Positions 1 to 64,000 of a DNA stretch of 64,000 nucleotides are shown here, piece by piece. The translations under genes and the position numbers were made by a program. The stretch spans positions 1 through 64,000 of the forward strand of contig JBBFKT010000002.1 of assembly GCA_037482015.1 (NCBI GenBank). Reading direction: 5' to 3'. Below the pieces are notes generated by a model. That model ran no database searches, was not told the origin of the DNA, and worked only from the letters and a program-made list of their open reading frames with translations. The stretch's first letter is position 1; each line of letters opens with the position of its first letter. The stretch comes from Thermodesulforhabdaceae bacterium. Lineage in GTDB: Bacteria > Desulfobacterota > Syntrophobacteria > Syntrophobacterales > Thermodesulforhabdaceae.

Positions 1-428
1 AAGCTCTCGTGATCAAGGCGAAGTGGCGTAAATTCGGCGGTTGTGCAGTAGGGGCGCACGGCCGTGCGCCCCTACATGCACCTGAAAGGGTGACGGTGAT
101 GAACCGGAGCGAGAAGTCAGCAGAGGCCGTAGTAGCTACCTTATGGTGGCGAAGGGCCGAACGAGAAGGAGTGCTCGAGGCCATGTCGATGTTGGACGCA
201 AGGCGTCGGATGTCTGCGCAAGCAGAGTGGGTGGGGGCAACACACGGTGAAGCCGGGTGTGAACTTGCCAGCGACGAAGCGGACAACCCGCGACAGGACA
301 CCGAAGGCACAGGGCCAGGGCTGCTGCAAGCGGTTCTGGCACCTCAACTTCTCGAACCGCCCGTTGGCGGACCCGCATGCCGGGTGGTGTGGGAGGGGAT
401 CGGTCAAACTGACCGCCCCTATCCCAAT
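1..428 (+). mobile_element. Group II intron remnant without reverse transcriptase (3' part with domains V-VI)
   Basis: The stretch is much richer in G+C than everything after it. Positions 354-397 match a bacterial group II intron domain V: ACCGCCCG pairs with CGGGTGGT around an inner GCGGACCCGC segment, followed by GGTGGTGTGGGAGG. Positions 397-428 fold as domain VI (CGGTCA/TGACCG inside GGGG/CCCC), with a candidate bulged branch-point A at 421, seven bases before the putative 3' end near 428. A reading frame at 102 begins like group II intron proteins (MNRSEKSAEAVV) but runs only about 100 codons, and no reverse transcriptase domain is present. I infer an internally deleted, probably immobile copy. 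Its 5' end lies outside the window or is lost. Confidence 0.68.
43..81. repeat. Long perfect palindrome, REP-like hairpin
   Basis: Positions 48-61 (GTAGGGGCGCACGG) are the exact reverse complement of 62-75, giving a 28-base perfect palindrome. It extends to GTGCA (43-47) against TGCAC (77-81) past one unpaired A at 76. It lies inside the intron remnant. The look is that of dispersed palindromic elements of many proteobacteria, but only one copy is seen here, so its repeat status is inferred. Confidence 0.6.
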
Positions 429-465
429 CTATTACGGAGTTTTTAGAACACCCTCCCAGTGTTGG

Positions 466-494
466 TTGACACAGGAAGCCTTTAATGTTAACCA
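466..494 (+). promoter_or_regulatory. Likely bio operon promoter
   Basis: A perfect -35 hexamer TTGACA lies at 466-471. At 17 bases spacing sits TAACCA (489-494), a weak -10 that falls inside the BirA operator, the arrangement expected for repression. The -35 is clear; the -10 is poor and tentative. The bioA start is about 50 bases downstream. Confidence 0.5.
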
Positions 495-515
495 ACATAT
501 CTTGCCAGGTTAACA
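486..515 (+). promoter_or_regulatory. BirA operator in front of bioA
   Basis: TGTTAACC (486-493) and GGTTAACA (508-515) are exact inverted half-sites separated by 14 bases. This is the known BirA box layout (TGTnAACC-N14/16-GGTTnACA). It overlaps the promoter and precedes bioAFD, so the three genes are inferred to be repressed by the biotin ligase-repressor when biotin is plentiful. No birA gene is in the window. Confidence 0.88.
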
Positions 516-541
516 ACAAAGAATAAAATATCGGAGGGATT

Positions 542-1846
542 ATGTCCTGTTCTGATAATGACATCCGCCGCATGTTGGACTTTGATAGAAAACATCTCTG
601 GCATCCTTACACTTCCCCAACAAATCCTCTCCCCGTATATCCCATAGTTGCAACCAGGGGCACCAGACTGATCCTTGCAGATGGGAGAGAACTCATTGAC
701 GGTATGAGTTCCTGGTGGTGTGTAATTCATGGCTATGGTCATCCTGAACTGGTAAAAGCTGCCGTGGATCAAGTTCAACGAATGTCTCACGTAATGTTTG
801 GTGGCATTACTCATCCGCCGGCCGTTGAACTGGGTGAACTCCTTCTCAGTATTGTCCCCGAGGGGCTTACTAAGATCTTCTTCTGTGATTCCGGTTCTGT
901 TTCGGTCGAAGTGGCGATGAAGATTGCCATTCAATATTGGCATGCACTGGGAAAGCCGGAAAAAAAGCACTTCGTCACGATCCGCTCCGGATATCACGGG
1001 GACACTTTTGGAGCCATGAGCGTATGCGATCCAATAACGGGGATGCATAGGCTTTTCAGAGGATTTTTGCCGCAGAACTTTTTCGCCGATGCGCCCCAGT
1101 GTAGATTTCACGATCCCTGGGATGAAAATGACATAAGAAGTCTGGAAAACCTGCTAGATCAACATGCTCATGAAACCGCTGCCATTATCCTCGAACCAGT
1201 TGTGCAGGGTGCAGGGGGCATGAGATTTTACAATCCGATGTATGTGCGTCGAGCCTACGAGCTTTCAAGAAAATGGGATGTTCTTTTCATAGCCGATGAA
1301 ATAGCAACAGGTTTTGGACGGACGGGGCGGATGTTTGCTTGCGAATGGGCTGGTATAACCCCTGATGTTATGTGCCTTGGCAAGGCACTTACAGGTGGCA
1401 TGATGACTCTCGCTGCCACTCTTACAACTGACTCTGTGGCAAATGTTATCGGCAATGGGGATCCTGGGATTTTCGCTCATGGTCCCACCTTTATGGCGAA
1501 TCCACTGGCATGTGCGGTGGCTAAAGCCAGCGTTAAGTTACTTCTTTCGTCTCCATGGAAAGAACGGGTGGCCAGGATTGAATCACTACTTAAAGAAGGG
1601 CTTCAACCTTGCAAAGATTTGCCCTGCGTGGAAGATGTAAGAGTGCTCGGGGCGATTGGTGTTGTGGAAACTAGAGATCCGGTTGATGTCGCTTACTTAC
1701 AGAGGCTCTTTGTAGAGAGAGGTGTTTGGGTCCGCCCATTCTGGAAGCTTGTCTATGTTATGCCACCTTACGTGATTGAAGAAGAGGAATTAAAGAAACT
1801 ATGTCTTGCCATTTGCGAGGTTATGGCGATATGGAACAACAAATAG
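542..1846 (+). CDS. bioA: Adenosylmethionine-8-amino-7-oxononanoate aminotransferase
   Basis: PLP enzyme that moves the amino group of S-adenosylmethionine to 8-amino-7-oxononanoate (KAPA), giving 7,8-diaminopelargonate in biotin synthesis. It is 434 aa, the usual length. The class III aminotransferase layout is visible: the SSWW substrate-site motif at residues 56-59, DE at 252-253 in [12 protein letters not shown], and the PLP lysine K281 in CLGKALTGG. The ATG follows a clear GGAGGG ribosome site. It is the first gene of bioAFD, behind a BirA operator, and its end overlaps the start of bioF. bioB and bioC are not here and must lie elsewhere. Confidence 0.96.
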
Positions 1847-3033
1847 AAAGCTTAGTCTTAGAAAATTTTGCCTGTCAGGATCAGGATAAATTCAGCTTCG
1901 TCGATGAAGAATTAAAAACTAGAAAGGCATCTCACCGTCTAAGAACTCTAACTCCAGTGATTCCAATTTCAGCAACAGAAGTAGAAATTTCCGGAAAGCG
2001 AATGATCTCCTTTGCTTCAAACGACTACCTTGGTTTGTCCAAACACCCCTTTCTTAAAGAGCGCGCTATCGAATATATTATGCGTTACGGCACTGGCTCC
2101 ACGGCATCTAGACTTGTTTGTGGAACCTACGACTGCATGGAGGCGCTGGAAACGAAGCTAGCCATCATGAGCGACACTGAAAGAGCTCTTGTATTGCCAT
2201 CTGGCTTTCAGACCAATGTGAGTCTTCTTCCAGCACTTGCCAGCAGAAATTCTTTAATAGTTTCCGATGAGTTGAATCATGCAAGTATTGTAATTGGGTG
2301 CCGGCTTGCTCGATGCGCCGTTGAAATTTTTCCTCATAATAACTATGAAGCCCTTGAGAGAATACTTGCTAATCGCCGAAATCAGTTTGATCGAACAATT
2401 GTTGTCACAGAAAGTGTTTTTTCAATGGATGGCGACTGTGCTGACATCCCGAGACTCGTAGATATAGCCCGTAAATTCTCAGCCATTTTGGTCATTGATG
2501 AAGCTCATGCTGTTGGCGTTATGGGTCCTAACGGTATGGGGCTTTCGGTAGAACAAGGTGTGGACATTATCATGGGCACCTTTAGCAAGGCTTTGGGGGC
2601 AAGTGGAGCTTATCTAGCGTGCTCCAGAAAAATGGCAGATTATCTTATAAATTGCTGTTCCGGCTTTATTTATTCAACAGCTTTGCCTCCAGCGGTTATA
2701 GGCGCCATTGACGCCGCACTGGATATGTTACCGACCATGGATAAAACGAGAGAAGAACTTCAGCAGAAAGCTATTTTTGTGCGTAAGTCTCTTAATGGGC
2801 TTGGTTTTAATACAGGACGATCAACTACTCACATTATTCCGGTTATTGTTGGGGACGAGCGTTCGGCTCTTGATCTTTCAAATCATCTTCGTAGTTGCGG
2901 CGTTTTTGCTCTTGCTTTTCGCCCCCCTACGGTAGCTCCTGGAACAAGTAGAATAAGAGTATCCCTCAGTGCTGCTCATTCCTGGGAAGAGATTGAAAAA
3001 CTTGTGGAGGCTTTTTCTTCATGGGTGAAATAG
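1831..3033 (+). CDS. bioF: 8-amino-7-oxononanoate synthase
   Basis: Condenses pimeloyl-ACP (or CoA) with L-alanine to make KAPA, the substrate of the preceding gene. From the ATG at 1831 it is 400 aa. The alpha-oxoamine synthase features are clear: [10 protein letters not shown] at 61-70, the [13 protein letters not shown] segment, DEAHAVGV near 223, and the PLP lysine K253 in [11 protein letters not shown]. An in-frame ATG at 1801 would add ten residues and overlap bioA by 46 bases. I prefer 1831, which overlaps by 16. Its 3' end overlaps bioD by 13 bases, so the three genes look translationally coupled. Confidence 0.94.
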
Positions 3034-3647
3034 TTAAAGATTTGCCAGAACGACTTTTCGTGACAGGAACCGACACAGGGGTTGGGAAAACTCTTATCTG
3101 TGCGGCTCTCATGGTTAGTTTTGATAATGTCTATTATTGGAAGCCTGTTCAGACCGGAAGTGAGGAAGGCACTGATACTGAATGGATTAGAAACGTCACA
3201 GGACTTCCGTCGGAACGCTTCATACCTGAAGCTTACTGTTTGAAGAAGCCTTTGTCGCCTCACGCCGCTGCGGAGCTAGAAGGAATAACCCTGGACCCTT
3301 TTGCTATAGTTCCTCCGGTTGTAAATGGAAGACTGATTGTTGAAGGAGCCGGGGGAGTTATGGTGCCGCTCAATAGCCATTATTTTATGCTGGATCTCAT
3401 GAAGTTCTTTGGCTTTCCCGTTTTGGTTGTATCCAGGAGCACTCTGGGAACCATCAATCACACTTTGCTTACCCTTATGGCTCTGAGAAACGCTGGATTA
3501 GATGTGGCGGGAGTGGTTTTAAATGGTCCTCTTAACGAATCTAACAAAAAAGCAATTGAACATTTTGGCAAAGTATCGGTAGTAGCCCAGGTGGAGCCTC
3601 TGGATACCATCAAATTAGATACCCTCCGAAAAGCCATTATGAAATAG
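3021..3647 (+). CDS. bioD: ATP-dependent dethiobiotin synthetase
   Basis: Closes the ureido ring of dethiobiotin from diaminopelargonate, CO2 and ATP. It is 208 aa, slightly short for the family. The P-loop GTDTGVGKT is at residues 16-24. Further family motifs are WKPVQTGS near residue 40, VEGAGGVMVPL near 107 and an LNGPL segment near the C-terminus. It starts inside the end of bioF and ends the biotin operon; no strong terminator follows. The last step (BioB) is not encoded in the window. Confidence 0.94.
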   Translation: MGEIVKDLPERLFVTGTDTGVGKTLICAALMVSFDNVYYWKPVQTGSEEGTDTEWIRNVTGLPSERFIPEAYCLKKPLSPHAAAELEGITLDPFAIVPPVVNGRLIVEGAGGVMVPLNSHYFMLDLMKFFGFPVLVVSRSTLGTINHTLLTLMALRNAGLDVAGVVLNGPLNESNKKAIEHFGKVSVVAQVEPLDTIKLDTLRKAIMK

Positions 3648-3763
3648 GTTTTATTTTATCGTCCAGAGCCCTTGTGTTATATGGAAGTGATGTTAAGGGT
3701 TGGGAGACGTAAATTGCTTATCTTGACTAGATCTGTAGAAGGGCTTGAGCCTGCGATTTTACT

Positions 3764-5122
3764 ATGATTCTTAAGATTTTGCCCCCCTCAGTTTATTCGG
3801 ATGTTCGGGACATTTTTAAGAACAGTTGGCCAGTTCTTGGCGTGATGATTTCCAACTTCATTGTGGGATACACGGACGTTTACGTGGCCGGACTTATCGG
3901 TCATCGGACTCAAGCGGTAGTAGGACTTGTTAATCAGATATTCTTTCTTTCTATCATTGTGGGAAACGCAATGGCTGTTGGGACTGTTGCATTGGTTTCC
4001 AGAGCATTTGGTAAGGGGGATGAAGATCTGGTTCACAAGTTGATTTCGCAAAGCATGGTTATTGCCTTCGTTTTGGGAGGGCTTATTTCATGCGGGATAT
4101 GCGTTTTTGCGTCGGAGCTTGTATCTAATTTTCGCATTCCTGAAGAACTAACATTAGAAGCAGTATCGTTTCTTAGAGTTTTTGCTATCGCTATATTTCC
4201 AAATTATATCATCATCGTAGGTAGCGCTATCTTGCGATCTACGAATAAGCCTCATAAAGCCTTTGCTGTGATAGGCTGTTCTACTCTTATTAACATTCCC
4301 GGGGATTTTTTGTTGACCTTCGGCATTGGCAATTTTCACGGCTTAGGGTCTCTCGGTATTGCTTGCTCCACCGTTATAGCTCTCACAGTGGGAGCCTTTA
4401 TTACTATATGGTTTGTCCTAAAACCCTATGGACTTAAAATAGAATCTCATCTTCGCTCCTTTTCTAAGTATTGGCTCTGGAAAATAATTCAGATAAGCTG
4501 GCCATCCGCTGTGCTTCAGCTAGCCTTCCAGGGAGGCACCCTTGTGCTTTATCGCTATCTTGCGGCTCTAGGATCTTATGGAACCATTGCAATGGCTGCA
4601 TACACCAATGGAATTCGCATTGAATCAATCATTTTCCTGCCAGCTTTTGCTGTAAATATGGCGGTTGCAGTTCTTGTTGGACAGTCGCTTGGCAGAAAAT
4701 CTATAGACCAGGCTAGGCGCATTGCTTATACCGCTGCTGTGGGAACCATAGTTATTCTCTCTCCTGTAGCTTTATTTTTATTTTTCAAAGCTCCTTTTGT
4801 TGCCACCTGGCTTTCCAATAATCCAAGTGTGTGTGAAGAAACCGCTCAGTATATTCGTATCAATACGGCTTTTTATCCTCTACTTGTCATGAGCATAATT
4901 TTCGGGGGTGCTATGCAGGGAGCAGGGGATACTCGAGGAGCCATGTGGATTATTATAGCGGCAGTGTGGATTATAAGAGTGCCTCTTGCCGGTATACTTG
5001 CTCTCGCTCTCTCCTGGGGTGCTGTCGGAGTATGGTGGGCTATGGGATTTTCTATGACTTTTCAAGGAATTTCGATGTTTTTAAGATTTCGCACCTCCGC
5101 CTGGTATCATCCATTTAAGTGA
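3764..5122 (+). CDS. MATE family multidrug efflux transporter
   Basis: A 452-residue, almost wholly hydrophobic protein with about 12 membrane segments in two similar halves, as in Na+ or H+ driven MATE (NorM/DinF) exporters. Visible features include the early NSWPVLGVMISNFIVGYTDV segment, typical of the first MatE repeat, and SWPSAVLQLAFQ opening the second. Substrate cannot be told from sequence. It stands alone after bioD by a 116-base gap. The ATG has only a weak ribosome site, so the exact start is less certain than the family. Confidence 0.88.
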   Translation: MILKILPPSVYSDVRDIFKNSWPVLGVMISNFIVGYTDVYVAGLIGHRTQAVVGLVNQIFFLSIIVGNAMAVGTVALVSRAFGKGDEDLVHKLISQSMVIAFVLGGLISCGICVFASELVSNFRIPEELTLEAVSFLRVFAIAIFPNYIIIVGSAILRSTNKPHKAFAVIGCSTLINIPGDFLLTFGIGNFHGLGSLGIACSTVIALTVGAFITIWFVLKPYGLKIESHLRSFSKYWLWKIIQISWPSAVLQLAFQGGTLVLYRYLAALGSYGTIAMAAYTNGIRIESIIFLPAFAVNMAVAVLVGQSLGRKSIDQARRIAYTAAVGTIVILSPVALFLFFKAPFVATWLSNNPSVCEETAQYIRINTAFYPLLVMSIIFGGAMQGAGDTRGAMWIIIAAVWIIRVPLAGILALALSWGAVGVWWAMGFSMTFQGISMFLRFRTSAWYHPFK

Positions 5123-5260
5123 AAGTTCTTTTAGCAATAGAGTTCGCAAATTATTTAGCTCCTTAAGGATGTAAATTTCCTATTTGATTGTCCTATTGTT
5201 TCAATCTAACGGTTTCTTGTCAAATTAGTGTTGTCAACCCCTTAGAGGAGGAAGCAAATC

Positions 5261-6583
5261 ATGGAAGTGACAGCCTTGCAGCCGAGGAAAATTTCGGAGG
5301 ATATCAAGAATTATCTCAATAAGCTTAATCTTTCTTACTGCCTTACCTGCGGCACCTGTTCTAACGGATGCCCCATTACGGGAAATCCTGGAGCAGAGGG
5401 ACTTGATATAAGGAAAGCTCTCAGGATGATCGCTCTGGGACTTATAGACGAATTGGTGAATTCTAAATTCCCGTGGTTATGCACGGGGTGTGGACGGTGT
5501 GCTCAGTCCTGTCCTATGAATATTGACATTCCGTATATTATGCTCCACATGAAGCATCTTCGCCCGAGGGATCAAGTTCCGGGTATTTTGCATAAAGGGG
5601 TTGAAAAGTGTCTAGCCACAGGTAACAACCTTGCTATACCAGAAGAAGATTATCTGTTCCTTATGCATGACATGGGTAACGAACTTGCCGATGAGTGTTG
5701 CCCGGGATTTTATGTGCCTATAGATAAAGAAGGTGCCGATATTCTCTTTTTCCCAAACTCCAAAGAAGTCTTTTCTGACAATGAAGATATGAAATGGTGG
5801 TGGAAAATCTTCTACGCCGCTAAGGAAAACTGGACTATTCCGCTCACCAACTGGGAGGCTGTTGACTGGGGAATCTTTACCGGTAATTACGAAGCGAACA
5901 TGGAACTTGCCCGTCGCAAGATTGAGCATATGAAAAGACTTGGTATAAAGCGTATGATAATGCCCGACTGTGGAGGAGGCTCTTACGGGTGCCGAGTTGG
6001 TATGAAACATCTTTGTGAAATGGATCCATCCAACAGGGTGCACTTCATTTATCTTTATGAGTATCTTGTTGAACTGATCAAATCAGGTCGAATTAAGCTC
6101 GATAAAAGTGTCCATGCCGGAAAGGTTTTCACCTGGCACGATTCATGTAAGCATGGGCGCGAACTGGAACGACATTTTGGGAAGGGCTTTTATGATGAAC
6201 CTCGCTGGATAATTCAGCAATGTGTTGACGATTTTGTGGATATGGAACCCAATCGTTCCCTTTCTTTTTGCTGTGGAGCCGGTAGTGGTAACTGGCCTAC
6301 TCCATACGAAGACGATGCTGCATGGCATGGCAGAAGGAAATACGAATCGATCAAGAACAGTGGTGCTAATGTTGTCGTGGTGGGCTGCTCCAACTGCCGT
6401 GACCAGCTTATGAGGCGAATCCCGAAGTATTTCACAGATTACCCCTATGAAGTTAAATATATCTGGCAGTTGGTAGCGGAATCTCTTGTTATTGAACCAT
6501 GGAGTGATGAAGAGATTGAAGCGGCTCAGAAGGAAGCCGCCGCACAATGGGAACGGCTCGGCTTCTCTCCTGAGGAAGAGTAA
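5261..6583 (+). CDS. HdrD/DsrK/TmcB-like (Fe-S)-binding oxidoreductase
   Basis: A 440-residue soluble protein with two N-terminal [4Fe-4S] ferredoxin motifs: C27, C30, C33, C37 and C74, C77, C80, C84. A C-terminal CCG domain follows (HDSC ... CCGAGSGNW ... GCSNC), the cysteine pattern that binds the special [4Fe-4S] centre of heterodisulfide reductase subunit HdrD/HdrB. The first CCG repeat (PDCGGGSYGC) is degenerate. Relatives in sulfate reducers are DsrK and TmcB, which pass electrons between membrane and cytoplasm. No membrane or cytochrome partner lies beside it, so the exact complex is unknown. The ATG follows GAGGAGG. An inverted repeat after the stop may end the transcript. Confidence 0.8.
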   Translation: MEVTALQPRKISEDIKNYLNKLNLSYCLTCGTCSNGCPITGNPGAEGLDIRKALRMIALGLIDELVNSKFPWLCTGCGRCAQSCPMNIDIPYIMLHMKHLRPRDQVPGILHKGVEKCLATGNNLAIPEEDYLFLMHDMGNELADECCPGFYVPIDKEGADILFFPNSKEVFSDNEDMKWWWKIFYAAKENWTIPLTNWEAVDWGIFTGNYEANMELARRKIEHMKRLGIKRMIMPDCGGGSYGCRVGMKHLCEMDPSNRVHFIYLYEYLVELIKSGRIKLDKSVHAGKVFTWHDSCKHGRELERHFGKGFYDEPRWIIQQCVDDFVDMEPNRSLSFCCGAGSGNWPTPYEDDAAWHGRRKYESIKNSGANVVVVGCSNCRDQLMRRIPKYFTDYPYEVKYIWQLVAESLVIEPWSDEEIEAAQKEAAAQWERLGFSPEEE

Positions 6584-6596
6584 CATCCCATAATAC

Positions 6597-6638
6597 CTCG
6601 AAGAGCTGGGTTCCTCCCCATTGCCCATGCTCTTCGAG
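6597..6638 (+). terminator. Stem-loop after the HdrD-like gene
   Basis: CTCGAAGAGC (6597-6606) pairs perfectly with GCTCTTCGAG (6629-6638) around a 22-base loop. A run of seven T's lies about 18 bases further on. The T tract is too far for a classical intrinsic terminator, so it may be an RNA-stabilising or weak termination structure. Confidence 0.45.
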
Positions 6639-6726
6639 AGTAAATTTTCATCGTCTTTTTTTAAGGCTTATAGGTTCTTTTTGGAAAATGTGTAAATGCA
6701 CCTTGATGGCAAGGCTGGGGTTTCAA

Positions 6727-7431
6727 CTATATCATTAGTTCACAAACGACGTCGTAAGCCCAGAATTCAGATCCCGCAGGGAAACTGCCATAAATAAGAT
6801 AAAATAGGGGTGATAATTTGTGTTTAACTTGCTGTTCTTCCGGCACATTGAGTCTTTTTATAGAAAGAGGTTGACGATGGATTGTCTTTTTTTCCATGTC
6901 CAAGAGCTTTACATAACACTTTCTTCCTTCTAATTCCTCTCGCGAATTTACGAATGCGCCAATTAGAATAGTTCCCCCTTTGGAAGTTTTAAAAGCCTGG
7001 GCATAGGAATCAAAAAGCTTAGTTACAGGGGCAATAAGCTGAGTATCTCCTGGAGGTGAATGTTTAGATGGAGAAGGGCCCTGTTTTGTTGGTTTACCTT
7101 CAGCTATTGTAATATTCCTCCTTTTTTTCAAAAAATCCATAAGAATAACCAGATTATCACCCGTTGGTCCTTCTATAGCCTTCGATAGAAGATATTGTGA
7201 ATCAATATCGGCGTGCATTATTCTTTCCTCGATAGTTTGAATATCCGCCATGCTTAGTCCTACAGTGCCGCCTGGGGCATCGAACTTTATCTCGTTTCCC
7301 TTTTTCCAGCAGTATGGAAAAGTGAGAGTATTACCGTTGTGAAGTGTTGCCATAATATCACCACCGTGCGCAATACTCGCCATAAAAGCCCAAAATACAA
7401 CCCCCAAAGTAGCAACTATCTTTTTTTGCAT
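6727..7431 (-). CDS. Secreted protein of unknown function
   Basis: I do not recognise this 234-residue protein. Its first 23 residues form a Sec signal peptide (two lysines, a hydrophobic core, likely cut after AHG). There is no lipobox, so it is probably periplasmic. Residues about 25-75 look like a small beta domain (LHNGNTLTF ... GGTVGLSMADIQTIEE), followed by a Pro/Ser/Lys-rich linker near 112-128 and a second folded region to the end. It is divergent from the DUF457 gene at 7500. The ATG follows a purine-rich GGAGGG site. Confidence 0.6.
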   Translation of the reverse strand: MQKKIVATLGVVFWAFMASIAHGGDIMATLHNGNTLTFPYCWKKGNEIKFDAPGGTVGLSMADIQTIEERIMHADIDSQYLLSKAIEGPTGDNLVILMDFLKKRRNITIAEGKPTKQGPSPSKHSPPGDTQLIAPVTKLFDSYAQAFKTSKGGTILIGAFVNSREELEGRKCYVKLLDMEKKTIHRQPLSIKRLNVPEEQQVKHKLSPLFYLIYGSFPAGSEFWAYDVVCELMI

Positions 7432-7499
7432 CTTTTTCCCTCCTTGTTATACTTTGAAAAGGCTTTTGTTGTATGATATTTTGTCAGTGAAATTAGATT

Positions 7500-8018
7500 T
7501 TGTCTATACTAAAAAAATGTAAAGTGAAAGCCATAAATCATAGAATTACCTCAGCTTCTTTTATACTTATAACGGGCGGATCCTGGCTGGAAGCGTTGTA
7601 TGCTTTTTTACTTGGGAGCATCCCCGACCAGATTGAACGCATAGGATCCAAACGTCTAATGGCGCACCGCAGTTTTTCCCACGATCTTGGATTGTGGATC
7701 GGCTTAATTCTCTTTGTTCTATTTTGCCCCTTTTCGCCTCCGGGATTGATAACAATTCCTTCCGGTTACCTTAAAGGAATTTTCTCCTTTAGAACCTGGG
7801 TGCTTTTCCTTCCAGGTTTATTACATTGTTTTTTCGACATGTTGACCCCTAAGGGTGTTCCTTTCCTGGGAGTTAGGTTGTCCTTTCCCATTCTTAACCA
7901 TGGTATGTGGAAGGAGTATCTTCTTTCATGGAGTTTCCTGTTCGTAGGAGTGGTAGCTCACGCTGAGAGATTTTCCCACATTGTTACGGCACTCTGGAGA
8001 CGTATTGAATTCCCATAA
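7500..8018 (+). CDS. YdjM/DUF457 family membrane-bound metal-dependent hydrolase-like protein
   Basis: A 172-residue membrane protein of the LexA-binding inner-membrane hydrolase family (YdjM, DUF457). Visible marks are NHRITSA at the start, GSIPDQIE, AHRSFSHDLG and HCFFDMLTPKGVP, whose His and Asp residues are the presumed metal ligands, set among four or so membrane segments. The biochemical role of the family is not established. The first start is TTG at 7500; GTG at 7524 would begin just before NHRITSA and fits relatives equally well. Its last 61 bases overlap the end of the convergent BPL_N gene. Confidence 0.72.
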   Translation: MSILKKCKVKAINHRITSASFILITGGSWLEALYAFLLGSIPDQIERIGSKRLMAHRSFSHDLGLWIGLILFVLFCPFSPPGLITIPSGYLKGIFSFRTWVLFLPGLLHCFFDMLTPKGVPFLGVRLSFPILNHGMWKEYLLSWSFLFVGVVAHAERFSHIVTALWRRIEFP

Positions 8019-9295
8019 TTTTTGAGTAATAGCAACGCATCAAAAAGCAGAGAATCGATTATATCAAATATCCGGCGACAAAGTCCTCCGTGGTTCATAC
8101 TGTGTCCGAAAAGATACTCTCTGAGTCCGTCAACCTGAGCATTACCTACCTGACTTGTTTTGGATAGGGGGGCGGCAAAAGATGCCAATCTTTCCATAAC
8201 AAGGAGCTTTCTGGCTAGGGTTATAAACTCATCTATAAGATTTTCCAGGCTATTAAGCTTTTCTTCCCATAGATTGGCGGAATTTCCTTTTCTTGATTCA
8301 GACATGTCTGTAAGAGCTTCTACGGATGCATAAAGAAACGCAAGGCAGGTTGCCAGCATGGAATATTCTAACCCTCTCACGCCTCTTTTCCACCCAAGTA
8401 ACCAGGGTTTTCTCCAGAACCACATCAGGTGACATTCCCCCAAACGAATAAATTCTGACACTTTAACAAGCATTCTTTTTACGACATGGCAGTGGTTTTT
8501 GGATGGCGGATGAGGAATGGATGTTCTTAGCCCTTCTTTTTCTATAGAGAATTTTTTTGCTTGTTCTTCAAGGTATAGCAAACATTGCCTGAAAAACTCA
8601 TTTCCTTCTTCATCCTTGGGTGTTTCAAGATGAGGGTAGGACAGAATCAGTCTCCCCGATCCATAGCAACTTTCGATGATTGCAGGGCTGTTCAGAAAGC
8701 ATCGCCATGGATCCAGATTTATACCATAAATGTCTTCTAGTTTTTTGATTTCCTCTATTTCTATACCTTCTATGGGTATGTCCGAAACCCAGAAGTCTTT
8801 TCCGAGATCCCTGTAAAAAGCAACTGGGGTTACGCAGTCCTTTTGCTCAAAAGCGAATTGTGATGGCCACCAAACAGAAGTTTTTACAACGTCCGGTAGA
8901 TTTCTACCCCAGTCTAAGTTGGATTTTTCTATTTTTATGTAAACTGTGCCACTTGCACTGGGTAATCGATCTTTGAACGAAAGTCGGCAAGTGGGCACCA
9001 TATCAAGGGTATTTTTTCCTGAAAGACCAAGTCCGGCACCTCCACAAAGACCTAAGTAACATCCGCCAGAATGCACAAACTTGCGAATGGCTTTTTCTCC
9101 TTCGGTTCCGAGAGAAGCCTTCTTATGAATAGCCCATCCACCAGGGACGATAAGCACCGAATAATGCTTAAGAGCGCCCTGGCGGATTGCTTGGGCGTTC
9201 AAAACGTCAAAGGGGAGTTGAAGTTCTAATAGTGTATCGTAAAGGAAAAGTCCCCACAGGAAAGACTGATCCCAGAAAACCGCAAAATTTTTCAC
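7958..9295 (-). CDS. BPL_N (biotin-protein-ligase N-terminal) glutamine-amidotransferase-like protein
   Basis: A 445-residue protein whose first 230 residues resemble the BPL_N / class I amidotransferase-like fold. VPGGWAI is near residue 50, and the nucleophile elbow GLCGGAGLG, with C84, is at 82-90. The remaining half is helical, rich in aromatics and leucines, with no domain I can name. The reaction is unknown. Despite the family name there is no biotin ligase catalytic domain. It is the last gene of a minus-strand operon with a CoA-disulfide-reductase-like flavoprotein and a Cys-rich protein. Its 3' end overlaps the opposite gene by 61 bases. Confidence 0.65.
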   Translation of the reverse strand: MKNFAVFWDQSFLWGLFLYDTLLELQLPFDVLNAQAIRQGALKHYSVLIVPGGWAIHKKASLGTEGEKAIRKFVHSGGCYLGLCGGAGLGLSGKNTLDMVPTCRLSFKDRLPSASGTVYIKIEKSNLDWGRNLPDVVKTSVWWPSQFAFEQKDCVTPVAFYRDLGKDFWVSDIPIEGIEIEEIKKLEDIYGINLDPWRCFLNSPAIIESCYGSGRLILSYPHLETPKDEEGNEFFRQCLLYLEEQAKKFSIEKEGLRTSIPHPPSKNHCHVVKRMLVKVSEFIRLGECHLMWFWRKPWLLGWKRGVRGLEYSMLATCLAFLYASVEALTDMSESRKGNSANLWEEKLNSLENLIDEFITLARKLLVMERLASFAAPLSKTSQVGNAQVDGLREYLFGHSMNHGGLCRRIFDIIDSLLFDALLLLKNYGNSIRLQSAVTMWENLSA

Positions 9296-9310
9296 CGCCT
9301 TGCCTTTCTT

Positions 9311-11041
9311 TTACTCTTCTTCTCCAAGATCAAGCATGCCCCCCATTTTGAGAATAGCTACTCCACCCTGAAGATTTCGCGCTTCTTTCCCGACTTTTGA
9401 CTGAATTTGCCTGAGAACCTCGTAGGATCTTGCACCTGAATTACAAACCAGTATGAGTTCTTTAGAATCTGGTAGTTCGTTGAGTCGATATTTTAGTTCT
9501 TCTTGGGGTATGTTTACCCATCGGGAGCCAAACCTTTCGACGTAAGGATTAGCATTAGCGGGAGATCTAACGTCCAGAACACACACATCACTTGGGGAAG
9601 CTTCCTCCGATCCAAAAAAAACCGAACAGAATTCTTCCGGATCTATCGTAACGTTAAGTCCTTCTATTATGTTTTCTGCCACATTTGCTATAGCGTTTAC
9701 AATGTCCATAGCCGAAGCAAAAGGTGGACTGTAAGCAACTTCCATGTTGGAGAGAGCCTCAAGGGTTGCTTTATGGGCAATCAGCGAAGCCACTACATTG
9801 ATTCTCCCAACAACGGCATCCCCGTTTTTGCCTATACCCTGAACCCCCAGAATGCGGCGGCTTTTCCTATCCGCTACAAGCGCCATATACATGAGTTCTT
9901 GAGTAGGATAAAAATGAGCTCGATCCGATTGAACAACATAAGCGCACACTGGATCGAAACCTTCGGCTTTAGCTCTCTCATAGCTTATACCGGCTGAAGC
10001 AACAGCTATATCGAAAATTTTTACGACAAAGCTCCCAACCGTTCCGTCAAAGGTGGCGTATCCTCCCGCTATATTGGTTCCAATGACGCGCCCCTGTCGA
10101 TTGGCGAGGGAGCCCTGAGGAAAATGAACCAGCTTGCCTGTCACCAAATGAGGAATTTCTATGCAGTCACCACCAGCATATATGAATGGGTCAGATGTTT
10201 GAAGTCTTCTGTTTACAACAATACCTCCCCGGGGAGTTACCAAAAGGCCCGCTTTTCGAGCCAGTTCTCCGTTCGGTTCTACTCCTACTGCCGTAATAAC
10301 AAGATCGGCGGAAAAAGAATTTTTGTTCGTTATAACATGATATGTTTCGTTATCTTTTTCTATCTTTGTTACGCTTTCATCGAGATGAACGGATACACCA
10401 TGTTCTTCCATATGTTTTTTGATAATGCTAGCCATGGTTGGCTCAACAATGCCGGGAAGTAGCTGTGGCATGATCTCAATTACGGTCGTCTCTACACCCC
10501 ACAGATCAGTAAGAGCTTCTGCCATTTCACAGCCTATAGCTCCCCCTCCTATGATTATCGCAGTTCCTACTTCCCCTTTTGCAATTCGATCCCTGATAGC
10601 TATTGCGTCATGAAGATTAGATACCGTCATTACACCTGGAAGGTCAGATCCAGGAATGGTGGGTTTTCTCGGTTTACTACCTGTTGCGATAACAAGGAAA
10701 TCATAGGGAATGGTTTCTTGGGAACCTTTTGATAAATCCTCTACCAGGATTTCCTTCTTGCGTCTGTCAATGTCTATAGCTCTAGTTTGAGTTCGAACTT
10801 CCACTTCTTTAACGTCGCGGAAGAATTGAGGCGATCTAACCATGTGAAAGCTGGTGCTCATGAGTTCCTTAACATCACTTACTTCGCCGGACACGAAGTA
10901 GGGGATTCCACAGCCCCCATAAGAAATGTATTCATCCTGGTCTATGAGAAGAACCTCGGCTTCCGGATCCAGACGCCTGAGTCTGCAAGCAACCTTAGGA
11001 CCTAAGGCAACAGCTCCAATAATAACCACTCTTTTTTTCAT
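9311..11041 (-). CDS. CoA-disulfide reductase / NADH oxidase-like flavoprotein with C-terminal rhodanese domain
   Basis: A 576-residue FAD/NAD(P)H pyridine-nucleotide-disulfide oxidoreductase fused to a rhodanese domain. The FAD Rossmann segment opens the protein. The single redox cysteine C44 in SYGGCGIPYF is the one used by CoADR and NADH oxidases. The NAD site GGGAIGCEMAEAL is near 170-184 and the second FAD motif YAGGDCIEIP near 300. The rhodanese loop VCNSGARSYE near 535 carries the persulfide-forming cysteine. CoADR-rhodanese fusions are known to reduce CoA disulfides, polysulfide or CoA-persulfide. It follows the Cys-rich gene by 30 bases and precedes the BPL_N gene by 15. Confidence 0.87.
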   Translation of the reverse strand: MKKRVVIIGAVALGPKVACRLRRLDPEAEVLLIDQDEYISYGGCGIPYFVSGEVSDVKELMSTSFHMVRSPQFFRDVKEVEVRTQTRAIDIDRRKKEILVEDLSKGSQETIPYDFLVIATGSKPRKPTIPGSDLPGVMTVSNLHDAIAIRDRIAKGEVGTAIIIGGGAIGCEMAEALTDLWGVETTVIEIMPQLLPGIVEPTMASIIKKHMEEHGVSVHLDESVTKIEKDNETYHVITNKNSFSADLVITAVGVEPNGELARKAGLLVTPRGGIVVNRRLQTSDPFIYAGGDCIEIPHLVTGKLVHFPQGSLANRQGRVIGTNIAGGYATFDGTVGSFVVKIFDIAVASAGISYERAKAEGFDPVCAYVVQSDRAHFYPTQELMYMALVADRKSRRILGVQGIGKNGDAVVGRINVVASLIAHKATLEALSNMEVAYSPPFASAMDIVNAIANVAENIIEGLNVTIDPEEFCSVFFGSEEASPSDVCVLDVRSPANANPYVERFGSRWVNIPQEELKYRLNELPDSKELILVCNSGARSYEVLRQIQSKVGKEARNLQGGVAILKMGGMLDLGEEE

Positions 11042-11071
11042 GTCTTAAAGACTCCTTGTGTTAACACAATT

Positions 11072-11296
11072 TTAATCATTTCCAAACCCGTGTATAGCTC
11101 CGCAATCAGGGCAGGTCCAGTTGATGCCGTTACACGTCATACCCCAAAGATTTTCTTCCATACAATCCCAACAAATCATAAAACCGCATGAACACCACCA
11201 GCAAAAAGGCAACTTCCTCCCGCAGGCATGGCAGACGAATTCTTTGGGTTTTCTCAATCTGGCAGTTTTTTCTCTGGCGACACTGATATTACTCAT
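11072..11296 (-). CDS. Small ten-cysteine protein, probable zinc or Fe-S mini-protein
   Basis: 74 residues with ten cysteines, arranged as CxxC (near 22), CxxCxC (32-37), CxxC (42-45), one Cys at 55 and CxxC (62-65), plus four tryptophans. The pattern suggests two or more zinc ribbons or a metal cluster. I do not recognise the family. The ATG at 11296 has a strong AAAGGAGG site 11 bases upstream; an in-frame TTG at 11320 is unlikely because it would lie inside that site's leader. It is the first gene of the operon with the CoADR-rhodanese and BPL_N genes and may serve them, for example in sulfur or redox handling. That link is inference. Confidence 0.65.
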   Translation of the reverse strand: MSNISVAREKTARLRKPKEFVCHACGRKLPFCWWCSCGFMICWDCMEENLWGMTCNGINWTCPDCGAIHGFGND

Positions 11297-11538
11297 TGGG
11301 ATCGTCTCCTCCTTTGCCAATCATAACTTACCTAATTAGTAGTAACTTTTTCAAGGATTAGGTTGAAGAAAGCTTTTTCTTATTTTATCCTGTTTTCCCT
11401 ACGTGTTAGTGCTGAGCAAATTCATAAGAAGTTTATAGGAAATGTTGTCGAGCTATTTTTCGAAAGTAACATCATCATTGAAAGGTGGAGTGTCAATGTG
11501 TGTTGTTTTTAACATCTCCACTTTTATTACATCATTGA

Positions 11539-11547
11539 TGTTATAAT
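11539..11547 (+). promoter_or_regulatory. Extended -10 promoter for glf
   Basis: TATAAT at 11542-11547 is preceded by TG at 11539-11540, giving a perfect TGnTATAAT extended -10. No good -35 is present at the usual distance (CACTTT), which extended -10 promoters tolerate. Transcription would begin about 15 bases before the GTG of glf. Confidence 0.5.
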
Positions 11548-11570
11548 TCGTTAAGCTGAGGAGGAAAACA

Positions 11571-12737
11571 GTGGAAAACTATCTTTTTAAATACATTGTT
11601 GTTGGAGCCGGATTATGTGGCAGTATTATTGCTGAACGCATAGCAAGAGTTCTTGGTGAAAAGGTTCTTGTTATAGAAAAAAGACGGCATATAGGCGGAA
11701 ACTGTTACGATGAGGTTGATTCTAATGGTATTCTAGTTCACAGGTATGGTCCCCATCTTTTTCACACAGACATTGAAGAAGTATTTTCCTATCTGTCGCA
11801 ATTTACCGAATGGGAAATTTACCATCATCGAGTTCTTGCTTTTGTAGATGGAATGAAGGTTCCTGTTCCTTTTAATTTTAATTCTATGGATCGGCTTTTT
11901 CCCCCGGAATTCTGCCGCAAAATTCAGCATAAGCTTATGGATTGCTACGGGTTGGGTTCGAAAGTGCCAATCCTTGAATTGATGCAAAACGATGATCCAG
12001 ATGTTAAGTGGCTTGCTCGCTATGTTTATGAAAAAATCTTTCTGGGTTATACGTCAAAGCAGTGGGGCAAAAAGCCAGAAGAGATCGATCCTGAGGTTAC
12101 GGCTAGAGTTCCGGTCATGGTTGGACGAGATGATCGTTATTTTCAGGATCGATATCAGGCAGTGCCTAAGCAGGGATACACTGAAATTTTCAGAGCTCTT
12201 TTGGGGCATCAAAACATCAAACTAATGACTAACACCGATTTTAAGGAAATTGGCTTTATAAGAGACGATAAAGTTTACCTTTTCGGGAGGGAGTTTGACG
12301 GAATTTTTGTTTATACTGGATCGATAGACGAACTGTTAGAATATCGGTTTGGAAAGCTTGAGTATCGTTCTCTTGATCTTGAGTTTGAAAGTAAAAAGGT
12401 GCCATGGTTTCAGGAAGCAGCAAGTGTGAATTATCCAAATAATTACGACTTTACCAGGATCACGGAATTTAAGCATATTCACTTTGCAAATTCTGAAACA
12501 ACAACGATTTTGAAAGAATATCCGAAGGCTTACGTGCCGGGAAAGGATATTCCTTACTACCCGCTTTTTACTCAAGAAGCTCGTAAAGCGTATCTGTCAT
12601 ATAAGGAATACATTGACCGGTTGCCCAACATTATCCCGGTGGGGCGGCTAGCAGAATACCGATATTACGACATGGACGATGCTGTTTACAGGGCTCTAAC
12701 CGTTTTTGATGAAATAAGGAGCAAATTAACCTCTTAA
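11571..12737 (+). CDS. glf: UDP-galactopyranose mutase
   Basis: FAD enzyme that interconverts UDP-galactopyranose and UDP-galactofuranose, supplying galactofuranose for surface polysaccharide. It is 388 aa, the usual size. The dinucleotide motif VVGAGLCGSIIAERIA opens the protein, with EKRRHIGGNCYDE near residue 38 and HRYGPHLFHT near 57. YTSKQWG near 158 and the closing GRLAEYRYYDMD near 355 are also hallmarks. It starts at GTG after GAGGAGG. With manC and rfbB downstream it points to exopolysaccharide or LPS sugar supply, though the three are not contiguous. Confidence 0.94.
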   Translation: MENYLFKYIVVGAGLCGSIIAERIARVLGEKVLVIEKRRHIGGNCYDEVDSNGILVHRYGPHLFHTDIEEVFSYLSQFTEWEIYHHRVLAFVDGMKVPVPFNFNSMDRLFPPEFCRKIQHKLMDCYGLGSKVPILELMQNDDPDVKWLARYVYEKIFLGYTSKQWGKKPEEIDPEVTARVPVMVGRDDRYFQDRYQAVPKQGYTEIFRALLGHQNIKLMTNTDFKEIGFIRDDKVYLFGREFDGIFVYTGSIDELLEYRFGKLEYRSLDLEFESKKVPWFQEAASVNYPNNYDFTRITEFKHIHFANSETTTILKEYPKAYVPGKDIPYYPLFTQEARKAYLSYKEYIDRLPNIIPVGRLAEYRYYDMDDAVYRALTVFDEIRSKLTS

Positions 12738-13144
12738 AAATGCCAAGCAAAATGGGACCTTTTATAAAGCCATTAGAACGTTAACTCTAAAAAAGGCTTT
12801 TGGGAATTCTCTCGTGATTAAGATCGTTGTTCAAAAGTTTTATGCTTCGCTGACGGCAACGGGTGCTTATATTTATTATTTTTTCATATGTTTCAGAAAC
12901 TCTTAAAAGAGTGCTATGGGCCTTTCACCAAGTTATTTTACTGATACCACGAAGGCCTGTAGCGGATTAGTGGATTTCGCCCGTTAGTATAGAGATGTTA
13001 ACAGCGCAACCGGCTAGAGCGATTTAGCAAGTTTTGTGTTTTCAAATGAACAATACTTTTTTATTATGCCTTACGATGGTGAAAAGTTTAACTGGTAAGG
13101 GGGTAGAAAAAGAGGAGGTCATATCTTCAAAAGGGAGTAAAACC
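12738..13144. other. Gene-free interval between glf and the ketopantoate reductase gene
   Basis: About 400 bases with no convincing gene, tRNA or riboswitch. It is AT-rich with several short T runs. AAAGCC and GGCTTT (near 12758 and 12797) could form a weak stem after glf. A reading frame enters the next gene from 13034, but the proper start is at 13145. Confidence 0.6.
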
Positions 13145-14098
13145 ATGAAGGTTGGAGTAGTTGGCACTGGTGGTGTGGGTGGATATTTTGGAGGACTTCT
13201 TGCTATATCGGGAAACGTGGATATCCACTTTTTAGCTCGAGGAAAACACTTACAAGTGATCGAAGAAGAAGGGCTTACTCTTGTTTCCAATGAAAAAAGC
13301 ACAACGGTCTTTGTCCATGCTACTTCCGAACCACAGGATATAGGATATGTTGATCTCATTCTTTTCTGTGTTAAGTCCTACGATACAGAGTATGCAGCCA
13401 GGTTCATGGAACCTATGGTTAGCTCTGATACGATAATTCTTACTCTACAAAATGGCCTTGATAATGTGGAGAAAATCGCCAAATTCTATGACTCAAACCA
13501 AATTATGGCCGGCACAACATATATTGAATCAAGGGTAGCTTCTCCAGGTGTGATCGTTCATAGAGGCAATCCAGGGCGTATTGTTTTTGGCGAATTAAGC
13601 GGTGAAATTACTGATAGAGCTAGACGAATTCTAGATCTGTTTCTTAGTGCCAAGATAGATGCAACTTTAACCGGTCATATTGAGCAGGTTCTTTGGGAAA
13701 AATTTCTCCTGATGTGCGCTATCCACGGTGTTTGCACATTGTCTCGATCTTCCATAGGACAGGTGTTAGCCTGTGAAGAAAGTCGGGATTTACTTAAGGG
13801 CATCATGGAAGAAGTAAAGCAAGTTGCTGATAGAAGGAACTTGAAGTTGCCAGAAGATATAGTTGATCGATCCATGATTATTGCCGAATCTTACGACAGA
13901 GCTTTTAAACCTTCTATGCTTAGAGACCTTGAGTGGAAACAGCCACTTGAAATTGACGCACTAAACGGTTTAGTAGTTAAAATGGGACGTGAAGCGGGAG
14001 TGAACACTCCATTAAACTTTTCTGTTTACGCAGTCTTGAAACTCGAAGATTTGAAGATTCAAAATCCTTACTGGGCTTCCGTTGTGGAAAGAGGCTAA
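13145..14098 (+). CDS. panE: 2-dehydropantoate 2-reductase family (ketopantoate reductase-like)
   Basis: 317-residue NADP-dependent reductase. The family reduces ketopantoate to pantoate for pantothenate and CoA. The N-terminal GTGGVGGYFGG motif (residues 7-17) binds NADPH. Also present are the FCVKSYDT segment near 75, a QNGLDN motif near 103 and ApbA C-terminal residues around WEKFLLMCAIHG. The ATG at 13145 follows GGGAG; an upstream in-frame ATG at 13034 would add a non-homologous leader of 37 residues. Paralogues in this family act on other 2-oxo acids, so the pantoate role is likely rather than certain. No panB, panC or panD is nearby. Confidence 0.8.
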   Translation: MKVGVVGTGGVGGYFGGLLAISGNVDIHFLARGKHLQVIEEEGLTLVSNEKSTTVFVHATSEPQDIGYVDLILFCVKSYDTEYAARFMEPMVSSDTIILTLQNGLDNVEKIAKFYDSNQIMAGTTYIESRVASPGVIVHRGNPGRIVFGELSGEITDRARRILDLFLSAKIDATLTGHIEQVLWEKFLLMCAIHGVCTLSRSSIGQVLACEESRDLLKGIMEEVKQVADRRNLKLPEDIVDRSMIIAESYDRAFKPSMLRDLEWKQPLEIDALNGLVVKMGREAGVNTPLNFSVYAVLKLEDLKIQNPYWASVVERG

Positions 14099-14165
14099 AC
14101 CAGCAAAAAAGGGCCATGGATCAAGTCGCCTTTAAAATGCGGCGTTTTTATAGGGGCGTGTAAGA

Positions 14166-14747
14166 ATGAAGGACTATTACAAGATTCTTGATGTGCCCTG
14201 CGATGCATCCCCGGAAGCTATTCATGAAGCCTATAGAAAAGCGGTTAAGAAATATCACCCCGATGTGGCTGGACCAGGTAGCCATGAGCGTTTCCTTGAA
14301 GTCAGAGAAGCCTATGAGGTTTTGAGTAATCCCAAACTAAGAAGGTGTTATGATAAAAAAAGGCGCGGTAGGGAGATCAATGCCGGATGGACGGGAGATA
14401 AACCGTTATGGCTAAATGGCAAGGGGTATTCGCGAGTATTTAGAGGATATAGTGATCGAGTAGTGCGAGCAGAGTTGATCCTTTCCAATGCTGAAGCCTA
14501 TTACGGTGGAATGTTTACTATATCTGTCCCATTCAATGTGCTCTGTTATTCCTGCAATGGTTTGTGGTGGCTTTCTTGGTATTGTCGTGAGTGTCAGGGA
14601 AATGGCACCATAAACCGGTTTGTCCCAATTACTGTAAAGGTGCCTCCGAGGACTATTCCTGGCACCGTCATCATTCAGGAATGCACTGATCCATGGGGAA
14701 GATCTGTTCAAGTTGAGTTTTATTGCAGAGTGCAGAGATATTTTTAG
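14166..14747 (+). CDS. Reduced DnaJ-domain protein with a mini zinc finger
   Basis: 193 residues. The J-domain fills residues 1-65 with the DnaK-stimulating HPD at 31-33. A DnaJ substrate-domain-I-like beta region follows from about 98, with only two CxxC pairs (C127/C130 and C140/C143) where DnaJ has four. The second zinc centre, the Gly/Phe linker, the second beta domain and the dimer tail are all missing. It would recruit DnaK, but its substrate range must be unusual. It lies between panE and manC on the same strand; its end is 11 bases before the manC start. It is not a frameshifted DnaJ: the reading frame is intact and ends cleanly. Confidence 0.78.
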   Translation: MKDYYKILDVPCDASPEAIHEAYRKAVKKYHPDVAGPGSHERFLEVREAYEVLSNPKLRRCYDKKRRGREINAGWTGDKPLWLNGKGYSRVFRGYSDRVVRAELILSNAEAYYGGMFTISVPFNVLCYSCNGLWWLSWYCRECQGNGTINRFVPITVKVPPRTIPGTVIIQECTDPWGRSVQVEFYCRVQRYF

Positions 14748-14758
14748 GAGATGTGCTC

Positions 14759-15841
14759 ATGAGCTTTGTTATTATGGCAGGAGGTTCTGGAACTAGATTC
14801 TGGCCTGTAAGTCGTAAAAGCTATCCAAAACAGTTTCTTTCCATCACCGGCAGAGATCCTATGGTGGTTCAAACCTATTCTCGAATAAAGCCCTTAACTC
14901 AAAGCGATCTGGAAATCTTCGTTGTAGTGGGTGCTCAGCACGCTGATATAACCAGAAAACTTTTTTCTGGCACGGACGTAAATGTGGTTGTTGAACCAAT
15001 GGGAAAAAACACAGCCCCTTGCATCGGGCTTTCTGCGGTGTTGGTTCAAGCTAAGGGCTTTAATGGTGCTATGGCGGTTCTTCCTTCCGATCATTACGTA
15101 GCTTTACCCGATGTCTTTCGTAATGACCTTAATGCTGCTATAAATTTTGCTGATAAAACCGACTGCATTGTGACTCTCGGAATTATTCCTACGAGACCAG
15201 AAACCGGCTATGGTTACATAGAAGTTGCTACTGAAGATTCTTTAGAAACAGGAAAACCTCTTCCGGTCAGATCTTTTAAGGAAAAACCGGATATTGCCAC
15301 GGCTGAACGATACCTTGCTTCAGGACGGTATCTATGGAATGCGGGAATTTTCATAGCAAAACCATCGGTTTTTCTGGGGGAACTTTCCCATGCTTTGCCT
15401 GAGTTCTACCAAAGCCTTGAAAGGTTCAAAACCACTATAGGAACAGCCGATTTTGATTCCTCTCTCGTTTCGCTATATCAATCTGCTCCAAATATATCAT
15501 TCGATTACGCAGTCATGGAAAAAGCCAAAGTTCCAGTCTTTGTTGTGCCTTCTTCCTGTGGGTGGAGCGATGTAGGATCATGGTTTAGCCTTTACGAACT
15601 CAAAAGTTCCAAAAGGACCCCAAAAGATGGAAACATTTCCGATGGAGAAGCTTTCTTCTTCGATGCTACAGAAAATTTTGTCTATTCCACTACTTCTCGC
15701 TCTATTGTTGTCCTTGGCTTGTCTCGAACCCTGGTTGTGGATACGGAAGAAGCTATACTTGTGGCTAGTATAGATCGCCATCAGGATATTCGTGCAATAC
15801 CAGAGTATTTTGCTAAAATTGGTAAAAAACAACTGGTGTAA
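14759..15841 (+). CDS. manC: Mannose-1-phosphate guanylyltransferase
   Basis: Makes GDP-mannose from GTP and mannose-1-phosphate for polysaccharide synthesis. It is 360 aa from the ATG at 14759, which has an AGGAGATG site just upstream. The signature [12 protein letters not shown] at residues 8-19 and the PKQFLSI segment bind nucleotide and phosphate. VLPSDHY near 109 and FKEKPD near 175 are also typical. This is the short form without the fused phosphomannose isomerase domain, so conversion from fructose-6-phosphate must use other genes. It lies between the small DnaJ and Nudix genes. Confidence 0.9.
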
Positions 15842-15860
15842 CGATAAGGGCAACTCAAAA

Positions 15861-16412
15861 ATGAATTGGACGAAGTGGCGTTACTGTCCTAAATGTGGAG
15901 CAAATATTGATGGAGGGGATGGCGAGCGTAATATAAATGCCGGGAGCAGGTTTGTTTGTGTTTCCTGTGGAGAGGTGTTTTACAGAAATCCAACTGTAGG
16001 AGTGGCCGTCATTGTGATCAAAGAAAATAAAATTCTTCTTGTTAAACGTCGCGGCTCCTATGAAGGAATGTGGTGCATACCCTGTGGTCATGTGGAATGG
16101 GGTGAAGATTTGCGAGATGCAGCTAAACGTGAATTTTTGGAAGAAACAGGTCTCCACGTTAGGCTGGGGCCCGTCTTTGATGTCCATTCGAATTTCCATG
16201 ATCCAGACCATCTTACAGTAGGAATATGGTTCTGGGGACAGGTAGAAGGAGGTGTATTGAAAGCTGGTTCGGACGCTCAAGCTGCAGGTTTTTTCTCGCT
16301 CGAAAATCTCCCCGAACCTATGGCTTTTCCGACCGATAGACTTATCTGCGAAAAGCTCAGGAAACGTCTATTCAGCGAAAATATTAAAATGCTTAATTAT
16401 GAGGAGTTGTAG
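15861..16412 (+). CDS. Nudix hydrolase with N-terminal zinc ribbon
   Basis: 183 residues. A zinc ribbon (YCPKCG near 8-13 and CVSCGE near 33) precedes a Nudix domain. The Nudix box [20 protein letters not shown] carries every catalytic glutamate of the Gx5Ex7REUxEExGU pattern. Zinc ribbon plus Nudix is the layout of NADH pyrophosphatase-like and nucleotide-sugar or ADP-ribose hydrolases; the true substrate cannot be read. The ATG at 15861 begins just before the zinc ribbon. It is packed between manC and rfbB, so a role near nucleotide sugars is possible. Confidence 0.85.
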
Positions 16413-16415
16413 AAT

Positions 16416-17513
16416 ATGAAAGAATCCTGGCTCGTTACCGGTGGTGCTGGATTTATAGGTTCGAATTTTGTTCATTTTGTGAGAAAGCATTATCCCGATG
16501 TAACGGTTGTCAACCTAGACAGGTTAACCTATGCAGGCCACTTAGAATCTCTCGAAGATCTAAAAGACGATCCTATGCACGTATTTGTGGAAGGCGATAT
16601 AGGTAATAGAGAACTCGTAAGGTATCTTCTTGACACTTACAATATAACCAAAGTTGTTAACTTTGCGGCGGAATCCCATGTGGATCGTTCTATTGAAGGT
16701 CCCGAGGATTTTGTTCAAACCAACGTGGTTGGAACTTTCAGATTGATTGACACAGTGCGGTTTTACTGGATGAAGCTTGACGATGATCGCAAAAAGAAAT
16801 TTCGGTTTCTTCATGTTTCTACAGATGAGGTTTACGGTTCTCTAGGCCCAACCGGGCTTTTTACGGAAGACAGTCCTTACGAGCCTAACAGTCCCTACGC
16901 TGCATCAAAAGCAGCTTCAGACCATTTTGTTAGAGCATACCACAAAACTTACGGCTTACCGACTTTGACTACCAATTGTTCCAACAACTACGGCCCTTAC
17001 CAATATCCAGAAAAACTTATTCCGCTTATGATTCTGAATGCTATCGAGGGAAAACCTCTTCCCGTTTACGGAGATGGACTTCATGTCCGCGACTGGCTTT
17101 ATGTTGAAGATCACTGCAAGGCACTGTGTCTAGTGCTAGAAAGGGGAGTGGTCGGGGAAACCTATAACATCGGAGGACAAACTGAAAAAACCAATATTGA
17201 AGTGGTTACCATGATATGCGATCTCCTAGAAGATGTTTTGTCTATGGAGAAATACGCTTTTATCAGGAAAAAATCCCCTTCACTGAAATCATATCGTGAT
17301 CTTATAACTTTTGTGCCAGACCGTCCTGGACACGACCGGCGATATGGGCTTGATACATCGAAAATTGAAAGGGTTCTTGGCTGGCGTCCTGAAGAATCTT
17401 TTGAATCCGGGATCAGGAAGACCGTTATGTGGTATCTGGATAATCTCGAATGGTGCGAAAAGGTCACAAAGGGAAAGTATGATAGGCGTAGGTTGGGCTT
17501 GATCTCGGTATAA
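16416..17513 (+). CDS. rfbB: dTDP-glucose 4,6-dehydratase
   Basis: Converts dTDP-glucose to dTDP-4-keto-6-deoxyglucose, the second step toward dTDP-rhamnose and other deoxysugars. It is 365 aa. The NAD motif [11 protein letters not shown] is at residues 7-17, [12 protein letters not shown] near 83, the catalytic DEVYG near 138 and YAASKAASD (YxxxK) near 165, all typical of the extended SDR family. It follows the Nudix gene by three bases. No rfbA, rfbC or rfbD is nearby, so the pathway is dispersed. Confidence 0.93.
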
Positions 17514-17537
17514 TAAAATAAGAATATTTAAAAAAGG

Positions 17538-17972
17538 ATGAGCAAAGTGATCAGTTTGAAACCCATAGGTTATGCAAAAGTTGCTGTGGATAAAGTGCCA
17601 AGACACTGGACGGTTTCTGAAGTGGAAGGGGAGTTAGTTATAGATCCTATCTACACAAAGGGACTTGAAGACATCAAACCAGGGGATCGTATAGTTGTTT
17701 TGTTTCACTTTCATAAATCGTCCCCCTTTGATCCCGCTCAACACCTCAAACAGAAACCTCCTCATAGAGGCGAATGGCTGGGGGTGTTCAGCATATGTTC
17801 GCCCATACGGCCAAATCCCATTGGACTCTCTGTTTTGGATGTTATAAGCGTTAATGGCAATGTTATTAGAGCAAAGCGCTTTGATATGCTAGATGGAACA
17901 CCAATTCTCGATATCAAGCCATACATCGCTTATGAAATTGAGCCTGAGGAAAAAAGATCTCACGGAGGGTGA
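17538..17972 (+). CDS. trmO: tRNA (N6-threonylcarbamoyladenosine 37) methyltransferase TrmO-like (UPF0066)
   Basis: 144 residues of the TsaA/TrmO family, SAM-dependent enzymes that methylate t6A37 of some tRNAs. Visible are the early PIGYAK segment, GDRIVVLFHFH near 51 and the family signature SPIRPNPIGLSVL near 90-102, followed by DMLDGTPILDIKPY. Length matches the short bacterial form lacking the C-terminal domain of the E. coli protein. It follows rfbB by 24 bases, but there is no functional link that I can see. The ATG has a GGATG-like upstream purine stretch. Confidence 0.82.
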   Translation: MSKVISLKPIGYAKVAVDKVPRHWTVSEVEGELVIDPIYTKGLEDIKPGDRIVVLFHFHKSSPFDPAQHLKQKPPHRGEWLGVFSICSPIRPNPIGLSVLDVISVNGNVIRAKRFDMLDGTPILDIKPYIAYEIEPEEKRSHGG

Positions 17973-17979
17973 GAGCGGG

Positions 17980-18153
17980 ATGAACGTCGATGATCAAGAA
18001 AAAACGATTTGTTTTTGCTTTAATCATAAGGTTAAAGACATAATAAATGATGTGTTGATTAATCAGGGGCAGTCTAAAATCTTGGAACAGATTATGGCAT
18101 CTAAAAAAGCAGGAGGATGTAAGTGTCATGATATTCATCCTCAAAAGCGTTGA
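17980..18153 (+). CDS. BFD-like [2Fe-2S]-binding mini-protein
   Basis: 57 residues with CFC near 11-13 and CKC near 47-49, the paired CxC layout of bacterioferritin-associated ferredoxin-like [2Fe-2S] domains. It is translated from an ATG at 17980 just after a GGAGGG site and the trmO stop. A longer in-frame start at 17893 would overlap trmO widely and lacks homology. Free BFD domains serve as electron donors for iron mobilisation or as regulatory Fe-S modules. No bacterioferritin is nearby. Confidence 0.7.
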   Translation: MNVDDQEKTICFCFNHKVKDIINDVLINQGQSKILEQIMASKKAGGCKCHDIHPQKR

Positions 18154-18221
18154 TGTCTCGGGGATGTCCATCGGCTGGTGGAAAAAACAAGGGAATTTTT
18201 GAAAGAACGAGGAGTGAAGTA

Positions 18222-18896
18222 ATGGTCAGATGCAAATTAATGGTATGTTTAATAGCCGGGGTATTCATTTGGGTTGGATCGGCTTTAGCCGAAGACCCCC
18301 AAACCAAGGAAACCAATACAGCTGCTCCTCAGACTCAGCAAGCAACAGAATCTAAAGAAGGTACTACACAGCAGATGGAGACTCAGTCTAACTCATCACA
18401 GCTATCTACACCGCAAGATGCTCCTGGTGAAAAAGAATTGAAAGAAAAACACAAAATGCGACTTCAAGCTCTTAATATGCTTATGAATCAGGAATTTCGC
18501 TATAGTCTCACTGCAGGCATAGGAAACCCTTTTGTTCCCTTTGTTCAGCCTCCACAACAAAAAGCTTCCCCGACCGAAGTCGCAGAGGGAGCGCCTCCCC
18601 CACCTGTTCTTCTTACTCCTTTACAAAAAATGGAGTTTGGGGAAATCGAACGCGGCTTCAAAGGCGTGTTATGGACAGCCAACGAACGTAAAGCGGTTAT
18701 TGAGGATCCCACAGGTAAAGGCTATATAGTGAGCGTTGGAACTCCAATAGGAAATCAAGACGGAGTAATTACCGCTATTTTTCAGGATCGTATAATCATA
18801 CGGCAGAAAGTGTGGGACAAAACCGCTCGAGCATTCAAGGATGAAGATGTAGTTGTTAAGTTGAGAAAAGCCACTGAACCTGGTGAGAAGGAATAA
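18222..18896 (+). CDS. PilP-like type IV pilus assembly protein, solitary
   Basis: 224 residues: an N-terminal signal peptide (cut after ALA near 23), a low-complexity Thr/Gln/Ser/Glu-rich stretch to about residue 70, a helical piece, then a C-terminal PilP beta domain. The PilP hallmarks are NPFVPF near 104, TPLQKMEFGEIERGFKGVLW near 133-152, VIEDPTGKGYIVSVGTPIG and IFQDRIIIRQ. PilP is normally the periplasmic lipoprotein that joins PilN/PilO to the PilQ secretin, but pilM, pilN, pilO and pilQ are absent here. The start at 18222 follows GGAG. It ends two bases from the convergent lspA. Confidence 0.75.
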   Translation: MVRCKLMVCLIAGVFIWVGSALAEDPQTKETNTAAPQTQQATESKEGTTQQMETQSNSSQLSTPQDAPGEKELKEKHKMRLQALNMLMNQEFRYSLTAGIGNPFVPFVQPPQQKASPTEVAEGAPPPPVLLTPLQKMEFGEIERGFKGVLWTANERKAVIEDPTGKGYIVSVGTPIGNQDGVITAIFQDRIIIRQKVWDKTARAFKDEDVVVKLRKATEPGEKE

Positions 18897-18898
18897 TT

Positions 18899-19417
18899 TT
18901 ACTGATTTATGGATGTTTTTGACTTACTGCTGGTGGAATTAGAACAGAGGATTCTCATGCCAAGCAGGATGGCTCCGATGGTGATGGCGGAATCGGCCAC
19001 GTTAAAGGCTGGCCAGTGGTAGTTTCCAATATAAAGGTCTATAAAGTCAATGACAGCACCTGTGCGTATGCGGTCAAAAAGGTTTCCTATTGCTCCACCG
19101 AGAATTAATCCAAGCGGAATAATCTCCCCCAGCGATGCTTGTTCCATACGGACAACGATAATGTGAAGAATCACAACAGCGCATAAAGCAATTACACCAA
19201 ATATCAGACTTGATTCTCGAAGCTGGGCAAAAAGGCTAAAAGCAACTCCCGTGTTTCTTACATGGACCAAATTTAAAAAGCCGGGCAGTATTTCAAGCTT
19301 ATCGTGTAAAGGTAGAACTGCAACAATAAGGTGTTTTGTTAACTGATCGATTAAAAAGATCAGCATTCCCGTAATCCAAAAAGGTAAAAACCGCTTCCAT
19401 TTTTCTAGATTTACCAT
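18899..19417 (-). CDS. lspA: Lipoprotein signal peptidase (signal peptidase II)
   Basis: Inner-membrane aspartyl protease that removes the signal peptide of prolipoproteins after lipid attachment. It is 172 aa with four membrane segments. The motifs VRNTGVAFSLFA near 53-64 and GGAIGNLFDR near 108-117 are present, and the catalytic aspartates are D124 (AVIDFID) and D142 (NVADS). It lies downstream of ileS on the same strand, a pairing common in proteobacteria, with a strong hairpin in the gap. Confidence 0.95.
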   Translation of the reverse strand: MVNLEKWKRFLPFWITGMLIFLIDQLTKHLIVAVLPLHDKLEILPGFLNLVHVRNTGVAFSLFAQLRESSLIFGVIALCAVVILHIIVVRMEQASLGEIIPLGLILGGAIGNLFDRIRTGAVIDFIDLYIGNYHWPAFNVADSAITIGAILLGMRILCSNSTSSKSKTSINQ

Positions 19418-19488
19418 AATTACTTATTACCTTCCAACGAGTCATTTATTGCAGTTCTGCTCTTTATCTGCGGATACTAAATTCCGGT

Positions 19489-19512
19489 GGGGCGAAAAAT
19501 TCCTTTCGCCCC
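19489..19512 (-). terminator. Hairpin between ileS and lspA
   Basis: GGGGCGAAA (19489-19497) and TTTCGCCCC (19504-19512) form a perfect 9-bp GC-rich stem with a 6-base loop, 12 bases after the ileS stop. On the minus strand no long U tract follows. It may attenuate lspA relative to ileS rather than end transcription fully. Confidence 0.55.
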
Positions 19513-19524
19513 GACTCAATATCG

Positions 19525-22338
19525 TTATGATACATCCGACATCTGAATGATCACATTACGACATCGAGTGCATAAAGCGGGATGGTCGCTGTAAGTTCCA
19601 ACGCTTTTATCCCAGATCCAGCAACGTTCGCACTTTGCTCCATCGGCTCTAGCAACACCTACCACAAGTCCTTGTATTTCATCACTTTCTAATACAATGA
19701 TTCCCTCGCTAGCTGGATTTCCGTATTTTACCTGGGAAACAATAAAAACGGTTTTGAAAAGTTCCGCGTCTTTTTCAAAAGCTTTTTCGATGTCTTCAGG
19801 AAGCTGAAGAATAACTTTTGCTTCCAGGGAATGCCCAATATGTTTTTCCTTTCGTGCTCGCTCAAGCGCTACAGAAACATTGCTCCTTATTGCAAGGATG
19901 CGCTCCCATCTAGTAGCCAGATCTTCGTCAATGAAATCCTTGTTCACTTCCGGCAAAGATTCTTCAAAGATAGACCTATCTCTCTCTTTTCTACCGGGCA
20001 CATAGCTCCAGGCTTCTTCGGCTGTGAATGAAAGAATAGGGGACATTAGTTTGAGCAGCGACGTAAGAATTTTGTGGATGACTGTCTGAGCAGAACGTCT
20101 TTCTCGACTTGTAGGATGTGATGTATAGAGTCTGTCTTTAAGGATGTCCAGGTAGAGAGCACTCAGGTCAACAGTGCAATAGTTAAAGAGCAAATGATAT
20201 ACCTTGAAAAATTCAAAACGTTCAAAAGCATCCCGACTCCGCTTGATGACTTTCTGGAGTTGATGAAGAGCAAAACGATCAATTTCTTCCATTTGTTCAT
20301 AAGGGATGCGATCTCGATCTGGATCAAAATCATACAGATTGCCCAGGAGATAGCGGCAGGTGTTACGGATTTTTCGATAAGCCTCACTTAGTCTTTCCAG
20401 AATGTTGGGGGAGATTCTAATATCATCGCGATAATCTTCTGCAGCAACCCAGAGTCTGAGAATTTCCGCTCCGTATTTGTCGATCACCTCCTGAGGATAG
20501 ATTACATTTCCCAGGGATTTTGACATCTTGTATCCGCTACCGTCAACAACGAATCCGTGCGTGAGAACTGCTTTGTATGGTGCCTGATTCCTGGTTCCTA
20601 CGGCAACAAGAAGACTTGAATGAAACCAACCTCGATGCTGATCACTTCCTTCGAGATAGAGGTCTGCCGGAAATTCTAAATCACTGCGCTGCTCAAGGAC
20701 CGCCGCAAATGATGAGCCTGAATCGAACCATACATCCAGGATGTCTGTTTCTTTCAGAAATCGTCTCCCCTTACAAGCGGGGCAGCTAAATCCTTCGGGT
20801 AGGAAATCTTCTACCGGTCTGTCAAACCAACTGTCAGCGCCTTCTTTTTCGAAGATCTCAACCACTCGATCAAAGATCTCTTTACTTGCAATTAGTTCAC
20901 CGCAGTCTGCACAGGTCAGCACAGTTATTGGTACTCCCCATGCGCGCTGGCGGGAAATACACCAATCAGGCCGATTTTGTATCATGTTATAAATGCGATC
21001 TTTACCCCAGGACGGAATCCATTGGACTTTGTTGATCCATTCTAGAGATTTTTTGCGGAGCCCGGTCTTTTCCATGGAAATGAACCACTGGGGAGTGGAT
21101 CGGAAAATGACCGGTTGCTTACATCGCCAGCAGTGAGGGTAACTGTGGGTTATTTTGCCGTCTTTAATGAGCGCTTGAACTTCTCGCAATTTTGCAACTA
21201 CGTTGGGATTGGCGTTAAATACAAATTGTCCTGCGAAAAATGGCACATCACTGGTAAAACATCCCTTATCATCTACAGGAGAGTAAATTTCTAGCCCGTA
21301 TTTGATTCCCATATCATAGTCTTCACGACCGTGACCGGGAGCTGTATGCACACACCCTGTTCCTGCGTCGAGAGTTACGTGAGAGCCTAGAACAATCCTG
21401 GACTCTCTATTAATGAAAGGATGCAAGCAAACTTTACCTTCTAGATCCATAGCCGATAATTTTTTTGCGATGCTATAGTTCTTAATACCGAATTCTTCCA
21501 TACACCGCTCGAGAAGGCCTTCAGCGATAATCCACACCTCAGTTCTATCTTCAGGTTTGACCGCCACATAGGCAAAATCAGGGTGAAGGGCGATGGCAAG
21601 GTTTGCTGGAATGGTCCAGGGTGTTGTGGTCCAGATTATTAAACTTACAGGACCATCTTCTCCTGCGGTTATTTCTCTGGCAAACTCAGGTTTCAGAGGG
21701 AACTTAACGTAAATTGATGGCGATTCATGATCTTCGTATTCAACTTCCGCTTCAGCCAGTGCCGTTTGGCAATGAGGACACCAGTAAATTGGCTTCTTTG
21801 ATCGGATTACACTTCCATTTTCAAAGAATCTTCCTAATTCCCGGGCAATAATAGCTTCGTATTCATAAGACATGGTTAGATAAGGATTATCCCAATCACC
21901 AAGAACACCAAGGCGCTTAAATTCATTTCGCTGTATATCTATGAACCGCTCGGCGTAGCTTCTACAGTAACGTCTTATGTCTCCATGGGACATGGTTTTT
22001 TTCTTTTCACCGAGTTCTTTATCTGCCTGGTGTTCTATGGGAAGCCCGTGGCAATCCCATCCCGGCACATACACGGCATCGTAACCGCTCATCTGCTTGG
22101 TCTTTACGATCATGTCTTTAAGAATCTTGTTTAGCGCTGTGCCGAGATGTATGTGGCCATTAGCGTAAGGAGGACCATCATGCAAAATGTATCGAGGACG
22201 TCCTTTGGAGATTTGACGTAGCCTCTCATAAAGCTTTCCATCTTCCCACTTTTTAAGAATTTCAGGCTCCTTTTTGGGAAGATTTGCCTTCATGGGGAAG
22301 TCGGTCTTAGGAAGATTCAATGTCTCCTTATAGTCCAT
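19525..22338 (-). CDS. ileS: Isoleucyl-tRNA synthetase
   Basis: Charges tRNA-Ile with isoleucine and edits valine. From the ATG at 22338 it is 937 aa, the expected length; a GTG at 22356 would add six residues. The class I signature [11 protein letters not shown] lies near residue 60, the KMSKS loop ([11 protein letters not shown]) near 600, and the CP1 editing region between them. A C-terminal zinc finger ([10 protein letters not shown] ... CTRC) marks the bacterial form. A promoter and a structured leader lie upstream. lspA follows. Confidence 0.97.
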
Positions 22339-22386
22339 TTTCTCCTCATCCTTCACTTTGTAGTTTGCCTAAGTGTGATAAAATTC

Positions 22387-22458
22387 CTTGGCATTTTGAA
22401 TTTTTAAATCCCTATAGCCGAGGAATTCTTTTTTATCCTTCTTTAGCTAAATGCCAAG
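22387..22458 (-). promoter_or_regulatory. Inverted repeat in the ileS leader
   Basis: CTTGGCATTT (22387-22396) and AAATGCCAAG (22449-22458) are perfect 10-base inverted repeats, lying between the predicted ileS promoter and start codon. An inner AATTCC/GGAATT pair could nest within. It is not a T-box: the conserved T-box bulge sequence is absent. Its role is unknown. Confidence 0.4.
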
Positions 22459-22476
22459 TCTAAAAATGCGCCTAAG

Positions 22477-22504
22477 TAGATAACACAGGCGGGGGTTAAG
22501 TCAA
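22477..22504 (-). promoter_or_regulatory. Likely ileS promoter
   Basis: Read on the minus strand, TTGACT (22499-22504) and TATCTA (22477-22482) are separated by 16 bases. Transcription would begin near 22470, leaving a leader of about 130 bases before ileS. Confidence 0.5.
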
Positions 22505-22705
22505 GTTGCTCTGTTTCTTTCTAGAATATTTTTTCAGGTAATAGTGAGAATATTCGGAAAAGGATTATAGGGATAATCCTATATGATTACCCTTATTAAT
22601 TCAAAAAGGGCTTTTAACCGGTTGAAGTAAAAGTAGTTATGTGATCTACTTGAGCTTCGAAATACTATTGAATTGATAGGTTATGAATGTTGGAGGACAA
22701 CCGTG

Positions 22706-23845
22706 ATGGAAAAACCTATTTATCTAGATTATAATGCCACAACCCCAGTAGATGAGCGAGTGCTGGAAGCGATGCTTCCATACTTAAGAGATAAGTTCGG
22801 CAATCCTTCCAGCGCTCACTACTACGGGCAGGAAACTAAAACCGCTTTGGAAGAAGCTAGAGCCCAGCTAGCAAGTCTTCTGGGATGTCATCCTGAAGAG
22901 GTCTTTTTTACAAGTGGTGGCACAGAATCTAATAATATGGTCCTTTTTGGTGTGGTTCAGGCTCTTGGCGATAAAGGACGTCACATTGTAACAACACGTA
23001 TAGAACATCCTGCTATAATCGAACCGTGTCTTGAAATTATGGGGCGTGGCTTTGATGTTTCCTTTGTTCCTGTAGATAAACGTGGAGTGGTTGACCCAGA
23101 CGATATTCGCAAGGCAGTCCGTAAAGATACAATCCTTATCTCTGTTATGCACGCCAACAATGAAGTTGGCACCATCCAGCCTATTGCCGAGATTAGCCAG
23201 ATTGCTAGAGAAAGAGGAATACTCTTTCACACTGATGCTGCTCAAAGCCTTGGTAAGATCCCGACTCTTGTGGATGAACTGGGAGTTGATTTTTTAAGCA
23301 TTGCAGGACACAAGCTCTATGCTCCAAAAGGGATTGGAGCACTATACCGACGTCTTGGAACGCCTTTAGGAAAGTTTATCTTTGGAGCAGGACAGGAGCG
23401 AGGAGTGCGACCCGGCACAGAAAATGTGCCCTTCATTGTGGGACTTGGAAAAGCTTCTGCTATCGCAGAGGAAGAACTCCATGATGAAATGGCAAGACTT
23501 GAACGGCTCAGAGATGAACTTGCTCAGAGAATCATTGAGAAAGTTCCCGACGCTGTTGTTAACGGAGATGGGGCTTTCCGTCTCCCCAATACTCTGAGTA
23601 TTGCCTTTCCCGGGAGAAAAGCTGATGGAATTTTGAAAAACCTTAATAAAGTAGCTGCTTCAGCAGGTGCTGCCTGTCATTCTCACGATGTTAAGATTTC
23701 TCACGTTCTTGAAGCTATGGGTGTTCCCGCCAGAATTGCCATGGGAACAATACGCCTCTCGCTTGGAAGATTTACTACAGAGCAAGAGATAAAAATCGCT
23801 TCGGAGGCAGTCGTAGAAGCTGTTTTCAATACACCGGAAGAATAG
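22706..23845 (+). CDS. nifS: Cysteine desulfurase (NifS/IscS class)
   Basis: PLP enzyme that takes sulfur from cysteine as a persulfide for Fe-S clusters and thiolation. It is 379 aa. YLDYNATTPVD opens the protein, HTDAAQ is near 175-180, the PLP lysine K203 lies in GHKLYAPKG and the persulfide cysteine C324 in AGAACHSH. The ATG follows GGAGG at nine bases; the GTG just before it is also possible. No iscU, iscR or tRNA-thiolation gene adjoins. The next gene is a radical SAM protein that itself needs Fe-S clusters. It could be the housekeeping or a specialised desulfurase. Confidence 0.9.
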   Translation: MEKPIYLDYNATTPVDERVLEAMLPYLRDKFGNPSSAHYYGQETKTALEEARAQLASLLGCHPEEVFFTSGGTESNNMVLFGVVQALGDKGRHIVTTRIEHPAIIEPCLEIMGRGFDVSFVPVDKRGVVDPDDIRKAVRKDTILISVMHANNEVGTIQPIAEISQIARERGILFHTDAAQSLGKIPTLVDELGVDFLSIAGHKLYAPKGIGALYRRLGTPLGKFIFGAGQERGVRPGTENVPFIVGLGKASAIAEEELHDEMARLERLRDELAQRIIEKVPDAVVNGDGAFRLPNTLSIAFPGRKADGILKNLNKVAASAGAACHSHDVKISHVLEAMGVPARIAMGTIRLSLGRFTTEQEIKIASEAVVEAVFNTPEE

Positions 23846-23866
23846 AAATTTGGAGGCATCACAATA

Positions 23867-26392
23867 GTGGAGAAAAACATTTCCGTTAATCTTTTGGAAG
23901 TGACTAAACCAGGGCGTTATCTGGGTTTTGAATGGAACGCTTTTAGAAAACCGTGGCACAGCGCGGATGTAAGATGGGTTTTGGCTTTTCCGGATGTTTA
24001 TGATGTGGGATTGAGTCATGTAGGGCTGAGGCTTTTATATCAGATTCTTAATAAAGCCGATGGGGTTCTGGCTGATAGAGTTTATGCCCCGTGGCCTGAT
24101 ATGGAGGAAAAGCTCCGTAGTGCTGGAATTCCACTGACGGGAGTCGAGACTGGAAAACCCCTTCACGCCTTTGATATTGTAGGAATAAGTCTTCAATACG
24201 AACTGGGTTATTCCAACGTTTTGACGCTTCTTGATCTTGGAGGCATCCCTCTTTGGGCTCGAGATAGAACAGAAGAACATCCCTGGGTAGTAGCCGGTGG
24301 TCCCTGCGTTTTCAATGTGGAGCCAATGGCTGACTTCTTCGATTTCGTAGTGCTTGGAGAAGGCGAAGAAGTAGTGCTGGAAATTACCGATATGGTTCGC
24401 TCATGGAAGAAAACCCGCAAGAAAAGGCGCGAATTCCTGGAAGAGATCCGTCATGTGCCCGGTGTTTATGTGCCGTCTTTCTTTTCTTTCGAATTCCGTA
24501 ATGATGGTCTCATAGGAAATGTGAGAAAAGTTTTTGACGATTACTCCTGCGTTCGAAAAAGAGTTCTCGCTTTACTTGATAAGTCTTCGCCTTTTCCTGT
24601 CTGTGATCTTGTTCCTGCCGTGGAGATAATCCATGACAGGCTGAATGTAGAAATTGCTAGAGGGTGTAGTCGAGGATGTCGGTTCTGTCAGGCTGGTTTT
24701 ATCTACAGACCGGTAAGAGAGCGGAACCCAGAAACCATTATTACCCATGTGGAAGAAACCTTAAAACGCACTGGTTATGAGGAAGTTTCGCTCTTATCTC
24801 TCAGCGCTGGCGATCATTCCTGCATTGAAGATCTTATACGAACCCTTATTTCAAAACTTCATCCCAACCGTGTTGCTGTATCTTTGCCGTCGCTTCGGGT
24901 TGGCACTTTAACTCCCGAAATGATGGAAGCGATCAAAAGCGTTCGAAGAACCGGCTTTACTCTGGCTCCCGAAGCTGGCACTGAAAGTCTTAGAAAAGCC
25001 ATCAATAAAGCCATTGATACGGAAATCCTTCTGGAAACGGCTCAACAAGCCTTTTCTCTCGGTTGGCGACTCTTAAAGCTGTATTTCATGATAGGTCTTC
25101 CCGGAGAAACCGATCAGGACTTAATCGGTATAGTGGATCTTGTTAAAGCTTTGTGGGATAAAGCTAAGCCCTTCCGGGCAGGACTCCATGTGGGAGTTTC
25201 TACTTTTGTGCCAAAACCTCATACGCCATTTCAGTGGAACGGGCAGATACCGCAGGAGGAAGTTGAAAAGAAGCTGGCTTTTCTGAAGGAGAAACTGCGT
25301 CGTTTGAAGGGAGTAGAGCTCAAATGGCACGATCCGCGACAAAGCTTCTGGGAAGCTGTGCTGGCTCGAGGTGATAGACGCCTTGGTAAAGTTATATGGA
25401 GAGCGTGGGCAACTGGTGCTCGCATGGATGGCTGGACAGAGCTTTTTAGAAACGATCTATGGCATAAAGCGGCTCAAGAAGAAGGCATCGATCCTGATTT
25501 TTTTGCTCACAGAGAGATTTTGCCGGAAGAAATCCTTCCTTGGGATCATCTTTCCTGTAGAGTTTCTAAAGATTTTCTACTTAGAGAAAGAGAAAGGGCT
25601 TTTTCTCTGAAATATACGCCGGACTGCAGATCTGGGCAATGCAGTTTATGTGGAGTTTGCGAAGGGGAGGTCGCTCCTTATCTTGCAAAATCCCAAGGAA
25701 CCAATCTTTTTGATCAAGCACGGCAGACAGAAAACCCCTCTAAACAAACATCGCAGGAAACTATTTTTTGGTATCATTTTGTTTATGAAAAGACGGGACC
25801 TGCTCGTTATATAGGACAGACCGACTTTCAGAGACTTATGGCGAGAAGTATTCGGAGAGCCGGTCTTCCTGTTGCTTTCTCAAAGGGTTTTCATCCTCAC
25901 CCTCGCCTTTCTTTTGAACAGGCACTACCCGTAGGCATGGAAAGCATATGTGAAGAGGGATGGATAGGACTTGTTGAAAATCTTCCGCCTGAGGATATTA
26001 AAGAGCGCTGGAATAAGGAATTACCGGAAGGTGTGAATATCAGAGCAATCGATGTTTCAACAGGAAAGGGGCACGGTGATAAGAATGATAGGCGCACAGT
26101 AATCTATCGCATAGAAGGACTGGAAAGTTCTGATTGTCAGCAACTAAGACAGTTGTGGGAAAAAAGGGAAGGGTGTATAGTGCCTGTTGAGAGAAAAGGC
26201 AAAACGCTTCAAATCGATCTGGGCTTACACTGGAAAAATTTCGAATATCTTGATGCTAATAGCATTATTTTAGGAATCATAGAAAATAATCGCTTTTTGA
26301 TAAGACCAAAGGACTTATGTGGCGCAGCGGGAATAACGGATGAAAAAATCAAGACTTTAAGGATCGTGAAGCTTTCTGTTCAGAGAGCTTAA
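23867..26392 (+). CDS. B12-binding-like radical SAM protein fused to a DUF2344 domain (TIGR03960/TIGR03936 type)
   Basis: 841 residues. An N-terminal cobalamin-binding-like region covers about 30-240, followed by a radical SAM core with its [4Fe-4S] cysteines C267, C271 and C274 in ARGCSRGCRFC. A Cys cluster (DCRSGQCSLCGVC) lies near 587-600. From about 625 there is a DUF2344 domain (RYIGQTDFQRLMARSIRRAG, FSKGFHPHPRLSF). This fusion commonly precedes RNase G, as here. Its reaction has not been defined to my knowledge; roles in rRNA or tRNA modification have been supposed. The start is GTG after GGAGG. Well conserved, so a housekeeping function is likely. Confidence 0.88.
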   Translation: MEKNISVNLLEVTKPGRYLGFEWNAFRKPWHSADVRWVLAFPDVYDVGLSHVGLRLLYQILNKADGVLADRVYAPWPDMEEKLRSAGIPLTGVETGKPLHAFDIVGISLQYELGYSNVLTLLDLGGIPLWARDRTEEHPWVVAGGPCVFNVEPMADFFDFVVLGEGEEVVLEITDMVRSWKKTRKKRREFLEEIRHVPGVYVPSFFSFEFRNDGLIGNVRKVFDDYSCVRKRVLALLDKSSPFPVCDLVPAVEIIHDRLNVEIARGCSRGCRFCQAGFIYRPVRERNPETIITHVEETLKRTGYEEVSLLSLSAGDHSCIEDLIRTLISKLHPNRVAVSLPSLRVGTLTPEMMEAIKSVRRTGFTLAPEAGTESLRKAINKAIDTEILLETAQQAFSLGWRLLKLYFMIGLPGETDQDLIGIVDLVKALWDKAKPFRAGLHVGVSTFVPKPHTPFQWNGQIPQEEVEKKLAFLKEKLRRLKGVELKWHDPRQSFWEAVLARGDRRLGKVIWRAWATGARMDGWTELFRNDLWHKAAQEEGIDPDFFAHREILPEEILPWDHLSCRVSKDFLLRERERAFSLKYTPDCRSGQCSLCGVCEGEVAPYLAKSQGTNLFDQARQTENPSKQTSQETIFWYHFVYEKTGPARYIGQTDFQRLMARSIRRAGLPVAFSKGFHPHPRLSFEQALPVGMESICEEGWIGLVENLPPEDIKERWNKELPEGVNIRAIDVSTGKGHGDKNDRRTVIYRIEGLESSDCQQLRQLWEKREGCIVPVERKGKTLQIDLGLHWKNFEYLDANSIILGIIENNRFLIRPKDLCGAAGITDEKIKTLRIVKLSVQRA

Positions 26393-26436
26393 TTTTGATC
26401 AAAAGAGAGGATCAACATTTAGGGGGATGATATAAG

Positions 26437-27984
26437 GTGTCTGGAGAACTTGTAATAAATGCAGCTCCTTATGAAACTCGAGTTGCTCTATTGGAGAACG
26501 GGCATGTGGTTGAGTTTTATTTTGAGAGGCCATCTGATAAAGGTATTACCGGTAATATATATAAAGGAAGAGTTGTAAGAGTGCTTCCAGGTATGCAGTC
26601 GGCCTTCGTTGATATTGGTTTGGAGAGGGCGGCATTCCTTCATGTAGGGGACGTGATTTTTAATCACGAAGACATAGCTCTTGAAGAATTTCTGCAGTGT
26701 GAAAACGGAACGGGCGATAACGATAAACAGCCCAACGATTTACAAACTTCCTTTCTGGAGTCATCACCTATAGAAGATTTGCTTCGAGAAGGACAGGAAA
26801 TTCTGGTTCAAATAGCCAAGGAACCACTCGGCACAAAAGGAGCCCGGGTTACTACTAATATTACGATACCAGGAAGGAAGCTGGTCCTTATGCCGCTTGC
26901 TCGCCATGTGGGCGTATCGAGGCGGATTGAGGACGAAGTTGAACGGGAACGACTGAGAGAACTCATGAATTCCATCAAGCCATCCAATATAGGCTTTATT
27001 GTAAGGACAGCCGCTGATGGAACGGATGAGCGAAAGCTTGTTGCCGAGATGGATTTTCTCCTGAAGGTTTGGGAAAATATTAAAGAAAAGGCATCGAAAG
27101 CACCTGTTCCTTCGCTTATTTATAGAGAACTGGACATTACTCTTAGGGCAGCTAGAGACCTCTTCGCTAAAGAGGTGGAAAGGCTCATTGTGGATTCCGA
27201 GAAGGAATATGAGAAAATTGTTAACTTTCTGGAAACCTTTGCTCCCGGCCTCACAACTCAGGTGGAGCTTTATCGTGGTAGCCAGCCTATTTTCGACTTT
27301 TACGGTATTGAAATGGAAATTCAAAGAGCTCTTGAAAAAAAGGTCTGGCTCAAATCCGGAGGGTATATTGTAATAGAATCCACAGAGGCTCTTACCACCA
27401 TAGATGTTAATACAGGAAGGTATGTGGGTAAGAGGAATCTGGATGAGACGATTCTCAAAACAAACCTGGAGGCGGTTCAAGAAATTGCCTGTCAGCTTAG
27501 ACTTAGAAACATTGGTGGCATTATAATTATCGATTTTATTGACATGGAAAAGCCTTCAGATCGGGAGAGAGTTTTTCAGGCTCTGCTGGATGCTCTGAAG
27601 CGAGACCGAAGCAAAACCAAAGTCCTGCCCATGTCGGAATTTGGACTTGTGCAGATGACTCGAAAGAGAACGCGAGAAAGCATTGGACGACTTCTACATG
27701 AAGCTTGTCCTTATTGTGAAGGCACAGGGTTAATCAGGTCGAAGCAATCGATTTGTTACGAAATTCTGCGGGCGATAGAAAGGGACAGGAACGAGCTTTT
27801 TGGAAAATCCGTGGTTGTAAGGGCTCATCCGGATGTGGTGGGGCTTTTCTATGACGATGAGAGATCATCCTTTGAATATGTGGAAGAGAGTTTGCATGCA
27901 AGGATATACCTTCAACCTGATGCTTCCTTGCATCATGAGGAATTTGACATTGCGGTTCTTGGAGAAGAGAGGAGGAGCGAGTGA
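26437..27984 (+). CDS. rng: Ribonuclease G (Rne/Rng family)
   Basis: Endoribonuclease that cuts AU-rich single-stranded RNA, including the 16S rRNA 5' end and mRNAs. It is 515 aa, RNase G size without the RNase E scaffold tail. An S1 domain (GNIYKGRVVRVLPGMQSAFV) is near residues 39-58. The catalytic region TTIDVNTGRYVG near 321 and a second aspartate in IIDFIDM near 364 bind magnesium. CPYCEGTG near 427 is the zinc link that joins monomers. The GTG start follows GGGGG. Its stop overlaps the hemL start. Confidence 0.93.
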   Translation: MSGELVINAAPYETRVALLENGHVVEFYFERPSDKGITGNIYKGRVVRVLPGMQSAFVDIGLERAAFLHVGDVIFNHEDIALEEFLQCENGTGDNDKQPNDLQTSFLESSPIEDLLREGQEILVQIAKEPLGTKGARVTTNITIPGRKLVLMPLARHVGVSRRIEDEVERERLRELMNSIKPSNIGFIVRTAADGTDERKLVAEMDFLLKVWENIKEKASKAPVPSLIYRELDITLRAARDLFAKEVERLIVDSEKEYEKIVNFLETFAPGLTTQVELYRGSQPIFDFYGIEMEIQRALEKKVWLKSGGYIVIESTEALTTIDVNTGRYVGKRNLDETILKTNLEAVQEIACQLRLRNIGGIIIIDFIDMEKPSDRERVFQALLDALKRDRSKTKVLPMSEFGLVQMTRKRTRESIGRLLHEACPYCEGTGLIRSKQSICYEILRAIERDRNELFGKSVVVRAHPDVVGLFYDDERSSFEYVEESLHARIYLQPDASLHHEEFDIAVLGEERRSE

Positions 27985-29288
27985 TGGCGTCTAGGGAGTT
28001 GTCTAGTAGTTTGTATGAAAGGGCAAAGAAGGTGCTTCCTGGGGGAGTTAATAGTCCCGTGAGGTCAGCTCGAGCTGTGGGAACTCATCCAATCTTCATT
28101 AAAAAAGCTCATGGATCATTTATTTGGGATGAAGACGGCAATAGATATATAGATTACGTATGTTCCTGGGGACCCCTAATCCTTGGACACAGCCATCCAG
28201 AAGTGGTTAAGGCTATTCAGGAAGCGGCTGAAAAGGGCACTTCTTACGGGATTCCCTGCCGTCTTGAAGTGGAAATGGCAGAACAAGTGGTGAAAATGGT
28301 TCCATCCATTGAAGTGGTTAGGTTCGTAAATTCTGGGACAGAAGCTGTTATGAGCGCTATAAGGCTTGCTAGAGGAGTCACTGGTCGGAAAAAGATTATA
28401 AAGTTCGACGGATGTTATCATGGTCATAGCGATGCCTTATTAGCGAAATCTGGGTCCGGGGTTGCAACCTTTGGAGTGCCTGGTAGTGCGGGAGTTCCGG
28501 AAGAAGTAGTTTCTCAGACGATTATTCTTCCATACAACGATTTGAAAGCCGTCGAAATGGTAATGGACAGTGACGGGAAGAACATAGCCGCAGTTATTGT
28601 TGAACCAGTGGCGGGAAACATGGGAGTTGTTCCGCCAGAAGAAGGGTTCCTTGCTGGTCTTAAAAATCTTTGCGAAAGACATGGATCTCTTCTGATTTTT
28701 GATGAGGTTATTACAGGGTTTAGGCTCGCCCCTGGAGGAGCTCAGGAATACTACGGGATAAAACCTGATATTACCTGCCTTGGTAAGATCATTGGAGGAG
28801 GGCTTCCCGTTGGAGCTTACGGAGCATCGTCTGATATTATGAGATATGTAGCCCCTGATGGTCCAGTCTATCAGGCTGGGACTCTTTCCGGAAATCCTCT
28901 CGCTATGGCTGCAGGGCTGGCTACTTTGAGAATTTTAGAACAGAATAGCATTTACGACGACTTAGAAAAGAAGTCCGAATATCTCGAGCGTGGGTTAAGA
29001 GAAGTGTCAGATAAGCTAGGTGTTGCGGTAACCATTCAGAGAGTTGCTTCCATGGGTTGTGGTTTTTTCATAGATAAGCCTGTGAAAAACTTCGATGACG
29101 CTAAGGAGTGCGATACGGAAGCTTATGGGGTTTTTTTTAGGGAGATGCTGAATCGAGGCATTTATCTTGCTCCGTCTCAATTTGAAGCATTTTTTGTGAG
29201 CAATGCTCACACGGTAGAAGACCTTGATTTAACAATTAAAGCGGCAGGAGAAGCTCTTGTAAGTGTTCAGAACATGAGGAAGCGGTAA
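27984..29288 (+). CDS. hemL: Glutamate-1-semialdehyde 2,1-aminomutase
   Basis: PLP enzyme of the C5 pathway: turns glutamate-1-semialdehyde into 5-aminolevulinate for heme, siroheme and cobamides. It is 434 aa. The aminotransferase III motifs are clear: GVNSPVR near 21, FVNSGTEA near 114, FDEVITGFR at 239-247 and the PLP lysine K268 in CLGKIIGGGLP. The partner hemA is at 57580 in this window, so ALA synthesis is complete here though split. ATG at 27984 overlaps the rng stop; GTG at 27981 is the alternative. Confidence 0.96.
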   Translation: MASRELSSSLYERAKKVLPGGVNSPVRSARAVGTHPIFIKKAHGSFIWDEDGNRYIDYVCSWGPLILGHSHPEVVKAIQEAAEKGTSYGIPCRLEVEMAEQVVKMVPSIEVVRFVNSGTEAVMSAIRLARGVTGRKKIIKFDGCYHGHSDALLAKSGSGVATFGVPGSAGVPEEVVSQTIILPYNDLKAVEMVMDSDGKNIAAVIVEPVAGNMGVVPPEEGFLAGLKNLCERHGSLLIFDEVITGFRLAPGGAQEYYGIKPDITCLGKIIGGGLPVGAYGASSDIMRYVAPDGPVYQAGTLSGNPLAMAAGLATLRILEQNSIYDDLEKKSEYLERGLREVSDKLGVAVTIQRVASMGCGFFIDKPVKNFDDAKECDTEAYGVFFREMLNRGIYLAPSQFEAFFVSNAHTVEDLDLTIKAAGEALVSVQNMRKR

Positions 29289-29298
29289 CAAAAAAAGA

Positions 29299-29327
29299 TT
29301 GACTAAATGAGTTACTATGTGTTAGAT
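29299..29327 (+). promoter_or_regulatory. Possible promoter for the F0 operon
   Basis: TTGACT (29299-29304) with TTAGAT (29322-29327) at 17 bases, just after the hemL stop. The -35 is good and the -10 weak. A Rex-like site lies immediately downstream. Confidence 0.4.
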
Positions 29328-29331
29328 GGCG

Positions 29332-29349
29332 TTGTGAAGGTTTACACGA
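29332..29349 (+). promoter_or_regulatory. Rex-like operator before atpZ
   Basis: TTGTGA (29332-29337), six bases, then ACACGA (29344-29349), compared with the Rex consensus TTGTGA-N6-TCACAA. The left half is perfect and the right half matches four of six. It sits between the candidate promoter and the atpZ ATG, and rex is the last gene of this cluster, so autogenous and redox control of the F0 genes is plausible. Confidence 0.5.
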
Positions 29350-29359
29350 GATAGGAATC

Positions 29360-29608
29360 ATGAAAAAAAAAACTAGACAATACATCAAGCAAGTTGCAAA
29401 TGCATCAACAGTTGGGCTTTCTATAGCTTTTGCGATATTCATTGGGCTGGGCATCGGTTTTTGGCTTGACGGTAAATTAGGAACCTGGCCCTGGCTTACG
29501 ATGATCTTTATGGTTTTTGGGATAGTAGCTGGCTACAGGAATTATTATAGATTCGCTAAGCGTCAGCAAAAAGAGGAAGAGGAGAAGCGAGATCTTGGTA
29601 GTAGTTGA
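29360..29608 (+). CDS. atpZ: AtpZ/AtpI family F0F1-ATPase assembly subunit
   Basis: 82 residues with two membrane helices: AFAIFIGLGIGFWLDGKLG near 26-44 and PWLTMIFMVFGIVAGYRNYYRF near 48-69. This is the typical AtpZ/AtpQ hairpin found at the head of F0 operons, thought to help c-ring assembly or magnesium entry. The charged tail is rich in Lys and Glu. The ATG lies 11 bases after a Rex-like site. Its end overlaps the next gene by 14 bases. Confidence 0.82.
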   Translation: MKKKTRQYIKQVANASTVGLSIAFAIFIGLGIGFWLDGKLGTWPWLTMIFMVFGIVAGYRNYYRFAKRQQKEEEEKRDLGSS

Positions 29609-29993
29609 TAGAGAGCTAAATCTAATTGTTGAAAAGATAAAGATCGTTAACGGTCTGCTAGGGGCAATAGCTATACTGATTGGGTGTGCAGTTTCGTGGA
29701 AAACAGGAATTGGTGTTTTTGTTGGATGGCTTTTGATGGCTCTTAATCTCGAAGTCTTGGAATGGCAACTAAAGAGGATTTTTGGCGGAGCTGTTCCACC
29801 GAGGAATAAATTTGCAGTGTTTTTGAAGTATTATGTTAGGTTTCTTGTGCTTGTTGCTATTATATGGTTGATAATAGATTTAGGACTAGTTCAGCCTTTA
29901 GCTCTTTCGGCTGGGCTTTTGGTTTTTGGACTTAGTTTTATTGTGGTTGCGGGTGAAATATTTATCAAAATGGTCTTAAAAAGAGAGGGATAG
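29595..29993 (+). CDS. atpI: ATP synthase subunit I (AtpI)
   Basis: 132 residues with four membrane segments, matching the ATP synthase I family that assists assembly of the c-ring. Sequence identity in this family is low; position between atpZ and atpB makes the assignment secure. The start appears to be TTG at 29595, preceded by GAGGAG inside the atpZ coding end, so translation is coupled. Four bases separate its stop from atpB. Confidence 0.75.
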   Translation: MVVVDRELNLIVEKIKIVNGLLGAIAILIGCAVSWKTGIGVFVGWLLMALNLEVLEWQLKRIFGGAVPPRNKFAVFLKYYVRFLVLVAIIWLIIDLGLVQPLALSAGLLVFGLSFIVVAGEIFIKMVLKREG

Positions 29994-29997
29994 AACG

Positions 29998-30723
29998 ATG
30001 GAACATCCGGTTCTTTTTTTGCCGCTTTTGCTTCAGAAGTTAGGTATACCAGTAGTCTTAAGCGCTGATGAAGCGCATACGCTTCTTCAGAAGCTTCTTC
30101 TTCCCCATGTTATTTACGGGTGGCTCATAATGGGGATTCTGATCGCTATAGCCTGGATGGTTTCTAAAAAGCTAGAAGTAGTGCCTGAGAAAGGTCAAAA
30201 CTTCTTCGAAACGGTGCTGGTTGGTATCGAGGACTTTATGATTGGTATTGTTGGCGAAGAAGGTCGATTTCTCTTTCCTCTTATTGCTTCGCTGGGGATT
30301 TTCATCCTTTGTAGCAATTATATGGGCATGATCCCTGGATTTTACGCTCCTACGGCTAATTTGAACACAACTCTTGCCTGCGCTCTTATAGTTGTTGTTT
30401 TTACTCACGTTTTAGGCGTTAAATATCATGGCATAAAATATATTAAACACTTTCTTGGTCCGGTTCCGTGGTTGATACCACTTATTTTTCCGATCGAAAT
30501 TATAAGCCATCTGTCAAGAATTCTCAGCCTTTCCATCCGTCTTTTCGGAAATATCTTTGGTGAAGAACTGGTGCTTGGTATTCTCTTCCTTCTTGCAGGA
30601 CTTTATCTTGCTCCGCTTCCAATGATGGTATTGGGACTCTTTACAGGATTTATTCAGGCATTTATATTCTGTGTTCTTTCTATGATGTATTTTGCTGGAG
30701 CTATGGAAGAAGCCCATCATTAA
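29998..30723 (+). CDS. atpB: ATP synthase F0 subunit a
   Basis: Membrane half-channel subunit of F0, 241 aa with five or six helices. The essential arginine lies in ILSLSIRLFGNIFGEEL near residue 181, which carries the ion-exchange function against the c-ring. An MLILSNYMG-like segment (ILCSNYMGMIPG) near 101 is also typical. It is followed by atpE. The F1 genes and the b subunits are not in the window, so the enzyme is encoded in at least two loci, as in many Desulfobacterota. Confidence 0.95.
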   Translation: MEHPVLFLPLLLQKLGIPVVLSADEAHTLLQKLLLPHVIYGWLIMGILIAIAWMVSKKLEVVPEKGQNFFETVLVGIEDFMIGIVGEEGRFLFPLIASLGIFILCSNYMGMIPGFYAPTANLNTTLACALIVVVFTHVLGVKYHGIKYIKHFLGPVPWLIPLIFPIEIISHLSRILSLSIRLFGNIFGEELVLGILFLLAGLYLAPLPMMVLGLFTGFIQAFIFCVLSMMYFAGAMEEAHH

Positions 30724-30802
30724 GCTTTGAGACTTGAGAGGAAGGCCGGTGTGTTTTGATGGTTTAACAATAAAAAAATTTACGTTCGGAGGAGGAGTTG
30801 CT

Positions 30803-31183
30803 ATGCGTAGAACTGGTTTGATGACTTTGTTGTTCTCCCTTGGTTTGACCGCTCTCGCTTTTGCCGCTGAACCGGGAAAAGCTGGGGATGCAAGCACAGT
30901 TGCAGCAGGACTTGGTTTCTTCTCATACTCAGCCATCGCTGCAGGGCTTGCTATTACCTTCGCAGCCCTCGGGTGCGGAATAGGTCAGGGTATTGCTGTT
31001 AGAGGTTCAGTAGAAGGCATCGCTAGAAACCCTGAAACGTCTGGTAAGATCACCGTGACCATGCTCATCGGTCTGGCGATGATCGAATCTTTGACGATCT
31101 ACGCTCTCGTTATCGCTCTCATTCTTATTTACGCAAACCCTGTAAGCAAGCTAATCCAGGGATTTATAGGATTGGCTAAGTAG
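30803..31183 (+). CDS. atpE: ATP synthase F0 subunit c with N-terminal signal-like extension
   Basis: 126 residues from the ATG at 30803, which has GGAGGAG upstream. Residues 1-22 look like a signal peptide (cut after AFA), an extension seen in some anaerobes. The two c-subunit helices follow, with [10 protein letters not shown] near 59-68, the RNP loop at 75-77 and the ion-binding glutamate E95 in [13 protein letters not shown]62, E95, S96 and Y100 stand at the spacing of the sodium ligands in the Ilyobacter c-ring, but T67 of that protein is Leu here. A strong hairpin follows the gene. Confidence 0.93.
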
Positions 31184-31228
31184 TAGAGTTTCCCGTTGAA
31201 AAGTTTATTTTCATATTAGTTAGACATC

Positions 31229-31263
31229 GAAATGAAGGGAGGTTTGGGTTCTCCCTTCATTTC
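31229..31263 (+). terminator. Stem-loop between atpE and rex
   Basis: GAAATGAAGGGAG (31229-31241) and CTCCCTTCATTTC (31251-31263) form a perfect 13-bp stem with a 9-base loop. Only a short T-rich stretch follows (TTCAATCT), so it probably reduces, or protects the end of, the F0 transcript before rex. Confidence 0.7.
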
Positions 31264-31288
31264 TTCAATCTGTAAATAAAAGGGCGCC

Positions 31289-31921
31289 ATGAAGTTCACA
31301 AAAATACCCCTTGCAACTATTAACAGACTTTCGGTTTATCTCAGGGTTCTTCAGGAACTTGTGGGTGAGGATGTGGAAGTTATCCCATCCGAAAAACTTG
31401 CTAAATACTGCGGTGTGAACCCTGCCCAGATAAGAAAAGATCTTGCTTACTTCGGTGAATTCGGCGTTCGCGGGGTCGGATACCGAGTGGTGGACCTCGT
31501 TCACCAAATTAGGGAAATCTTAGGTCTAAACCGCACCTGGAACCTTGCCATGGTGGGGATCGGAAATCTTGGTTCCGCCCTTATAAGATACGCAAATTTC
31601 GTAAAACATGGTTATATTTTTGTCGCAGCTTTCGACGTTGATCCTAATAAGGTTGGAAAGCGTTTACCTAACGGGCTTATTGTAAACCACATAGACGAAC
31701 TCGAAGAGATTGTAAAAGAAAGGAACGTTTCTGTAGGTATTATTGCAACTCCCGCAAGTGCCGCTCAAAGTGTAGCAAATCAGCTTGTTCTTGCGGGGGT
31801 CAATGGGATCCTTAATTTCGCCCCTGTTCAGATTCAAGTCCCGGATTGTTGTTATGTCGAGAATATAGATTTCACTATAAAGTTAGATGCGATTGCATAT
31901 CATCTGTCAGCTAATTTCTGA
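31289..31921 (+). CDS. rex: Redox-sensing transcriptional repressor Rex
   Basis: 210 residues. An N-terminal winged helix (TINRLSVYLRVLQEL, NPAQIRKDLAYFGEFGVRGVGY) binds DNA. A Rossmann domain (MVGIGNLGSALIRYANF near 89-105) senses the NADH/NAD+ ratio. High NADH releases it from sites like TTGTGA-N6-TCACAA, usually freeing fermentative, respiratory and energy genes. It follows the F0 genes, an order also known in Desulfovibrio. The ATG follows a weak site. Its last 15 bases overlap the convergent UvrA-like gene. Confidence 0.94.
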   Translation: MKFTKIPLATINRLSVYLRVLQELVGEDVEVIPSEKLAKYCGVNPAQIRKDLAYFGEFGVRGVGYRVVDLVHQIREILGLNRTWNLAMVGIGNLGSALIRYANFVKHGYIFVAAFDVDPNKVGKRLPNGLIVNHIDELEEIVKERNVSVGIIATPASAAQSVANQLVLAGVNGILNFAPVQIQVPDCCYVENIDFTIKLDAIAYHLSANF

Positions 31922-34309
31922 TGAAGGACCTTCGTAAATTATATTACCTCCATGGGGGCCATTGCCGGGTCCCATAACTATAGTCCAGTCACTAACGTTT
32001 TTAACTGAATCGTGAGAGTCACAAACAATAATGGTGTTTCCAGACGATAAGAGGCGTTTCCAGAAATCTATAAGATTTCCTATGTCTATCAGATGCAAAC
32101 CTGCTGTGGGTTGATCGAAGCAAATAACCTGGTGTTTGCCGGGTGATTGAGAAAAAACAACCTGTCTTATCATCCATATTTTATAGAGTTCCCCGCCAGA
32201 TAAACTAATTAGAGGCTGTCCCATGGTTATATGAGAAAGCCTTGTTGATATTGCCATCTCCAGAACAGCCTGGATTCCAGGGATAAAGTGGAAAAGTCTT
32301 GAAACGTTTCCAAGATTCATATCCAGCACATCGGCAATAGAATATCCTTTGTATTTTACAAGCAATACTTCATCCCGGTATCTTCTGCCGTTGCAGGAAG
32401 GGCAGGGCACGGAAAGCCTCAAATAATTGGAACTGCTATTAGAAACAAATCCTTTGCCACCACAGCGAAAACAAGCTCCATCGGGGGTGTTCCAAGAAAA
32501 GTGGGAAGGCTTTAAACCCTTCTGTTTGGCTTCCTTCAGTTGGGCAAAGAATTGGCGAATCGGAGTAAAAATATTAAGAAAGGTTGCCACAGTAGATCGT
32601 TCAGTCGGCATCACTATAGCCATTTTTTCTTTTACAGGTATCACAGAATCAATAAATTGAGGTGAACGAAGTTCTTTATAGGTTTTGACCTTGATGGGTT
32701 TTTTCAAAAACTCAGATCTGATAGCCGGCACAAGACCGTCAAAGACAAGGGAAGTTTTGCCAGACCCCACAGGTCCAGTAACGTAAGTTAAAAGCCCTAT
32801 AGGAAAAGATGCTGAGACATTATTTAGATTGTGAACCGTAACACCGACCAGCGTTATTTTTTTAGATCTTTTAAGAGCAGACCGTTTTGACATGTGAATC
32901 GTTTGGTGGGTGTCCGATAAACTTATGCGTCCCTTGGGGTAATCTTTCACTGATCCGCTCCAGATTACTTGCCCGCCTTCTGTTCCCGCTCCAGGACCAA
33001 GTTCCACAACAAAATTTGCCATTTCAAGAGCTTCCGGGTGATGATCGACGATTATTACAGTTTGCCCCATTTCTATTAACGTTTCGATCTTTTGCTTGAA
33101 TTGAACTCGCTCGCTGGTATCAAGAAATTTCAAAGGTTCATCGAAGATGGTCAGAACCCCTACGGGTGGGTTCTTCCAAAATTCGATGAGACGAAGCTTC
33201 TGGAGTTCTCCGGCGGATAGAGTAAAAAGATGTCTTTCAAGCGAAAGGTAGTCGAGGTGGAACTCATGAGCAGACTTTAACCACTCAAGATAAGGATTTA
33301 ATAGTCCATCTTTTAGGCTGAGATCGAATTTTTCCATCCAGTCTTTTACTGCGGATATAGGAAGAGAAAGCAATTCCGGAAATGAGTGATCGTGAAGCAA
33401 CACTTGGAACACAAGAGGATTTCGCTTTGTGCCGTGGCAAACTTCACAACCTGTGGCTCCACAGTTACTGCACTGACCGAAGGGATGACCGATATTAAAA
33501 ATATGGGTTGAAAGAGAAGGGAAGAGTTGACCACAACAGGAACAGATTGGCTTGCTGGAAAAAGAAATTTGTTCTCCGTCGGGCGAGACGAAAACAACTC
33601 TGTCGCACTCACTCAACCTAAGAGCTGTGGCGCAAGAATCCACAAGCCGACTGCGAGCTTCCTCATCCACAATAAACCTATCAACAACCACGGAAAATTC
33701 GTGTTCTTTTCTCCATCCGATTTCTTCTAGAGAGTCGGCAGTGATGACTTTACCATCCAGGATGAACCTTACAAAACCTTCTCGAAGAAGTTGTTTAATC
33801 GTCGATGGAATTTTGGAGTGAGATATTGGACGCATGGGGGCGGTAATGTAAAATCTGGTTCCTTGAGCATAACGATGAATTATTTCATTTGCTATAGTAA
33901 CTGGATCCCAGGCTGCAACAGGTTCTTTGCATTTCGGACAGTAGATCGTTCCCATAGTGACGAATAGATTTGCCAATACGTCGTTAATCCCTGTGAATTC
34001 TCCGATAGATGTTTTAAGAATATTTGACGGTATCTTTTGTTTTAAGGCCACTGTCACTGGTAGGTTGCTCACGATTTCTACCTGGGGGATCCTGATTGGT
34101 GCAATATCCGATCCTGTGACTTTGCTTAATAACTGGGAATATGTCAGAAAAGATCTAGCAAATATAGTTTCAAAGACGAGGGACGATTTACCTGATCCGC
34201 TAACCCCTGTTAAAAGGGTTACTGCATTAATAGGAATTTCGAGATGATCAATTTTTAGATTATTCGTTCTGGCGTTATGAATGATAATTGTCTTACGGGA
34301 AAGCTTCAT
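31907..34309 (-). CDS. UvrA-like double ABC ATPase, divergent paralogue
   Basis: 800 residues against about 940 for UvrA. Two ABC ATPase units are present. Walker A is GVSGSGKSS (35-43) and GPVGSGKTS (512-520). The signatures are LSAGE (364-368) and LSGGE (703-707). Walker B is FDEP (389-392) and FDQP (731-734), where the catalytic Glu of the second unit is Gln (Q733). UvrA-type zinc cysteines remain at C124/C127, C280/C283/C288/C291, C613/C616 and C636/C639. The usual excision-repair UvrA keeps Glu in both units, so this is a paralogue (compare UvrA2/DrrC types) of unknown target. It overlaps the pdxA end by 17 bases. Confidence 0.82.
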   Translation of the reverse strand: MKLSRKTIIIHNARTNNLKIDHLEIPINAVTLLTGVSGSGKSSLVFETIFARSFLTYSQLLSKVTGSDIAPIRIPQVEIVSNLPVTVALKQKIPSNILKTSIGEFTGINDVLANLFVTMGTIYCPKCKEPVAAWDPVTIANEIIHRYAQGTRFYITAPMRPISHSKIPSTIKQLLREGFVRFILDGKVITADSLEEIGWRKEHEFSVVVDRFIVDEEARSRLVDSCATALRLSECDRVVFVSPDGEQISFSSKPICSCCGQLFPSLSTHIFNIGHPFGQCSNCGATGCEVCHGTKRNPLVFQVLLHDHSFPELLSLPISAVKDWMEKFDLSLKDGLLNPYLEWLKSAHEFHLDYLSLERHLFTLSAGELQKLRLIEFWKNPPVGVLTIFDEPLKFLDTSERVQFKQKIETLIEMGQTVIIVDHHPEALEMANFVVELGPGAGTEGGQVIWSGSVKDYPKGRISLSDTHQTIHMSKRSALKRSKKITLVGVTVHNLNNVSASFPIGLLTYVTGPVGSGKTSLVFDGLVPAIRSEFLKKPIKVKTYKELRSPQFIDSVIPVKEKMAIVMPTERSTVATFLNIFTPIRQFFAQLKEAKQKGLKPSHFSWNTPDGACFRCGGKGFVSNSSSNYLRLSVPCPSCNGRRYRDEVLLVKYKGYSIADVLDMNLGNVSRLFHFIPGIQAVLEMAISTRLSHITMGQPLISLSGGELYKIWMIRQVVFSQSPGKHQVICFDQPTAGLHLIDIGNLIDFWKRLLSSGNTIIVCDSHDSVKNVSDWTIVMGPGNGPHGGNIIYEGPSSEIS

Positions 34310-35348
34310 AGAGTTTCTTTTTCGATGTTGCCATATATGAAGCCAGACAAATGGCGGCTTTAAGGCTGTTGGGGCTTGCTATGCCTTTGCCGGCTATGTC
34401 GTAAGCCGTTCCATGATCAACCGATGTGCGGATTATGGGTAAACCGAGAGTAATATTTACGGCATCATCAAAATGAAGTAACTTCAAAGGAATCAAGCCT
34501 TGATCGTGATACATGGCTACCACGGCGTCAAAATGCCCCTGAACTGCCTTGTAGAAAACCGTGTCAGGAGGGTATGGACCGGATATTTCCCATTCTTTGT
34601 TTGACCGAAAAGATTCGACCGCCGGGACGATAACTTTTTGTTCTTCATCCCCGAAAATCCCTGATTCACCTGCGTGAGGATTTAGACCACAAACGGCTAT
34701 GCGGGGAGGTTTCAAACCAAAATAATTTTCCAGAGACCAGGCAGTTACTCTGATAGTTTCACATATCTTATCCACTGTTAGAAGTTCGCTTACACTTTTT
34801 AAAGGCTCGTGAATGGTTACGAGAGATACTCTAAGTTGCGTTCCCGCAAGCATCATAACTGCCTTGTCTGATCCTGTCAGGTGTTTGATGAATTCTGTAT
34901 GTCCAGGGAAGGAAAATCCGCAGGTTTTCAAACTGGCTTTGTTTATAGGAGCAGTGCAAATGGCATCAACGGTTCCTTCCATAGCCATTTTTACTGCTTC
35001 TTCTATGTATTTTACAACGGCGTGAGCTGTATTTATGGTTGGTTGAGCTGGGATTATGTCTTCAGAAGAAAGTGGAAAAGGGTTGATAACTGGAATTAAA
35101 TCACCACTAGCATTGGAAATCGCCTTTTCTACATTGGAGAAGATTTCAAATCTAAAGAGCATGTTAAGTTTTTTTGCAATCACTTTAAGAGCTTTCTCGT
35201 CCCCAATAACAACGATTTTTGCTTGTTCTCTGACGGAAAGATCCGATAAAGCCTTGCAGATTATTTCCGGACCGATTCCGCAGGGATCCCCCATTGTCAC
35301 CGCAATGATTGGTCGCCTGTGATTGGATGGCTTTGCTTCGTTGGGCAC
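34293..35348 (-). CDS. pdxA: 4-hydroxythreonine-4-phosphate dehydrogenase
   Basis: NAD-dependent oxidation of 4-phosphohydroxy-L-threonine in the DXP-dependent vitamin B6 pathway. It is 351 aa. TMGDPCGIGPEI near 18-29, the metal/substrate histidine in FPGHTEFI near 141, CGLNPHAGE near 222 and MYHDQGLIPLK near 277 are all family motifs. It lies in the minus-strand run after nadA, separated by 90 bases with an inverted repeat, and overlaps the UvrA-like gene. PdxA2-type paralogues exist, but the motifs fit the biosynthetic form. No pdxJ is nearby. Confidence 0.92.
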   Translation of the reverse strand: MPNEAKPSNHRRPIIAVTMGDPCGIGPEIICKALSDLSVREQAKIVVIGDEKALKVIAKKLNMLFRFEIFSNVEKAISNASGDLIPVINPFPLSSEDIIPAQPTINTAHAVVKYIEEAVKMAMEGTVDAICTAPINKASLKTCGFSFPGHTEFIKHLTGSDKAVMMLAGTQLRVSLVTIHEPLKSVSELLTVDKICETIRVTAWSLENYFGLKPPRIAVCGLNPHAGESGIFGDEEQKVIVPAVESFRSNKEWEISGPYPPDTVFYKAVQGHFDAVVAMYHDQGLIPLKLLHFDDAVNITLGLPIIRTSVDHGTAYDIAGKGIASPNSLKAAICLASYMATSKKKLYEAFP

Positions 35349-35397
35349 GAATGAAACTCCTTTTTCTTTGTGCTAAATACTTAAATTTAGCTTGCCG

Positions 35398-35430
35398 TCC
35401 TGCTGATGTGAATAATTTGTCTCAGCAGGA
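35398..35430 (-). terminator. Stem-loop between nadA and pdxA
   Basis: TCCTGCTGA (35398-35406) and TCAGCAGGA (35422-35430) pair perfectly over 9 bp, 9 bases after the nadA stop. No U tract follows on the minus strand, so termination may be partial or the structure may only protect the nadA end. Confidence 0.45.
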
Positions 35431-35438
35431 AAATCTCC

Positions 35439-36356
35439 TTAAGTAATAGCGAGCATCTTCTCTATAGCTTTGAGAGCATCAATTCGCACATTTTCCGGGA
35501 CAACAGTTCTTGGCTCAAGAGTTTCTAGCGATACCAACACATCTTCCAGAGATATTTTTTTCATGTCAGGACATAGAAGTTTAGAAGATGCAGGATAAAA
35601 TCGTTTGGACGGATTTTGTTTTTGCATTGTGTATAGAATGCCCATTTCGGTCCCGATAATAAATTCATTCGACGGTGATTCAGCCACGAAACGAAGCATA
35701 CCGGAAGTACTGAAAACCCCATCGGCCAGGTCGATTACGTCGGGGGGACATTCCGGGTGAGCTATGAAAAGAGCTTTAGGATGTTCTTCCTTGGCTTTCA
35801 TTACATCTTCTGCGGATAGATTGTGATGTATAGGGCAGTAGCCATTCCAGAAAAGGATACGTTTTTTAACATGGCGAGCTGTATAAAGAGCAAGGTTTTT
35901 GTCTGGCGCCATATAAACGGTATCCGAATCTAGTGAAGTAACTACCTTAATAGCGTTTGCCGAGGTGCAACATATCGTGCTTTTAGCCTTTACAGCCGCT
36001 GTGGTGTTTACATAGGTCACAATGGGAACTCCGGGATGTTCTCGCTGGATTTCTTCCATATCTTTGGGAGTGATCATGTCAGCCATCGGACAGCCAGCGT
36101 CCTGTCTGGGAAGTATTACGATCTTATCAGGGTTTAATACCGCTGCTGTTTCTGCCATAAAAGCCACACCGCAGAAAACAATGACCGAAGCTTTTGTTTC
36201 TGCCGCTTTTCGACTGAGTTCTAAAGAGTCCCCGGTAAAGTCAGCAATGTCTTGAATTTCAGGGGGCTGGTAATTGTGAGCCAAAATTACAGCGTTGCGG
36301 TCTTTTCTGAGTTTTTCAATTTTTTGAACAACATCACTTTTTGATAACTGATTCAT
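35439..36356 (-). CDS. nadA: Quinolinate synthase
   Basis: [4Fe-4S] enzyme condensing iminoaspartate with dihydroxyacetone phosphate into quinolinate for NAD. It is 305 aa from the ATG at 36356; an in-frame TTG at 36389 would lengthen it by 11 residues. Motifs are LAHNYQPPEIQDIADF near 24, the cluster cysteines in VFCGVAFMAETA, ICCTSANA and KLLCPDMK, and HPECPPDV near 200. Its start overlaps the lolA end by 23 bases. nadB and nadC are elsewhere. Confidence 0.94.
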   Translation of the reverse strand: MNQLSKSDVVQKIEKLRKDRNAVILAHNYQPPEIQDIADFTGDSLELSRKAAETKASVIVFCGVAFMAETAAVLNPDKIVILPRQDAGCPMADMITPKDMEEIQREHPGVPIVTYVNTTAAVKAKSTICCTSANAIKVVTSLDSDTVYMAPDKNLALYTARHVKKRILFWNGYCPIHHNLSAEDVMKAKEEHPKALFIAHPECPPDVIDLADGVFSTSGMLRFVAESPSNEFIIGTEMGILYTMQKQNPSKRFYPASSKLLCPDMKKISLEDVLVSLETLEPRTVVPENVRIDALKAIEKMLAIT

Positions 36357-37122
36357 GGCTGCAGTCCAAGACTCCTTTCTTTTCTTCAAATAGTTTCATG
36401 AATTTGTCGTAAGAAATGGTTTCTCCTTGCTCGTTAGAAATTGATACATCTTGGGGAAAATTGGGCATAAATTCTTTCTGAGAAAATGATCCTTCCCATT
36501 TCTGGTTCGTAAATATAAGCATATTTCTGGTTCCTGCCTGATCCTCTCCAATGATTCTAGTCAAAGTTGCATCGGGCTTATGTATGACTAGTTCTACTTT
36601 GGCAATTTGAGCATCGTTTACTTTGGGTTTTAAAACAACAATAAAACTTTCAGGGTCACTTTCTGATCGGGACCAGTCAACTACTTCAAATGATTCTAGA
36701 ATGCTTTTAAGGAATGCTTTTGCCACAACGGATTTATAGAGAGAACCTGTGTCAAAGACCTGAACTTCCCTGTCCTTCACTGCGTAGAGCCATCCTATAG
36801 CAGGGTAGGTGACGACAACCTGTTCCTCCGGAGAATGATACTCCCACCGCATAAGACAGGGCTTTGCAAAACTGAAACGACCTGTAGCTTCAGCCGATGG
36901 AGCAGTAACATTAGGGGGGTATATTTGTTGAATAAAATCAGCATAAAAAAAATTTGCCGAATGATACTTTTGCTCGATAGCTTTGACGAGACTGATTGCT
37001 TCCTTAAGGTTAGCATTCTCAGCAGATAGAATTTTTCCTGAGCCTGTTATTAAAATTCCAATCGCAACCAATATGGTGAATAACCAACTTGTAGTAGATT
37101 TACAAAGCCTTTTCCTGTTCAT
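36334..37122 (-). CDS. lolA: Outer-membrane lipoprotein carrier LolA
   Basis: Periplasmic chaperone that carries lipoproteins from LolCDE to the outer membrane. It is 262 aa with an N-terminal signal peptide (hydrophobic 13-27, cut near LSA). The LolA beta-barrel features are FYADFIQQIYPPN near 57, ATGRFSFAKPCLMRWEY near 78 and the DGWLYAVKDREVQVF-like strand. It is somewhat longer than usual at the C-terminus. It follows ftsK by 25 bases, a gene order kept in many proteobacteria. With lspA it shows that a lipoprotein-bearing outer membrane is present. Confidence 0.87.
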   Translation of the reverse strand: MNRKRLCKSTTSWLFTILVAIGILITGSGKILSAENANLKEAISLVKAIEQKYHSANFFYADFIQQIYPPNVTAPSAEATGRFSFAKPCLMRWEYHSPEEQVVVTYPAIGWLYAVKDREVQVFDTGSLYKSVVAKAFLKSILESFEVVDWSRSESDPESFIVVLKPKVNDAQIAKVELVIHKPDATLTRIIGEDQAGTRNMLIFTNQKWEGSFSQKEFMPNFPQDVSISNEQGETISYDKFMKLFEEKKGVLDCSHESVIKK

Positions 37123-37147
37123 TTAAGCAAATCCTTTCTAGAGCTTT

Positions 37148-39466
37148 TCAGGAATTTCTTGGAGGCCCAAGCACCTCTCTTGGCTTGATACCGTCCGAAG
37201 GTCCCACAATGCCCTGTTTTTCCATAAGTTCTATCATTCTAGCAGCTCTATTGTAACCCACCCGTAGTCGCCTCTGAAGCATCGAAATAGATGCTTGCCG
37301 AGTTTCGAGCACGAGCTTTACCGCTTCTTCGTATTTTTCGTCAATATCTTCGTCGCTTATTTCACCTGAAGTCGCATCCTCAGTAAGATCTATATGTTCT
37401 GGTTCCCATCCAGCAGTCTTTGCCTGTTCTCGCCAGAAGTCCGTAATGCGTTGCACTTCCCGATCCGATATAAAAGCACCATGAATGCGCTGAAGTTTTG
37501 CTGTTCCCGGAGGGAGGAACAACATGTCTCCCGAACCGAGAAGAGTTTCTGCTCCGGGAGCATCCAGGATAGTACGGGAATCTATTTTTGAAGAAACCTG
37601 AAAGGAGATGCGCGATGGAATGTTCGCCTTAATGAGACCGGTAATTACATCCACGGATGGCCTCTGAGTAGCAAGAACAAGATGGATTCCTGCTGCTCTG
37701 GCCATTTGAGCAAGCCTCGTAATGTATTCTTCCACTTCTCGAGAAGCTACCATCATTAAGTCCGCCAGTTCATCTATAATCACAACCAGGTAGGGTAAAG
37801 GTTTGAAATCGTTTCCTTCCGATGTCTGTTTTTTCTCTTCCGCCACTTTCTTATTGTAACCTTCAATGTTTCTGGCGTTGAATTGAGCCATAAGCTCATA
37901 TCTTTGTTCCATTTCTTCCACTGCCCACTGTAAAGCCTTGGTAGCTTTTTTGACATCGGTTACGACCGGGTGAATTAGGTGTGGAATACCTTCATAGAAA
38001 CTCAACTCAATCCGTTTGGGGTCGATAAGAAGAAGTCTTAAAGTAAAGGGAGTATTTCTAAAAAGAAGGCTTGTAAGAATTGAGTTAAGACATACACTTT
38101 TACCTGTTCCCGTAGCCCCTGCAATAAGAAGATGGGGCATTTTTGCCAGATTGGTTGCCACAGGACTACCGGTGGTATCTTTTCCTAGAGCTATGGTTAA
38201 AGGGGCGGTGGCTTCCTGAAACTCCGATGATTCAATTACTGAACGTATGCTAACTAACTGTCTCTTGGCATTTGGAATTTCAATTCCAACTGCTGCCTTA
38301 CCAGGAATTGGCGCAACAATACGAATGCTCATGGCCTTTAGCGCCATGGTGAGATCATTTTGGAGGTTCACGATCCGGCTTATTTTAATACCAGGTGCTG
38401 GCACATATTCGAACATGGTGATCACAGGACCTGGAAGAATGTTGACAACTTCACCATGAACACCGAAATCAGCTAGCTTCTGAGTCAGCACTTCCGCCTT
38501 TTTCTGAAGAATCTTGGAGTCTTCATAGTCCTGACGAGTTTCATACTTGTCCAGAAGATCGATACTGGGAAAACCAAAAGAATAGAATGATGTGGACGGT
38601 GGGGATGACGATGGACGATGCGAAGATTCTAATTTTTTAGTGTTAGATTCTACAGACGGACGATTACTGGGGATGGATGGTGCAGATTCCACAAGGCTAC
38701 TGGCGAAGAGGTTGTCTAGAACGGGGTCATTATTATTAGGTTCGGCGGATGTAGAGAAGTTATTAGATGATGTTATGACTGCTACGGGGGTAAGTTTTCC
38801 CCTAACCGTGTTAGAATTTTTATTGTTTTTGGATGAGGTCTTACGGAAGTTTTTAGCTCTTATTGCAGAAATGGTGTTCGTTACAACTTTGCCTAAGTAA
38901 CTGAAAAATCTAGAGAGATGCCCGCCAATAAAATGTGCGAGATATTTAAGATTTGCAAATATTTCCAAAAGACTCCAGGGAAGAAAAGCAACCGTTACGC
39001 ATAAACCAACTCCCAGCACTATGATTATAGTTCCTGTATATGAAAAGATTTCAATCATGTGCCTTGTGATCCATTCTCCCACAATGCCCCCACCAGAAAT
39101 CTTTTCTCCTCGAAGATGGATCTCCTTAGCAAAAAGGCTTAGCAGAATGGAACTGCTGACAAGTCCAAGGATAGGCACAAAAACATAAAAAACTAATTTT
39201 AATTTACGTTCCCAAAAGATGTCCCATGCAAGCCTGAAAAGAGTGATGGGGAGTATCAGAGACGCTAATCCGAAAGGGGTATAAATAAGTCTTGCAAGAT
39301 GAGACCCAAAAAGCCCCATCCAGTTTTTTGTTTCAAGCCTCGATGGCGAAAAACCAAACAAAGTAGGATCGGAAGGACTATAGGATAAAAGGCTGAGGAG
39401 GATAACGGTGCTTCCAAAGGCTATAGAAATTCCCAAAAGTTCATGTTTCTTTCGCCTGTCAATCAC
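37148..39466 (-). CDS. ftsK: DNA translocase FtsK
   Basis: 772 residues. Four N-terminal membrane helices (about 12-170) anchor it at the septum. A low-complexity Ser/Asn/Pro-rich linker follows from 210 to 300, then the RecA-like motor with Walker A GATGTGKSVC near 450 and Walker B LVVIIDELADLM near 560. A C-terminal gamma winged helix (ISMLQRRLRVGYNRAARMIE, near 725-745) reads KOPS sites. It pumps chromosome ends to the dif site for XerCD resolution at division. It lies eight bases after rnj on the same strand. Confidence 0.96.
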   Translation of the reverse strand: MIDRRKKHELLGISIAFGSTVILLSLLSYSPSDPTLFGFSPSRLETKNWMGLFGSHLARLIYTPFGLASLILPITLFRLAWDIFWERKLKLVFYVFVPILGLVSSSILLSLFAKEIHLRGEKISGGGIVGEWITRHMIEIFSYTGTIIIVLGVGLCVTVAFLPWSLLEIFANLKYLAHFIGGHLSRFFSYLGKVVTNTISAIRAKNFRKTSSKNNKNSNTVRGKLTPVAVITSSNNFSTSAEPNNNDPVLDNLFASSLVESAPSIPSNRPSVESNTKKLESSHRPSSSPPSTSFYSFGFPSIDLLDKYETRQDYEDSKILQKKAEVLTQKLADFGVHGEVVNILPGPVITMFEYVPAPGIKISRIVNLQNDLTMALKAMSIRIVAPIPGKAAVGIEIPNAKRQLVSIRSVIESSEFQEATAPLTIALGKDTTGSPVATNLAKMPHLLIAGATGTGKSVCLNSILTSLLFRNTPFTLRLLLIDPKRIELSFYEGIPHLIHPVVTDVKKATKALQWAVEEMEQRYELMAQFNARNIEGYNKKVAEEKKQTSEGNDFKPLPYLVVIIDELADLMMVASREVEEYITRLAQMARAAGIHLVLATQRPSVDVITGLIKANIPSRISFQVSSKIDSRTILDAPGAETLLGSGDMLFLPPGTAKLQRIHGAFISDREVQRITDFWREQAKTAGWEPEHIDLTEDATSGEISDEDIDEKYEEAVKLVLETRQASISMLQRRLRVGYNRAARMIELMEKQGIVGPSDGIKPREVLGPPRNS

Positions 39467-39473
39467 CTTTTTG

Positions 39474-41156
39474 CTATACCTCCATTACAATAGGATAGAT
39501 GACAGGTCGCCTTCCTAAGATTTTTACAAAGAATTTTTTCAATTCTTTGCGAATTTCACGTTGAATTTCTCCAGCATCAGGTATAGCGCCCCCTTCGATA
39601 TAACGGTCAAAGATTTCAAGGATAAGGCACTGTGCACAGTGGATTATGTCAGAGTTTATCTCTTCTGATATAAACCCTTTACTAAAAACATCTGGACCAC
39701 TGAGAATACTTCGATATTCCTGATCAATTACAAGGGAAACTATGACAAGCCCGTCTTCTGCCAGGTGTTTTCTGTCTCTTAGCACGGGTTTATCAATATC
39801 ACCAATGCCCTTACCGTCAACAAATACTCTTCCAGAAGATATTTTAGGGCTCAGAACTGCACGCTCCTGCCACAAATTTAATACGTCACCGTTTTCAAGA
39901 AGAAAGCAGTTTTCGGGGGGTATGCCGATTTCTCTGGCTAGAGCACAGTGTTTAGCAAGATGGCGATATTCGCCATGAATGGGCACAAAAAACTTGGGCT
40001 TAACCAACCCGATCAACCATTTAAGTTCTTCCTGATGGGCATGGCCAGAGGCATGAATAGCTTCCACGCTTTCGTAAATAACATTCGTTCCTCGACGATA
40101 AAGATTGTTGATCACATTATGAATTGTCCGCTCATTGCCTGGAATAAATTTGGACGAAAATACAACCGTATCCCCCGGTTTCAGTTTGATCCACTTATGG
40201 TCATCAAAAGCAATTCTCGTTAAGGCGCTCATCGGTTCGCCCTGAGTTCCTGTTGTTATCATCACAACCCTGTGATCTGGCATAAAGGGAAGGTCTTTGA
40301 GAGCTATCTTGTCTTCGGGAGAAATGTTAAGATAGCCCAGTTCTTCAGCAAGCCGCACATTGGTTTGAATGGATTTGCCGTGAAAAAGGATCTTTCTTCC
40401 AAATTGTCTAGCTGTGTATATGATTTGCTGGATGCGGTGAATATTGCTGGCGAAAACGGCTATAATGATGCGCCCTTTGGCCACTTGGAATATGTCCTGA
40501 AAAGTCTTGCCAACCTCTTTTTCTGAAATTGCATAGCCTTCTCTTTCTACGTTTGTAGAATCTGAGAGAAGAAGAAGCACTCCCTGTTCGGAGTATAGGC
40601 TCAACCTTCCGATATCAAAGACCCTGCCATCAATGGGAGTATGATCAATCTTGAAGTCGCCTGAATGGACAATAACTCCACAGGGAGTAGAAATAATAAA
40701 ACCAACCCCATCAGGAATGCTGTGACATACTCTAAAAGGTTCTATTATAAATGGACCTATCGAAAAAGGTTCTTTGGGAACGATAGTATGAAAAGATGTT
40801 CTGCCGAGCAGGTTATGTTCAGCCAGTTTTTCCTTGATAAGAGCCAGAGTAAAGGATGTTGCGTAGATAGGGACGGGGAATTCCTGAAGCAGGAAAGGAA
40901 TTGCTCCAATATGATCTTCGTGTCCGTGTGTGACAATCAGTGCCTTAACTTTTTGAGCGTTATCTCGTAAGTAGTCAAAATCCGGAATTACAATATCGAT
41001 CCCGAACATTTCCTCTTCTGGAAACATTAGGCCAGCATCTATGATAAGGATCGAGTCTTCATATTCCACTACCATCATGTTGAGGCCTATTTCTCCGAGC
41101 CCGCCTAGAGGAATAATCTTCACAGGGTAAGAGGAAATGGACTGACTGTTATTCAT
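39474..41156 (-). CDS. rnj: Ribonuclease J
   Basis: 560 residues of the metallo-beta-lactamase/beta-CASP RNase J family, with 5'-3' exonuclease and endonuclease action on mRNA and rRNA. The zinc motif is HGHEDH at 77-82. HSGDFKID lies near 165, the beta-CASP region near 200-380, and PIHGEYRHL near 388 brings the last histidine. RNase J with RNase G (rng, 26437) suggests a mixed mRNA-decay system. It lies 21 bases after plsC and eight before ftsK. Confidence 0.94.
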   Translation of the reverse strand: MNNSQSISSYPVKIIPLGGLGEIGLNMMVVEYEDSILIIDAGLMFPEEEMFGIDIVIPDFDYLRDNAQKVKALIVTHGHEDHIGAIPFLLQEFPVPIYATSFTLALIKEKLAEHNLLGRTSFHTIVPKEPFSIGPFIIEPFRVCHSIPDGVGFIISTPCGVIVHSGDFKIDHTPIDGRVFDIGRLSLYSEQGVLLLLSDSTNVEREGYAISEKEVGKTFQDIFQVAKGRIIIAVFASNIHRIQQIIYTARQFGRKILFHGKSIQTNVRLAEELGYLNISPEDKIALKDLPFMPDHRVVMITTGTQGEPMSALTRIAFDDHKWIKLKPGDTVVFSSKFIPGNERTIHNVINNLYRRGTNVIYESVEAIHASGHAHQEELKWLIGLVKPKFFVPIHGEYRHLAKHCALAREIGIPPENCFLLENGDVLNLWQERAVLSPKISSGRVFVDGKGIGDIDKPVLRDRKHLAEDGLVIVSLVIDQEYRSILSGPDVFSKGFISEEINSDIIHCAQCLILEIFDRYIEGGAIPDAGEIQREIRKELKKFFVKILGRRPVIYPIVMEV

Positions 41157-41176
41157 TATGGTGTAACCTCTCTTAA

Positions 41177-41938
41177 CTATTCAGATTGTGATGCTGAAGG
41201 CTGATCGCATATGCCACCTTCTTCGGGAGTAAGCCCCTGACGTATTGCTTTTTCCACGAGCGATATAAGATGATCTCTGTCGTCAATGCTGTAATTTTCC
41301 GTTGGAATGGGAGGATGAAAAGTAAGAGTAATCACGCCGGGATTAACAATCCATGATCCCTTGCGCATGATTCGGTAAGAACCGCTTATACTGATGGGTA
41401 GAATCGGTTTTTTGCTTTTAATCGCCAGAATAAAACCGCCTTTTTTAAAAGGCTGTAACACTCCGTCACGACTTCTGGTGCCCTCAGGAAAAATCATTAC
41501 TGATGCACCTTCTTGTATCTTTTCTGCAGCCTTGTCTATACTTTCAAAAGCCTTAGCTCTGTTACTTCGATCTATCGGGATATAGCCAATTAATCTCATT
41601 GCCTGTCCCACTATTGGGATTTTGTAAAGTTCTTCTTTAGCCAACCATCGGAATTGACCCGGCACATAAGCAAGCAACACAAAGATGTCAAACCAACTCT
41701 GATGGTTCCCCATATAAACATAAGTCTCCTTGGGATTTACAAATTGCTTATTTCTTACAATGACTTTTGTGCCTGTGGCTTTTAGTTGAATTAGTCCCCA
41801 AATGCGAGCCCAATAATAATGCCCTAGATCGGGATTTTTGGTAATTAAAAGAGTAACCAGGGCACCTATCCCAAAAATTATGGTGGAAACCACCAAAACC
41901 AAGAAAAAAACGGCAGTTTTTAAGTAAGTTCTAAGCAC
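41177..41938 (-). CDS. plsC: 1-acyl-sn-glycerol-3-phosphate acyltransferase
   Basis: Membrane enzyme that adds the second acyl chain to lysophosphatidate. It is 253 aa with an N-terminal membrane helix (7-32). The acyltransferase motifs are GNHQSWFD (H79-x4-D84), the FPEGTRSRDG block near 149-158 and KKPILPISISGSYR near 175. It heads the minus-strand run plsC-rnj-ftsK-lolA-nadA-pdxA-UvrA-like; the starts and stops are so close that one long transcript is likely at least through ftsK. Confidence 0.92.
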   Translation of the reverse strand: MLRTYLKTAVFFLVLVVSTIIFGIGALVTLLITKNPDLGHYYWARIWGLIQLKATGTKVIVRNKQFVNPKETYVYMGNHQSWFDIFVLLAYVPGQFRWLAKEELYKIPIVGQAMRLIGYIPIDRSNRAKAFESIDKAAEKIQEGASVMIFPEGTRSRDGVLQPFKKGGFILAIKSKKPILPISISGSYRIMRKGSWIVNPGVITLTFHPPIPTENYSIDDRDHLISLVEKAIRQGLTPEEGGICDQPSASQSE

Positions 41939-42051
41939 GGCTTCTACCCCTTTTTTTGGTTCTTTTAGTTAATCTAGGTCTTACTGGATCACATTACAAA
42001 ATTTACTCCTTTGCCGACTTTTTAGCAATCAGCTAGAAAATAGCTTTTTCA

Positions 42052-42492
42052 TCAGCCAGCCTGTCTAAACCTGGGGTCAATAAGAACGATGGAATCAACA
42101 ATCTTTGCGTATTCGGTATCAGAAATATGATCAAAGGATTCTCTGGGAATAAATCGCATTGTGGATGAGACTGTAGGGGAGAAGACTTTTCCAGCCTGTA
42201 TTGCGGGGTTTTTAAGATAAAATTTGAAGCCTTCCCCCATATTTATGATCATATCGAGCAGTTCGTTGTCCTCAAAAAGTTCTACAAGTGAGAGATTGTG
42301 AACTGTAGCTCTGCCATGCACTATTTTATGATTTCCATCCTTTTCCACTTCCAGAAAGGCATCCCGTAAAGCAATCCCGCGGCGTGGCTCATTTGTGGTA
42401 ATCACGAAGGCTTCTTCTATTATATAGGTTCCTTCCCTTACGAACATTTCTTCAAACTTGCGGCAATCTTTCAACATCCGTTCTTCTGCCAT
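42052..42492 (-). CDS. Conserved-looking protein of unknown function
   Basis: 146 residues, soluble, acidic, with no signal peptide, membrane helix or cysteine pair. I do not recognise it. The N-terminus is helical (ERMLKDCRKFEEMF), followed by strands (GTYIIEEAFVITTNEPRRGIAL, HKIVHGRATVHNLSLVELFED) that could form a beta-barrel or PilZ-like core, though the PilZ RxxxR and D/NxSxxG signatures are not evident. The ATG has an AGGAGAG site, which supports a real gene. It is divergent from the methyltransferase at 42650. Confidence 0.6.
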   Translation of the reverse strand: MAEERMLKDCRKFEEMFVREGTYIIEEAFVITTNEPRRGIALRDAFLEVEKDGNHKIVHGRATVHNLSLVELFEDNELLDMIINMGEGFKFYLKNPAIQAGKVFSPTVSSTMRFIPRESFDHISDTEYAKIVDSIVLIDPRFRQAG

Positions 42493-42548
42493 TTCATCTC
42501 TCCTTGCATTTTGATCTTTAATAAAAATTGTTGTATGGTCGATTTGTT

Positions 42549-42593
42549 GCGATTAAACAATCGCTACTCCACATAAATTCATGCTCTGTGGAG
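42549..42593. other. Two tandem short hairpins between divergent genes
   Basis: GCGATT-AAAC-AATCGC (42549-42564) and, three bases on, CTCCACA-N13-TGTGGAG (42567-42593) are perfect inverted repeats. They lie in the 157-base gap between divergent genes, so they could be operators or leader structures of the plus-strand transcript. Confidence 0.4.
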
Positions 42594-42649
42594 AAAGATT
42601 TCGCACCAGTTCAGTATCATAACTTTGCCAAAAAGAAAGGACAAACAGC

Positions 42650-43411
42650 ATGAACATTTCATCCATTATGACCCTTTCGCTTGATGAACTCATGGATATT
42701 ATACGATCGCGCTATAATGTGGAAGTTGAATCCGTTAAGATCGGGAGCAAGACGTTGAAGTTGCTCCAGATAAAAGATATGGAAGATCAGATATTAAAAA
42801 AGTTAGAAGAAACCTTAAATCAGACTCCGGGTAGCGTTTCTCCCGCACGCCCCGAACAACTTAGCGATGAACTTTTATTGCATCTTATGGAAATGCAGTG
42901 GTGGACCAAAATATGGGAACCGAGCTTTGTTCTGGCACTCTTTATGGAGAAAACCCCGCCAGTTCCCGGACAAAAAGTGCTTGAAATCGGTGCTGGGATG
43001 GGCATTGTGGGCGTTTATGCGGCTCTCTGTGGACATGATGTAACTATAAGCGACATAAGCGAAGATGCTTTGCTCTTTGCACGAGCTAATGCATTGATGA
43101 ACGATTGTCCTCATGTGCCAGTAGTAGCTCTGGATTGGAGACTCCCTTACACAGGACGCCCCTTTGAGATGATCATTGGTTCTGAAGTGGTCTATGATCG
43201 CCGCACATACGACATCCTGATTTCCTTCCTGAGCCAGGCATTGGCCCCAGGAGGCACTATATTTCTTGCTAAGAACAAAGATCTGAAGACTCCTCTGTTT
43301 TTTGAAAAGTTGGTAACCCACTTTAAGTTTAAACAAATGATCGTGAAACTCAAAGGTGGTGACGCTCCGATGGAAGTCGAACTCTACGCCGTTAGACGAA
43401 AAGAGGAATAA
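42650..43411 (+). CDS. Class I SAM-dependent methyltransferase (METTL/FAM86-like)
   Basis: 253 residues. After about 90 residues without a recognised fold comes a Rossmann methyltransferase. The SAM motif VLEIGAGMGIVGVYAALCG starts near 108, with acidic DIS near 134 for the ribose. DWRLP and SEVVYD near 165-182 resemble the protein-lysine methyltransferase group (Methyltransf_16, FAM86/METTL21). A protein target is therefore possible but not shown. The ATG at 42650 is preceded by AGAAAGGA. Its stop is five bases before the alpha/beta hydrolase start, so the two are probably co-transcribed. Confidence 0.75.
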   Translation: MNISSIMTLSLDELMDIIRSRYNVEVESVKIGSKTLKLLQIKDMEDQILKKLEETLNQTPGSVSPARPEQLSDELLLHLMEMQWWTKIWEPSFVLALFMEKTPPVPGQKVLEIGAGMGIVGVYAALCGHDVTISDISEDALLFARANALMNDCPHVPVVALDWRLPYTGRPFEMIIGSEVVYDRRTYDILISFLSQALAPGGTIFLAKNKDLKTPLFFEKLVTHFKFKQMIVKLKGGDAPMEVELYAVRRKEE

Positions 43412-43415
43412 AAAT

Positions 43416-44204
43416 ATGAGAGCAGTCTTACGCCATTTCGTAAACGGTGAAATTCCCGTTGTTGTTCACGAACCAGAGGGAATGACAATTGGCACTGTTG
43501 TTCTCCTCCACGGGCTTATGGGCTACAAAGATTCGGAAAAGTTTGTGGCAATGGCGGAATCCTTATCCGAGAATGGCTTAAGAGCTGTGATGTTCGATCA
43601 GGCTGGATCAGGTGAGAGCAAATCCCCGTTAAAACATTCCCTTATATTTTCTCGATTTAGGGACTTAGTGACCGTGATTGAATGGATAAAGTGCGATGTG
43701 TTTAAATCAGGAGAAAAGTTATTTTTATGGGGGTCCAGTTTTGGTGGCTATCTAGCTTATCTTTACGGTTTCTTGTATCAAGATGTTGTAATGGTCATGC
43801 CGGAAAAGATTCTACCCGATGATCATCCCTTAAAAGCCGATGCTTTGATCTCCTGGGCCACCCCCTTTGACGTTTCTGCTCTGGAAGGTTTCTTAAGACG
43901 ATCCAAACCTTTTTGTGATTTTCTTGATCCGGCAGATCCTTTAGGACATCCAAAGAATCTTGAAAAAATCGGTGTTGTATTGAAAGCCCAACCTGAGATT
44001 TATCGCCCGTGTCTGATAGTTCATGGTATAAAAGACGAAATTGTCCCCTGGAATGACGCTGTTCGTATAAGGGACGTAACGGGTGGAGACATGATTTTAT
44101 TTGATGAGGCCGATCATCGGTTTCTGAATTCCGAAGACAGAAGCCTTGCTATAAGGGCAAGCCTTAGCTGGCTTTTGAGGAGGCTGGGATCGAGCAGATT
44201 TTAG
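43416..44204 (+). CDS. Alpha/beta hydrolase
   Basis: 262 residues of the serine hydrolase fold. The oxyanion motif LLHGLMGYKDS is near 30, the nucleophile elbow GSSFGG places S108, and the likely acid lies in HGIKDEIVPWND near 210, with the histidine in DEADHRFLN near 236. The layout resembles acyl-CoA or feruloyl-esterase-like hydrolases; the substrate is unknown. ATG 43416 follows GAGGA; an upstream in-frame start at 43356 lies inside the methyltransferase. A perfect 12-bp inverted repeat spans its stop codon. Confidence 0.82.
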   Translation: MRAVLRHFVNGEIPVVVHEPEGMTIGTVVLLHGLMGYKDSEKFVAMAESLSENGLRAVMFDQAGSGESKSPLKHSLIFSRFRDLVTVIEWIKCDVFKSGEKLFLWGSSFGGYLAYLYGFLYQDVVMVMPEKILPDDHPLKADALISWATPFDVSALEGFLRRSKPFCDFLDPADPLGHPKNLEKIGVVLKAQPEIYRPCLIVHGIKDEIVPWNDAVRIRDVTGGDMILFDEADHRFLNSEDRSLAIRASLSWLLRRLGSSRF

Positions 44205-44224
44205 ATGAATCTTCGATCCCAGCC
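44182..44224. terminator. Bidirectional stem-loop between the hydrolase and cydB
   Basis: GGCTGGGATCGA (44182-44193) and TCGATCCCAGCC (44213-44224) form a perfect 12-bp stem with a 19-base loop, spanning the hydrolase stop codon and lying just past the cydB stop on the other strand. T runs are short, but the position between convergent genes favours a shared terminator. Confidence 0.65.
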
Positions 44225-44240
44225 CAAACTATAGTCGGCA

Positions 44241-45269
44241 TTAATAGCCGCTTTCTTCTTCGGTTACAGGGTGGCTAAACAGCTTATAAACCCATAACTG
44301 GTAAGCTATAACCACAGGAACGAAGATTACAACTACTGTGAGCATAATCTTAAGTGTGAGAGGACTCGAAGCAGCGTTGTAGATAGTAAGGCTGTAAGCC
44401 GCATCGAGGCTTGAAGGAAGGAGATTGGGGTAAAGCCCCACAATTCCAAAGAAGGTCACTCCAACAATAATTATGGCTGATGACGCCCAGGCATACCATG
44501 GGTGTTCTTTTTTAATGAAATAAAAAACACCAGCAATTCCACCAAGAACGGCAAGAGGAATAAGAACTGACGGAACGGCGTAAAGAAGGGGTTTTTCGAA
44601 ATAGTTTACATAAAGAGAAGTGTTAAACCATGTGGCAACCAGAAAGCCTGCGGCTACAAGGACAGTGGGAAACCACAGGTTTTTAGCATATTGAAAACCT
44701 CTCTGTCTTAGTTCTCCTTCGGTTTTTACAGCAAGCCAGATGGCTCCATGAAGCAAAAACAGGCAGAGAAACAGGAGTCCACCTAATATGCCGTATGGAT
44801 TGAGAAGATCTACAAGGCTACCTCGGAATATTCCCTCGCCATCAATAGGCACACCTTTGAATATGTTAGCAAAAGCTACTCCAAAGAGTATAGCCGGGAT
44901 TATACTTCCCAGAAATACCCCCGTATCCCATAGCTTCTGCCATCCTGGACTGGTTGATTTATCACGAAATTCTATGCTTACACCTCTTATGATAAGAGCA
45001 AAAAGGATGATCATGAGCGGTGAATAAAAGCTACTGAATAAAACTGCGTAAGCTGTTGGAAAGGCAGCAAAGGTGACTCCTCCAGCGGCAATAAGCCAGA
45101 CTTCGTTTCCATTCCAGAAGGGACCTATTGCATGATAGATTGTGGCGCGTTCTTTCGGGTTTTTAGCAATAAAAGGGCTTAGGGCGCCAAGTCCCAGATC
45201 AAACCCGTCAAGCATGAAATATACTGCCCATAAAAGTCCCCATAGAAAAAACCATATTGAAAGAAGCAT
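44241..45269 (-). CDS. cydB: Cytochrome bd ubiquinol oxidase subunit II
   Basis: 342 residues with eight or nine membrane helices, starting with the family hallmark WFFLWGLLWAVYFMLDGFDLG. FWNGNEVWLIAAGG near 50-63 is also conserved. It partners CydA in a quinol oxidase that reduces O2 to water with high affinity. It is the last gene of the perR-rbr-rub-roo-cydA-cydB operon, 24 bases after cydA. No cydX-type small gene follows before the terminator. In an anaerobe this oxidase protects against oxygen more than it supports growth. Confidence 0.94.
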   Translation of the reverse strand: MLLSIWFFLWGLLWAVYFMLDGFDLGLGALSPFIAKNPKERATIYHAIGPFWNGNEVWLIAAGGVTFAAFPTAYAVLFSSFYSPLMIILFALIIRGVSIEFRDKSTSPGWQKLWDTGVFLGSIIPAILFGVAFANIFKGVPIDGEGIFRGSLVDLLNPYGILGGLLFLCLFLLHGAIWLAVKTEGELRQRGFQYAKNLWFPTVLVAAGFLVATWFNTSLYVNYFEKPLLYAVPSVLIPLAVLGGIAGVFYFIKKEHPWYAWASSAIIIVGVTFFGIVGLYPNLLPSSLDAAYSLTIYNAASSPLTLKIMLTVVVIFVPVVIAYQLWVYKLFSHPVTEEESGY

Positions 45270-45293
45270 TGCTTCCCCTCCCTTGTATTTTTA

Positions 45294-46601
45294 TTAATTT
45301 GCCGCCTCGGGACCTTCTTTGACAAATTTTACTATTAGATATGCGGCAATAATTCCGATAACTGTGTAAAGAACCACAAGCCCAAATAATGAAAAAAGCA
45401 CCTGACTTTTTTCAAGCACAGAAGCGGCTTCGTTTGTCTTAAGGATTCCATAGACAACCCAGGGTTGCCTTCCGACTTCGGTTAATGTCCAGCCGGCTTG
45501 GAGAGCTATGTAGGGGAGCGGGAGAGCAAATAAAAATAGCTTTAGTAGACGAGGATGGTTTTCTATGTTTTTCCTCTTTATCCATCCAATGAAAGCCAGA
45601 ATCGGGAAAAGGAATCCAAGACCTACCATTATGCGAAAAGACCAGAAGGTGATAGCCACAGGGGGACGCTCGTCTTTAGGAAAATCCTTCAAACCTTTAA
45701 CGGTTGCCTTTGGAGAATGGTAAGCTAACATGCTCAGCAAACCTGGTATTTTGCCGATTTCAACGAGATTTCGCTCGTTTTTTTCATCTGGAATTATAAA
45801 TAAATACTGAGGAGCATAATCTCTCGTTTCCCAGAAGGATTCCATAGCTGCAAGCTTTGCAGGTTGATATTTAGCCACTTCAGCCCCGTTCATATGTCCC
45901 TGGATTACCTCCAGAACGGAGAAAATAAGAGCCATACTAACCCCTAATGCGAAGGATCGCTTGAAAAAGTCTATGTGTTGCTTCTTTAGCAAATGATAGG
46001 CGCTTATTGCCATTACGAAGAAACCGGTAAGAATGTAAGAACCGGCGAGAGTATGAAAGATTTCGTGTAAGGCAAAGCTCTGGGTTATAAGAGCCCAGAA
46101 GCTATCGAGTTCTGCGCGATCCCCGCGAATAACGTATCCAACCGGGTGTTGCATCCAAGCGTTTGCTGTAAGGATCCAGAAGGCGGAGATATTGGATGCC
46201 AGAGCCACCAGCCATATGCTCACAGCGTGAGCCTTTGGAGAAAGTCGTTTCCATCCCAGCGCCCATACAGCAATAAAAGTGGATTCAAGAAAGAAAGCCA
46301 CCGAAGCTTCGATGGCAAGAAGAGATCCAAAAACATCCCCAACATATTTGGAATACTTAGCCCAGTTGGTGCCAAATTGAAACTCAAGGGTAATACCTGT
46401 AACTACCCCCACAGCAAAGTTTACCAGAAAAATCTTTCCCCAGAATTTAGCCATGTTACGGTAGGTTTCGTCCCCTGTCTTTACATATTTGGTTTCCATG
46501 AGCGCGATAAGGATGGAAAGTCCGAGAGTAAGAGGGACAAACAAAAAATGAAAGTAAGTTGCTGCGGCAAACTGGAGCCGCGATAGAAATACTACGTCCA
46601 T
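45294..46601 (-). CDS. cydA: Cytochrome bd ubiquinol oxidase subunit I
   Basis: 435 residues, heme-bearing and quinol-oxidising. The N-terminal FAAATYFHFLFVPLTLG carries the heme b595 histidine near 18, HEIFHTLAGSYILTGF near 183 the b558 ligand region, and GRQPWVVYGILKT near 385 is the invariant motif. The Q-loop holds KLAAMESFWET near 248-258 and is short, so this is the bd-S (short Q-loop) type rather than the long E. coli form. It follows roo by 19 bases in the oxygen-defence operon. Confidence 0.95.
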   Translation of the reverse strand: MDVVFLSRLQFAAATYFHFLFVPLTLGLSILIALMETKYVKTGDETYRNMAKFWGKIFLVNFAVGVVTGITLEFQFGTNWAKYSKYVGDVFGSLLAIEASVAFFLESTFIAVWALGWKRLSPKAHAVSIWLVALASNISAFWILTANAWMQHPVGYVIRGDRAELDSFWALITQSFALHEIFHTLAGSYILTGFFVMAISAYHLLKKQHIDFFKRSFALGVSMALIFSVLEVIQGHMNGAEVAKYQPAKLAAMESFWETRDYAPQYLFIIPDEKNERNLVEIGKIPGLLSMLAYHSPKATVKGLKDFPKDERPPVAITFWSFRIMVGLGFLFPILAFIGWIKRKNIENHPRLLKLFLFALPLPYIALQAGWTLTEVGRQPWVVYGILKTNEAASVLEKSQVLFSLFGLVVLYTVIGIIAAYLIVKFVKEGPEAAN

Positions 46602-46620
46602 TTTTCAATCCCTCCCCTGG

Positions 46621-47817
46621 TTAGACAGTTTCTTTGATGCGTTCTCCAAGCTTACGCCCTAGTTCGTAACATTTTTTAAGGGCTTCGTGATCGGGGACAT
46701 ACTGGATTCGTAGAGGTTCCTCTATGATTTGTTCTACTTTCATTTCGGAAAGATATTGAGATATGATTTTAGCCGCTTCGCCGCTCCAGCCGTAGGATCC
46801 GAAGGCAAAACCAATCTTTCCTACAGGTTTAAGCCCCTTCATGTATGTCAGGATATCGGCAATAGTTGGAAAAATGCCGTTATTTATAGTGGGAGATCCA
46901 ACCACAAGTCCTTTAGAATCTAGAAGTTCCGTCATGATGTCACTTCTATGATAAACTTTAAGCGACATGGGAATAGTTTCTATTCCTTCGTCAATCAGCC
47001 CATCAGTTATAGATCTTGCCATTTTTTCTGTGCTGTGCCACATGGTGTCATAGACAACAATGGCTTTTCTCTTAGCTTCCTGGCGACTCCATCGGTCATA
47101 GGCTTCAATGATAGCAAGGGGATTTTTTCTCCAGATAAGGCCGTGATCTGGAGCGATCATGTCGATATCAAGATTCAGTTCTTTAACTTTTGCAAGAAGC
47201 TTCTGTACGAGAGGAGAGTATAAAAGCAAGATGTTGGCGTAGTATTTGGCAGCATGATTCATCAATTCGTCAAATGGAACTTCATCATCAAAGCGAGCGC
47301 TCGTTGCCCAGTGTTGACCAAAGGCATCACTCGATATGAGAAGTTTGTCTTCGGGAATGTATGTGAACATACTGTCTGGCCAGTGAAGCATGCGAGTTTC
47401 GATAAAATGAATTGTTTTTTTGCCTGTCCGTATGGAGTCTCCGGTTTTTACGACTTGATAGGGAAGGTCAGTTCGCTTGAAGTGCTGAACCAGAGCTTTT
47501 TCGCCCATTTCAGAACATATAATCTTTTCGGGCTTGATAGCATCCACTGTCTGAAGGAATGATCCCGAATGGTCCATTTCGACATGGTTTATAACCAGAT
47601 AATCGATCTTATTGGGCTCAACGATCTGACTTATGTGATGAAGCAACTCATTGAAAAAAGGTCCTTTTACCGTGTCAACGAGCGTAATTTTATCGTCCTT
47701 TATGAGAAAAGCATTATATGTTGTGCCTTTGTAGGTTGAATAGCCGTGGAAGTCTCGAATATTCCAGTCTATAGCACCTACCCAAAAAACATCGGGCTTT
47801 ATTTCTACCACTTTCAT
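46621..47817 (-). CDS. roo: Flavodiiron protein, rubredoxin:oxygen oxidoreductase type
   Basis: 398 residues. A metallo-beta-lactamase-like N-terminal domain holds the diiron site: NHVEMDH near 77-83 is the HxExDH motif, with more ligands in MLHWPDSMF and SSDAFGQH. A flavodoxin domain from about 252 (AIVVYDTMWHSTEKMA) binds FMN. Such A-type proteins reduce O2 to water, or NO, with electrons from rubredoxin, whose gene lies 13 bases upstream. Next in the operon are cydA and cydB, so both soluble and membrane O2 reduction are made together. Confidence 0.93.
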   Translation of the reverse strand: MKVVEIKPDVFWVGAIDWNIRDFHGYSTYKGTTYNAFLIKDDKITLVDTVKGPFFNELLHHISQIVEPNKIDYLVINHVEMDHSGSFLQTVDAIKPEKIICSEMGEKALVQHFKRTDLPYQVVKTGDSIRTGKKTIHFIETRMLHWPDSMFTYIPEDKLLISSDAFGQHWATSARFDDEVPFDELMNHAAKYYANILLLYSPLVQKLLAKVKELNLDIDMIAPDHGLIWRKNPLAIIEAYDRWSRQEAKRKAIVVYDTMWHSTEKMARSITDGLIDEGIETIPMSLKVYHRSDIMTELLDSKGLVVGSPTINNGIFPTIADILTYMKGLKPVGKIGFAFGSYGWSGEAAKIISQYLSEMKVEQIIEEPLRIQYVPDHEALKKCYELGRKLGERIKETV

Positions 47818-47829
47818 GTGACCCCCTTA

Positions 47830-48021
47830 TTATTTAGCGGTTGATGGAGTTTCTACGGGTCGAAACATTTTTTTAGATGCTCCACATACAGGGCATTTCC
47901 AATCATCGGGAAGATCTTCAAAAGGGGTGCCCTTGGGAATCTTCCCTTTTCGATCGCCTCGGTCTGGATCGTATATATATCCACAGTTTGTTGTCTGACA
48001 CTGCCATAGCTTAGGATTCAA
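47830..48021 (-). CDS. Rubredoxin with a C-x4-C first motif
   Basis: 63 residues binding one Fe by four cysteines: C8, C13, C43 and C46. The second motif CPVCG is standard, but the first is C-x4-C (CQTTNC), not the usual C-x2-C. This insertion is known in the Rd-2 rubredoxin of Desulfovibrio desulfuricans. It sits just before roo, its expected electron acceptor. A stem-loop upstream separates it from rbr and may set its level apart. Confidence 0.92.
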
Positions 48022-48043
48022 TTTGGCACCTCCTGTAAAAGAT

Positions 48044-48075
48044 AAAACCTGGGCATGTTTTTAAGCCCAGGTTTT
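48044..48075 (-). terminator. Stem-loop between rbr and rubredoxin
   Basis: AAAACCTGGGC (48044-48054) and GCCCAGGTTTT (48065-48075) form a perfect 11-bp stem with a 10-base loop. On the minus strand the stem ends in UUUU and is followed by AUCUUUU. It is a plausible intrinsic terminator or attenuator inside the operon. Confidence 0.7.
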
Positions 48076-48090
48076 GTTGTTGGTTAAAAC

Positions 48091-48672
48091 TTACCAGTTT
48101 TCCCCGAGAAGTTCGAAATAGGCTTTTGGATGGGCGCAAGCCGGGCATTTATCGGGAGCAGTTGATCCTTCATGAATATATCCACAGTTTCTGCATCGCC
48201 AAGTAACCGTAGATTCTCTCTCGAATACTCTCCCAGCTTCTATGTTTGCCACGAAATCACGATATCTCTTTTCGTGATATTTTTCCGCCACGGCGATATT
48301 TCTGAAAACCGTAGCGATTTCAGGAAATCCTTCTTCGTCGGCTATCCTTGCGAATTCAGGATACATCTGGGAATGCTCGTAAAGTTCACCTGCTGCTGCA
48401 GCAAGAAGATTTTCCTTCGTAGAACCTACAACCCCGGCCGGAAACGAGGCTTCGATTGTTACTTCGCCGCCTTCCAGGAAATTGAACAGTCTTTTCGCAT
48501 GTTCTTTTTCTTGGTTTGCTGTTTCTTCAAATATCGCGGCTATTTGTTCATAGCCTTCCTCTCTAGCCTTAGATGCAAAATAAGTGTAGCGATTTCTGGC
48601 TTGAGATTCGCCAGCAAAAGCCGCCAGAAGATTCTTTTCAGTTCGTGTTCCTTTTAGACTTTTCCCTGCCAT
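48091..48672 (-). CDS. rbr: Rubrerythrin
   Basis: 193 residues: a diiron ferritin-like four-helix domain with a C-terminal rubredoxin domain. Iron ligands lie in AAFAGESQARNRY, EETANQEKEHAKR, GELYEHSQMYPEF and VAEKYHEKRYRDF; the rubredoxin part is WRCRNCGYIHEG ... CPACAHPKAYFELL. It reduces hydrogen peroxide in anaerobes. ATG 48672 (MAGKSLKGT) fits an AAGGAGG site; the longer in-frame extension upstream runs into perR and is not used. It overlaps the end of perR by 35 bases. Confidence 0.95.
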   Translation of the reverse strand: MAGKSLKGTRTEKNLLAAFAGESQARNRYTYFASKAREEGYEQIAAIFEETANQEKEHAKRLFNFLEGGEVTIEASFPAGVVGSTKENLLAAAAGELYEHSQMYPEFARIADEEGFPEIATVFRNIAVAEKYHEKRYRDFVANIEAGRVFERESTVTWRCRNCGYIHEGSTAPDKCPACAHPKAYFELLGENW

Positions 48673-49096
48673 GTTTACCATCCTCCTTTTGACTTGGTCG
48701 TTCCTGCCTTTCTTCCTGGGATGCTTTACACTCCGAGCAAAGCCCCCGAAATTCAATAGTCCATTCCTGGATATCGAATCCCCAGGCTTCTTTCACATAA
48801 GCTTTGGGATCTAGACGGGGATCCATCATAATATCTTCTATCTTGCCACAACGGATGCACTGGGCATGGGCATGGAAATGAGGATTACCATCAAAGCGCT
48901 TTTGAGTGCTACCGTGAAGTGTAAGCTTTTGTATGAACCCTTCGGAAGCTAACATTTCAAGGTTACGGTAAACTGTGGCAAGACTTATACGAGGCAAACG
49001 TGGTTTAATCATGGTGTAAAGTTCATCCGCCGTTGGGTGAGTCTTCAAATGCCTTATAGTGTCAAGAATAATTTTTCGTTGTATTGTCATCCTCAT
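48638..49096 (-). CDS. perR: PerR-type peroxide-responsive repressor (Fur family)
   Basis: 152 residues from the ATG at 49096, which has an AAAGGAG site; an in-frame TTG at 49123 precedes it. A winged helix covers 1-60. The structural zinc pairs are CIRC (C80, C83) and CSEC (C120, C123). PerR rather than Fur is indicated by RFD (D69) and D88 in CGKIEDI, where Fur has Glu; H73, H75 and H77 complete the metal site. It leads the rbr-rub-roo-cydAB operon and has a PerR box in its own promoter, so it probably represses the set until peroxide oxidises it. Confidence 0.9.
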   Translation of the reverse strand: MRMTIQRKIILDTIRHLKTHPTADELYTMIKPRLPRISLATVYRNLEMLASEGFIQKLTLHGSTQKRFDGNPHFHAHAQCIRCGKIEDIMMDPRLDPKAYVKEAWGFDIQEWTIEFRGLCSECKASQEERQERPSQKEDGKHGREKSKRNTN

Positions 49097-49128
49097 TTTT
49101 TTATCTTCTCCTTTGGTAGCCAAACAAG

Positions 49129-49156
49129 AATTTAATAATCATTATCAAAATGTCAA
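49129..49156 (-). promoter_or_regulatory. Promoter of the perR oxygen-defence operon
   Basis: On the minus strand TTGACA (49151-49156, perfect -35) and TAAATT (49129-49134) are 16 bases apart. Transcription would begin near 49122, about 25 bases before the perR ATG. The PerR box lies between the two hexamers. Confidence 0.7.
49133..49147 (-). promoter_or_regulatory. PerR (Fur-family) box
   Basis: TGATAATGATTATTA on the minus strand matches the PerR consensus TTATAATnATTATAA at 12 of 14 fixed bases, as a 7-1-7 inverted repeat. The overlapping 49128-49146 also matches 15 of 19 bases of the classical Fur box. It sits between the -35 and -10 of the perR operon and also 37 bases before the divergent ABC gene, which it might control too. 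Confidence 0.78.
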
Positions 49157-49183
49157 GTTAGCTTTTTAATTAAAGGTGTTTTT

Positions 49184-51709
49184 ATGTCGCACAAGCGAAA
49201 TATAACCGATTTTCCCCTTCTCTTCTGGGTTCTTACACGATGCCGATGGCTACAGTTGCTTGCAATTGGGTTAATCTTAATAACCATATTTTTGCGAGTC
49301 CTCCCCTTAGAAATGCAGAAGAAAATCGTAAACATCGCCATTGGGCTTAAGTCCCTTTCCGATCTACTTCTTTATTGCACTTTCTATATTACATCCGTTA
49401 TAGCTGCAGGTCTTCTTAAATATGCAGTGAATGTCATCACAAATTTCATTGGCCAGAGAATACTTTACGAAATACGCACAGCCTTGTTCAACCATGTCCT
49501 TAGCCTCCCTTTGACCTTTTTCAGAAAAAATCCACCTGGAACGGTCATATCATTCCTTATTGGAGAACTTGGCAATATAGGTGAATTTCTCGGTGAAGCA
49601 ATTGCAACTCCCCTTGTAAATATTCTCAGTCTGGCGGCTTTTGCCGGATACATGCTTTATCTTAACCCCCTTCTAGCTGTTGTGAGCTTGGCCATATATC
49701 CTTTTCAGGTCATTGTTATTCCTTTACTTCAAAACAAATTCAACAGATTAAACCAGGAGCGCATGAATATCACCAAGGGCGCCAGTAATTTTGTCGGCGA
49801 AATTATATCCGGGATACACGAAGTTCATTGTAATGCATCTTACAACATAGAAAGCGAAAAATTTAGAAGTTTTTCTAAATCGCTTTTTGAACTTCGTTAT
49901 CGTATGGCAAAAATCAAGTTTTTAATTAAATGGGCTAATAATTTCTTTCAAAATCTGGGTCCTTTTATTCTTTTCTTGTTCGGTGGTTACCTTAGCATCA
50001 AAGGAAGACTTGATTTAGGTGCTCTTGTTGCGTTTCTGTCCACCTATGAAAAGCTTTCTGATCCATGGAAAGAGTTGATAGAATACTATCAAAGTTATCA
50101 GGACGCTAAGGTTCGTTACAAAAGGATTATGGAAACCTTTTCTTACTCTCATGATTTCAAACCAATGCCTTCAGATAGATCTGTTTACGCTCTTTCCGGC
50201 AACATAGAAATGAATGACGTTAGTTTTACCGTAGATCATTCCATACGGATAGTGGATTCTGTGTCCCTTAAGGTTAGCCAAAACGAAAGGATTGCCATTG
50301 TAGGATTTTCTGGAAGTGGAAAAAGCACTCTGATTATGCTCATTGCCCAGCTTTATCCCTACAGCAACGGCCGCATATTGCTTGATGGCAAGGATCTCAG
50401 AGAACTTACCAAAGCTGACATTAGCTTGAATGTAGGTTATGTTTCCCAGTCGCCATTTATTTTCAGTGGAACCATCCTAGATAACCTTCTATATGCCTGC
50501 AATGCCGTGAAAGATATTAGGTCAAAGGTGGATTTCGAAAAGGAGGCGACAGCCTGTGAAGTTCCCTATCCTGGCTACTCAGTTCTTATGGAAGTTATTG
50601 AAAAAGTAGGGCTTGAGGAGGATATCCTCTTGTTAGGTCTTAACTCAAAACTTCAAGCAACCGAAGAGGAATTTGCTAACCTTGTGCTCGCTATGCGTAG
50701 GCACTTTCTTGAGAAAGCAGATCCTGAAGTCTTCTCTCTCATTGAATCCTTTGATGAAAAAAATTTCCTGTCCTACCAGTCTCTCGGAGTTAATCTAGTT
50801 TTTGGTTTTAGTCTGACAACCGATCCCGAAGAGAAGCTTCTGATGGCTCACCCTGGAATATTGGACATTCTGGATAGACTGGGGCTTCTTATTCCCCTTG
50901 CAATGGTTGGACAAACTCTGATCAGAGCCACCATGGAAATATTCAATCAGGATTTAAGAGATGAGTTTTTCACCAAGATAACCCCAATCTCTCCAGAAGA
51001 ATTTCCTATGTTGGGGCGTCTTGCGGAAATCCGGCAGAGCATAAGAGAACTTGATCGAAAAGATCTTTCATTACTTATCGAACTGGCACTTAGATATGTC
51101 CCTGCCGCACATCCTATTATAACTCTTCCTGGTCCTTTTACCGACTATATCGTGAGATGCCGAGATTCTCTAAGAAAATCCCTTGATGAAACTTACAGCC
51201 AGCTTTTTTGCTTCATAGACCCTGCAAGGTTCTGCTGGAAACATTCAGTATTCCAAAATATAATTTTTGGAAGTATTCGAACAGAAATTGCTCACGCAGA
51301 AGAAACCGTCAGGACGGCAGTTCTTGGCACCATAGAAGATCTAGGGATGAAAGACCTGGTTGTTCTTAAAGGGCTCGACTGCCAGGTTGGGGCTCAAGGG
51401 AGTTTCCTCTCTGGTGGACAAAAGCAAAAGTTGTGCCTTGCTAGAACTCTTCTTAAAAAACCATCAATTCTAATCCTGGATGAAATAACCTCTGGTCTTG
51501 ACAATAAGTCTAAGGCAAAAGTTCAAGAGCTTATTAAGCATCATCTGGCAGGTAAGTGCACTATTTTTTCTGTTGTCCATCGTTTGGAAACGGTAAAGGA
51601 TTATGACAGAATTGTGGTAATGAGAGCCGGGAAAATAGTCGAAGTTGGCACTTACGAAGAACTTCTCGAAAAGAAAGGGCATTTTTATGATCTACTCAGA
51701 GGATTTTGA
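49184..51709 (+). CDS. ABC exporter with a nucleotide-binding domain split by a large insertion
   Basis: 841 residues. An exporter membrane domain of about six helices covers 15-310. An NBD follows with Walker A GFSGSGKST (374-382), Q-loop Q422, signature LSGGQ (742-746), Walker B ILDE (764-767) and H-loop H799, all intact. Between 440 and 685 there is an inserted, mostly helical stretch of about 245 residues that I do not recognise. It begins after TILDNLLYACN, and a similar SVFQNIIFGSI follows it. The protein is thus 250 residues longer than normal ABC exporters. The next two genes overlap it, suggesting a dedicated system. Substrate unknown. Confidence 0.82.
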   Translation: MSHKRNITDFPLLFWVLTRCRWLQLLAIGLILITIFLRVLPLEMQKKIVNIAIGLKSLSDLLLYCTFYITSVIAAGLLKYAVNVITNFIGQRILYEIRTALFNHVLSLPLTFFRKNPPGTVISFLIGELGNIGEFLGEAIATPLVNILSLAAFAGYMLYLNPLLAVVSLAIYPFQVIVIPLLQNKFNRLNQERMNITKGASNFVGEIISGIHEVHCNASYNIESEKFRSFSKSLFELRYRMAKIKFLIKWANNFFQNLGPFILFLFGGYLSIKGRLDLGALVAFLSTYEKLSDPWKELIEYYQSYQDAKVRYKRIMETFSYSHDFKPMPSDRSVYALSGNIEMNDVSFTVDHSIRIVDSVSLKVSQNERIAIVGFSGSGKSTLIMLIAQLYPYSNGRILLDGKDLRELTKADISLNVGYVSQSPFIFSGTILDNLLYACNAVKDIRSKVDFEKEATACEVPYPGYSVLMEVIEKVGLEEDILLLGLNSKLQATEEEFANLVLAMRRHFLEKADPEVFSLIESFDEKNFLSYQSLGVNLVFGFSLTTDPEEKLLMAHPGILDILDRLGLLIPLAMVGQTLIRATMEIFNQDLRDEFFTKITPISPEEFPMLGRLAEIRQSIRELDRKDLSLLIELALRYVPAAHPIITLPGPFTDYIVRCRDSLRKSLDETYSQLFCFIDPARFCWKHSVFQNIIFGSIRTEIAHAEETVRTAVLGTIEDLGMKDLVVLKGLDCQVGAQGSFLSGGQKQKLCLARTLLKKPSILILDEITSGLDNKSKAKVQELIKHHLAGKCTIFSVVHRLETVKDYDRIVVMRAGKIVEVGTYEELLEKKGHFYDLLRGF

Positions 51710-52205
51710 AAAACTTCTGATTACCACCTGTTCTTGTGGACTGGATGAAAAGGTCAGTTTGCTGAGAAGAGTGCCAGCCTTTGGGTCAGTTCCTATAGAT
51801 CAGTTGAAAATTTTAGCTTCTCTTTGTCCGTGCAGAACCTATCAGCCTGGTCAATTCGTGTTTTATCAGGGCAATTACGATACAAACGGGTATATTCTTA
51901 AGAGCGGTCGAGTTAGGATGATACGCCATTATAAGGATCGTTCTTTCATCGTTAAAGAGTTAGAACTTGACGAATTTTTTGGTGGCCTTGCTCTCCTTGC
52001 CGACATTAAGAGACTATTTTCAGCTCAGGCTGTCGATTTGTCCAACTGCCTTGTAGTCCCAAGGGATGTGTTCAAAAGATTTGTCGTTCAATTTCCAGAG
52101 GTATCTTTGCGGATGCTCGAGATTATGGTAAAACGTATAGCCTCTATGGAGGATCGGTTTATGGAATTATATGTAGAGGAGTTAAAAGGTGAAATGCTTT
52201 ATTGA
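51687..52205 (+). CDS. Cyclic-nucleotide-binding-fold protein without DNA-binding domain
   Basis: 172 residues. A Crp-like beta-roll is seen (VPAFGSVPIDQLKILA, YQPGQFVFYQG, GYILKSGRVRMI), then FFGGLALLADIKRLFSAQAV in the place of the phosphate-binding cassette. The conserved Arg of the cassette is there, but the ribose-binding Glu is Gly. The long C-terminal helix is present; the HTH of Crp/Fnr is not. It may bind another ligand or act as a partner of the ABC exporter, whose coding end it overlaps by 23 bases. ATG 51687 (MIYSEDF). Its own end overlaps the HD gene by 17 bases. Confidence 0.75.
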   Translation: MIYSEDFEKLLITTCSCGLDEKVSLLRRVPAFGSVPIDQLKILASLCPCRTYQPGQFVFYQGNYDTNGYILKSGRVRMIRHYKDRSFIVKELELDEFFGGLALLADIKRLFSAQAVDLSNCLVVPRDVFKRFVVQFPEVSLRMLEIMVKRIASMEDRFMELYVEELKGEMLY

Positions 52206-52962
52206 TGAGCTTTCTCGGAAGGCTCTTGAGTTTGCCTCCAGATACCAGAAACCTGACTTTTACATTAGATTTGAAGCCGAAGTTGCCAGATCAAGACATC
52301 TTTATTTTACCAATCCTGTTGCGACTCTTGTTAGAGAGTCCATAGCTGAAAAACTTTCACAATGTGAGTGTCTTGGTCATGGGCTCTACCACAGCAGTAG
52401 AGTAGCCTGGGACTGTGCAGCTCTTCTCGACATAGAACTCAAGCAAAGCGGAAGTATGGTTGCTGATAGAGAGCGAATTCTTTTGTTGGGTATTGTCGCA
52501 GGCCTTCTTCACGACATAGCTCGTTGTGAACCAAACCATGCTGAAGCAGGTGCTCGGGAGGCTGCAAGAATCCTTAGAGATTTTCCCTTTACTGAAGAAG
52601 AGATAAGCATAATTTGCCGGGCTATCCGGAATCATGAAGCTTTCAGCCGTCCTGTCCCGTCTATAAACCCGGTTGGACAACTCCTGAGCGATTGTCTCTA
52701 CGATGCTGACAAATTTCGTTGGGGCGTTGATAACTTTACTCATACAATATGGCGAATGATAGATCACCAGAGCCTTTCTCCTCAGGCCTTGATTGAGCGG
52801 TTTCCCTGGGGTATTGATGGCATTAGAAAAATAGCCCAGACATTTCGAACTCCCACAGGGCGACAGTTTGGCCCGGATATTATCGAAAACGGCATAGCCA
52901 TAGGTAAGGACATCTATCAATATCTATTAAAACGTTACGGTTCCACGATAACGCCACCCTAG
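52189..52962 (+). CDS. HD-domain phosphohydrolase
   Basis: 257 residues with the HD metal site: H68, H108-D109 in LLHDIA, a further H117 and H149, and D172 in SDCLYDADK. HD enzymes cleave phosphomono- or diesters, often nucleotides, including cyclic ones. The substrate here is unknown, but the neighbour is a cyclic-nucleotide-fold protein and the pair follows an odd ABC exporter. It starts at GTG inside the previous gene and ends 35 bases before the peptidase gene. Confidence 0.8.
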   Translation: MKCFIDELSRKALEFASRYQKPDFYIRFEAEVARSRHLYFTNPVATLVRESIAEKLSQCECLGHGLYHSSRVAWDCAALLDIELKQSGSMVADRERILLLGIVAGLLHDIARCEPNHAEAGAREAARILRDFPFTEEEISIICRAIRNHEAFSRPVPSINPVGQLLSDCLYDADKFRWGVDNFTHTIWRMIDHQSLSPQALIERFPWGIDGIRKIAQTFRTPTGRQFGPDIIENGIAIGKDIYQYLLKRYGSTITPP

Positions 52963-52997
52963 GCTAATCATGGCGAACAAAAAAAGGGGTTAACTAT

Positions 52998-53984
52998 ATG
53001 AATTCCCTGAATGATACCATTACGGCTATTCCTGGCATTCGAGTTGGGCATGCTCATCTTAAGGATGGTTTTCCTTCGGGATGCACGGTAATTCTTGTTC
53101 CCCCTGAAGGAGCTACAGCGGGAGTGGATATTCGTGGGGGAGCTCCAGGAACCTATGGAACTGATTCGCTCGCCCCAATTAACCTGGTTGAACGAGTTCA
53201 CGGGATTTTTTTCAGCGGGGGAAGTGCCTTTGGTCTAGCCGTAGGGGATGGCGTAAGGCGATTTCTTGCCGAACAAAACGTCGGTTTTGACACTGGCTAT
53301 GCTAAGGTTCCCATCGTGGCTGGAGCCATAATTTTCGATTTGGGCGTTAACAGATCGAGCATTTATCCCGATGCTAAACTGGGCTGGGAAGCTTGTATAA
53401 GAGCAACAAACGATCCCTGTAAGGAAGGAAATGTTGGTGCAGGTTTGGGAGCCACAGTGGGAAAACTCTACGGAGTTGCTCAGGGCATGAAGGGCGGACT
53501 TGGGAGCTTCTGCATAAGCACAGACTATGGGCTTTTAGTTGGAGCGCTTGTTGTAGTTAACGCTTTTGGAGATATTTGGGATCCCTGGAGTGGGCATTTT
53601 ATTGCAGGTTGTAGAAAAAAGCAGGATAGCCTGGAACTAGCCCAGGCAGATCGAGTGATCCGCATGACACCTCGACTTAGAGGATTTCCTCAGGGGCAGA
53701 ACACAGTGGTTGGTCTTGTAGCAACCAATGCACGCCTTAATAAAACTCAACTTACCAAGGTAGCTCAAATGGCTCACGACGGTCTCGCCAGAACCATTAT
53801 TCCAGCTCATACTCAATACGACGGTGATACCATCTTTGCTATAAGCTGTGGCAACCTCGAAGACGTAGAAACTTCAGTTGTTGGAGCTCTCGCCGCAGAA
53901 GCGGTAGCTCATGCTGTAGTTCGTGCTGTTAAAAAGGCAAAGAAACTACCAGGACTTCCGTCATTTGAAGACATTATACGGTGA
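52998..53984 (+). CDS. P1 family (DmpA/NylC-like, S58) peptidase or amidohydrolase
   Basis: 328 residues of the N-terminal nucleophile P1 family. TAIPGIRVGHAH opens it, FFSGGSAFGLAVGDGV is near 71, and NVGAGLGATVGKL near 145 precedes KGGLGS, where the chain is expected to cut itself before S170, freeing the catalytic residue. Known members hydrolyse N-terminal D-amino acids, beta-peptides or nylon oligomers. The true substrate here is open. It is 35 bases after the HD gene and may belong to the same transcript. It ends convergent with the SprA-like gene, overlapping by 11 bases. Confidence 0.85.
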   Translation: MNSLNDTITAIPGIRVGHAHLKDGFPSGCTVILVPPEGATAGVDIRGGAPGTYGTDSLAPINLVERVHGIFFSGGSAFGLAVGDGVRRFLAEQNVGFDTGYAKVPIVAGAIIFDLGVNRSSIYPDAKLGWEACIRATNDPCKEGNVGAGLGATVGKLYGVAQGMKGGLGSFCISTDYGLLVGALVVVNAFGDIWDPWSGHFIAGCRKKQDSLELAQADRVIRMTPRLRGFPQGQNTVVGLVATNARLNKTQLTKVAQMAHDGLARTIIPAHTQYDGDTIFAISCGNLEDVETSVVGALAAEAVAHAVVRAVKKAKKLPGLPSFEDIIR

Positions 53985-54603
53985 GAGATATAGAAGTTGC
54001 TTCAGAGGATTGATGATATCCTCCCTTTGATTCAAATGTGTCCGAATAGGCTTCTTTTCCTCGCCTTTTCAAAAGTTCCATCTGAGCTTTGGAGAGTTCC
54101 ATCTGAGCCTTTGCAGCAACCTGGTAATCCTGTCCTGATGGTTGAGACGGTGCTAGGGCTGCTCTAATAACGGTTAACATCTTTTCTATGGTTGCAGACG
54201 GATCATCGGGTATAGGCGAGGAATCGATTGAAACCTCTCCACCGACTATATAAAGGTTACCGTCGGGTCCTCGCTCATACTGATATGTGGGTCCGCCTCT
54301 TACATAGCGGCCTCCAGCCGAAATATGAGCCTGTTCATGGGCTACAACTTCACGTTCCCTCTCTTTAAGTTTTTCTAACTGCCGCCGTTCTTCCTCGGTG
54401 AGTCTTTCCGATCCCGAACCTTCCCTGGTATTCTGGCTTTTGCCTGGTGACATCGTATCTTGAGAAGGACGAACTTTCTCCTCGTCCTTCCCATTTTGAG
54501 CTTTCTTATCTGAGTAATAGGAAGGCTTTATTTGAAGCGAACGCCACCTATCCGGCGTAAAAGATATTGAATTGATAAGCAATAGTCCCATAAGAGACCT
54601 CAA
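53974..54603 (-). CDS. Putative SprA-like metalloprotease (CJM1_0395 family)
   Basis: 209 residues. A charged, low-complexity N-terminal half (Lys/Ser/Glu-rich to about 85) is followed by REVVAHEQAHISAGGRYV, which holds an HExxH zinc motif (HEQAH), and by YVRGGPTYQYERGPDGNLY and GGEVSIDSSP, typical of this family. A C-terminal helix with repeated AKAQMELSKAQMELLKRR closes it. Function is unproven in the family; there is no signal peptide. It stands alone on the minus strand. Confidence 0.75.
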   Translation of the reverse strand: MRSLMGLLLINSISFTPDRWRSLQIKPSYYSDKKAQNGKDEEKVRPSQDTMSPGKSQNTREGSGSERLTEEERRQLEKLKEREREVVAHEQAHISAGGRYVRGGPTYQYERGPDGNLYIVGGEVSIDSSPIPDDPSATIEKMLTVIRAALAPSQPSGQDYQVAAKAQMELSKAQMELLKRRGKEAYSDTFESKGGYHQSSEATSISLTV

Positions 54604-55000
54604 AAAGTTACCAACAGTATAATTTTTTCTTAACGTGGATAATTTTTCAAGAATTTATTTCGCAAAACGGCTTTTAATTCACAGAACCCAATTGTGGTAA
54701 ATCGGATATTGAGTCGTTTTTTAGTTGCTTAAGTCTGGAGAGGTCTTCCAGGTTGAGTTTAATCCCTGCGTTTCTATGGTTTATGTCACTTTGTCGTCCC
54801 ATAATAAGGGAAGTTTTAGAATACCCTCCATTGCGGTTTGACGATTGAGATTATCTTTGATAGCATAATCCCGCTTGAGAAGATTGCCACAAAAAGGATG
54901 GAAATTTTTTTAGATTACTACCGGAGGTAGGATATGAAAAGTTCCTGCCGGTCAGGAAGTCCATCCTTACATTGAGAACGCAAGGATAAAAAGTGCTGTC
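54604..55000. other. Intergenic region upstream of the polyprenyl synthase, with a structured leader
   Basis: About 400 bases. The first 230 hold nothing I can name. From 54838 there is a promoter, then paired segments AAGGATGGA / TCCATCCTT (near 54894 and 54959), TACC-GGA-GGTA and TTCCTG-CCGGT-CAGGAA. A 13-codon frame (ATG at 54934) has its own GGAGG site. No known riboswitch family fits. Confidence 0.5.
54838..54866 (+). promoter_or_regulatory. Likely promoter of the polyprenyl synthase-hemA gene set
   Basis: TTGACG (54838-54843) and TAGCAT (54861-54866) at exactly 17 bases. Transcription would start near 54874, giving a leader of about 130 bases before the synthase ATG. Confidence 0.5.
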
Positions 55001-56026
55001 ATGAAGAGCGATAAATTGATTGCGCCTAAAGAAGTATCCTTAATAGAAGAAGAACGCAAGAAGCGAATATTGGAAACTGTCTATCCTGACCTGCTCCGCA
55101 TAGAGCAGGAGTTAAAGAAGCAAACTTTCGGTCCTGTGCCCCTTGTTAATACCGTTAGCCGTTACATTATTGATAGCGGCGGGAAGCGTCTCAGACCGCT
55201 TTTGATGATTTTGAGCGCCAGATTATGTGGATACAAGGGCGACCGAGATGTTCGACTCTCTGTAGCCTTCGAATTTCTCCATGTGGCAACCCTTCTTCAC
55301 GATGATGTGATTGATGGTGCCGAAGTAAGAAGAAATCGCCCGGCAGCAAACACTCTCTGGGGCAATCAGGCTGTGGTGCTGGTTGGAGATTTCCTTTACT
55401 CGAAGGCTCTCATGCTAGCAATTGAATATGATGATATGCGTATTATGAAATCCCTGGCTGAAGCCGCTAATCTAATGTCAGAAGGGGAGATTCTTCAATT
55501 ACTTCATCTTGGGCGGGTAGATATAAGTGAATCGGAATATTTTGAAGTCATAAGCAGAAAAACGGCGGCGTTGATGAGTTCGGCCTGTAGAGTTGGAGCC
55601 ATCCTTGGAGGGTCTCCTGAAGACGAAATCGAAAGAATGGCAGATTATGGATATCACCTGGGCATTGCTTTTCAGCTCATTGACGATCTTCTGGACTATA
55701 CGGGGACATTTAAAGAACTGGGAAAGCCCGTGGGAAAAGACTTTGCCGAACGCAAAGCCACTTTGCCACTTATTTACGCTTTTAATGGATCTAGCGAAGA
55801 TGAACGAGCATGGATAAAAGAGCTTTTCAGTAAGAACGACCAGGATCCGCAGATTTTTCACAAAATTCGAGAATGGGTTCAGAGGCGAGGTGGGCTTGAA
55901 TATACCGAACTTTCAGCCCGTCGCCATGTCACTAAGGCTATCGAAGCTCTTTCAGCTTTTCCCCCGGGTTACTGGAAAAACATCCTTCTAGATATTGCTG
56001 AATATACACTTTCTCGCCGTTTTTGA
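55001..56026 (+). CDS. ispB: Polyprenyl diphosphate synthase (octaprenyl/heptaprenyl type)
   Basis: 341 residues, trans-prenyltransferase that builds the long isoprenoid tail of quinones from IPP. Both Asp-rich motifs are present: LLHDDVIDGAEVRR near 97-110 and FQLIDDLLDYTG near 225-236, with GGKRLRPLL near 52. Chain length depends on bulky residues before the first motif and cannot be fixed by eye. The quinone would feed the bd oxidase seen in this window. It heads a plus-strand set through siroheme and heme genes. Confidence 0.9.
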   Translation: MKSDKLIAPKEVSLIEEERKKRILETVYPDLLRIEQELKKQTFGPVPLVNTVSRYIIDSGGKRLRPLLMILSARLCGYKGDRDVRLSVAFEFLHVATLLHDDVIDGAEVRRNRPAANTLWGNQAVVLVGDFLYSKALMLAIEYDDMRIMKSLAEAANLMSEGEILQLLHLGRVDISESEYFEVISRKTAALMSSACRVGAILGGSPEDEIERMADYGYHLGIAFQLIDDLLDYTGTFKELGKPVGKDFAERKATLPLIYAFNGSSEDERAWIKELFSKNDQDPQIFHKIREWVQRRGGLEYTELSARRHVTKAIEALSAFPPGYWKNILLDIAEYTLSRRF

Positions 56027-56055
56027 TGTAAAAAAATCGTTTTGGAGAATCTTTC

Positions 56056-56736
56056 ATGTATCCTGTGGTTTTAAGGCTGGAAGGTATAAGATGCCTTGTT
56101 ATTGGAGGTGGACAAGTAGGGGAGAGGAAAGCGAGAAGACTTGTTGAAGAGAAGGCTAAAGTGTGTCTAATTTCTCGTGAAATTTCACAGTGGTTTTCAG
56201 AAGCGGTAAAATCCGGAGATGTTGAGTGGATAGCCAGAGAATACCACCCGAGATTTTTACAAGGCATTTCCATTGTTTTTGCGGCTACAAGCGATAAAGA
56301 ATTGAACAGTCTTATTGTTAGAGACGCCTTAAATCTTGGCTTGTGGTGTAATAGTGCAACCAACCCGCAAGAGGGAAATCTGACTCTTCCGGCAATTTTT
56401 CAGAAAGGGAAATTGGTAATTTCGGTAAGCACAGGAGGAGCTAGCCCAGCTCTGGCAAGCCTTATTCGTGATGAAATATCAGATCAATTCAAGAATGGTT
56501 GGGAAGAGATGCTTGAATGCCTTGATAGGCTTAGAAAGACTGTTCAGGAACTCAGGCAACAGGATGACGACAGGGAAAATCAGAGTCTCTTTCGAGAAAT
56601 AGCCGTGGCAGTGTTTCATGCGCTGAAAAATGAAGCTGACTTAAATGTAGTCAAAAACCTTATTAGGGATATCCTGTCGAAGAATCTTTCCAGCGAGGAA
56701 ATCGGTGGGATAAAGCAGGTGTTGAACCAATGCTAG
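56056..56736 (+). CDS. Precorrin-2 dehydrogenase / sirohydrochlorin ferrochelatase (siroheme synthase N-terminal type)
   Basis: 226 residues of the CysG-N/Met8p family. VIGGGQVGERKARRL near 16-30 binds NAD; FAATSDKELN near 75 and STGGASPALASLIR near 129 are family motifs. It oxidises precorrin-2 and may insert iron to make siroheme, the prosthetic group of sulfite reductase, which fits a sulfate-reducing host. There is no uroporphyrinogen methyltransferase fusion. The last seven bases overlap the next gene. C-terminal helices are longer than in Met8p. Confidence 0.87.
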   Translation: MYPVVLRLEGIRCLVIGGGQVGERKARRLVEEKAKVCLISREISQWFSEAVKSGDVEWIAREYHPRFLQGISIVFAATSDKELNSLIVRDALNLGLWCNSATNPQEGNLTLPAIFQKGKLVISVSTGGASPALASLIRDEISDQFKNGWEEMLECLDRLRKTVQELRQQDDDRENQSLFREIAVAVFHALKNEADLNVVKNLIRDILSKNLSSEEIGGIKQVLNQC

Positions 56737-57560
56737 GATTTTTAGCTTTTATTGCGTTGATGTTTTATTCTGCTGGTATGATCGGATATTTTATTTGCAT
56801 TTATTTCAACCGACCATCTCTTACCAATGCTGTCTGGTGGCTCGTTGTTTTAGGAGCTGGTTTTCATCTAACCGGGCTTGTTACTTCCATCCTGTTTTCC
56901 TCTGTTGCTGGAACCGTGTCCATTCATCGAGAGGCTCTTATGGCCGTTGCCTTGTTTATTGTTGTCCTGTTCCTTGTGGTGTCTCGACTTCGCCCTGTGG
57001 GGTTTATGGGAGCGGTTATTATGCCTGTTGTGGTCCTCGCCCAAATTGGATCATCACTTCTGCCCTTTGAGGAAAACCTTGCCAAGCCATTTCTGCGTAA
57101 TGGCATTGTTATTTTCCATATAGCAACCCTCTTTGTTGCCTATGCTTTCTTTGCCCTTTCTTTTTCCTTAAGCCTCATTTATCTTCTTCAGGAGAGAAAG
57201 ATTAAGCGCAAGGAGTTTAAGGTGGTAGCGGGATTTTCTTTTCCATCTCTGGAAACCATTGATCGGCTTAATCACAGGTGTATTCTCATTGGATTTCCTT
57301 TTATGACAGCCGGACTCATTGCAGGCTTTGGAGCAGCCCAGCTGTTTTGGAAATCCTCCTGGACAGGAGATCCTAAAGAAATCTTATCCATAATAACCTG
57401 GTGTGTTTATGCTGTGCTTTTTCACCAGAGGCTTGCTTTGGGATGGCGAGGTAAAAAAGCGTCCTGGGTTGCTATTTGTGGTTTTGTAAGCGTGTTGATC
57501 ACCTTTATTGGGGTTAACCTTTATGGGAAAACTCATCACATAACATTTTTCCTCCGCTAA
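56730..57560 (+). CDS. CcsA/HemX-like cytochrome c assembly membrane protein
   Basis: 276 residues with about eight membrane helices. The family motif is seen as LFWKSSWTGDPKE near 208-220, equivalent to the WGxxWxWDxKE heme-handling loop but reduced, with the closing histidines HQRLALGWRG and GKTHHIT. Proteins of this type lie before hemA in many bacteria and are called HemX or CcsA-like. The loop lacks two of the Trp residues of true CcsA, so HemX-type control of GluTR is as likely as heme delivery. It overlaps the preceding gene by seven bases. Confidence 0.82.
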   Translation: MLGFLAFIALMFYSAGMIGYFICIYFNRPSLTNAVWWLVVLGAGFHLTGLVTSILFSSVAGTVSIHREALMAVALFIVVLFLVVSRLRPVGFMGAVIMPVVVLAQIGSSLLPFEENLAKPFLRNGIVIFHIATLFVAYAFFALSFSLSLIYLLQERKIKRKEFKVVAGFSFPSLETIDRLNHRCILIGFPFMTAGLIAGFGAAQLFWKSSWTGDPKEILSIITWCVYAVLFHQRLALGWRGKKASWVAICGFVSVLITFIGVNLYGKTHHITFFLR

Positions 57561-57579
57561 ACTTGAAAGGGATGAAACG

Positions 57580-58947
57580 ATGGAGGAACGCATACTGATC
57601 CTGGGAATAAATCATAAAACAGCACCAGTCGAAGTAAGAGAAAAGGCTGCTTCAAAAGTGTTCTTTATTGGGGACCGCCTCAGAGAATTAGCCACTAGCG
57701 AGGGTGTGGTTGATGAATTTATGGTGCTTTCCACATGCAACAGAGTAGAATGGCTTACTGTATCCCGGGATCCTGCAAGAACAGCTAAACTTATTCGTGA
57801 ACTACTGGGTGACAGTAGCAATCTTCCGTTCCCTCAAGAGTTTCTTTACCTTTATGAGGATTTAGAAGCCGTTAGACATTTATTTAGAGTTGCTTCCGGG
57901 CTGGACTCCATGGTTATGGGAGAACCCCAAATACTCGGTCAGATTAAGGATGCTTATCGGAATGCGGCACAGCAAAAAACCGTGGGGGTTATCCTCAACC
58001 GACTTCTTCATAAAACCTTTTCTGTGGCTAAGCGAGTCCGTTCAGAAACGGGCATTGGTTGTCGAGCCGTATCAGTAAGTTATGCCGCTGTTGAGCTAGC
58101 TAAAAAAATCTTCGGAAATCTTCAGGGCAAGAAGATACTTCTTATTGGTGCAGGGGAGATGGCAGAACTTGCGGCAGAACACTTTATGCGGAACGGGGCA
58201 TCTCATCTCATCATTGCTAATCGCACAATGGAACGAGCTATGGAACTTGCCAAAAGATTTAGAGCTTCAACTATTCCTTTTGCCCATATTATGGACGCTT
58301 TTGAAACTGTGGATGTGGTGCTTTCATCTACAGGTTCGCCAGAGCTGATCATCAGTCGGCAGGATGTCAAAGCTTGCATGAAAAAAAGAAAACACAGACC
58401 CCTTTTCTTCATAGATATTGCTGTGCCCCGCGACATAGATCCAGGCGTTAATGAGCTTGATAATGTTTATCTTTATGACATTGATGATTTACAGGGTATT
58501 GTAGAGTGGAATAAAGAAGAGCGGAAACGTGAGGCAGTTCGAGCGGAATACATCATTGAAGAAGAAACATTAAAGTTCCAACATTGGCTCCAGACTCTTG
58601 ATGTTGTTCCAACCATTATCGCAATGAGAAGGAAGGCGGAAGAAATCAGATCGGCAGAACTAAGAAAAACGATGGCACAACTTTCTCATCTTTCCGACAA
58701 GGAAAAAGAAGCCATTGTGAAAATGACAGAATCTCTAGTTAAGAAAATGCTCCACGATCCCATAATATTTGTTAAACGCAAGGCATCCAGACCATCGCGC
58801 CAGTTTTACATCGATTTGGTTCAGCAGGTGTTTAATCTCCCTATGCGAAATGATAGCGACTCCCCCGAAATGGAATTACCGGAAGATGAGAACAAAGAAA
58901 AATCACCTGCTATGTCGGTGATTAAAAACTTACCTGGAAGGAATTAA
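57580..58947 (+). CDS. hemA: Glutamyl-tRNA reductase
   Basis: First enzyme of the C5 pathway: NADPH reduces Glu-tRNA to glutamate-1-semialdehyde, the substrate of HemL (27984). It is 455 aa. The catalytic cysteine is C53 in LSTCNRVEWL. GLDSMVMGEPQILGQIK near 107-123 is invariant, and the NADPH site IGAGEMAELAAEHF starts near 189. The C-terminal helix dimerises. It follows the HemX-like gene by 19 bases, an order kept widely in Desulfobacterota. Confidence 0.96.
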   Translation: MEERILILGINHKTAPVEVREKAASKVFFIGDRLRELATSEGVVDEFMVLSTCNRVEWLTVSRDPARTAKLIRELLGDSSNLPFPQEFLYLYEDLEAVRHLFRVASGLDSMVMGEPQILGQIKDAYRNAAQQKTVGVILNRLLHKTFSVAKRVRSETGIGCRAVSVSYAAVELAKKIFGNLQGKKILLIGAGEMAELAAEHFMRNGASHLIIANRTMERAMELAKRFRASTIPFAHIMDAFETVDVVLSSTGSPELIISRQDVKACMKKRKHRPLFFIDIAVPRDIDPGVNELDNVYLYDIDDLQGIVEWNKEERKREAVRAEYIIEEETLKFQHWLQTLDVVPTIIAMRRKAEEIRSAELRKTMAQLSHLSDKEKEAIVKMTESLVKKMLHDPIIFVKRKASRPSRQFYIDLVQQVFNLPMRNDSDSPEMELPEDENKEKSPAMSVIKNLPGRN

Positions 58948-58951
58948 CAAA

Positions 58952-59353
58952 GTGGCAGATTTGATTGACTTCAAGAAAAAAACGGAAGACCTTCAGCAAG
59001 CGGAAGAGGGAAAGCTTAAGAAATTTAAGCTTGAATCTCTCAGAAAGCATTTCCAGTGTATGCGCTGTGCCTTCCGGTGCGCTCGATGTGGGGGGCAAAT
59101 CACCGATGAAGAATACGCCGTGCCCCAAAATTATAGCGCTCCTTATCTTTTCTGTTCTGTTTGTTATGAAGAGTATCTTATGTATATGAAGAGACGTAGA
59201 GGTGAACCCATAGATCGAAAATATTACTGGTTCAATGATGAGTGGGAAAAGACCTGGGAGGGCTGGTTAAATTATCAGAAAGCTATGGAACTTTATCGCG
59301 AATCACCAGAATTTTTGAGGCTTCTGGATGAGGTGGAGAGACTCTTGAAGTAG
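58952..59353 (+). CDS. Small Cys-rich protein of unknown function
   Basis: 133 residues I do not recognise. A charged N-terminal helix is followed by C36, C39, C43, C46, C68 and C71 (CMRCAFRCARC and CSVC), enough for a zinc or Fe-S site. Then comes a Trp/Tyr/Glu-rich C-terminal half (KYYWFNDEWEKTWEGWL) with no membrane helix. The GTG start follows GGAAGGA, five bases after hemA, and tatA follows, so it is likely made with the heme genes. Its role could be structural or regulatory; nothing in the sequence decides. Confidence 0.65.
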   Translation: MADLIDFKKKTEDLQQAEEGKLKKFKLESLRKHFQCMRCAFRCARCGGQITDEEYAVPQNYSAPYLFCSVCYEEYLMYMKRRRGEPIDRKYYWFNDEWEKTWEGWLNYQKAMELYRESPEFLRLLDEVERLLK

Positions 59354-59383
59354 TTTACCCGCTCGAAAGGAGATAAGTGAAAA

Positions 59384-59584
59384 ATGGGCAAAATAGGTTG
59401 GACCGAACTGTTGGTAATTCTGATAATAGTTTTGATCTTATTTGGAGGAAGACGGCTTCCAGAAATTGGATCCGGGTTGGGACAGGCGATAAGAAACTTT
59501 CGGCAGTCCTTTCACGGCTCTTCAGAATCTAAGGGGGATGAGTCGCAAAAAGAACAGGAACCTAAAAGTCAAGAAAGTAAATAG
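59384..59584 (+). CDS. tatA: Sec-independent protein translocase TatA/E
   Basis: 66 residues: one N-terminal membrane helix ([20 protein letters not shown], with the FGG-R-LPE hinge) and an amphipathic helix ([15 protein letters not shown]), then a polar tail. It forms the Tat pore for folded, cofactor-bearing proteins. tatB and tatC are not in the window. The ATG follows AAAGGAGA. Confidence 0.93.
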
Positions 59585-59614
59585 TCTTGCAGGGGGTAGG
59601 GGAAGGAATCGTCT

Positions 59615-60421
59615 ATGGGTATTCGGGTGACCAAATTCAATGATAATTTTCTGATTGCTCACGGAACGGTGGGCTATTTCAACTTTCGCTTTAACGTTTT
59701 TCTATACTGCGTTGATGGGCTACTTGTGGATACGGGCCCACGAAGTCTTGCTAAGAAAACCAAACCCTTTCTATTGGCATATTCTCCTGAGCAGGTTGTT
59801 ATCACTCACCTTCACGAAGATCACTGCGGGTTGGCTTTTTGGATAAACCTAGTGTATCCAAAGGTTCCTGTTTATGTTCATCCTGACCGCGTAGGCGATG
59901 CTCGCCGCGAAGCTGACCTGCCCCTATACCGTCGTATAATATGGGGAAAGCGTGAACCTTTCAGGGGAGAACCCTACCCGGCGGGTTCTATCCTGACAAA
60001 GAGACACTCCTTCGAAATTATCCATGTTGGTGGACACAGTAATGATCACATTATTTTATACGAACCCCGCGAAGGGTGGCTTTTTGTAGGCGATCTTTTC
60101 CTGACAACTCGCCCTATAGTCCTGTTTCACGAGGAAGACGCTAATCAGACACTGATGGCCCTCAACAAAATGCTATCTTTTGATTTCTCTGACCTCTTCT
60201 GTGCTCATTCAGGGCATCACCCTAACGGGCGAGAACTTATTGTCAGGAAAAAGGAATATCTCGAATCCCTCCAGGCGAAGATTAAGGAACTAAAAGCTAG
60301 GGGTTATTCGATTGAAGAAATTGACAAGATAATGTTTCCAAAACAACCCTTTGTATCAAGAATTTCTAAAGGCGAGTGGACCTCTCTTAACCTTATTAAA
60401 ACTCTGGACTCAGGGGAGTGA
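59615..60421 (+). CDS. MBL-fold metallo-hydrolase
   Basis: 268 residues of the metallo-beta-lactamase superfamily. HLHEDH near 69-74 is the HxHxDH zinc motif, GGHSNDH near 142 and FVGDLFLT near 158 bring further ligands, and AHSGHHP near 200 the last histidine. It resembles glyoxalase-II-like hydrolases. Substrate unknown. Its last four bases overlap the VOC-domain gene, so the two are probably functionally linked; both folds occur in glyoxalase-type detoxification, but that is inference. Confidence 0.83.
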   Translation: MGIRVTKFNDNFLIAHGTVGYFNFRFNVFLYCVDGLLVDTGPRSLAKKTKPFLLAYSPEQVVITHLHEDHCGLAFWINLVYPKVPVYVHPDRVGDARREADLPLYRRIIWGKREPFRGEPYPAGSILTKRHSFEIIHVGGHSNDHIILYEPREGWLFVGDLFLTTRPIVLFHEEDANQTLMALNKMLSFDFSDLFCAHSGHHPNGRELIVRKKEYLESLQAKIKELKARGYSIEEIDKIMFPKQPFVSRISKGEWTSLNLIKTLDSGE

Positions 60422-60822
60422 TTTTTATTGTGACTGATGGATCGAACTGTAAAAATGATCTTCCCATCATGAGCATAGGAACGGTGCTTTATTGCTCTAA
60501 ATGGCGGGAATGTGTCGAATTCTATCGTAGGATTCTGGCTTGCGACATTATTTTCCAAAACGACTTCTTCGTAGAACTTTCACCATCAACAGGTGCTCGC
60601 CTGGGACTTATGGATGTTTCAAGGACCACCAAGCAGGTTACACATCCAGAAAGTATTGTGATTTCAATACAGGTATCCAGCATCGAAAAAACCATTAAGG
60701 TTCTTCGCCAGATCTTCCCCAATTTACCCGACTCTTTTCGATGCGTATGGGGCGTTAAACTTATTGAAATTAAGGATCCGGATGGAAGAGTGGTGGAATT
60801 CTGGGAGAGAGAGCCTACGTAG
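60418..60822 (+). CDS. VOC (glyoxalase/dioxygenase fold) protein
   Basis: 134 residues of the vicinal-oxygen-chelate fold: LYCSKWRECVEFYRRIL is the classic first beta-alpha unit, and IEIKDPDGRVVEFWE closes it with the metal-binding Glu. A single repeat, so it must dimerise. The function in the family ranges from glyoxalase to antibiotic binding. GTG at 60418 overlaps the MBL gene stop; an ATG at 60469 is another start. It overlaps the convergent kinase-like gene by eight bases. Confidence 0.7.
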   Translation: MIFIVTDGSNCKNDLPIMSIGTVLYCSKWRECVEFYRRILACDIIFQNDFFVELSPSTGARLGLMDVSRTTKQVTHPESIVISIQVSSIEKTIKVLRQIFPNLPDSFRCVWGVKLIEIKDPDGRVVEFWEREPT

Positions 60823-61444
60823 AGTTTTGTTCTTCAATATCTCGCACCATAGATTCAATAATGTTTACGGCCTGTTCAAATGAGATTTTGCTCAGGTTTA
60901 AAACCAAATGATAAAGATGGGGGTCATCCCATAAGCGATTAAAGTAAGTTTCTATATATCTTGCAGACTCCCCTTCCTCCCGTTCGATCAGTTCTCTGGC
61001 GCTCCTATCATCAAGCCCAAACTGCTGTTTAAGGATAGAAATGCGCTCTTCTATGTTCTTCACAACCCTTATATGGATGGCTTTGGGGTTTTGTGCCAGA
61101 ATACATTGTCCTCCCCAGCCCACGATGATAACGTTATTTTGCTGGGCTGCTTTTTCGATCAAAGTTTTTACAGCAGAGAAATACCGAGAATCATCTATCC
61201 TTTTTGATGGGCTAACGGTGGCTTCGTGGAAGGTTTTCAGCACCGACTTGTCCACGAGTTGAAGCAGTCTTGATGCGCGAAGCCTGGAGTAGGAAACTAA
61301 CTCAGAAGAGGGAACGCGCATCTCCTGAGCTATAAATTGAATGAACTGTTTATCTAAGATGTCATAACCGAGGCGCTTTGATAGCTTTTCTGCCAGCACG
61401 TCACTTTCTGCCGCGTACTCTTTACTTAGGGTTATAATCGCCAT
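60815..61444 (-). CDS. Cytidylate-kinase-like family protein with a lost P-loop
   Basis: 209 residues. The opening ITLSKEYAAES and LAEKLSKRLGYDILDK follow the pattern of Cmk-like proteins (ITISREYGSGG ... AxxLAxxLGYxxxDK), but the glycines of the phosphate-binding loop are Ala-Ala-Glu-Ser. A VVKNIEERISILKQQFGLDD segment near 128-147 and ARELIEREEGESARYIETYF are typical of the family's lid. Without a P-loop it may not be a kinase, but a pseudo-enzyme or a binder. It stands alone on the minus strand. The ATG at 61444 (MAIITL) is preferred to the one at 61456. Confidence 0.72.
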   Translation of the reverse strand: MAIITLSKEYAAESDVLAEKLSKRLGYDILDKQFIQFIAQEMRVPSSELVSYSRLRASRLLQLVDKSVLKTFHEATVSPSKRIDDSRYFSAVKTLIEKAAQQNNVIIVGWGGQCILAQNPKAIHIRVVKNIEERISILKQQFGLDDRSARELIEREEGESARYIETYFNRLWDDPHLYHLVLNLSKISFEQAVNIIESMVRDIEEQNST

Positions 61445-61724
61445 GGCTGACTCCACAGTTATGTCGTAGAAAAGTTTTTTGGATCTACCTGGTTATAATC
61501 GTTCTACCAGTCTTTTTAGCCCTTGTAGCAATATTTCCTATTACAACTGGCTTGATAATGTTAATTTTTCAACTTATGCTGACAAACGAACAAAAATCTT
61601 TTACAGTTATGTGGGGTTTGCGGAAAAGCACTTCCCGCTTACCTACAAAAAATATCATATCATATGACAATTAAAAAGTAAAACCAGCAAAAGACTGGTA
61701 AAACAGACCAAAAGGTGAGGAGCT

Positions 61725-63083
61725 ATGTTTGAAGGATTAACTAGTCGGTTTGAGAAAATTTTTAAGTATCTTAAAGGTCAGGGCAAACTAACTGAAGCCA
61801 ATATAAAAGACGCTTTGAGAGAAGTCCGGCTTGCACTTCTTGAGGCTGACGTGCATTACAAGGTGGTTAAAGACTTCGTGCAGAGGATTGAAGAACGGGC
61901 TATTGGTCAGGAAGTGCTTGCTAGTTTAACTCCCGGTCAGCAGGTTATTAAAATCGTTCATGAAGAGCTTATTGCACTTCTTGGAGGAACTCCCGCTAAA
62001 CTTGAACTTGAGGGAACTCCTCCCGTTCCCATCATGCTAGCAGGTCTTCAGGGTTCTGGAAAGACAACCACGGCAGCAAAGCTTGCTCTAATGCTCAAAA
62101 AAGAACGCCGTAATCCATGTCTGGTGCCTGCAGACGTTTATCGTCCGGCCGCTATAGATCAACTCATGGTGCTGGGTTCCCAGATTGATGTCCCTGTTTA
62201 TCCTTCTAGATCAGATCAGAAACCGGAGGACATAGTAAAGGATGCTCTTAACTTTGCTAAAAATAACGGATGCGACACTCTACTTGTGGATACCGCCGGG
62301 CGGCTGCACATTGATGAAGCCCTGATGGAAGAACTGAGACGCCTTAAGCAGCTACTTAAGCCCAGAGAAATCCTTCTGGTGGTTGATGCTATGACCGGTC
62401 AGGATGCGGTCAGAGTCTCGGAAGCTTTTCATGAGGCTCTTTCTATCACTGGAGTTGTGCTCACAAAGCTGGATGGAGATGCTAGAGGCGGTGCGGCTCT
62501 TTCAATCCGGGCAGTAACAGGTTGCCCTGTTAAGTTCGTAGGTATTGGAGAAAAGCTTGATGCAATAGAGATTTTCTATCCTGACCGCATGAGTTCCCGC
62601 ATCCTCGGCATGGGGGATGTTCTGACAATCATTGAAAGGGCTCAAGAAGCCATCAATGAAGAGGAAGCAAAACGGCTCGTTAAAAAACTTTCTGAAGATT
62701 CCTATACTCTGGAGGACTTTAGAGATCAAATCCGCCAGATCAAACGTCTGGGATCTTTAGAACGTATCCTTGGGCTTCTTCCTGGCGTTGGTATGTTTAA
62801 GGACCTTAAAAATTCAAAAATCGATTTGAAAGAGTTTATTCACCTTGAAGCGATCATAAATTCCATGACCAAACAAGAGCGCAGAAATCCTGATATTATC
62901 AATGCAAGTCGAAAAAGAAGAATTGCCCAGGGAAGCGGCACCACTGTTCAAGATGTGAATAGGTTGCTTAAAGGATTTGAAGAGATGAGAAAAATGATGC
63001 GCCAGATGACAGTGTCTGCAGGTATTGCACCAGTTGGCAAAACTAAAAAGAAAAAAAAGAAACGCACGTTTTTTCCTTTCTAA
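61725..63083 (+). CDS. ffh: Signal recognition particle protein Ffh
   Basis: 452 residues. An N domain covers 1-85, and the G domain has P-loop GLQGSGKTTTAAKLA near 107-121, DVYRPAAIDQL near 138 and DTAGRLHIDE near 190. A Met-rich M domain from 325 (FRDQIRQIKRLGSLE, MRKMMRQM) binds 4.5S RNA and signal sequences. It targets membrane proteins to FtsY and Sec. It starts the conserved ffh-rpsP-khpA-rimM order. The C-terminus is a lysine run. No ffs RNA was seen nearby. Confidence 0.97.
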   Translation: MFEGLTSRFEKIFKYLKGQGKLTEANIKDALREVRLALLEADVHYKVVKDFVQRIEERAIGQEVLASLTPGQQVIKIVHEELIALLGGTPAKLELEGTPPVPIMLAGLQGSGKTTTAAKLALMLKKERRNPCLVPADVYRPAAIDQLMVLGSQIDVPVYPSRSDQKPEDIVKDALNFAKNNGCDTLLVDTAGRLHIDEALMEELRRLKQLLKPREILLVVDAMTGQDAVRVSEAFHEALSITGVVLTKLDGDARGGAALSIRAVTGCPVKFVGIGEKLDAIEIFYPDRMSSRILGMGDVLTIIERAQEAINEEEAKRLVKKLSEDSYTLEDFRDQIRQIKRLGSLERILGLLPGVGMFKDLKNSKIDLKEFIHLEAIINSMTKQERRNPDIINASRKRRIAQGSGTTVQDVNRLLKGFEEMRKMMRQMTVSAGIAPVGKTKKKKKKRTFFPF

Positions 63084-63180
63084 GAATTACAAAATGAAGT
63101 ATAAGTCAAAAGTTGACGTCTCTGGTAATGGGGTTTGCGGAATGTGACCTGAGTTGAAGAAAAGGAGGTAACGCAAAGGG

Positions 63181-63453
63181 ATGGCAGTTAGAATTCGATT
63201 GGCGCGACACGGGAGAAAGAAAAGGCCTTTTTACTGGGTAGTGGCGGCTCACTCGGAAGCTCCGCGAGATGGGCGGTTCCTGGAAAAACTGGGAATCTAT
63301 GATCCTATTTCAGATCCAGCAAGAATCGAACTTAACATGGAAAGAGTGGAGTATTGGTTGCGGAATGGAGCTCAACCGAGCGAAACCGCAAGAAGCCTTA
63401 TAGGTCAGTATAAGCTCAGGATGAAAACTTCTGAGGAAGCAAAGGTTTCGTAG
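63181..63453 (+). CDS. rpsP: 30S ribosomal protein S16
   Basis: 90 residues, a little longer than usual at the C-terminus. MAVRIRLARHGRKKRPFYWV is the family start, followed by DGRFLEKLGIYDP and the GAQPSETARSLI motif. It binds 16S rRNA early in 30S assembly. The ATG lies after AAAGGAGG. It is part of the ffh-rpsP-khpA-rimM set. Confidence 0.97.
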   Translation: MAVRIRLARHGRKKRPFYWVVAAHSEAPRDGRFLEKLGIYDPISDPARIELNMERVEYWLRNGAQPSETARSLIGQYKLRMKTSEEAKVS

Positions 63454-63508
63454 GTGTGGGAATTGAAGGGTCCTGATTCGGCGGCACGAGCAAAAAGCGG
63501 AGGGTGTT

Positions 63509-63742
63509 ATGCTAAAAAATTTGGTCGAGCAGATGGCAAAAGCTTTGGTTGATCATCCGGATAGGGTTCGAGTGTCAGAGATAGAGGGGGAGCAGACCTC
63601 GGTTATCGAATTGAAAGTTGCGAAGGAAGACCTTGGAAAGGTTATCGGCAGACAAGGGCGCACGGCACGAGCTATGCGCACGATACTGAGTGCCGCTTCC
63701 ACAAAATTGAATAAAAGAGCAGTGCTCGAGATAATAGAATAA
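63509..63742 (+). CDS. khpA: KH-domain RNA-binding protein KhpA (YlqC)
   Basis: 77 residues, a single type II KH domain with [18 protein letters not shown], which carries the GxxG RNA loop. Proteins of this kind sit between rpsP and rimM in many bacteria and bind RNA, often with KhpB, with effects on ribosomes and cell division. The ATG follows GGAGGG. The position makes the call firm. Confidence 0.92.
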
Positions 63743-63755
63743 TCACCACGATTGT

Positions 63756-64000
63756 ATGGACGCCAAACGATGGGTTCCTATAGGCACAATTGTTAGAGCC
63801 CACGGTGTCCGAGGTGCTGTGAAGATCCTCCCTTATGGCGAAAGCCTTGCTGAAAAACAGAGGGGGGATCTTCTATTTGTGAAAACAGAAGACGGTAATC
63901 TGTTGCAGCTTACTGTTAAAGGAATCCAATCTGTAGGGCGGTGCTGGGTGTTAGGGTTTGAGGAAATAAGGGATAGGAATCGAGCAGAAGAATTGGTTGG
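63756..64000 (+). CDS. rimM: Ribosome maturation factor RimM, cut by the window end
   Basis: 81 codons are visible from the ATG at 63756. The N-terminal RimM barrel is recognisable: PIGTIVRAHGVRGAVKILPY near 8-27, and the strand VGRCWVLGFEEIRDRNRAEE near the end. The full protein is usually about 170 residues with a PRC C-terminal domain, which lies outside. RimM matures the 30S head and binds S19. It follows khpA by 13 bases; trmD and rplS would be expected next. Confidence 0.93.
   Translation, partial: MDAKRWVPIGTIVRAHGVRGAVKILPYGESLAEKQRGDLLFVKTEDGNLLQLTVKGIQSVGRCWVLGFEEIRDRNRAEELV

Follow-up and report, generated by a model that had tools for sequence, protein, structure and literature searches.

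A free-standing mini-protein resembling a C4C4 RING-type zinc finger heads a BPL_N operon in the Syntrophobacteria

Introduction

What does a ten-cysteine protein of 74 residues do at the head of an operon that also encodes a CoADR-rhodanese flavoprotein and a BPL_N amidotransferase-like protein? The question arises from contig JBBFKT010000002.1 (assembly GCA_037482015.1) of a Thermodesulforhabdaceae bacterium (Desulfobacterota; Syntrophobacteria), of which positions 1–64,000 of the forward strand make up the window, the whole stretch of DNA analyzed here. From gene order, a sequence-only reading had suggested that the mini-protein takes part in sulfur or thiol redox chemistry.

Results

The three genes lie on the minus strand at 11296–11072, 11041–9311 and 9295–7958, the third with a GTG start, and the coordinates reproduce the gaps of 30 and 15 bases described previously. 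A GGAGGAG stretch precedes the mini-protein ATG; a promoter and terminator scan gave no signal above shuffled sequences. The features are:

11072–11296, minus strand: mini-protein gene, 74 residues, ten Cys and five Trp; matched in 95 of 395 genomes of the phylum
11099–11239, minus strand: RING-like core, residues 20–66, C22-x2-C25-x9-C35-x-C37-x4-C42-x2-C45-x16-C62-x2-C65, extra C32 and C55; from Cys conservation and RING matches
9311–11041, minus strand: CoADR-rhodanese fusion, predicted Npsr-type persulfide reductase, 576 residues; Pfam and NCBIfam matches, C44 and the rhodanese-loop Cys aligned with AfNpsr (6pfz)
7958–9295, minus strand: BPL_N protein, predicted GATase-fold domain plus helical domain, 445 residues, GTG start; BPL_N match, C84/H222/E224 kept
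8543–9295, minus strand: class I GATase-like domain, residues 1–251; VIA-align Z up to 18.2, PdxT/Pdx2 best
7958–8542, minus strand: conserved helical half with the motif W-x-W-R ... WLL-W-K-R-G-x-R-G, no family assigned

The proposal that these genes form one operon held up: each of the 42 loci in the window's class that encode the mini-protein has the flavoprotein gene, the BPL_N gene or both downstream on the same strand. With one locus from outside the class (G058), which has neither partner, 43 loci were tabulated; 27 have the order mini-protein, CoADR, BPL_N, 11 have mini-protein and BPL_N, 2 have mini-protein and CoADR, and in 2 more mini-protein and CoADR are cut by a contig end. The three-gene operon is thus more than chance. 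When raw open reading frames from 44 loci were clustered, the top other cluster, present in 20 loci, was a frame running antisense to the cassette; the remaining families occurred in at most 12, so that the cassette is conserved and its flanks are not.

Two observations bear on how tightly the flavoprotein belongs to this arrangement. The mini-protein is absent from three members of the order (G011, G020 and G024) that also miss the cassette-type flavoprotein, which suggests some link between the two within the order. Since genomes of families f5 and f6 carry a flavoprotein copy (47–55% identical) elsewhere, it is a loose operon member. Among the loci examined, the mini-protein gene heads a BPL_N operon in the window's class only, and in most of the order this operon includes the Npsr-type flavoprotein.

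The mini-protein itself is far more widespread. It is present in 44 of the 59 relatives examined and, in a profile-based survey covering the phylum, matches in 95 of 395 sampled genomes, about a quarter; beyond the phylum a single-sequence query was used. That query returned five loci, of which the four true ones are all named Syntrophobacterales, Syntrophobacteraceae or Desulfoferrobacter. The fifth, from Acidithiobacillus (L006), was rejected as a ten-residue match to a protein that, from its sequence, we take to be TnpB-like. No viral carrier was confirmed with the mini-protein or BPL_N profile. Domain fusions of the mini-protein were rejected after the open frame of ten loci had been read, the long upstream extensions resembling, by eye, non-coding GC-rich frame. 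The mini-protein scores below the cut-off of every Pfam and NCBIfam model, as the sequence-only reading had anticipated; judged from its sequences, this is a phylum-wide family without a curated name, free-standing, about 60–85 residues long and with a basic N-terminal tail. A literature search at the level of titles and abstract openings found no paper on it. Burroughs, Iyer and Aravind reportedly surveyed prokaryotic RING fingers in 2011, and that survey may already touch on the family.

Outside the class the association dissolves. Among 60 mini-protein loci there, BPL_N is found in none and the flavoprotein in one, 5 kb away and not adjacent, and apart from the mini-protein cluster every ORF family occurs in at most 9 of the 60, leaving no constant neighbor. 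Over the phylum as a whole the mini-protein thus usually sits apart from the flavoprotein. BPL_N, which keeps the proposed context in the class operon, has other neighbors beyond it, the mini-protein being found at none of 37 outside-class BPL_N loci. Both outcomes that the sequence-only reading had named as refuting it have thus largely come about.

What kind of protein is it? The ten cysteines counted earlier are present, but the four tryptophans become five when counted by eye (W33, W34, W43, W51 and W60). In an alignment of 104 mini-proteins, eight Cys columns are Cys in every sequence, whereas C32 is kept in 97 and C55 in 75. The eight putative metal ligands fall into four pairs with C-x2-C at both ends, the pattern of a RING finger. 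The classical RING consensus has histidine as fourth ligand, with 2–3 residues between it and the third pair. Here a Cys occupies that place and four residues separate it from the third pair, which departs from C3HC4 and corresponds to the C4C4 arrangement of Not4.

Profile searches point the same way. Against PDB sequences the best matches are RING domains, with TRIM25 at E 0.0012 in one search and, in another, TRIM5, TRIM34, RNF125 and TRIM25 at E 0.002–0.004 and yeast Not4 (5aie) at E 0.04 over the whole core (positions 19–65); in a reversed-sequence control, RING chains were absent at E up to 10. With curated models, the window protein scored 12.3 bits against zf-RING_5, below the cut-off of 27.9, and across 39 members zf-RING_4 reached a best E of 0.0045. 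The AF2 model is weak (pLDDT 65); the leading Foldseek rows obtained with it are RING domains, and VIA-align gave the TRAF3 RING as best (Z 5.1, rmsd 4.9, 64 residues aligned). These matches are weak throughout, with E about 0.001–0.04 by sequence and 0.05 or worse by Foldseek, and since Pfam C1, B-box, FYVE and RING models each match some mini-proteins weakly, the exact treble-clef kin is ambiguous. Taken together, the sequences look like a stand-alone RING-type C8 (C4C4) zinc finger. Because eight cysteines are invariant in a RING pattern and two are dispensable, structural zinc is favored over a redox role, and a two-zinc structural adaptor is the likely function.

The second protein carries Pyr_redox_2 and CoA-disulfide-reductase-like signatures and a C-terminal rhodanese domain (Pfam, NCBIfam). 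It matches Npsr (chains 6pfz, 3nta and 4ocg) over its whole length, C44 and the rhodanese-loop Cys aligning with the two catalytic cysteines of AfNpsr (6pfz). The earlier description of a persulfide-handling fusion is therefore sound, and can be narrowed to a predicted Npsr-type persulfide reductase that differs from Npsr in being encoded with mini-protein and BPL_N genes. Npsr itself is an NADH-dependent persulfide reductase (PMC7969121).

The third protein scores above the Pfam BPL_N cut-off, best over residues 44–87. There is no family match for its second half, in agreement with the helical half left unassigned before. Model residues 1–251 align with 4ads_G (VIA-align Z 18.2, rmsd 2.5, 192 residues). 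C84, H222 and E224 are kept in every BPL_N row that covers the column, with Asp replacing Glu in many sequences outside the class. On sequence and model comparison, the protein is a predicted GATase-fold enzyme that retains Cys-His-Glu/Asp. This fold and triad are common to class I glutamine amidotransferases (PdxT/Pdx2, TrpG, HisH); unlike them, it continues into the conserved helical half to which no family is assigned, and no synthetase partner was recognized in the neighborhoods examined. BPL_N partners vary with lineage, one set being a cobalamin operon, and titles and abstract openings yielded no paper on the BPL_N-helical family.

Discussion

We consider it somewhat better than an even bet (roughly 0.55) that the mini-protein is a RING-type two-zinc adaptor, made together with the BPL_N enzyme and probably contacting or regulating it, with the flavoprotein a looser associate. 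The eight cysteines would form a cross-brace around two structural zinc ions, one held by C22/C25/C42/C45 and the other by C35/C37/C62/C65, and the small adaptor so built would bind protein (or RNA) independently of any ubiquitin system. Its probable target for contact or regulation within the operon is the partner that accompanies it most constantly, the GATase-fold enzyme, presumably an amidase or ammonia-donor type using Cys84-His222-Glu224. The flavoprotein would reduce persulfides by the known Npsr cycle, from the rhodanese Cys to bound CoA and on to C44, FAD and NADH. The constancy of the BPL_N enzyme within the class could also reflect shared regulation instead of contact.

Might the cassette serve corrinoid metabolism, with the BPL_N enzyme, alone or alongside the mini-protein, acting on an intermediate of the corrinoid pathway or its side chain? 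BPL_N follows cbiL-cbiF-cbiGH in 5 of the 37 outside-class loci (L168, L170, L177, L190 and L191), with cobU next in three, and CbiA is convergent to it in three others (L166, L169 and L171); the mini-protein gene adjoins cobU in L113, L117 and L121, and the mini-protein–CoADR pair lies upstream of CbiX/CbiL-type genes in L040 and L050. These cases come from few lineages, however (BPL_N in f34/f30 and f43, the mini-protein in f82 and one genus). At 26 of the 37 loci none of the cobalamin query genes was detected; the sole hit at L167 is CbiA at a distance of 6 kb, and at L172 and L179 it is a 32% match to CbiF at 4.8 kb. Between 4 and 16 kb of the window, the region inspected, no cobalamin gene was recognized. 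We regard this explanation as unlikely.

The thiol or sulfur redox role, in which the mini-protein would carry persulfide sulfur onward, store it, or accept electrons from the flavoprotein, draws on a CoADR-rhodanese gene lying next in 31 of 43 loci, on both Npsr cysteines being present, and on the joint absence noted above. Yet 11 of the 43 mini-protein genes are followed directly by BPL_N, and the two additional cysteines, outside the RING octet, lack conservation. With the family mostly away from the flavoprotein and its invariant Cys of RING type, the redox task lacks support, and we think it quite unlikely.

More of a long shot is a combination: a ubiquitin-free bacterial RING as portable adaptor for the BPL_N enzyme, the Not4-type scaffold being phylum-wide and BPL_N carrying out an unrecognized step of the cobalamin pathway.

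A rubredoxin-like iron protein, with the first and last CxxC pairs as ligands of an Fe(Cys)4 site for electron transfer, is suggested by the YVCxxCG and WxCPxCG ends, which recall rubredoxin knuckles, and by rubredoxin chains in the PDB list (E 0.35–0.85 over 10–11 residues). Those matches span a single knuckle, never the whole domain, and are weaker than the RING matches; Gly after C25 is kept in just 59 of 104 sequences, and four more invariant cysteines would go unexplained, which makes this improbable. The RING-like pattern probably does not signify a ubiquitin E3 ligase, hardly a credible reading when Prok-E2_B occurs in 1 of 59 relatives and the mini-protein in 44 (a UQ_con search for E2 found 0 of 59, its control being likewise silent).

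Among the closest parallels to the proposed two-zinc adaptor is the C4C4 RING of Not4/CNOT4 (5aie, 1e4u), which also has CxxC pairs at both ends and, in what we take to be the Not4 spacing, a CxC-x4-CxxC center. The likeness is weak, and unlike Not4 the mini-protein is free-standing and bacterial, has no E2 recognized nearby, and carries C32, C55 and an FCW motif. Should it prove to be a Not4-type RING that functions without ubiquitin, the mini-protein would shed light on the part RING fingers played outside ubiquitin systems and provide a test case that is small and easy to express. More generally, a conserved small protein without a curated family name, present across the phylum, is now set apart from its two partners, which context alone would have pooled with it under a sulfur task, and attention is drawn to a family of GATase-fold enzymes in whose neighborhood cobalamin operons recur.

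Another comparison is with the one-domain zinc finger micro-proteins of the haloarchaeon Haloferax volcanii (PMC6562870, PMC10716476 and PMC11241148), which are likewise stand-alone, about 70 residues or fewer, and carry zinc knuckles of the C(P)xCG type, but are described as placing two C(P)XCG motifs around a single zinc. The eight invariant cysteines of the mini-protein suggest two sites, not one. The HVO_2753 model matched one mini-protein member, at E 0.037 only.

Operon layout and distribution

Three genes lie on the minus strand at 11296-7958, in the order and with the spacing (30 bases, then 15) that a sequence-only reading had described:

11296-11072, minus strand: mini-protein gene, first of three
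11041-9311, minus strand: CoADR-rhodanese flavoprotein gene, second of three
9295-7958, minus strand: BPL_N gene, third of three

The mini-protein contains ten Cys, as that reading stated, but five Trp rather than four. It was also said to match no known family, and the window protein indeed falls under every Pfam and NCBIfam cut-off. At its 3′ end, the BPL_N gene shares 61 bases (7958-8018) with the end of a convergent gene for a YdjM-like membrane protein (7500-8018, plus strand); the same convergent pair is present in four fetched loci (L036, L037, L038, L039). Nearby, 5261-6583 encodes an Fe-S protein that contains Fer4 and CCG domains and resembles HmcF/TmcB/DsrK, though it scores far under those curated cut-offs. 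The 234-residue product of 6727-7431 matches nothing in Pfam or NCBIfam; a 31% relative lies near the mini-protein gene in L037.

The mini-protein is present in 44 of 59 genomes (the window's own and its relatives). Gene order, read by tblastn with the window proteins at 43 fetched loci, was mini-CoADR-BPLN in 27, mini-BPLN in 11 and mini-CoADR in 2, with a further 2 in which the contig ends after mini-CoADR; the one locus with neither partner comes from outside the class (G058). The flavoprotein gene is the most variable of the three, being missing at the locus in families f5 and f6 and in a few members of the order; f5 and f6 carry a copy 47-55% identical elsewhere in the genome. A second CoADR-rhodanese paralogue in the window genome, located outside the window (G000:C1:392463-394142), is 40% identical to the operon copy. 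Within the order, the mini-protein and flavoprotein are best conserved and BPL_N least.

The operon has observed limits. A 17-sequence profile of the mini-protein matched in 95 of 395 genomes of the phylum. At 60 fetched loci outside the class, profile-searched for both partners on contigs that were in some cases short enough for a distant partner to escape, BPL_N was matched in none and a flavoprotein in one (L107), about 5 kb off. Since, in addition, no neighbor family recurred in more than 9 of these 60 loci, the mini-protein is independent of either operon partner. The sulfur or thiol redox task that gene order had suggested for the mini-protein, which outside the class lies mostly away from the flavoprotein, should not be carried over from that enzyme. 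Divergent versions of the mini-protein in L144-L147 lie about 200 bases behind a gene that looks to encode an ATP-cone ribonucleotide reductase.

BPL_N is likewise found in other contexts. A second phylum-wide search (395 genomes, threshold E 1e-8) matched in 81 genomes, 53 of which have the full-length type by our count, 37 of them outside the class. Four of these 37 genomes encode the mini-protein (G179, G229, G333, G369), and it is at none of the 37 BPL_N loci.

The mini-protein as a proposed RING-like protein

In 104 sequences (the window's and those of 103 loci), eight Cys (C22, C25, C35, C37, C42, C45, C62, C65) and W60 are invariant; the remaining two Cys are less constant, C32 being kept in 97 sequences and C55 in 75. 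Eleven rows (L118, L138-L147), judged by eye, have CxxC rather than CxC as the second pair. Among 39 members, the commonest weak Pfam matches were C1_2, DUF7577, zf-B_box and zf-RING_4; C1_2 matched 14 members (best E 5.7e-06), one of which may reach the cut-off, and the best NCBIfam match had E 0.017. These searches revealed no named family in Pfam or NCBIfam, and a literature search found no paper on this one. RING fingers of prokaryotes have been surveyed earlier, and that survey could include it.

When PDB sequences were searched, the top match of the first profile was the RING domain of TRIM25 (E 0.0012), and a further search was again headed by RING domains, TRIM5, TRIM34, RNF125 and TRIM25 at 0.002-0.004, with yeast Not4 at 0.04; a control profile of 17 reversed sequences matched no RING chain up to an E of 10. 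The AF2 model, built from five sequences, is weak (pLDDT 64.9). With it, RING domains lead in Foldseek, at E 0.05 and worse, and VIA-align reaches Z 5.1 with a TRAF3 RING, middling by the tool's own scale. Taken together, the invariant Cys, the profile matches with their control and the model matches lead us to propose, with moderate confidence, that this is a RING-like C8 protein that would bind zinc. It probably holds two structural zinc ions, arranged in a cross-brace, and serves as a small adaptor that is co-produced with an enzyme and probably contacts it. A role as an E3 ligase is unlikely, since Prok-E2_B was found in 1 of 59 relatives (G027:C15:4919-5200, above cut-off); a UQ_con search among relatives was uninformative because its control was silent.

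The two enzymes

The best solved relatives of the flavoprotein are 3iwa, 6pfz (AfNpsr) and Shewanella Npsr chains. In the alignment to 6pfz, C44 falls on the Cys of a CGLPY stretch, and the rhodanese-loop Cys of the flavoprotein on that of a CAIGLRS stretch. The Npsr study (PMC7969121) describes an active-site Cys 42, a rhodanese Cys 519 and a relay from rhodanese Cys to bound CoA to active-site Cys; the aligned 6pfz residues are probably these two. With Npsr chains among the best relatives and both Cys aligned, the description as a persulfide-handling fusion stands for the flavoprotein itself.

Catalytic residues are kept in BPL_N as well. In its AF2 model (pLDDT 74, pTM 0.79), residues 1-251 match class I GATases (best Z 18.2, a Pdx2 chain). 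C84 is Cys in 37/37 class rows and in 31/37 from outside the class, where split matches leave a gap in the remaining 6. Wherever its column is present, H222 is conserved as His, and position 224 is Glu or Asp. The helical half, which has no family match, keeps W302, G305 and G308.

Among the 37 outside-class loci, BPL_N closely follows a TldD-type gene at 8 (f21). It comes directly after cbiL-cbiF-cbiGH at 5 (f34, f30) and directly after an MBL-fold hydrolase gene, with a convergent CbiA, at 3 (f43); none of these is beside it in the remaining 21. Of the 43 loci read by tblastn, 11 have this same MBL gene upstream of the mini-protein gene, at a distance of up to about 1.2 kb. In one family (f82), cobU abuts the mini-protein gene in three genomes, and in one genus (L040, L050) CbiX- and CbiL-type genes follow mini-CoADR. 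Coming from a few lineages, the link to cobalamin is a lead, not a conclusion.

The BPL_N proteins of L166, L169, L171, L074, L076 and L078 are longer at the N-terminus by some tens of residues; the added segment, which the window protein lacks, includes a VYR-x-G/Q stretch.

Follow-up and report, generated by a model that had tools for sequence, protein, structure and literature searches.

Three genes on the plus strand of a 2.7-Mb, MAG-like assembly run into one another, and they raise the question of whether they form one system and what has been built into the ATPase of the exporter that the first of them encodes. In the window, by which we mean the whole 64,000-nucleotide stretch that was analyzed, an ABC exporter of 841 amino acids (aa) (positions 49184 to 51709) is followed by a 172-aa protein with a Crp-like roll (51687 to 52205) and by a 257-aa HD-domain protein with a GTG start (52189 to 52962). 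The overlaps of 23 bp between the exporter and roll genes and of 17 bp between the roll and HD genes, reported in an initial annotation, are borne out by the open reading frame (ORF) coordinates. The overlapping gene order is also present in the nearest relative, L058, whose roll and HD proteins begin like those of the window and so back both starts. The roll gene starts with ATG at 51687; a longer TTG frame from 51645 is unsupported by the relatives, most of which begin with M-x-S/S-S. Scans for sigma-70 promoters and terminators gave signal at the level of shuffled sequences.

An exporter with a complete but interrupted ATPase

The exporter has a transmembrane domain (TMD; residues 1 to about 320, with ABC_membrane, PF00664, at residues 46 to 287, E 3.6e-34) followed in the same chain by an ABC nucleotide-binding domain (NBD; about 335 to 841), the arrangement of a type IV ABC exporter, and its fold matches that of Sav1866 (Z 30.4, 456 residues aligned), among others. 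Domain order, motifs, and fold are shared with MsbA, Sav1866, and TM287/288, but the window protein differs from MsbA-type exporters in its roughly 250 extra residues of duplicated helical segment and in its partner roll protein. The ABC_tran match (PF00005, E 2.5e-28) is split into two stretches, and the break comes after the Q-loop (Q422) and before the LSGGQ signature (residues 742 to 746); at about 250 residues, its length and place are close to the 245 or so residues first described. The Walker A motif, Q422, LSGGQ, D766-E767 (the latter the Walker B Glu), and the H-loop residue H799 are invariant across 29 relatives, in keeping with the earlier reading of all ATPase motifs as intact. An AlphaFold2 model built with these 29 relatives predicted the insert well (block means mostly 80 to 94) and a normal NBD around it, and the predicted NBD aligned with that of S. 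mutans ComA over 239 of 239 residues at 1.5 Å.

Named exporter classes did not accommodate the protein. Its best NCBIfam model was MsbA (TIGR02203), at 310.4 bits against a curated cutoff of 602, and the genome's own MsbA is another gene, scoring 613.6 bits. Membership of the CydD/CydC thiol exporters was considered because cytochrome bd genes lie nearby, and the scores (189.8 and 160.8 bits) fell below the cutoffs of 435 and 329, respectively. A peptidase-containing exporter of the PCAT or HetC-like kind was rejected, there being no C39 match and the TMD starting near residue 10.

The insert as a duplicated helical segment

The insert had been called unrecognized, with a proposal to search it by profile-profile methods. 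Searches for known domains and structures agreed with that description to the extent that no known regulatory domain was matched, but its origin could be found in the ATPase itself. Profile-profile comparison matches three copies with one another and with ordinary exporters, which shows the insert to be no foreign domain but the product of tandem duplication within the ATPase, of the stretch that starts at the Q-loop and takes in the helical subdomain. The segment that follows the Q-loop is present three times, at residues of about 412 to 487 (u1), 517 to 600 (u2), and 671 to 740 (u3). Copy u1 (positions 50417 to 50644, plus strand, as for all parts of the gene) begins with the true Q-loop, Q422. 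A linker helix with an invariant R505 (residues 488 to 516; 50645 to 50731) leads into u2 (50732 to 50983), which has a pseudo-Q-loop without Gln and the invariant residues N537 and G541. The remainder of the insert (residues 601 to 670; 50984 to 51193) consists of helices that include the invariant H643 and a repeat of the linker helix, with an invariant R660, before u3. The last unit, u3 with LSGGQ (residues 671 to 760; 51194 to 51463), is the canonical helical subdomain. The stretches FIFSGTILDNLLYA, FLSYQSLGVNLVFG, and FCWKHSVFQNIIFG are alike in the three copies, and behind each come helices and a Gly that does not vary (G485, G576, and G730); the Gln is missing at the Q-loop place in copies 2 and 3.

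Comparisons between the copies with hhalign gave E values of 2e-9 (u2 and u3), 8.5e-7 (u1 and u3), and 2e-5 (u1 and u2). With the linker helices included, residues 488 to 640 matched residues 641 to 760 at an E value of 8.9e-13 and a score of 75.9, the maximum in 60 column shuffles being 18.2, and the repeat had no match in other parts of the ABC protein. A profile of 22 ordinary exporters, taken from relatives, matched residues 400 to 760 three times (E 3.6e-17, 1.5e-11, and 2e-4). Compared singly with ordinary exporters, the copies gave E values of 6.6e-12 (u1), 1.9e-5 (u2; score 31.0 against a shuffled maximum of 20.1), and 1.9e-20 (u3). By these comparisons, the extra 250 or so residues amount to one and a half additional helical-subdomain units with a pseudo-Q-loop, placed before the unit that bears LSGGQ. 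Searched alone, the insert had no match of its own in Pfam or NCBIfam and nothing below an E value of 2 among PDB structures with Foldseek; the top VIA-align Z score, 4.3, permits no conclusion under that tool's own caveat. A known domain was rejected as its identity.

ABC ATPases of the SMC/Rad50 type, which are not transporters, also carry a large insert between the two ATPase lobes. It stands at an equivalent place, but it is a coiled coil there and a copy of the helical subdomain here. We know of no other exporter in which the helical subdomain, whose rotation is the power stroke, is duplicated in place.

A Crp-like roll without the cyclic-nucleotide signature

The second protein shares the cNMP_binding roll of the CRP/FNR proteins (PF00027, E 7e-15), but its 172 residues gave no Pfam match to a helix-turn-helix (HTH), so that it does not qualify as a CRP/FNR transcription factor; its relatives are mostly 163 to 205 aa long. 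The replacement of the canonical Glu by Gly and the lack of an HTH, both pointed out in the initial annotation, are features of the family: at the Glu position, Gly is the majority state (40 of 67 sequences) and Glu is found in 15 of 67. The position of the phosphate-contacting Arg holds F/Y or R/W/A, depending on the alignment, and is not conserved. None of the 67 sequences was seen to carry Glu and Arg together, which unlike in CRP/FNR are not kept as a pair. Judged by its residues, the roll protein is thus without the canonical cNMP signature of the phosphate-binding cassette.

The nearest precedent is HetC of Nostoc PCC 7120, an ABC exporter of the PCAT kind whose Crp-roll binds the noncyclic ligand ppGpp and is required for function (PMC10986499). 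In both cases, an ABC exporter goes with a Crp-roll that does not sense cAMP, but in HetC the roll is fused at the N terminus together with a C39 peptidase, whereas the window roll is a separate gene and its exporter has no C39 match; the sections of that report that we saw do not describe an NBD duplication. In the literature searched, no description of the present exporter family was found.

The exporter and roll genes as a conserved pair

Relatives were drawn from 60 related genomes and from a GTDB genome scan limited to the best 80 of 196 loci, giving 95 distinct loci, of which 89 extend at least 600 nt past the ABC gene and 77 are complete; genes were called in six frames, and many of the MAG contigs are broken. 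The roll gene is the next gene on the same strand in 78 of the 89, usually overlapping the ABC gene, and L088 makes a 79th, missed in the first count since its ABC frame is split. Up to 10 of the 89 keep the insert without an adjacent roll gene (e.g., L127, L128, L132, and L137), so the insert may act without one. L065 and L035, like these four, encode relatives with the insert and no adjacent roll gene, and in L132 and L137 a gene for RsbW directly follows the ABC gene. The insert was found in 27 of the 395 genomes sampled across the phylum Desulfobacterota and is therefore more than a chance occurrence. Among the best 80 of 196 loci, titles name Desulfobacterota or vaguely labeled Delta- or Proteobacteria MAGs, and the named contigs closest to the window come from MAGs of Syntrophobacterales; PLSDB plasmids gave no match to the insert. 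On the strength of gene order and sequence, the exporter and its altered roll make up a conserved two-gene unit that is tied to no named system; to this extent, the initial annotation, which described an unusual ATPase and took the HD gene as a third member, is supported.

Distribution of the HD gene

The same cannot be said of the third gene. It does encode an HD-domain protein, as first stated (PF01966, E 1.9e-6, a plain HD domain), and the metal ligands H...HD...D and a further His are conserved in 31 aligned rows, placing it in the HD phosphohydrolase superfamily. It had also been taken, with the other two, as one system, a view to which ABC relatives occurring mostly without the other two genes would be contrary; mapped neighborhoods show this for the HD gene and not for the roll gene. 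Of the 60 related genomes, 44 have one copy of the HD gene (a single match in 43 of them and two pieces at contig ends in the other), and its distribution does not follow that of the ABC gene. With ABC presence called at E < 1e-150, 26 genomes have both, 10 the ABC gene only, 18 the HD gene only, and 6 neither, so that HD occurs in 18 of the 24 genomes lacking the ABC gene and is missing from 10 of the 36 that have it. In unlinked genomes, it adjoins a gene for a peptidase of family S58, often after an ORF of 82 to 87 aa, with an Fmt-like gene in some. In the window, this peptidase (DmpA/P1-like; PF03576, E 8e-48) lies at 52998 to 53984 on the plus strand and is the gene that constantly accompanies HD. 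Given this distribution and these differing neighborhoods, with S58 as the constant partner, we do not count the HD gene, a neighbor in this clade, as a core member of the unit.

Both units are joined only in the window's clade, in the order ABC, roll, (82-aa ORF), HD, S58. The HD gene follows the ABC and roll genes in 10 of the 77 complete loci, spanning deeply diverged ABC proteins, and in Desulfacinum-type genomes, HD is gone and S58 is still near the ABC gene; linkage of the two units is of long standing but not obligatory. The small protein before the HD gene is conserved (L024:5637-5885, minus strand; L025:5747-5995, plus; L154:4699-4959, plus) and had no Pfam match; in unlinked genomes, it is part of a cluster of Fmt-like gene, small ORF, HD, and S58. 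Facing the S58 gene, at 53974 to 54603 on the minus strand, is a conserved protein with an HEQAH stretch that by eye looks SprA related; the five HD-linked loci nearest to the window all retain it.

Divergent from the ABC gene, at 44241 to 49096 on the minus strand, is an O2-defense block of CydB, CydA, FprA flavodiiron protein, rubredoxin-like protein, rubrerythrin, and PerR/Fur, named by reading of the sequences. FprA and/or rubrerythrin and PerR recur, whole or in part, in the loci with a linked HD gene, as well as in L064 and L070, and the PerR/rubrerythrin/FprA(/CydAB) block is absent from the remaining family. These genes hint at a role in oxidative stress in the window's clade. In the gap that separates the ABC gene from the PerR/Fur-like gene, positions 49134 to 49146 read AATAATCATTATC, by eye similar to at least half of a Fur/PerR box.

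Partner-switch genes beside a sister subfamily

Built from 94 ABC proteins by a quick method under LG+G4, a tree places the window protein in a group with HD or neither partner (subfamily I), the other groups having a SpoIIE-HAMP phosphatase, an RsbW-like kinase, and a STAS protein beside the exporter and roll genes (subfamily II). Such genes are found in 37 of the 77 complete loci, with RsbW and STAS both present in 32 and all three in 21; a single run of SpoIIE, ABC, (roll), RsbW, and STAS occurs in 5 of the 37. None of the 77 has both HD and a partner switch. The set of HATPase_c_2, STAS, and SpoIIE-HAMP domains beside subfamily II is complete, and in a control of 318 kb of other DNA from the same genomes, the profiles used for these genes detected neither SpoIIE nor STAS and a single weak RsbW match. 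The gene set is that of the full RsbW/RsbV/SpoIIE modules but is linked here to the ABC-roll pair, and no sigma factor gene was recognized among the genes listed for these neighborhoods. Several genomes carry one paralog of each subfamily, e.g., Desulfoferrobacter suflitae (L069 and L129). Subfamily I has no linked partner switch; on a contig other than that of the ABC-roll pair, the window genome's only SpoIIE lies about 2.3 kb from its one strong RsbW match (L188; G000:C8:42680-45979).

How the pair may work

We lean, with confidence a little better than even, toward a homodimeric type IV exporter of the MsbA/Sav1866 fold that the Crp-roll protein gates by way of the enlarged helical subdomain. 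The extra helical units would form a platform, for docking or as a lever, on the subdomain; the roll protein would bind there and permit or prevent the rotation by which the subdomain closes the ATP sandwich, so that export would be turned on or off in answer to a ligand other than cAMP or to a protein partner. It is the gating, the ligand, and the export substrate that we infer. That a Crp-roll can work for an ABC exporter with a ligand other than cAMP is shown by HetC (PMC10986499). For the sister subfamily, the signal would come from the SpoIIE-RsbW-STAS switch. A bolder form, in which the tripled subdomain is a receiver platform for a ligand-blind roll adaptor and, in one subfamily, RsbW, STAS, and SpoIIE control transport directly instead of a sigma factor, is doubtful, and we put it forward as speculation.

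The duplication might instead be a structural part of transport, coupling NBD to TMD or meeting a membrane or periplasmic-adaptor partner, with the roll protein regulating something else. An insert that follows the Q-loop, the element contacting the coupling helices, and that is kept even where no roll gene adjoins fits this idea, which we nevertheless consider unlikely: the roll gene adjoins the ABC gene, with overlapping frames, in almost every other locus, and no adaptor or outer membrane gene is constant nearby in the loci surveyed. Quite unlikely, in our estimate, is that the pair, instead of controlling an exporter, is an output of partner switching in which the RsbW kinase has the roll as its decoy or target and the ABC protein works as a sensor or transceptor. 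The frequent switch genes beside subfamily II speak for it, as does the closeness of the one SpoIIE and one strong RsbW gene elsewhere in the window genome, but the window's own subfamily has no linked switch. The model first offered, that the roll protein senses a nucleotide-like ligand destroyed by the HD enzyme and that the three form one switchable exporter, is very unlikely. It draws on the gene overlaps here and in the nearest relative, on the conserved metal ligands, and on the linkage to diverged ABC proteins in some loci, but the two genes show no association across the 60 genomes, an unlinked HD gene stays with S58 and the small ORF, a whole sister subfamily has no linked HD, and positive evidence for a hydrolyzing off-switch was not found. 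Overlap alone was misleading, the HD gene behaving as a mobile neighbor and not as a third subunit.

We return to gating by the roll protein for what the family would then mean. ABC ATPases are among the most constrained of folds, and in-place duplication of the helical subdomain is therefore notable; many sulfate-reducing and related bacteria carry a pump with this subdomain tripled. Should the roll protein dock on the extra copies, the family would offer a testable case of posttranslational exporter gating from the subdomain itself and possibly a target of partner switching other than a sigma factor. The pairing of such a pump with a roll protein that lacks the usual cyclic-nucleotide pocket points to a mode of pump control that has not been described.
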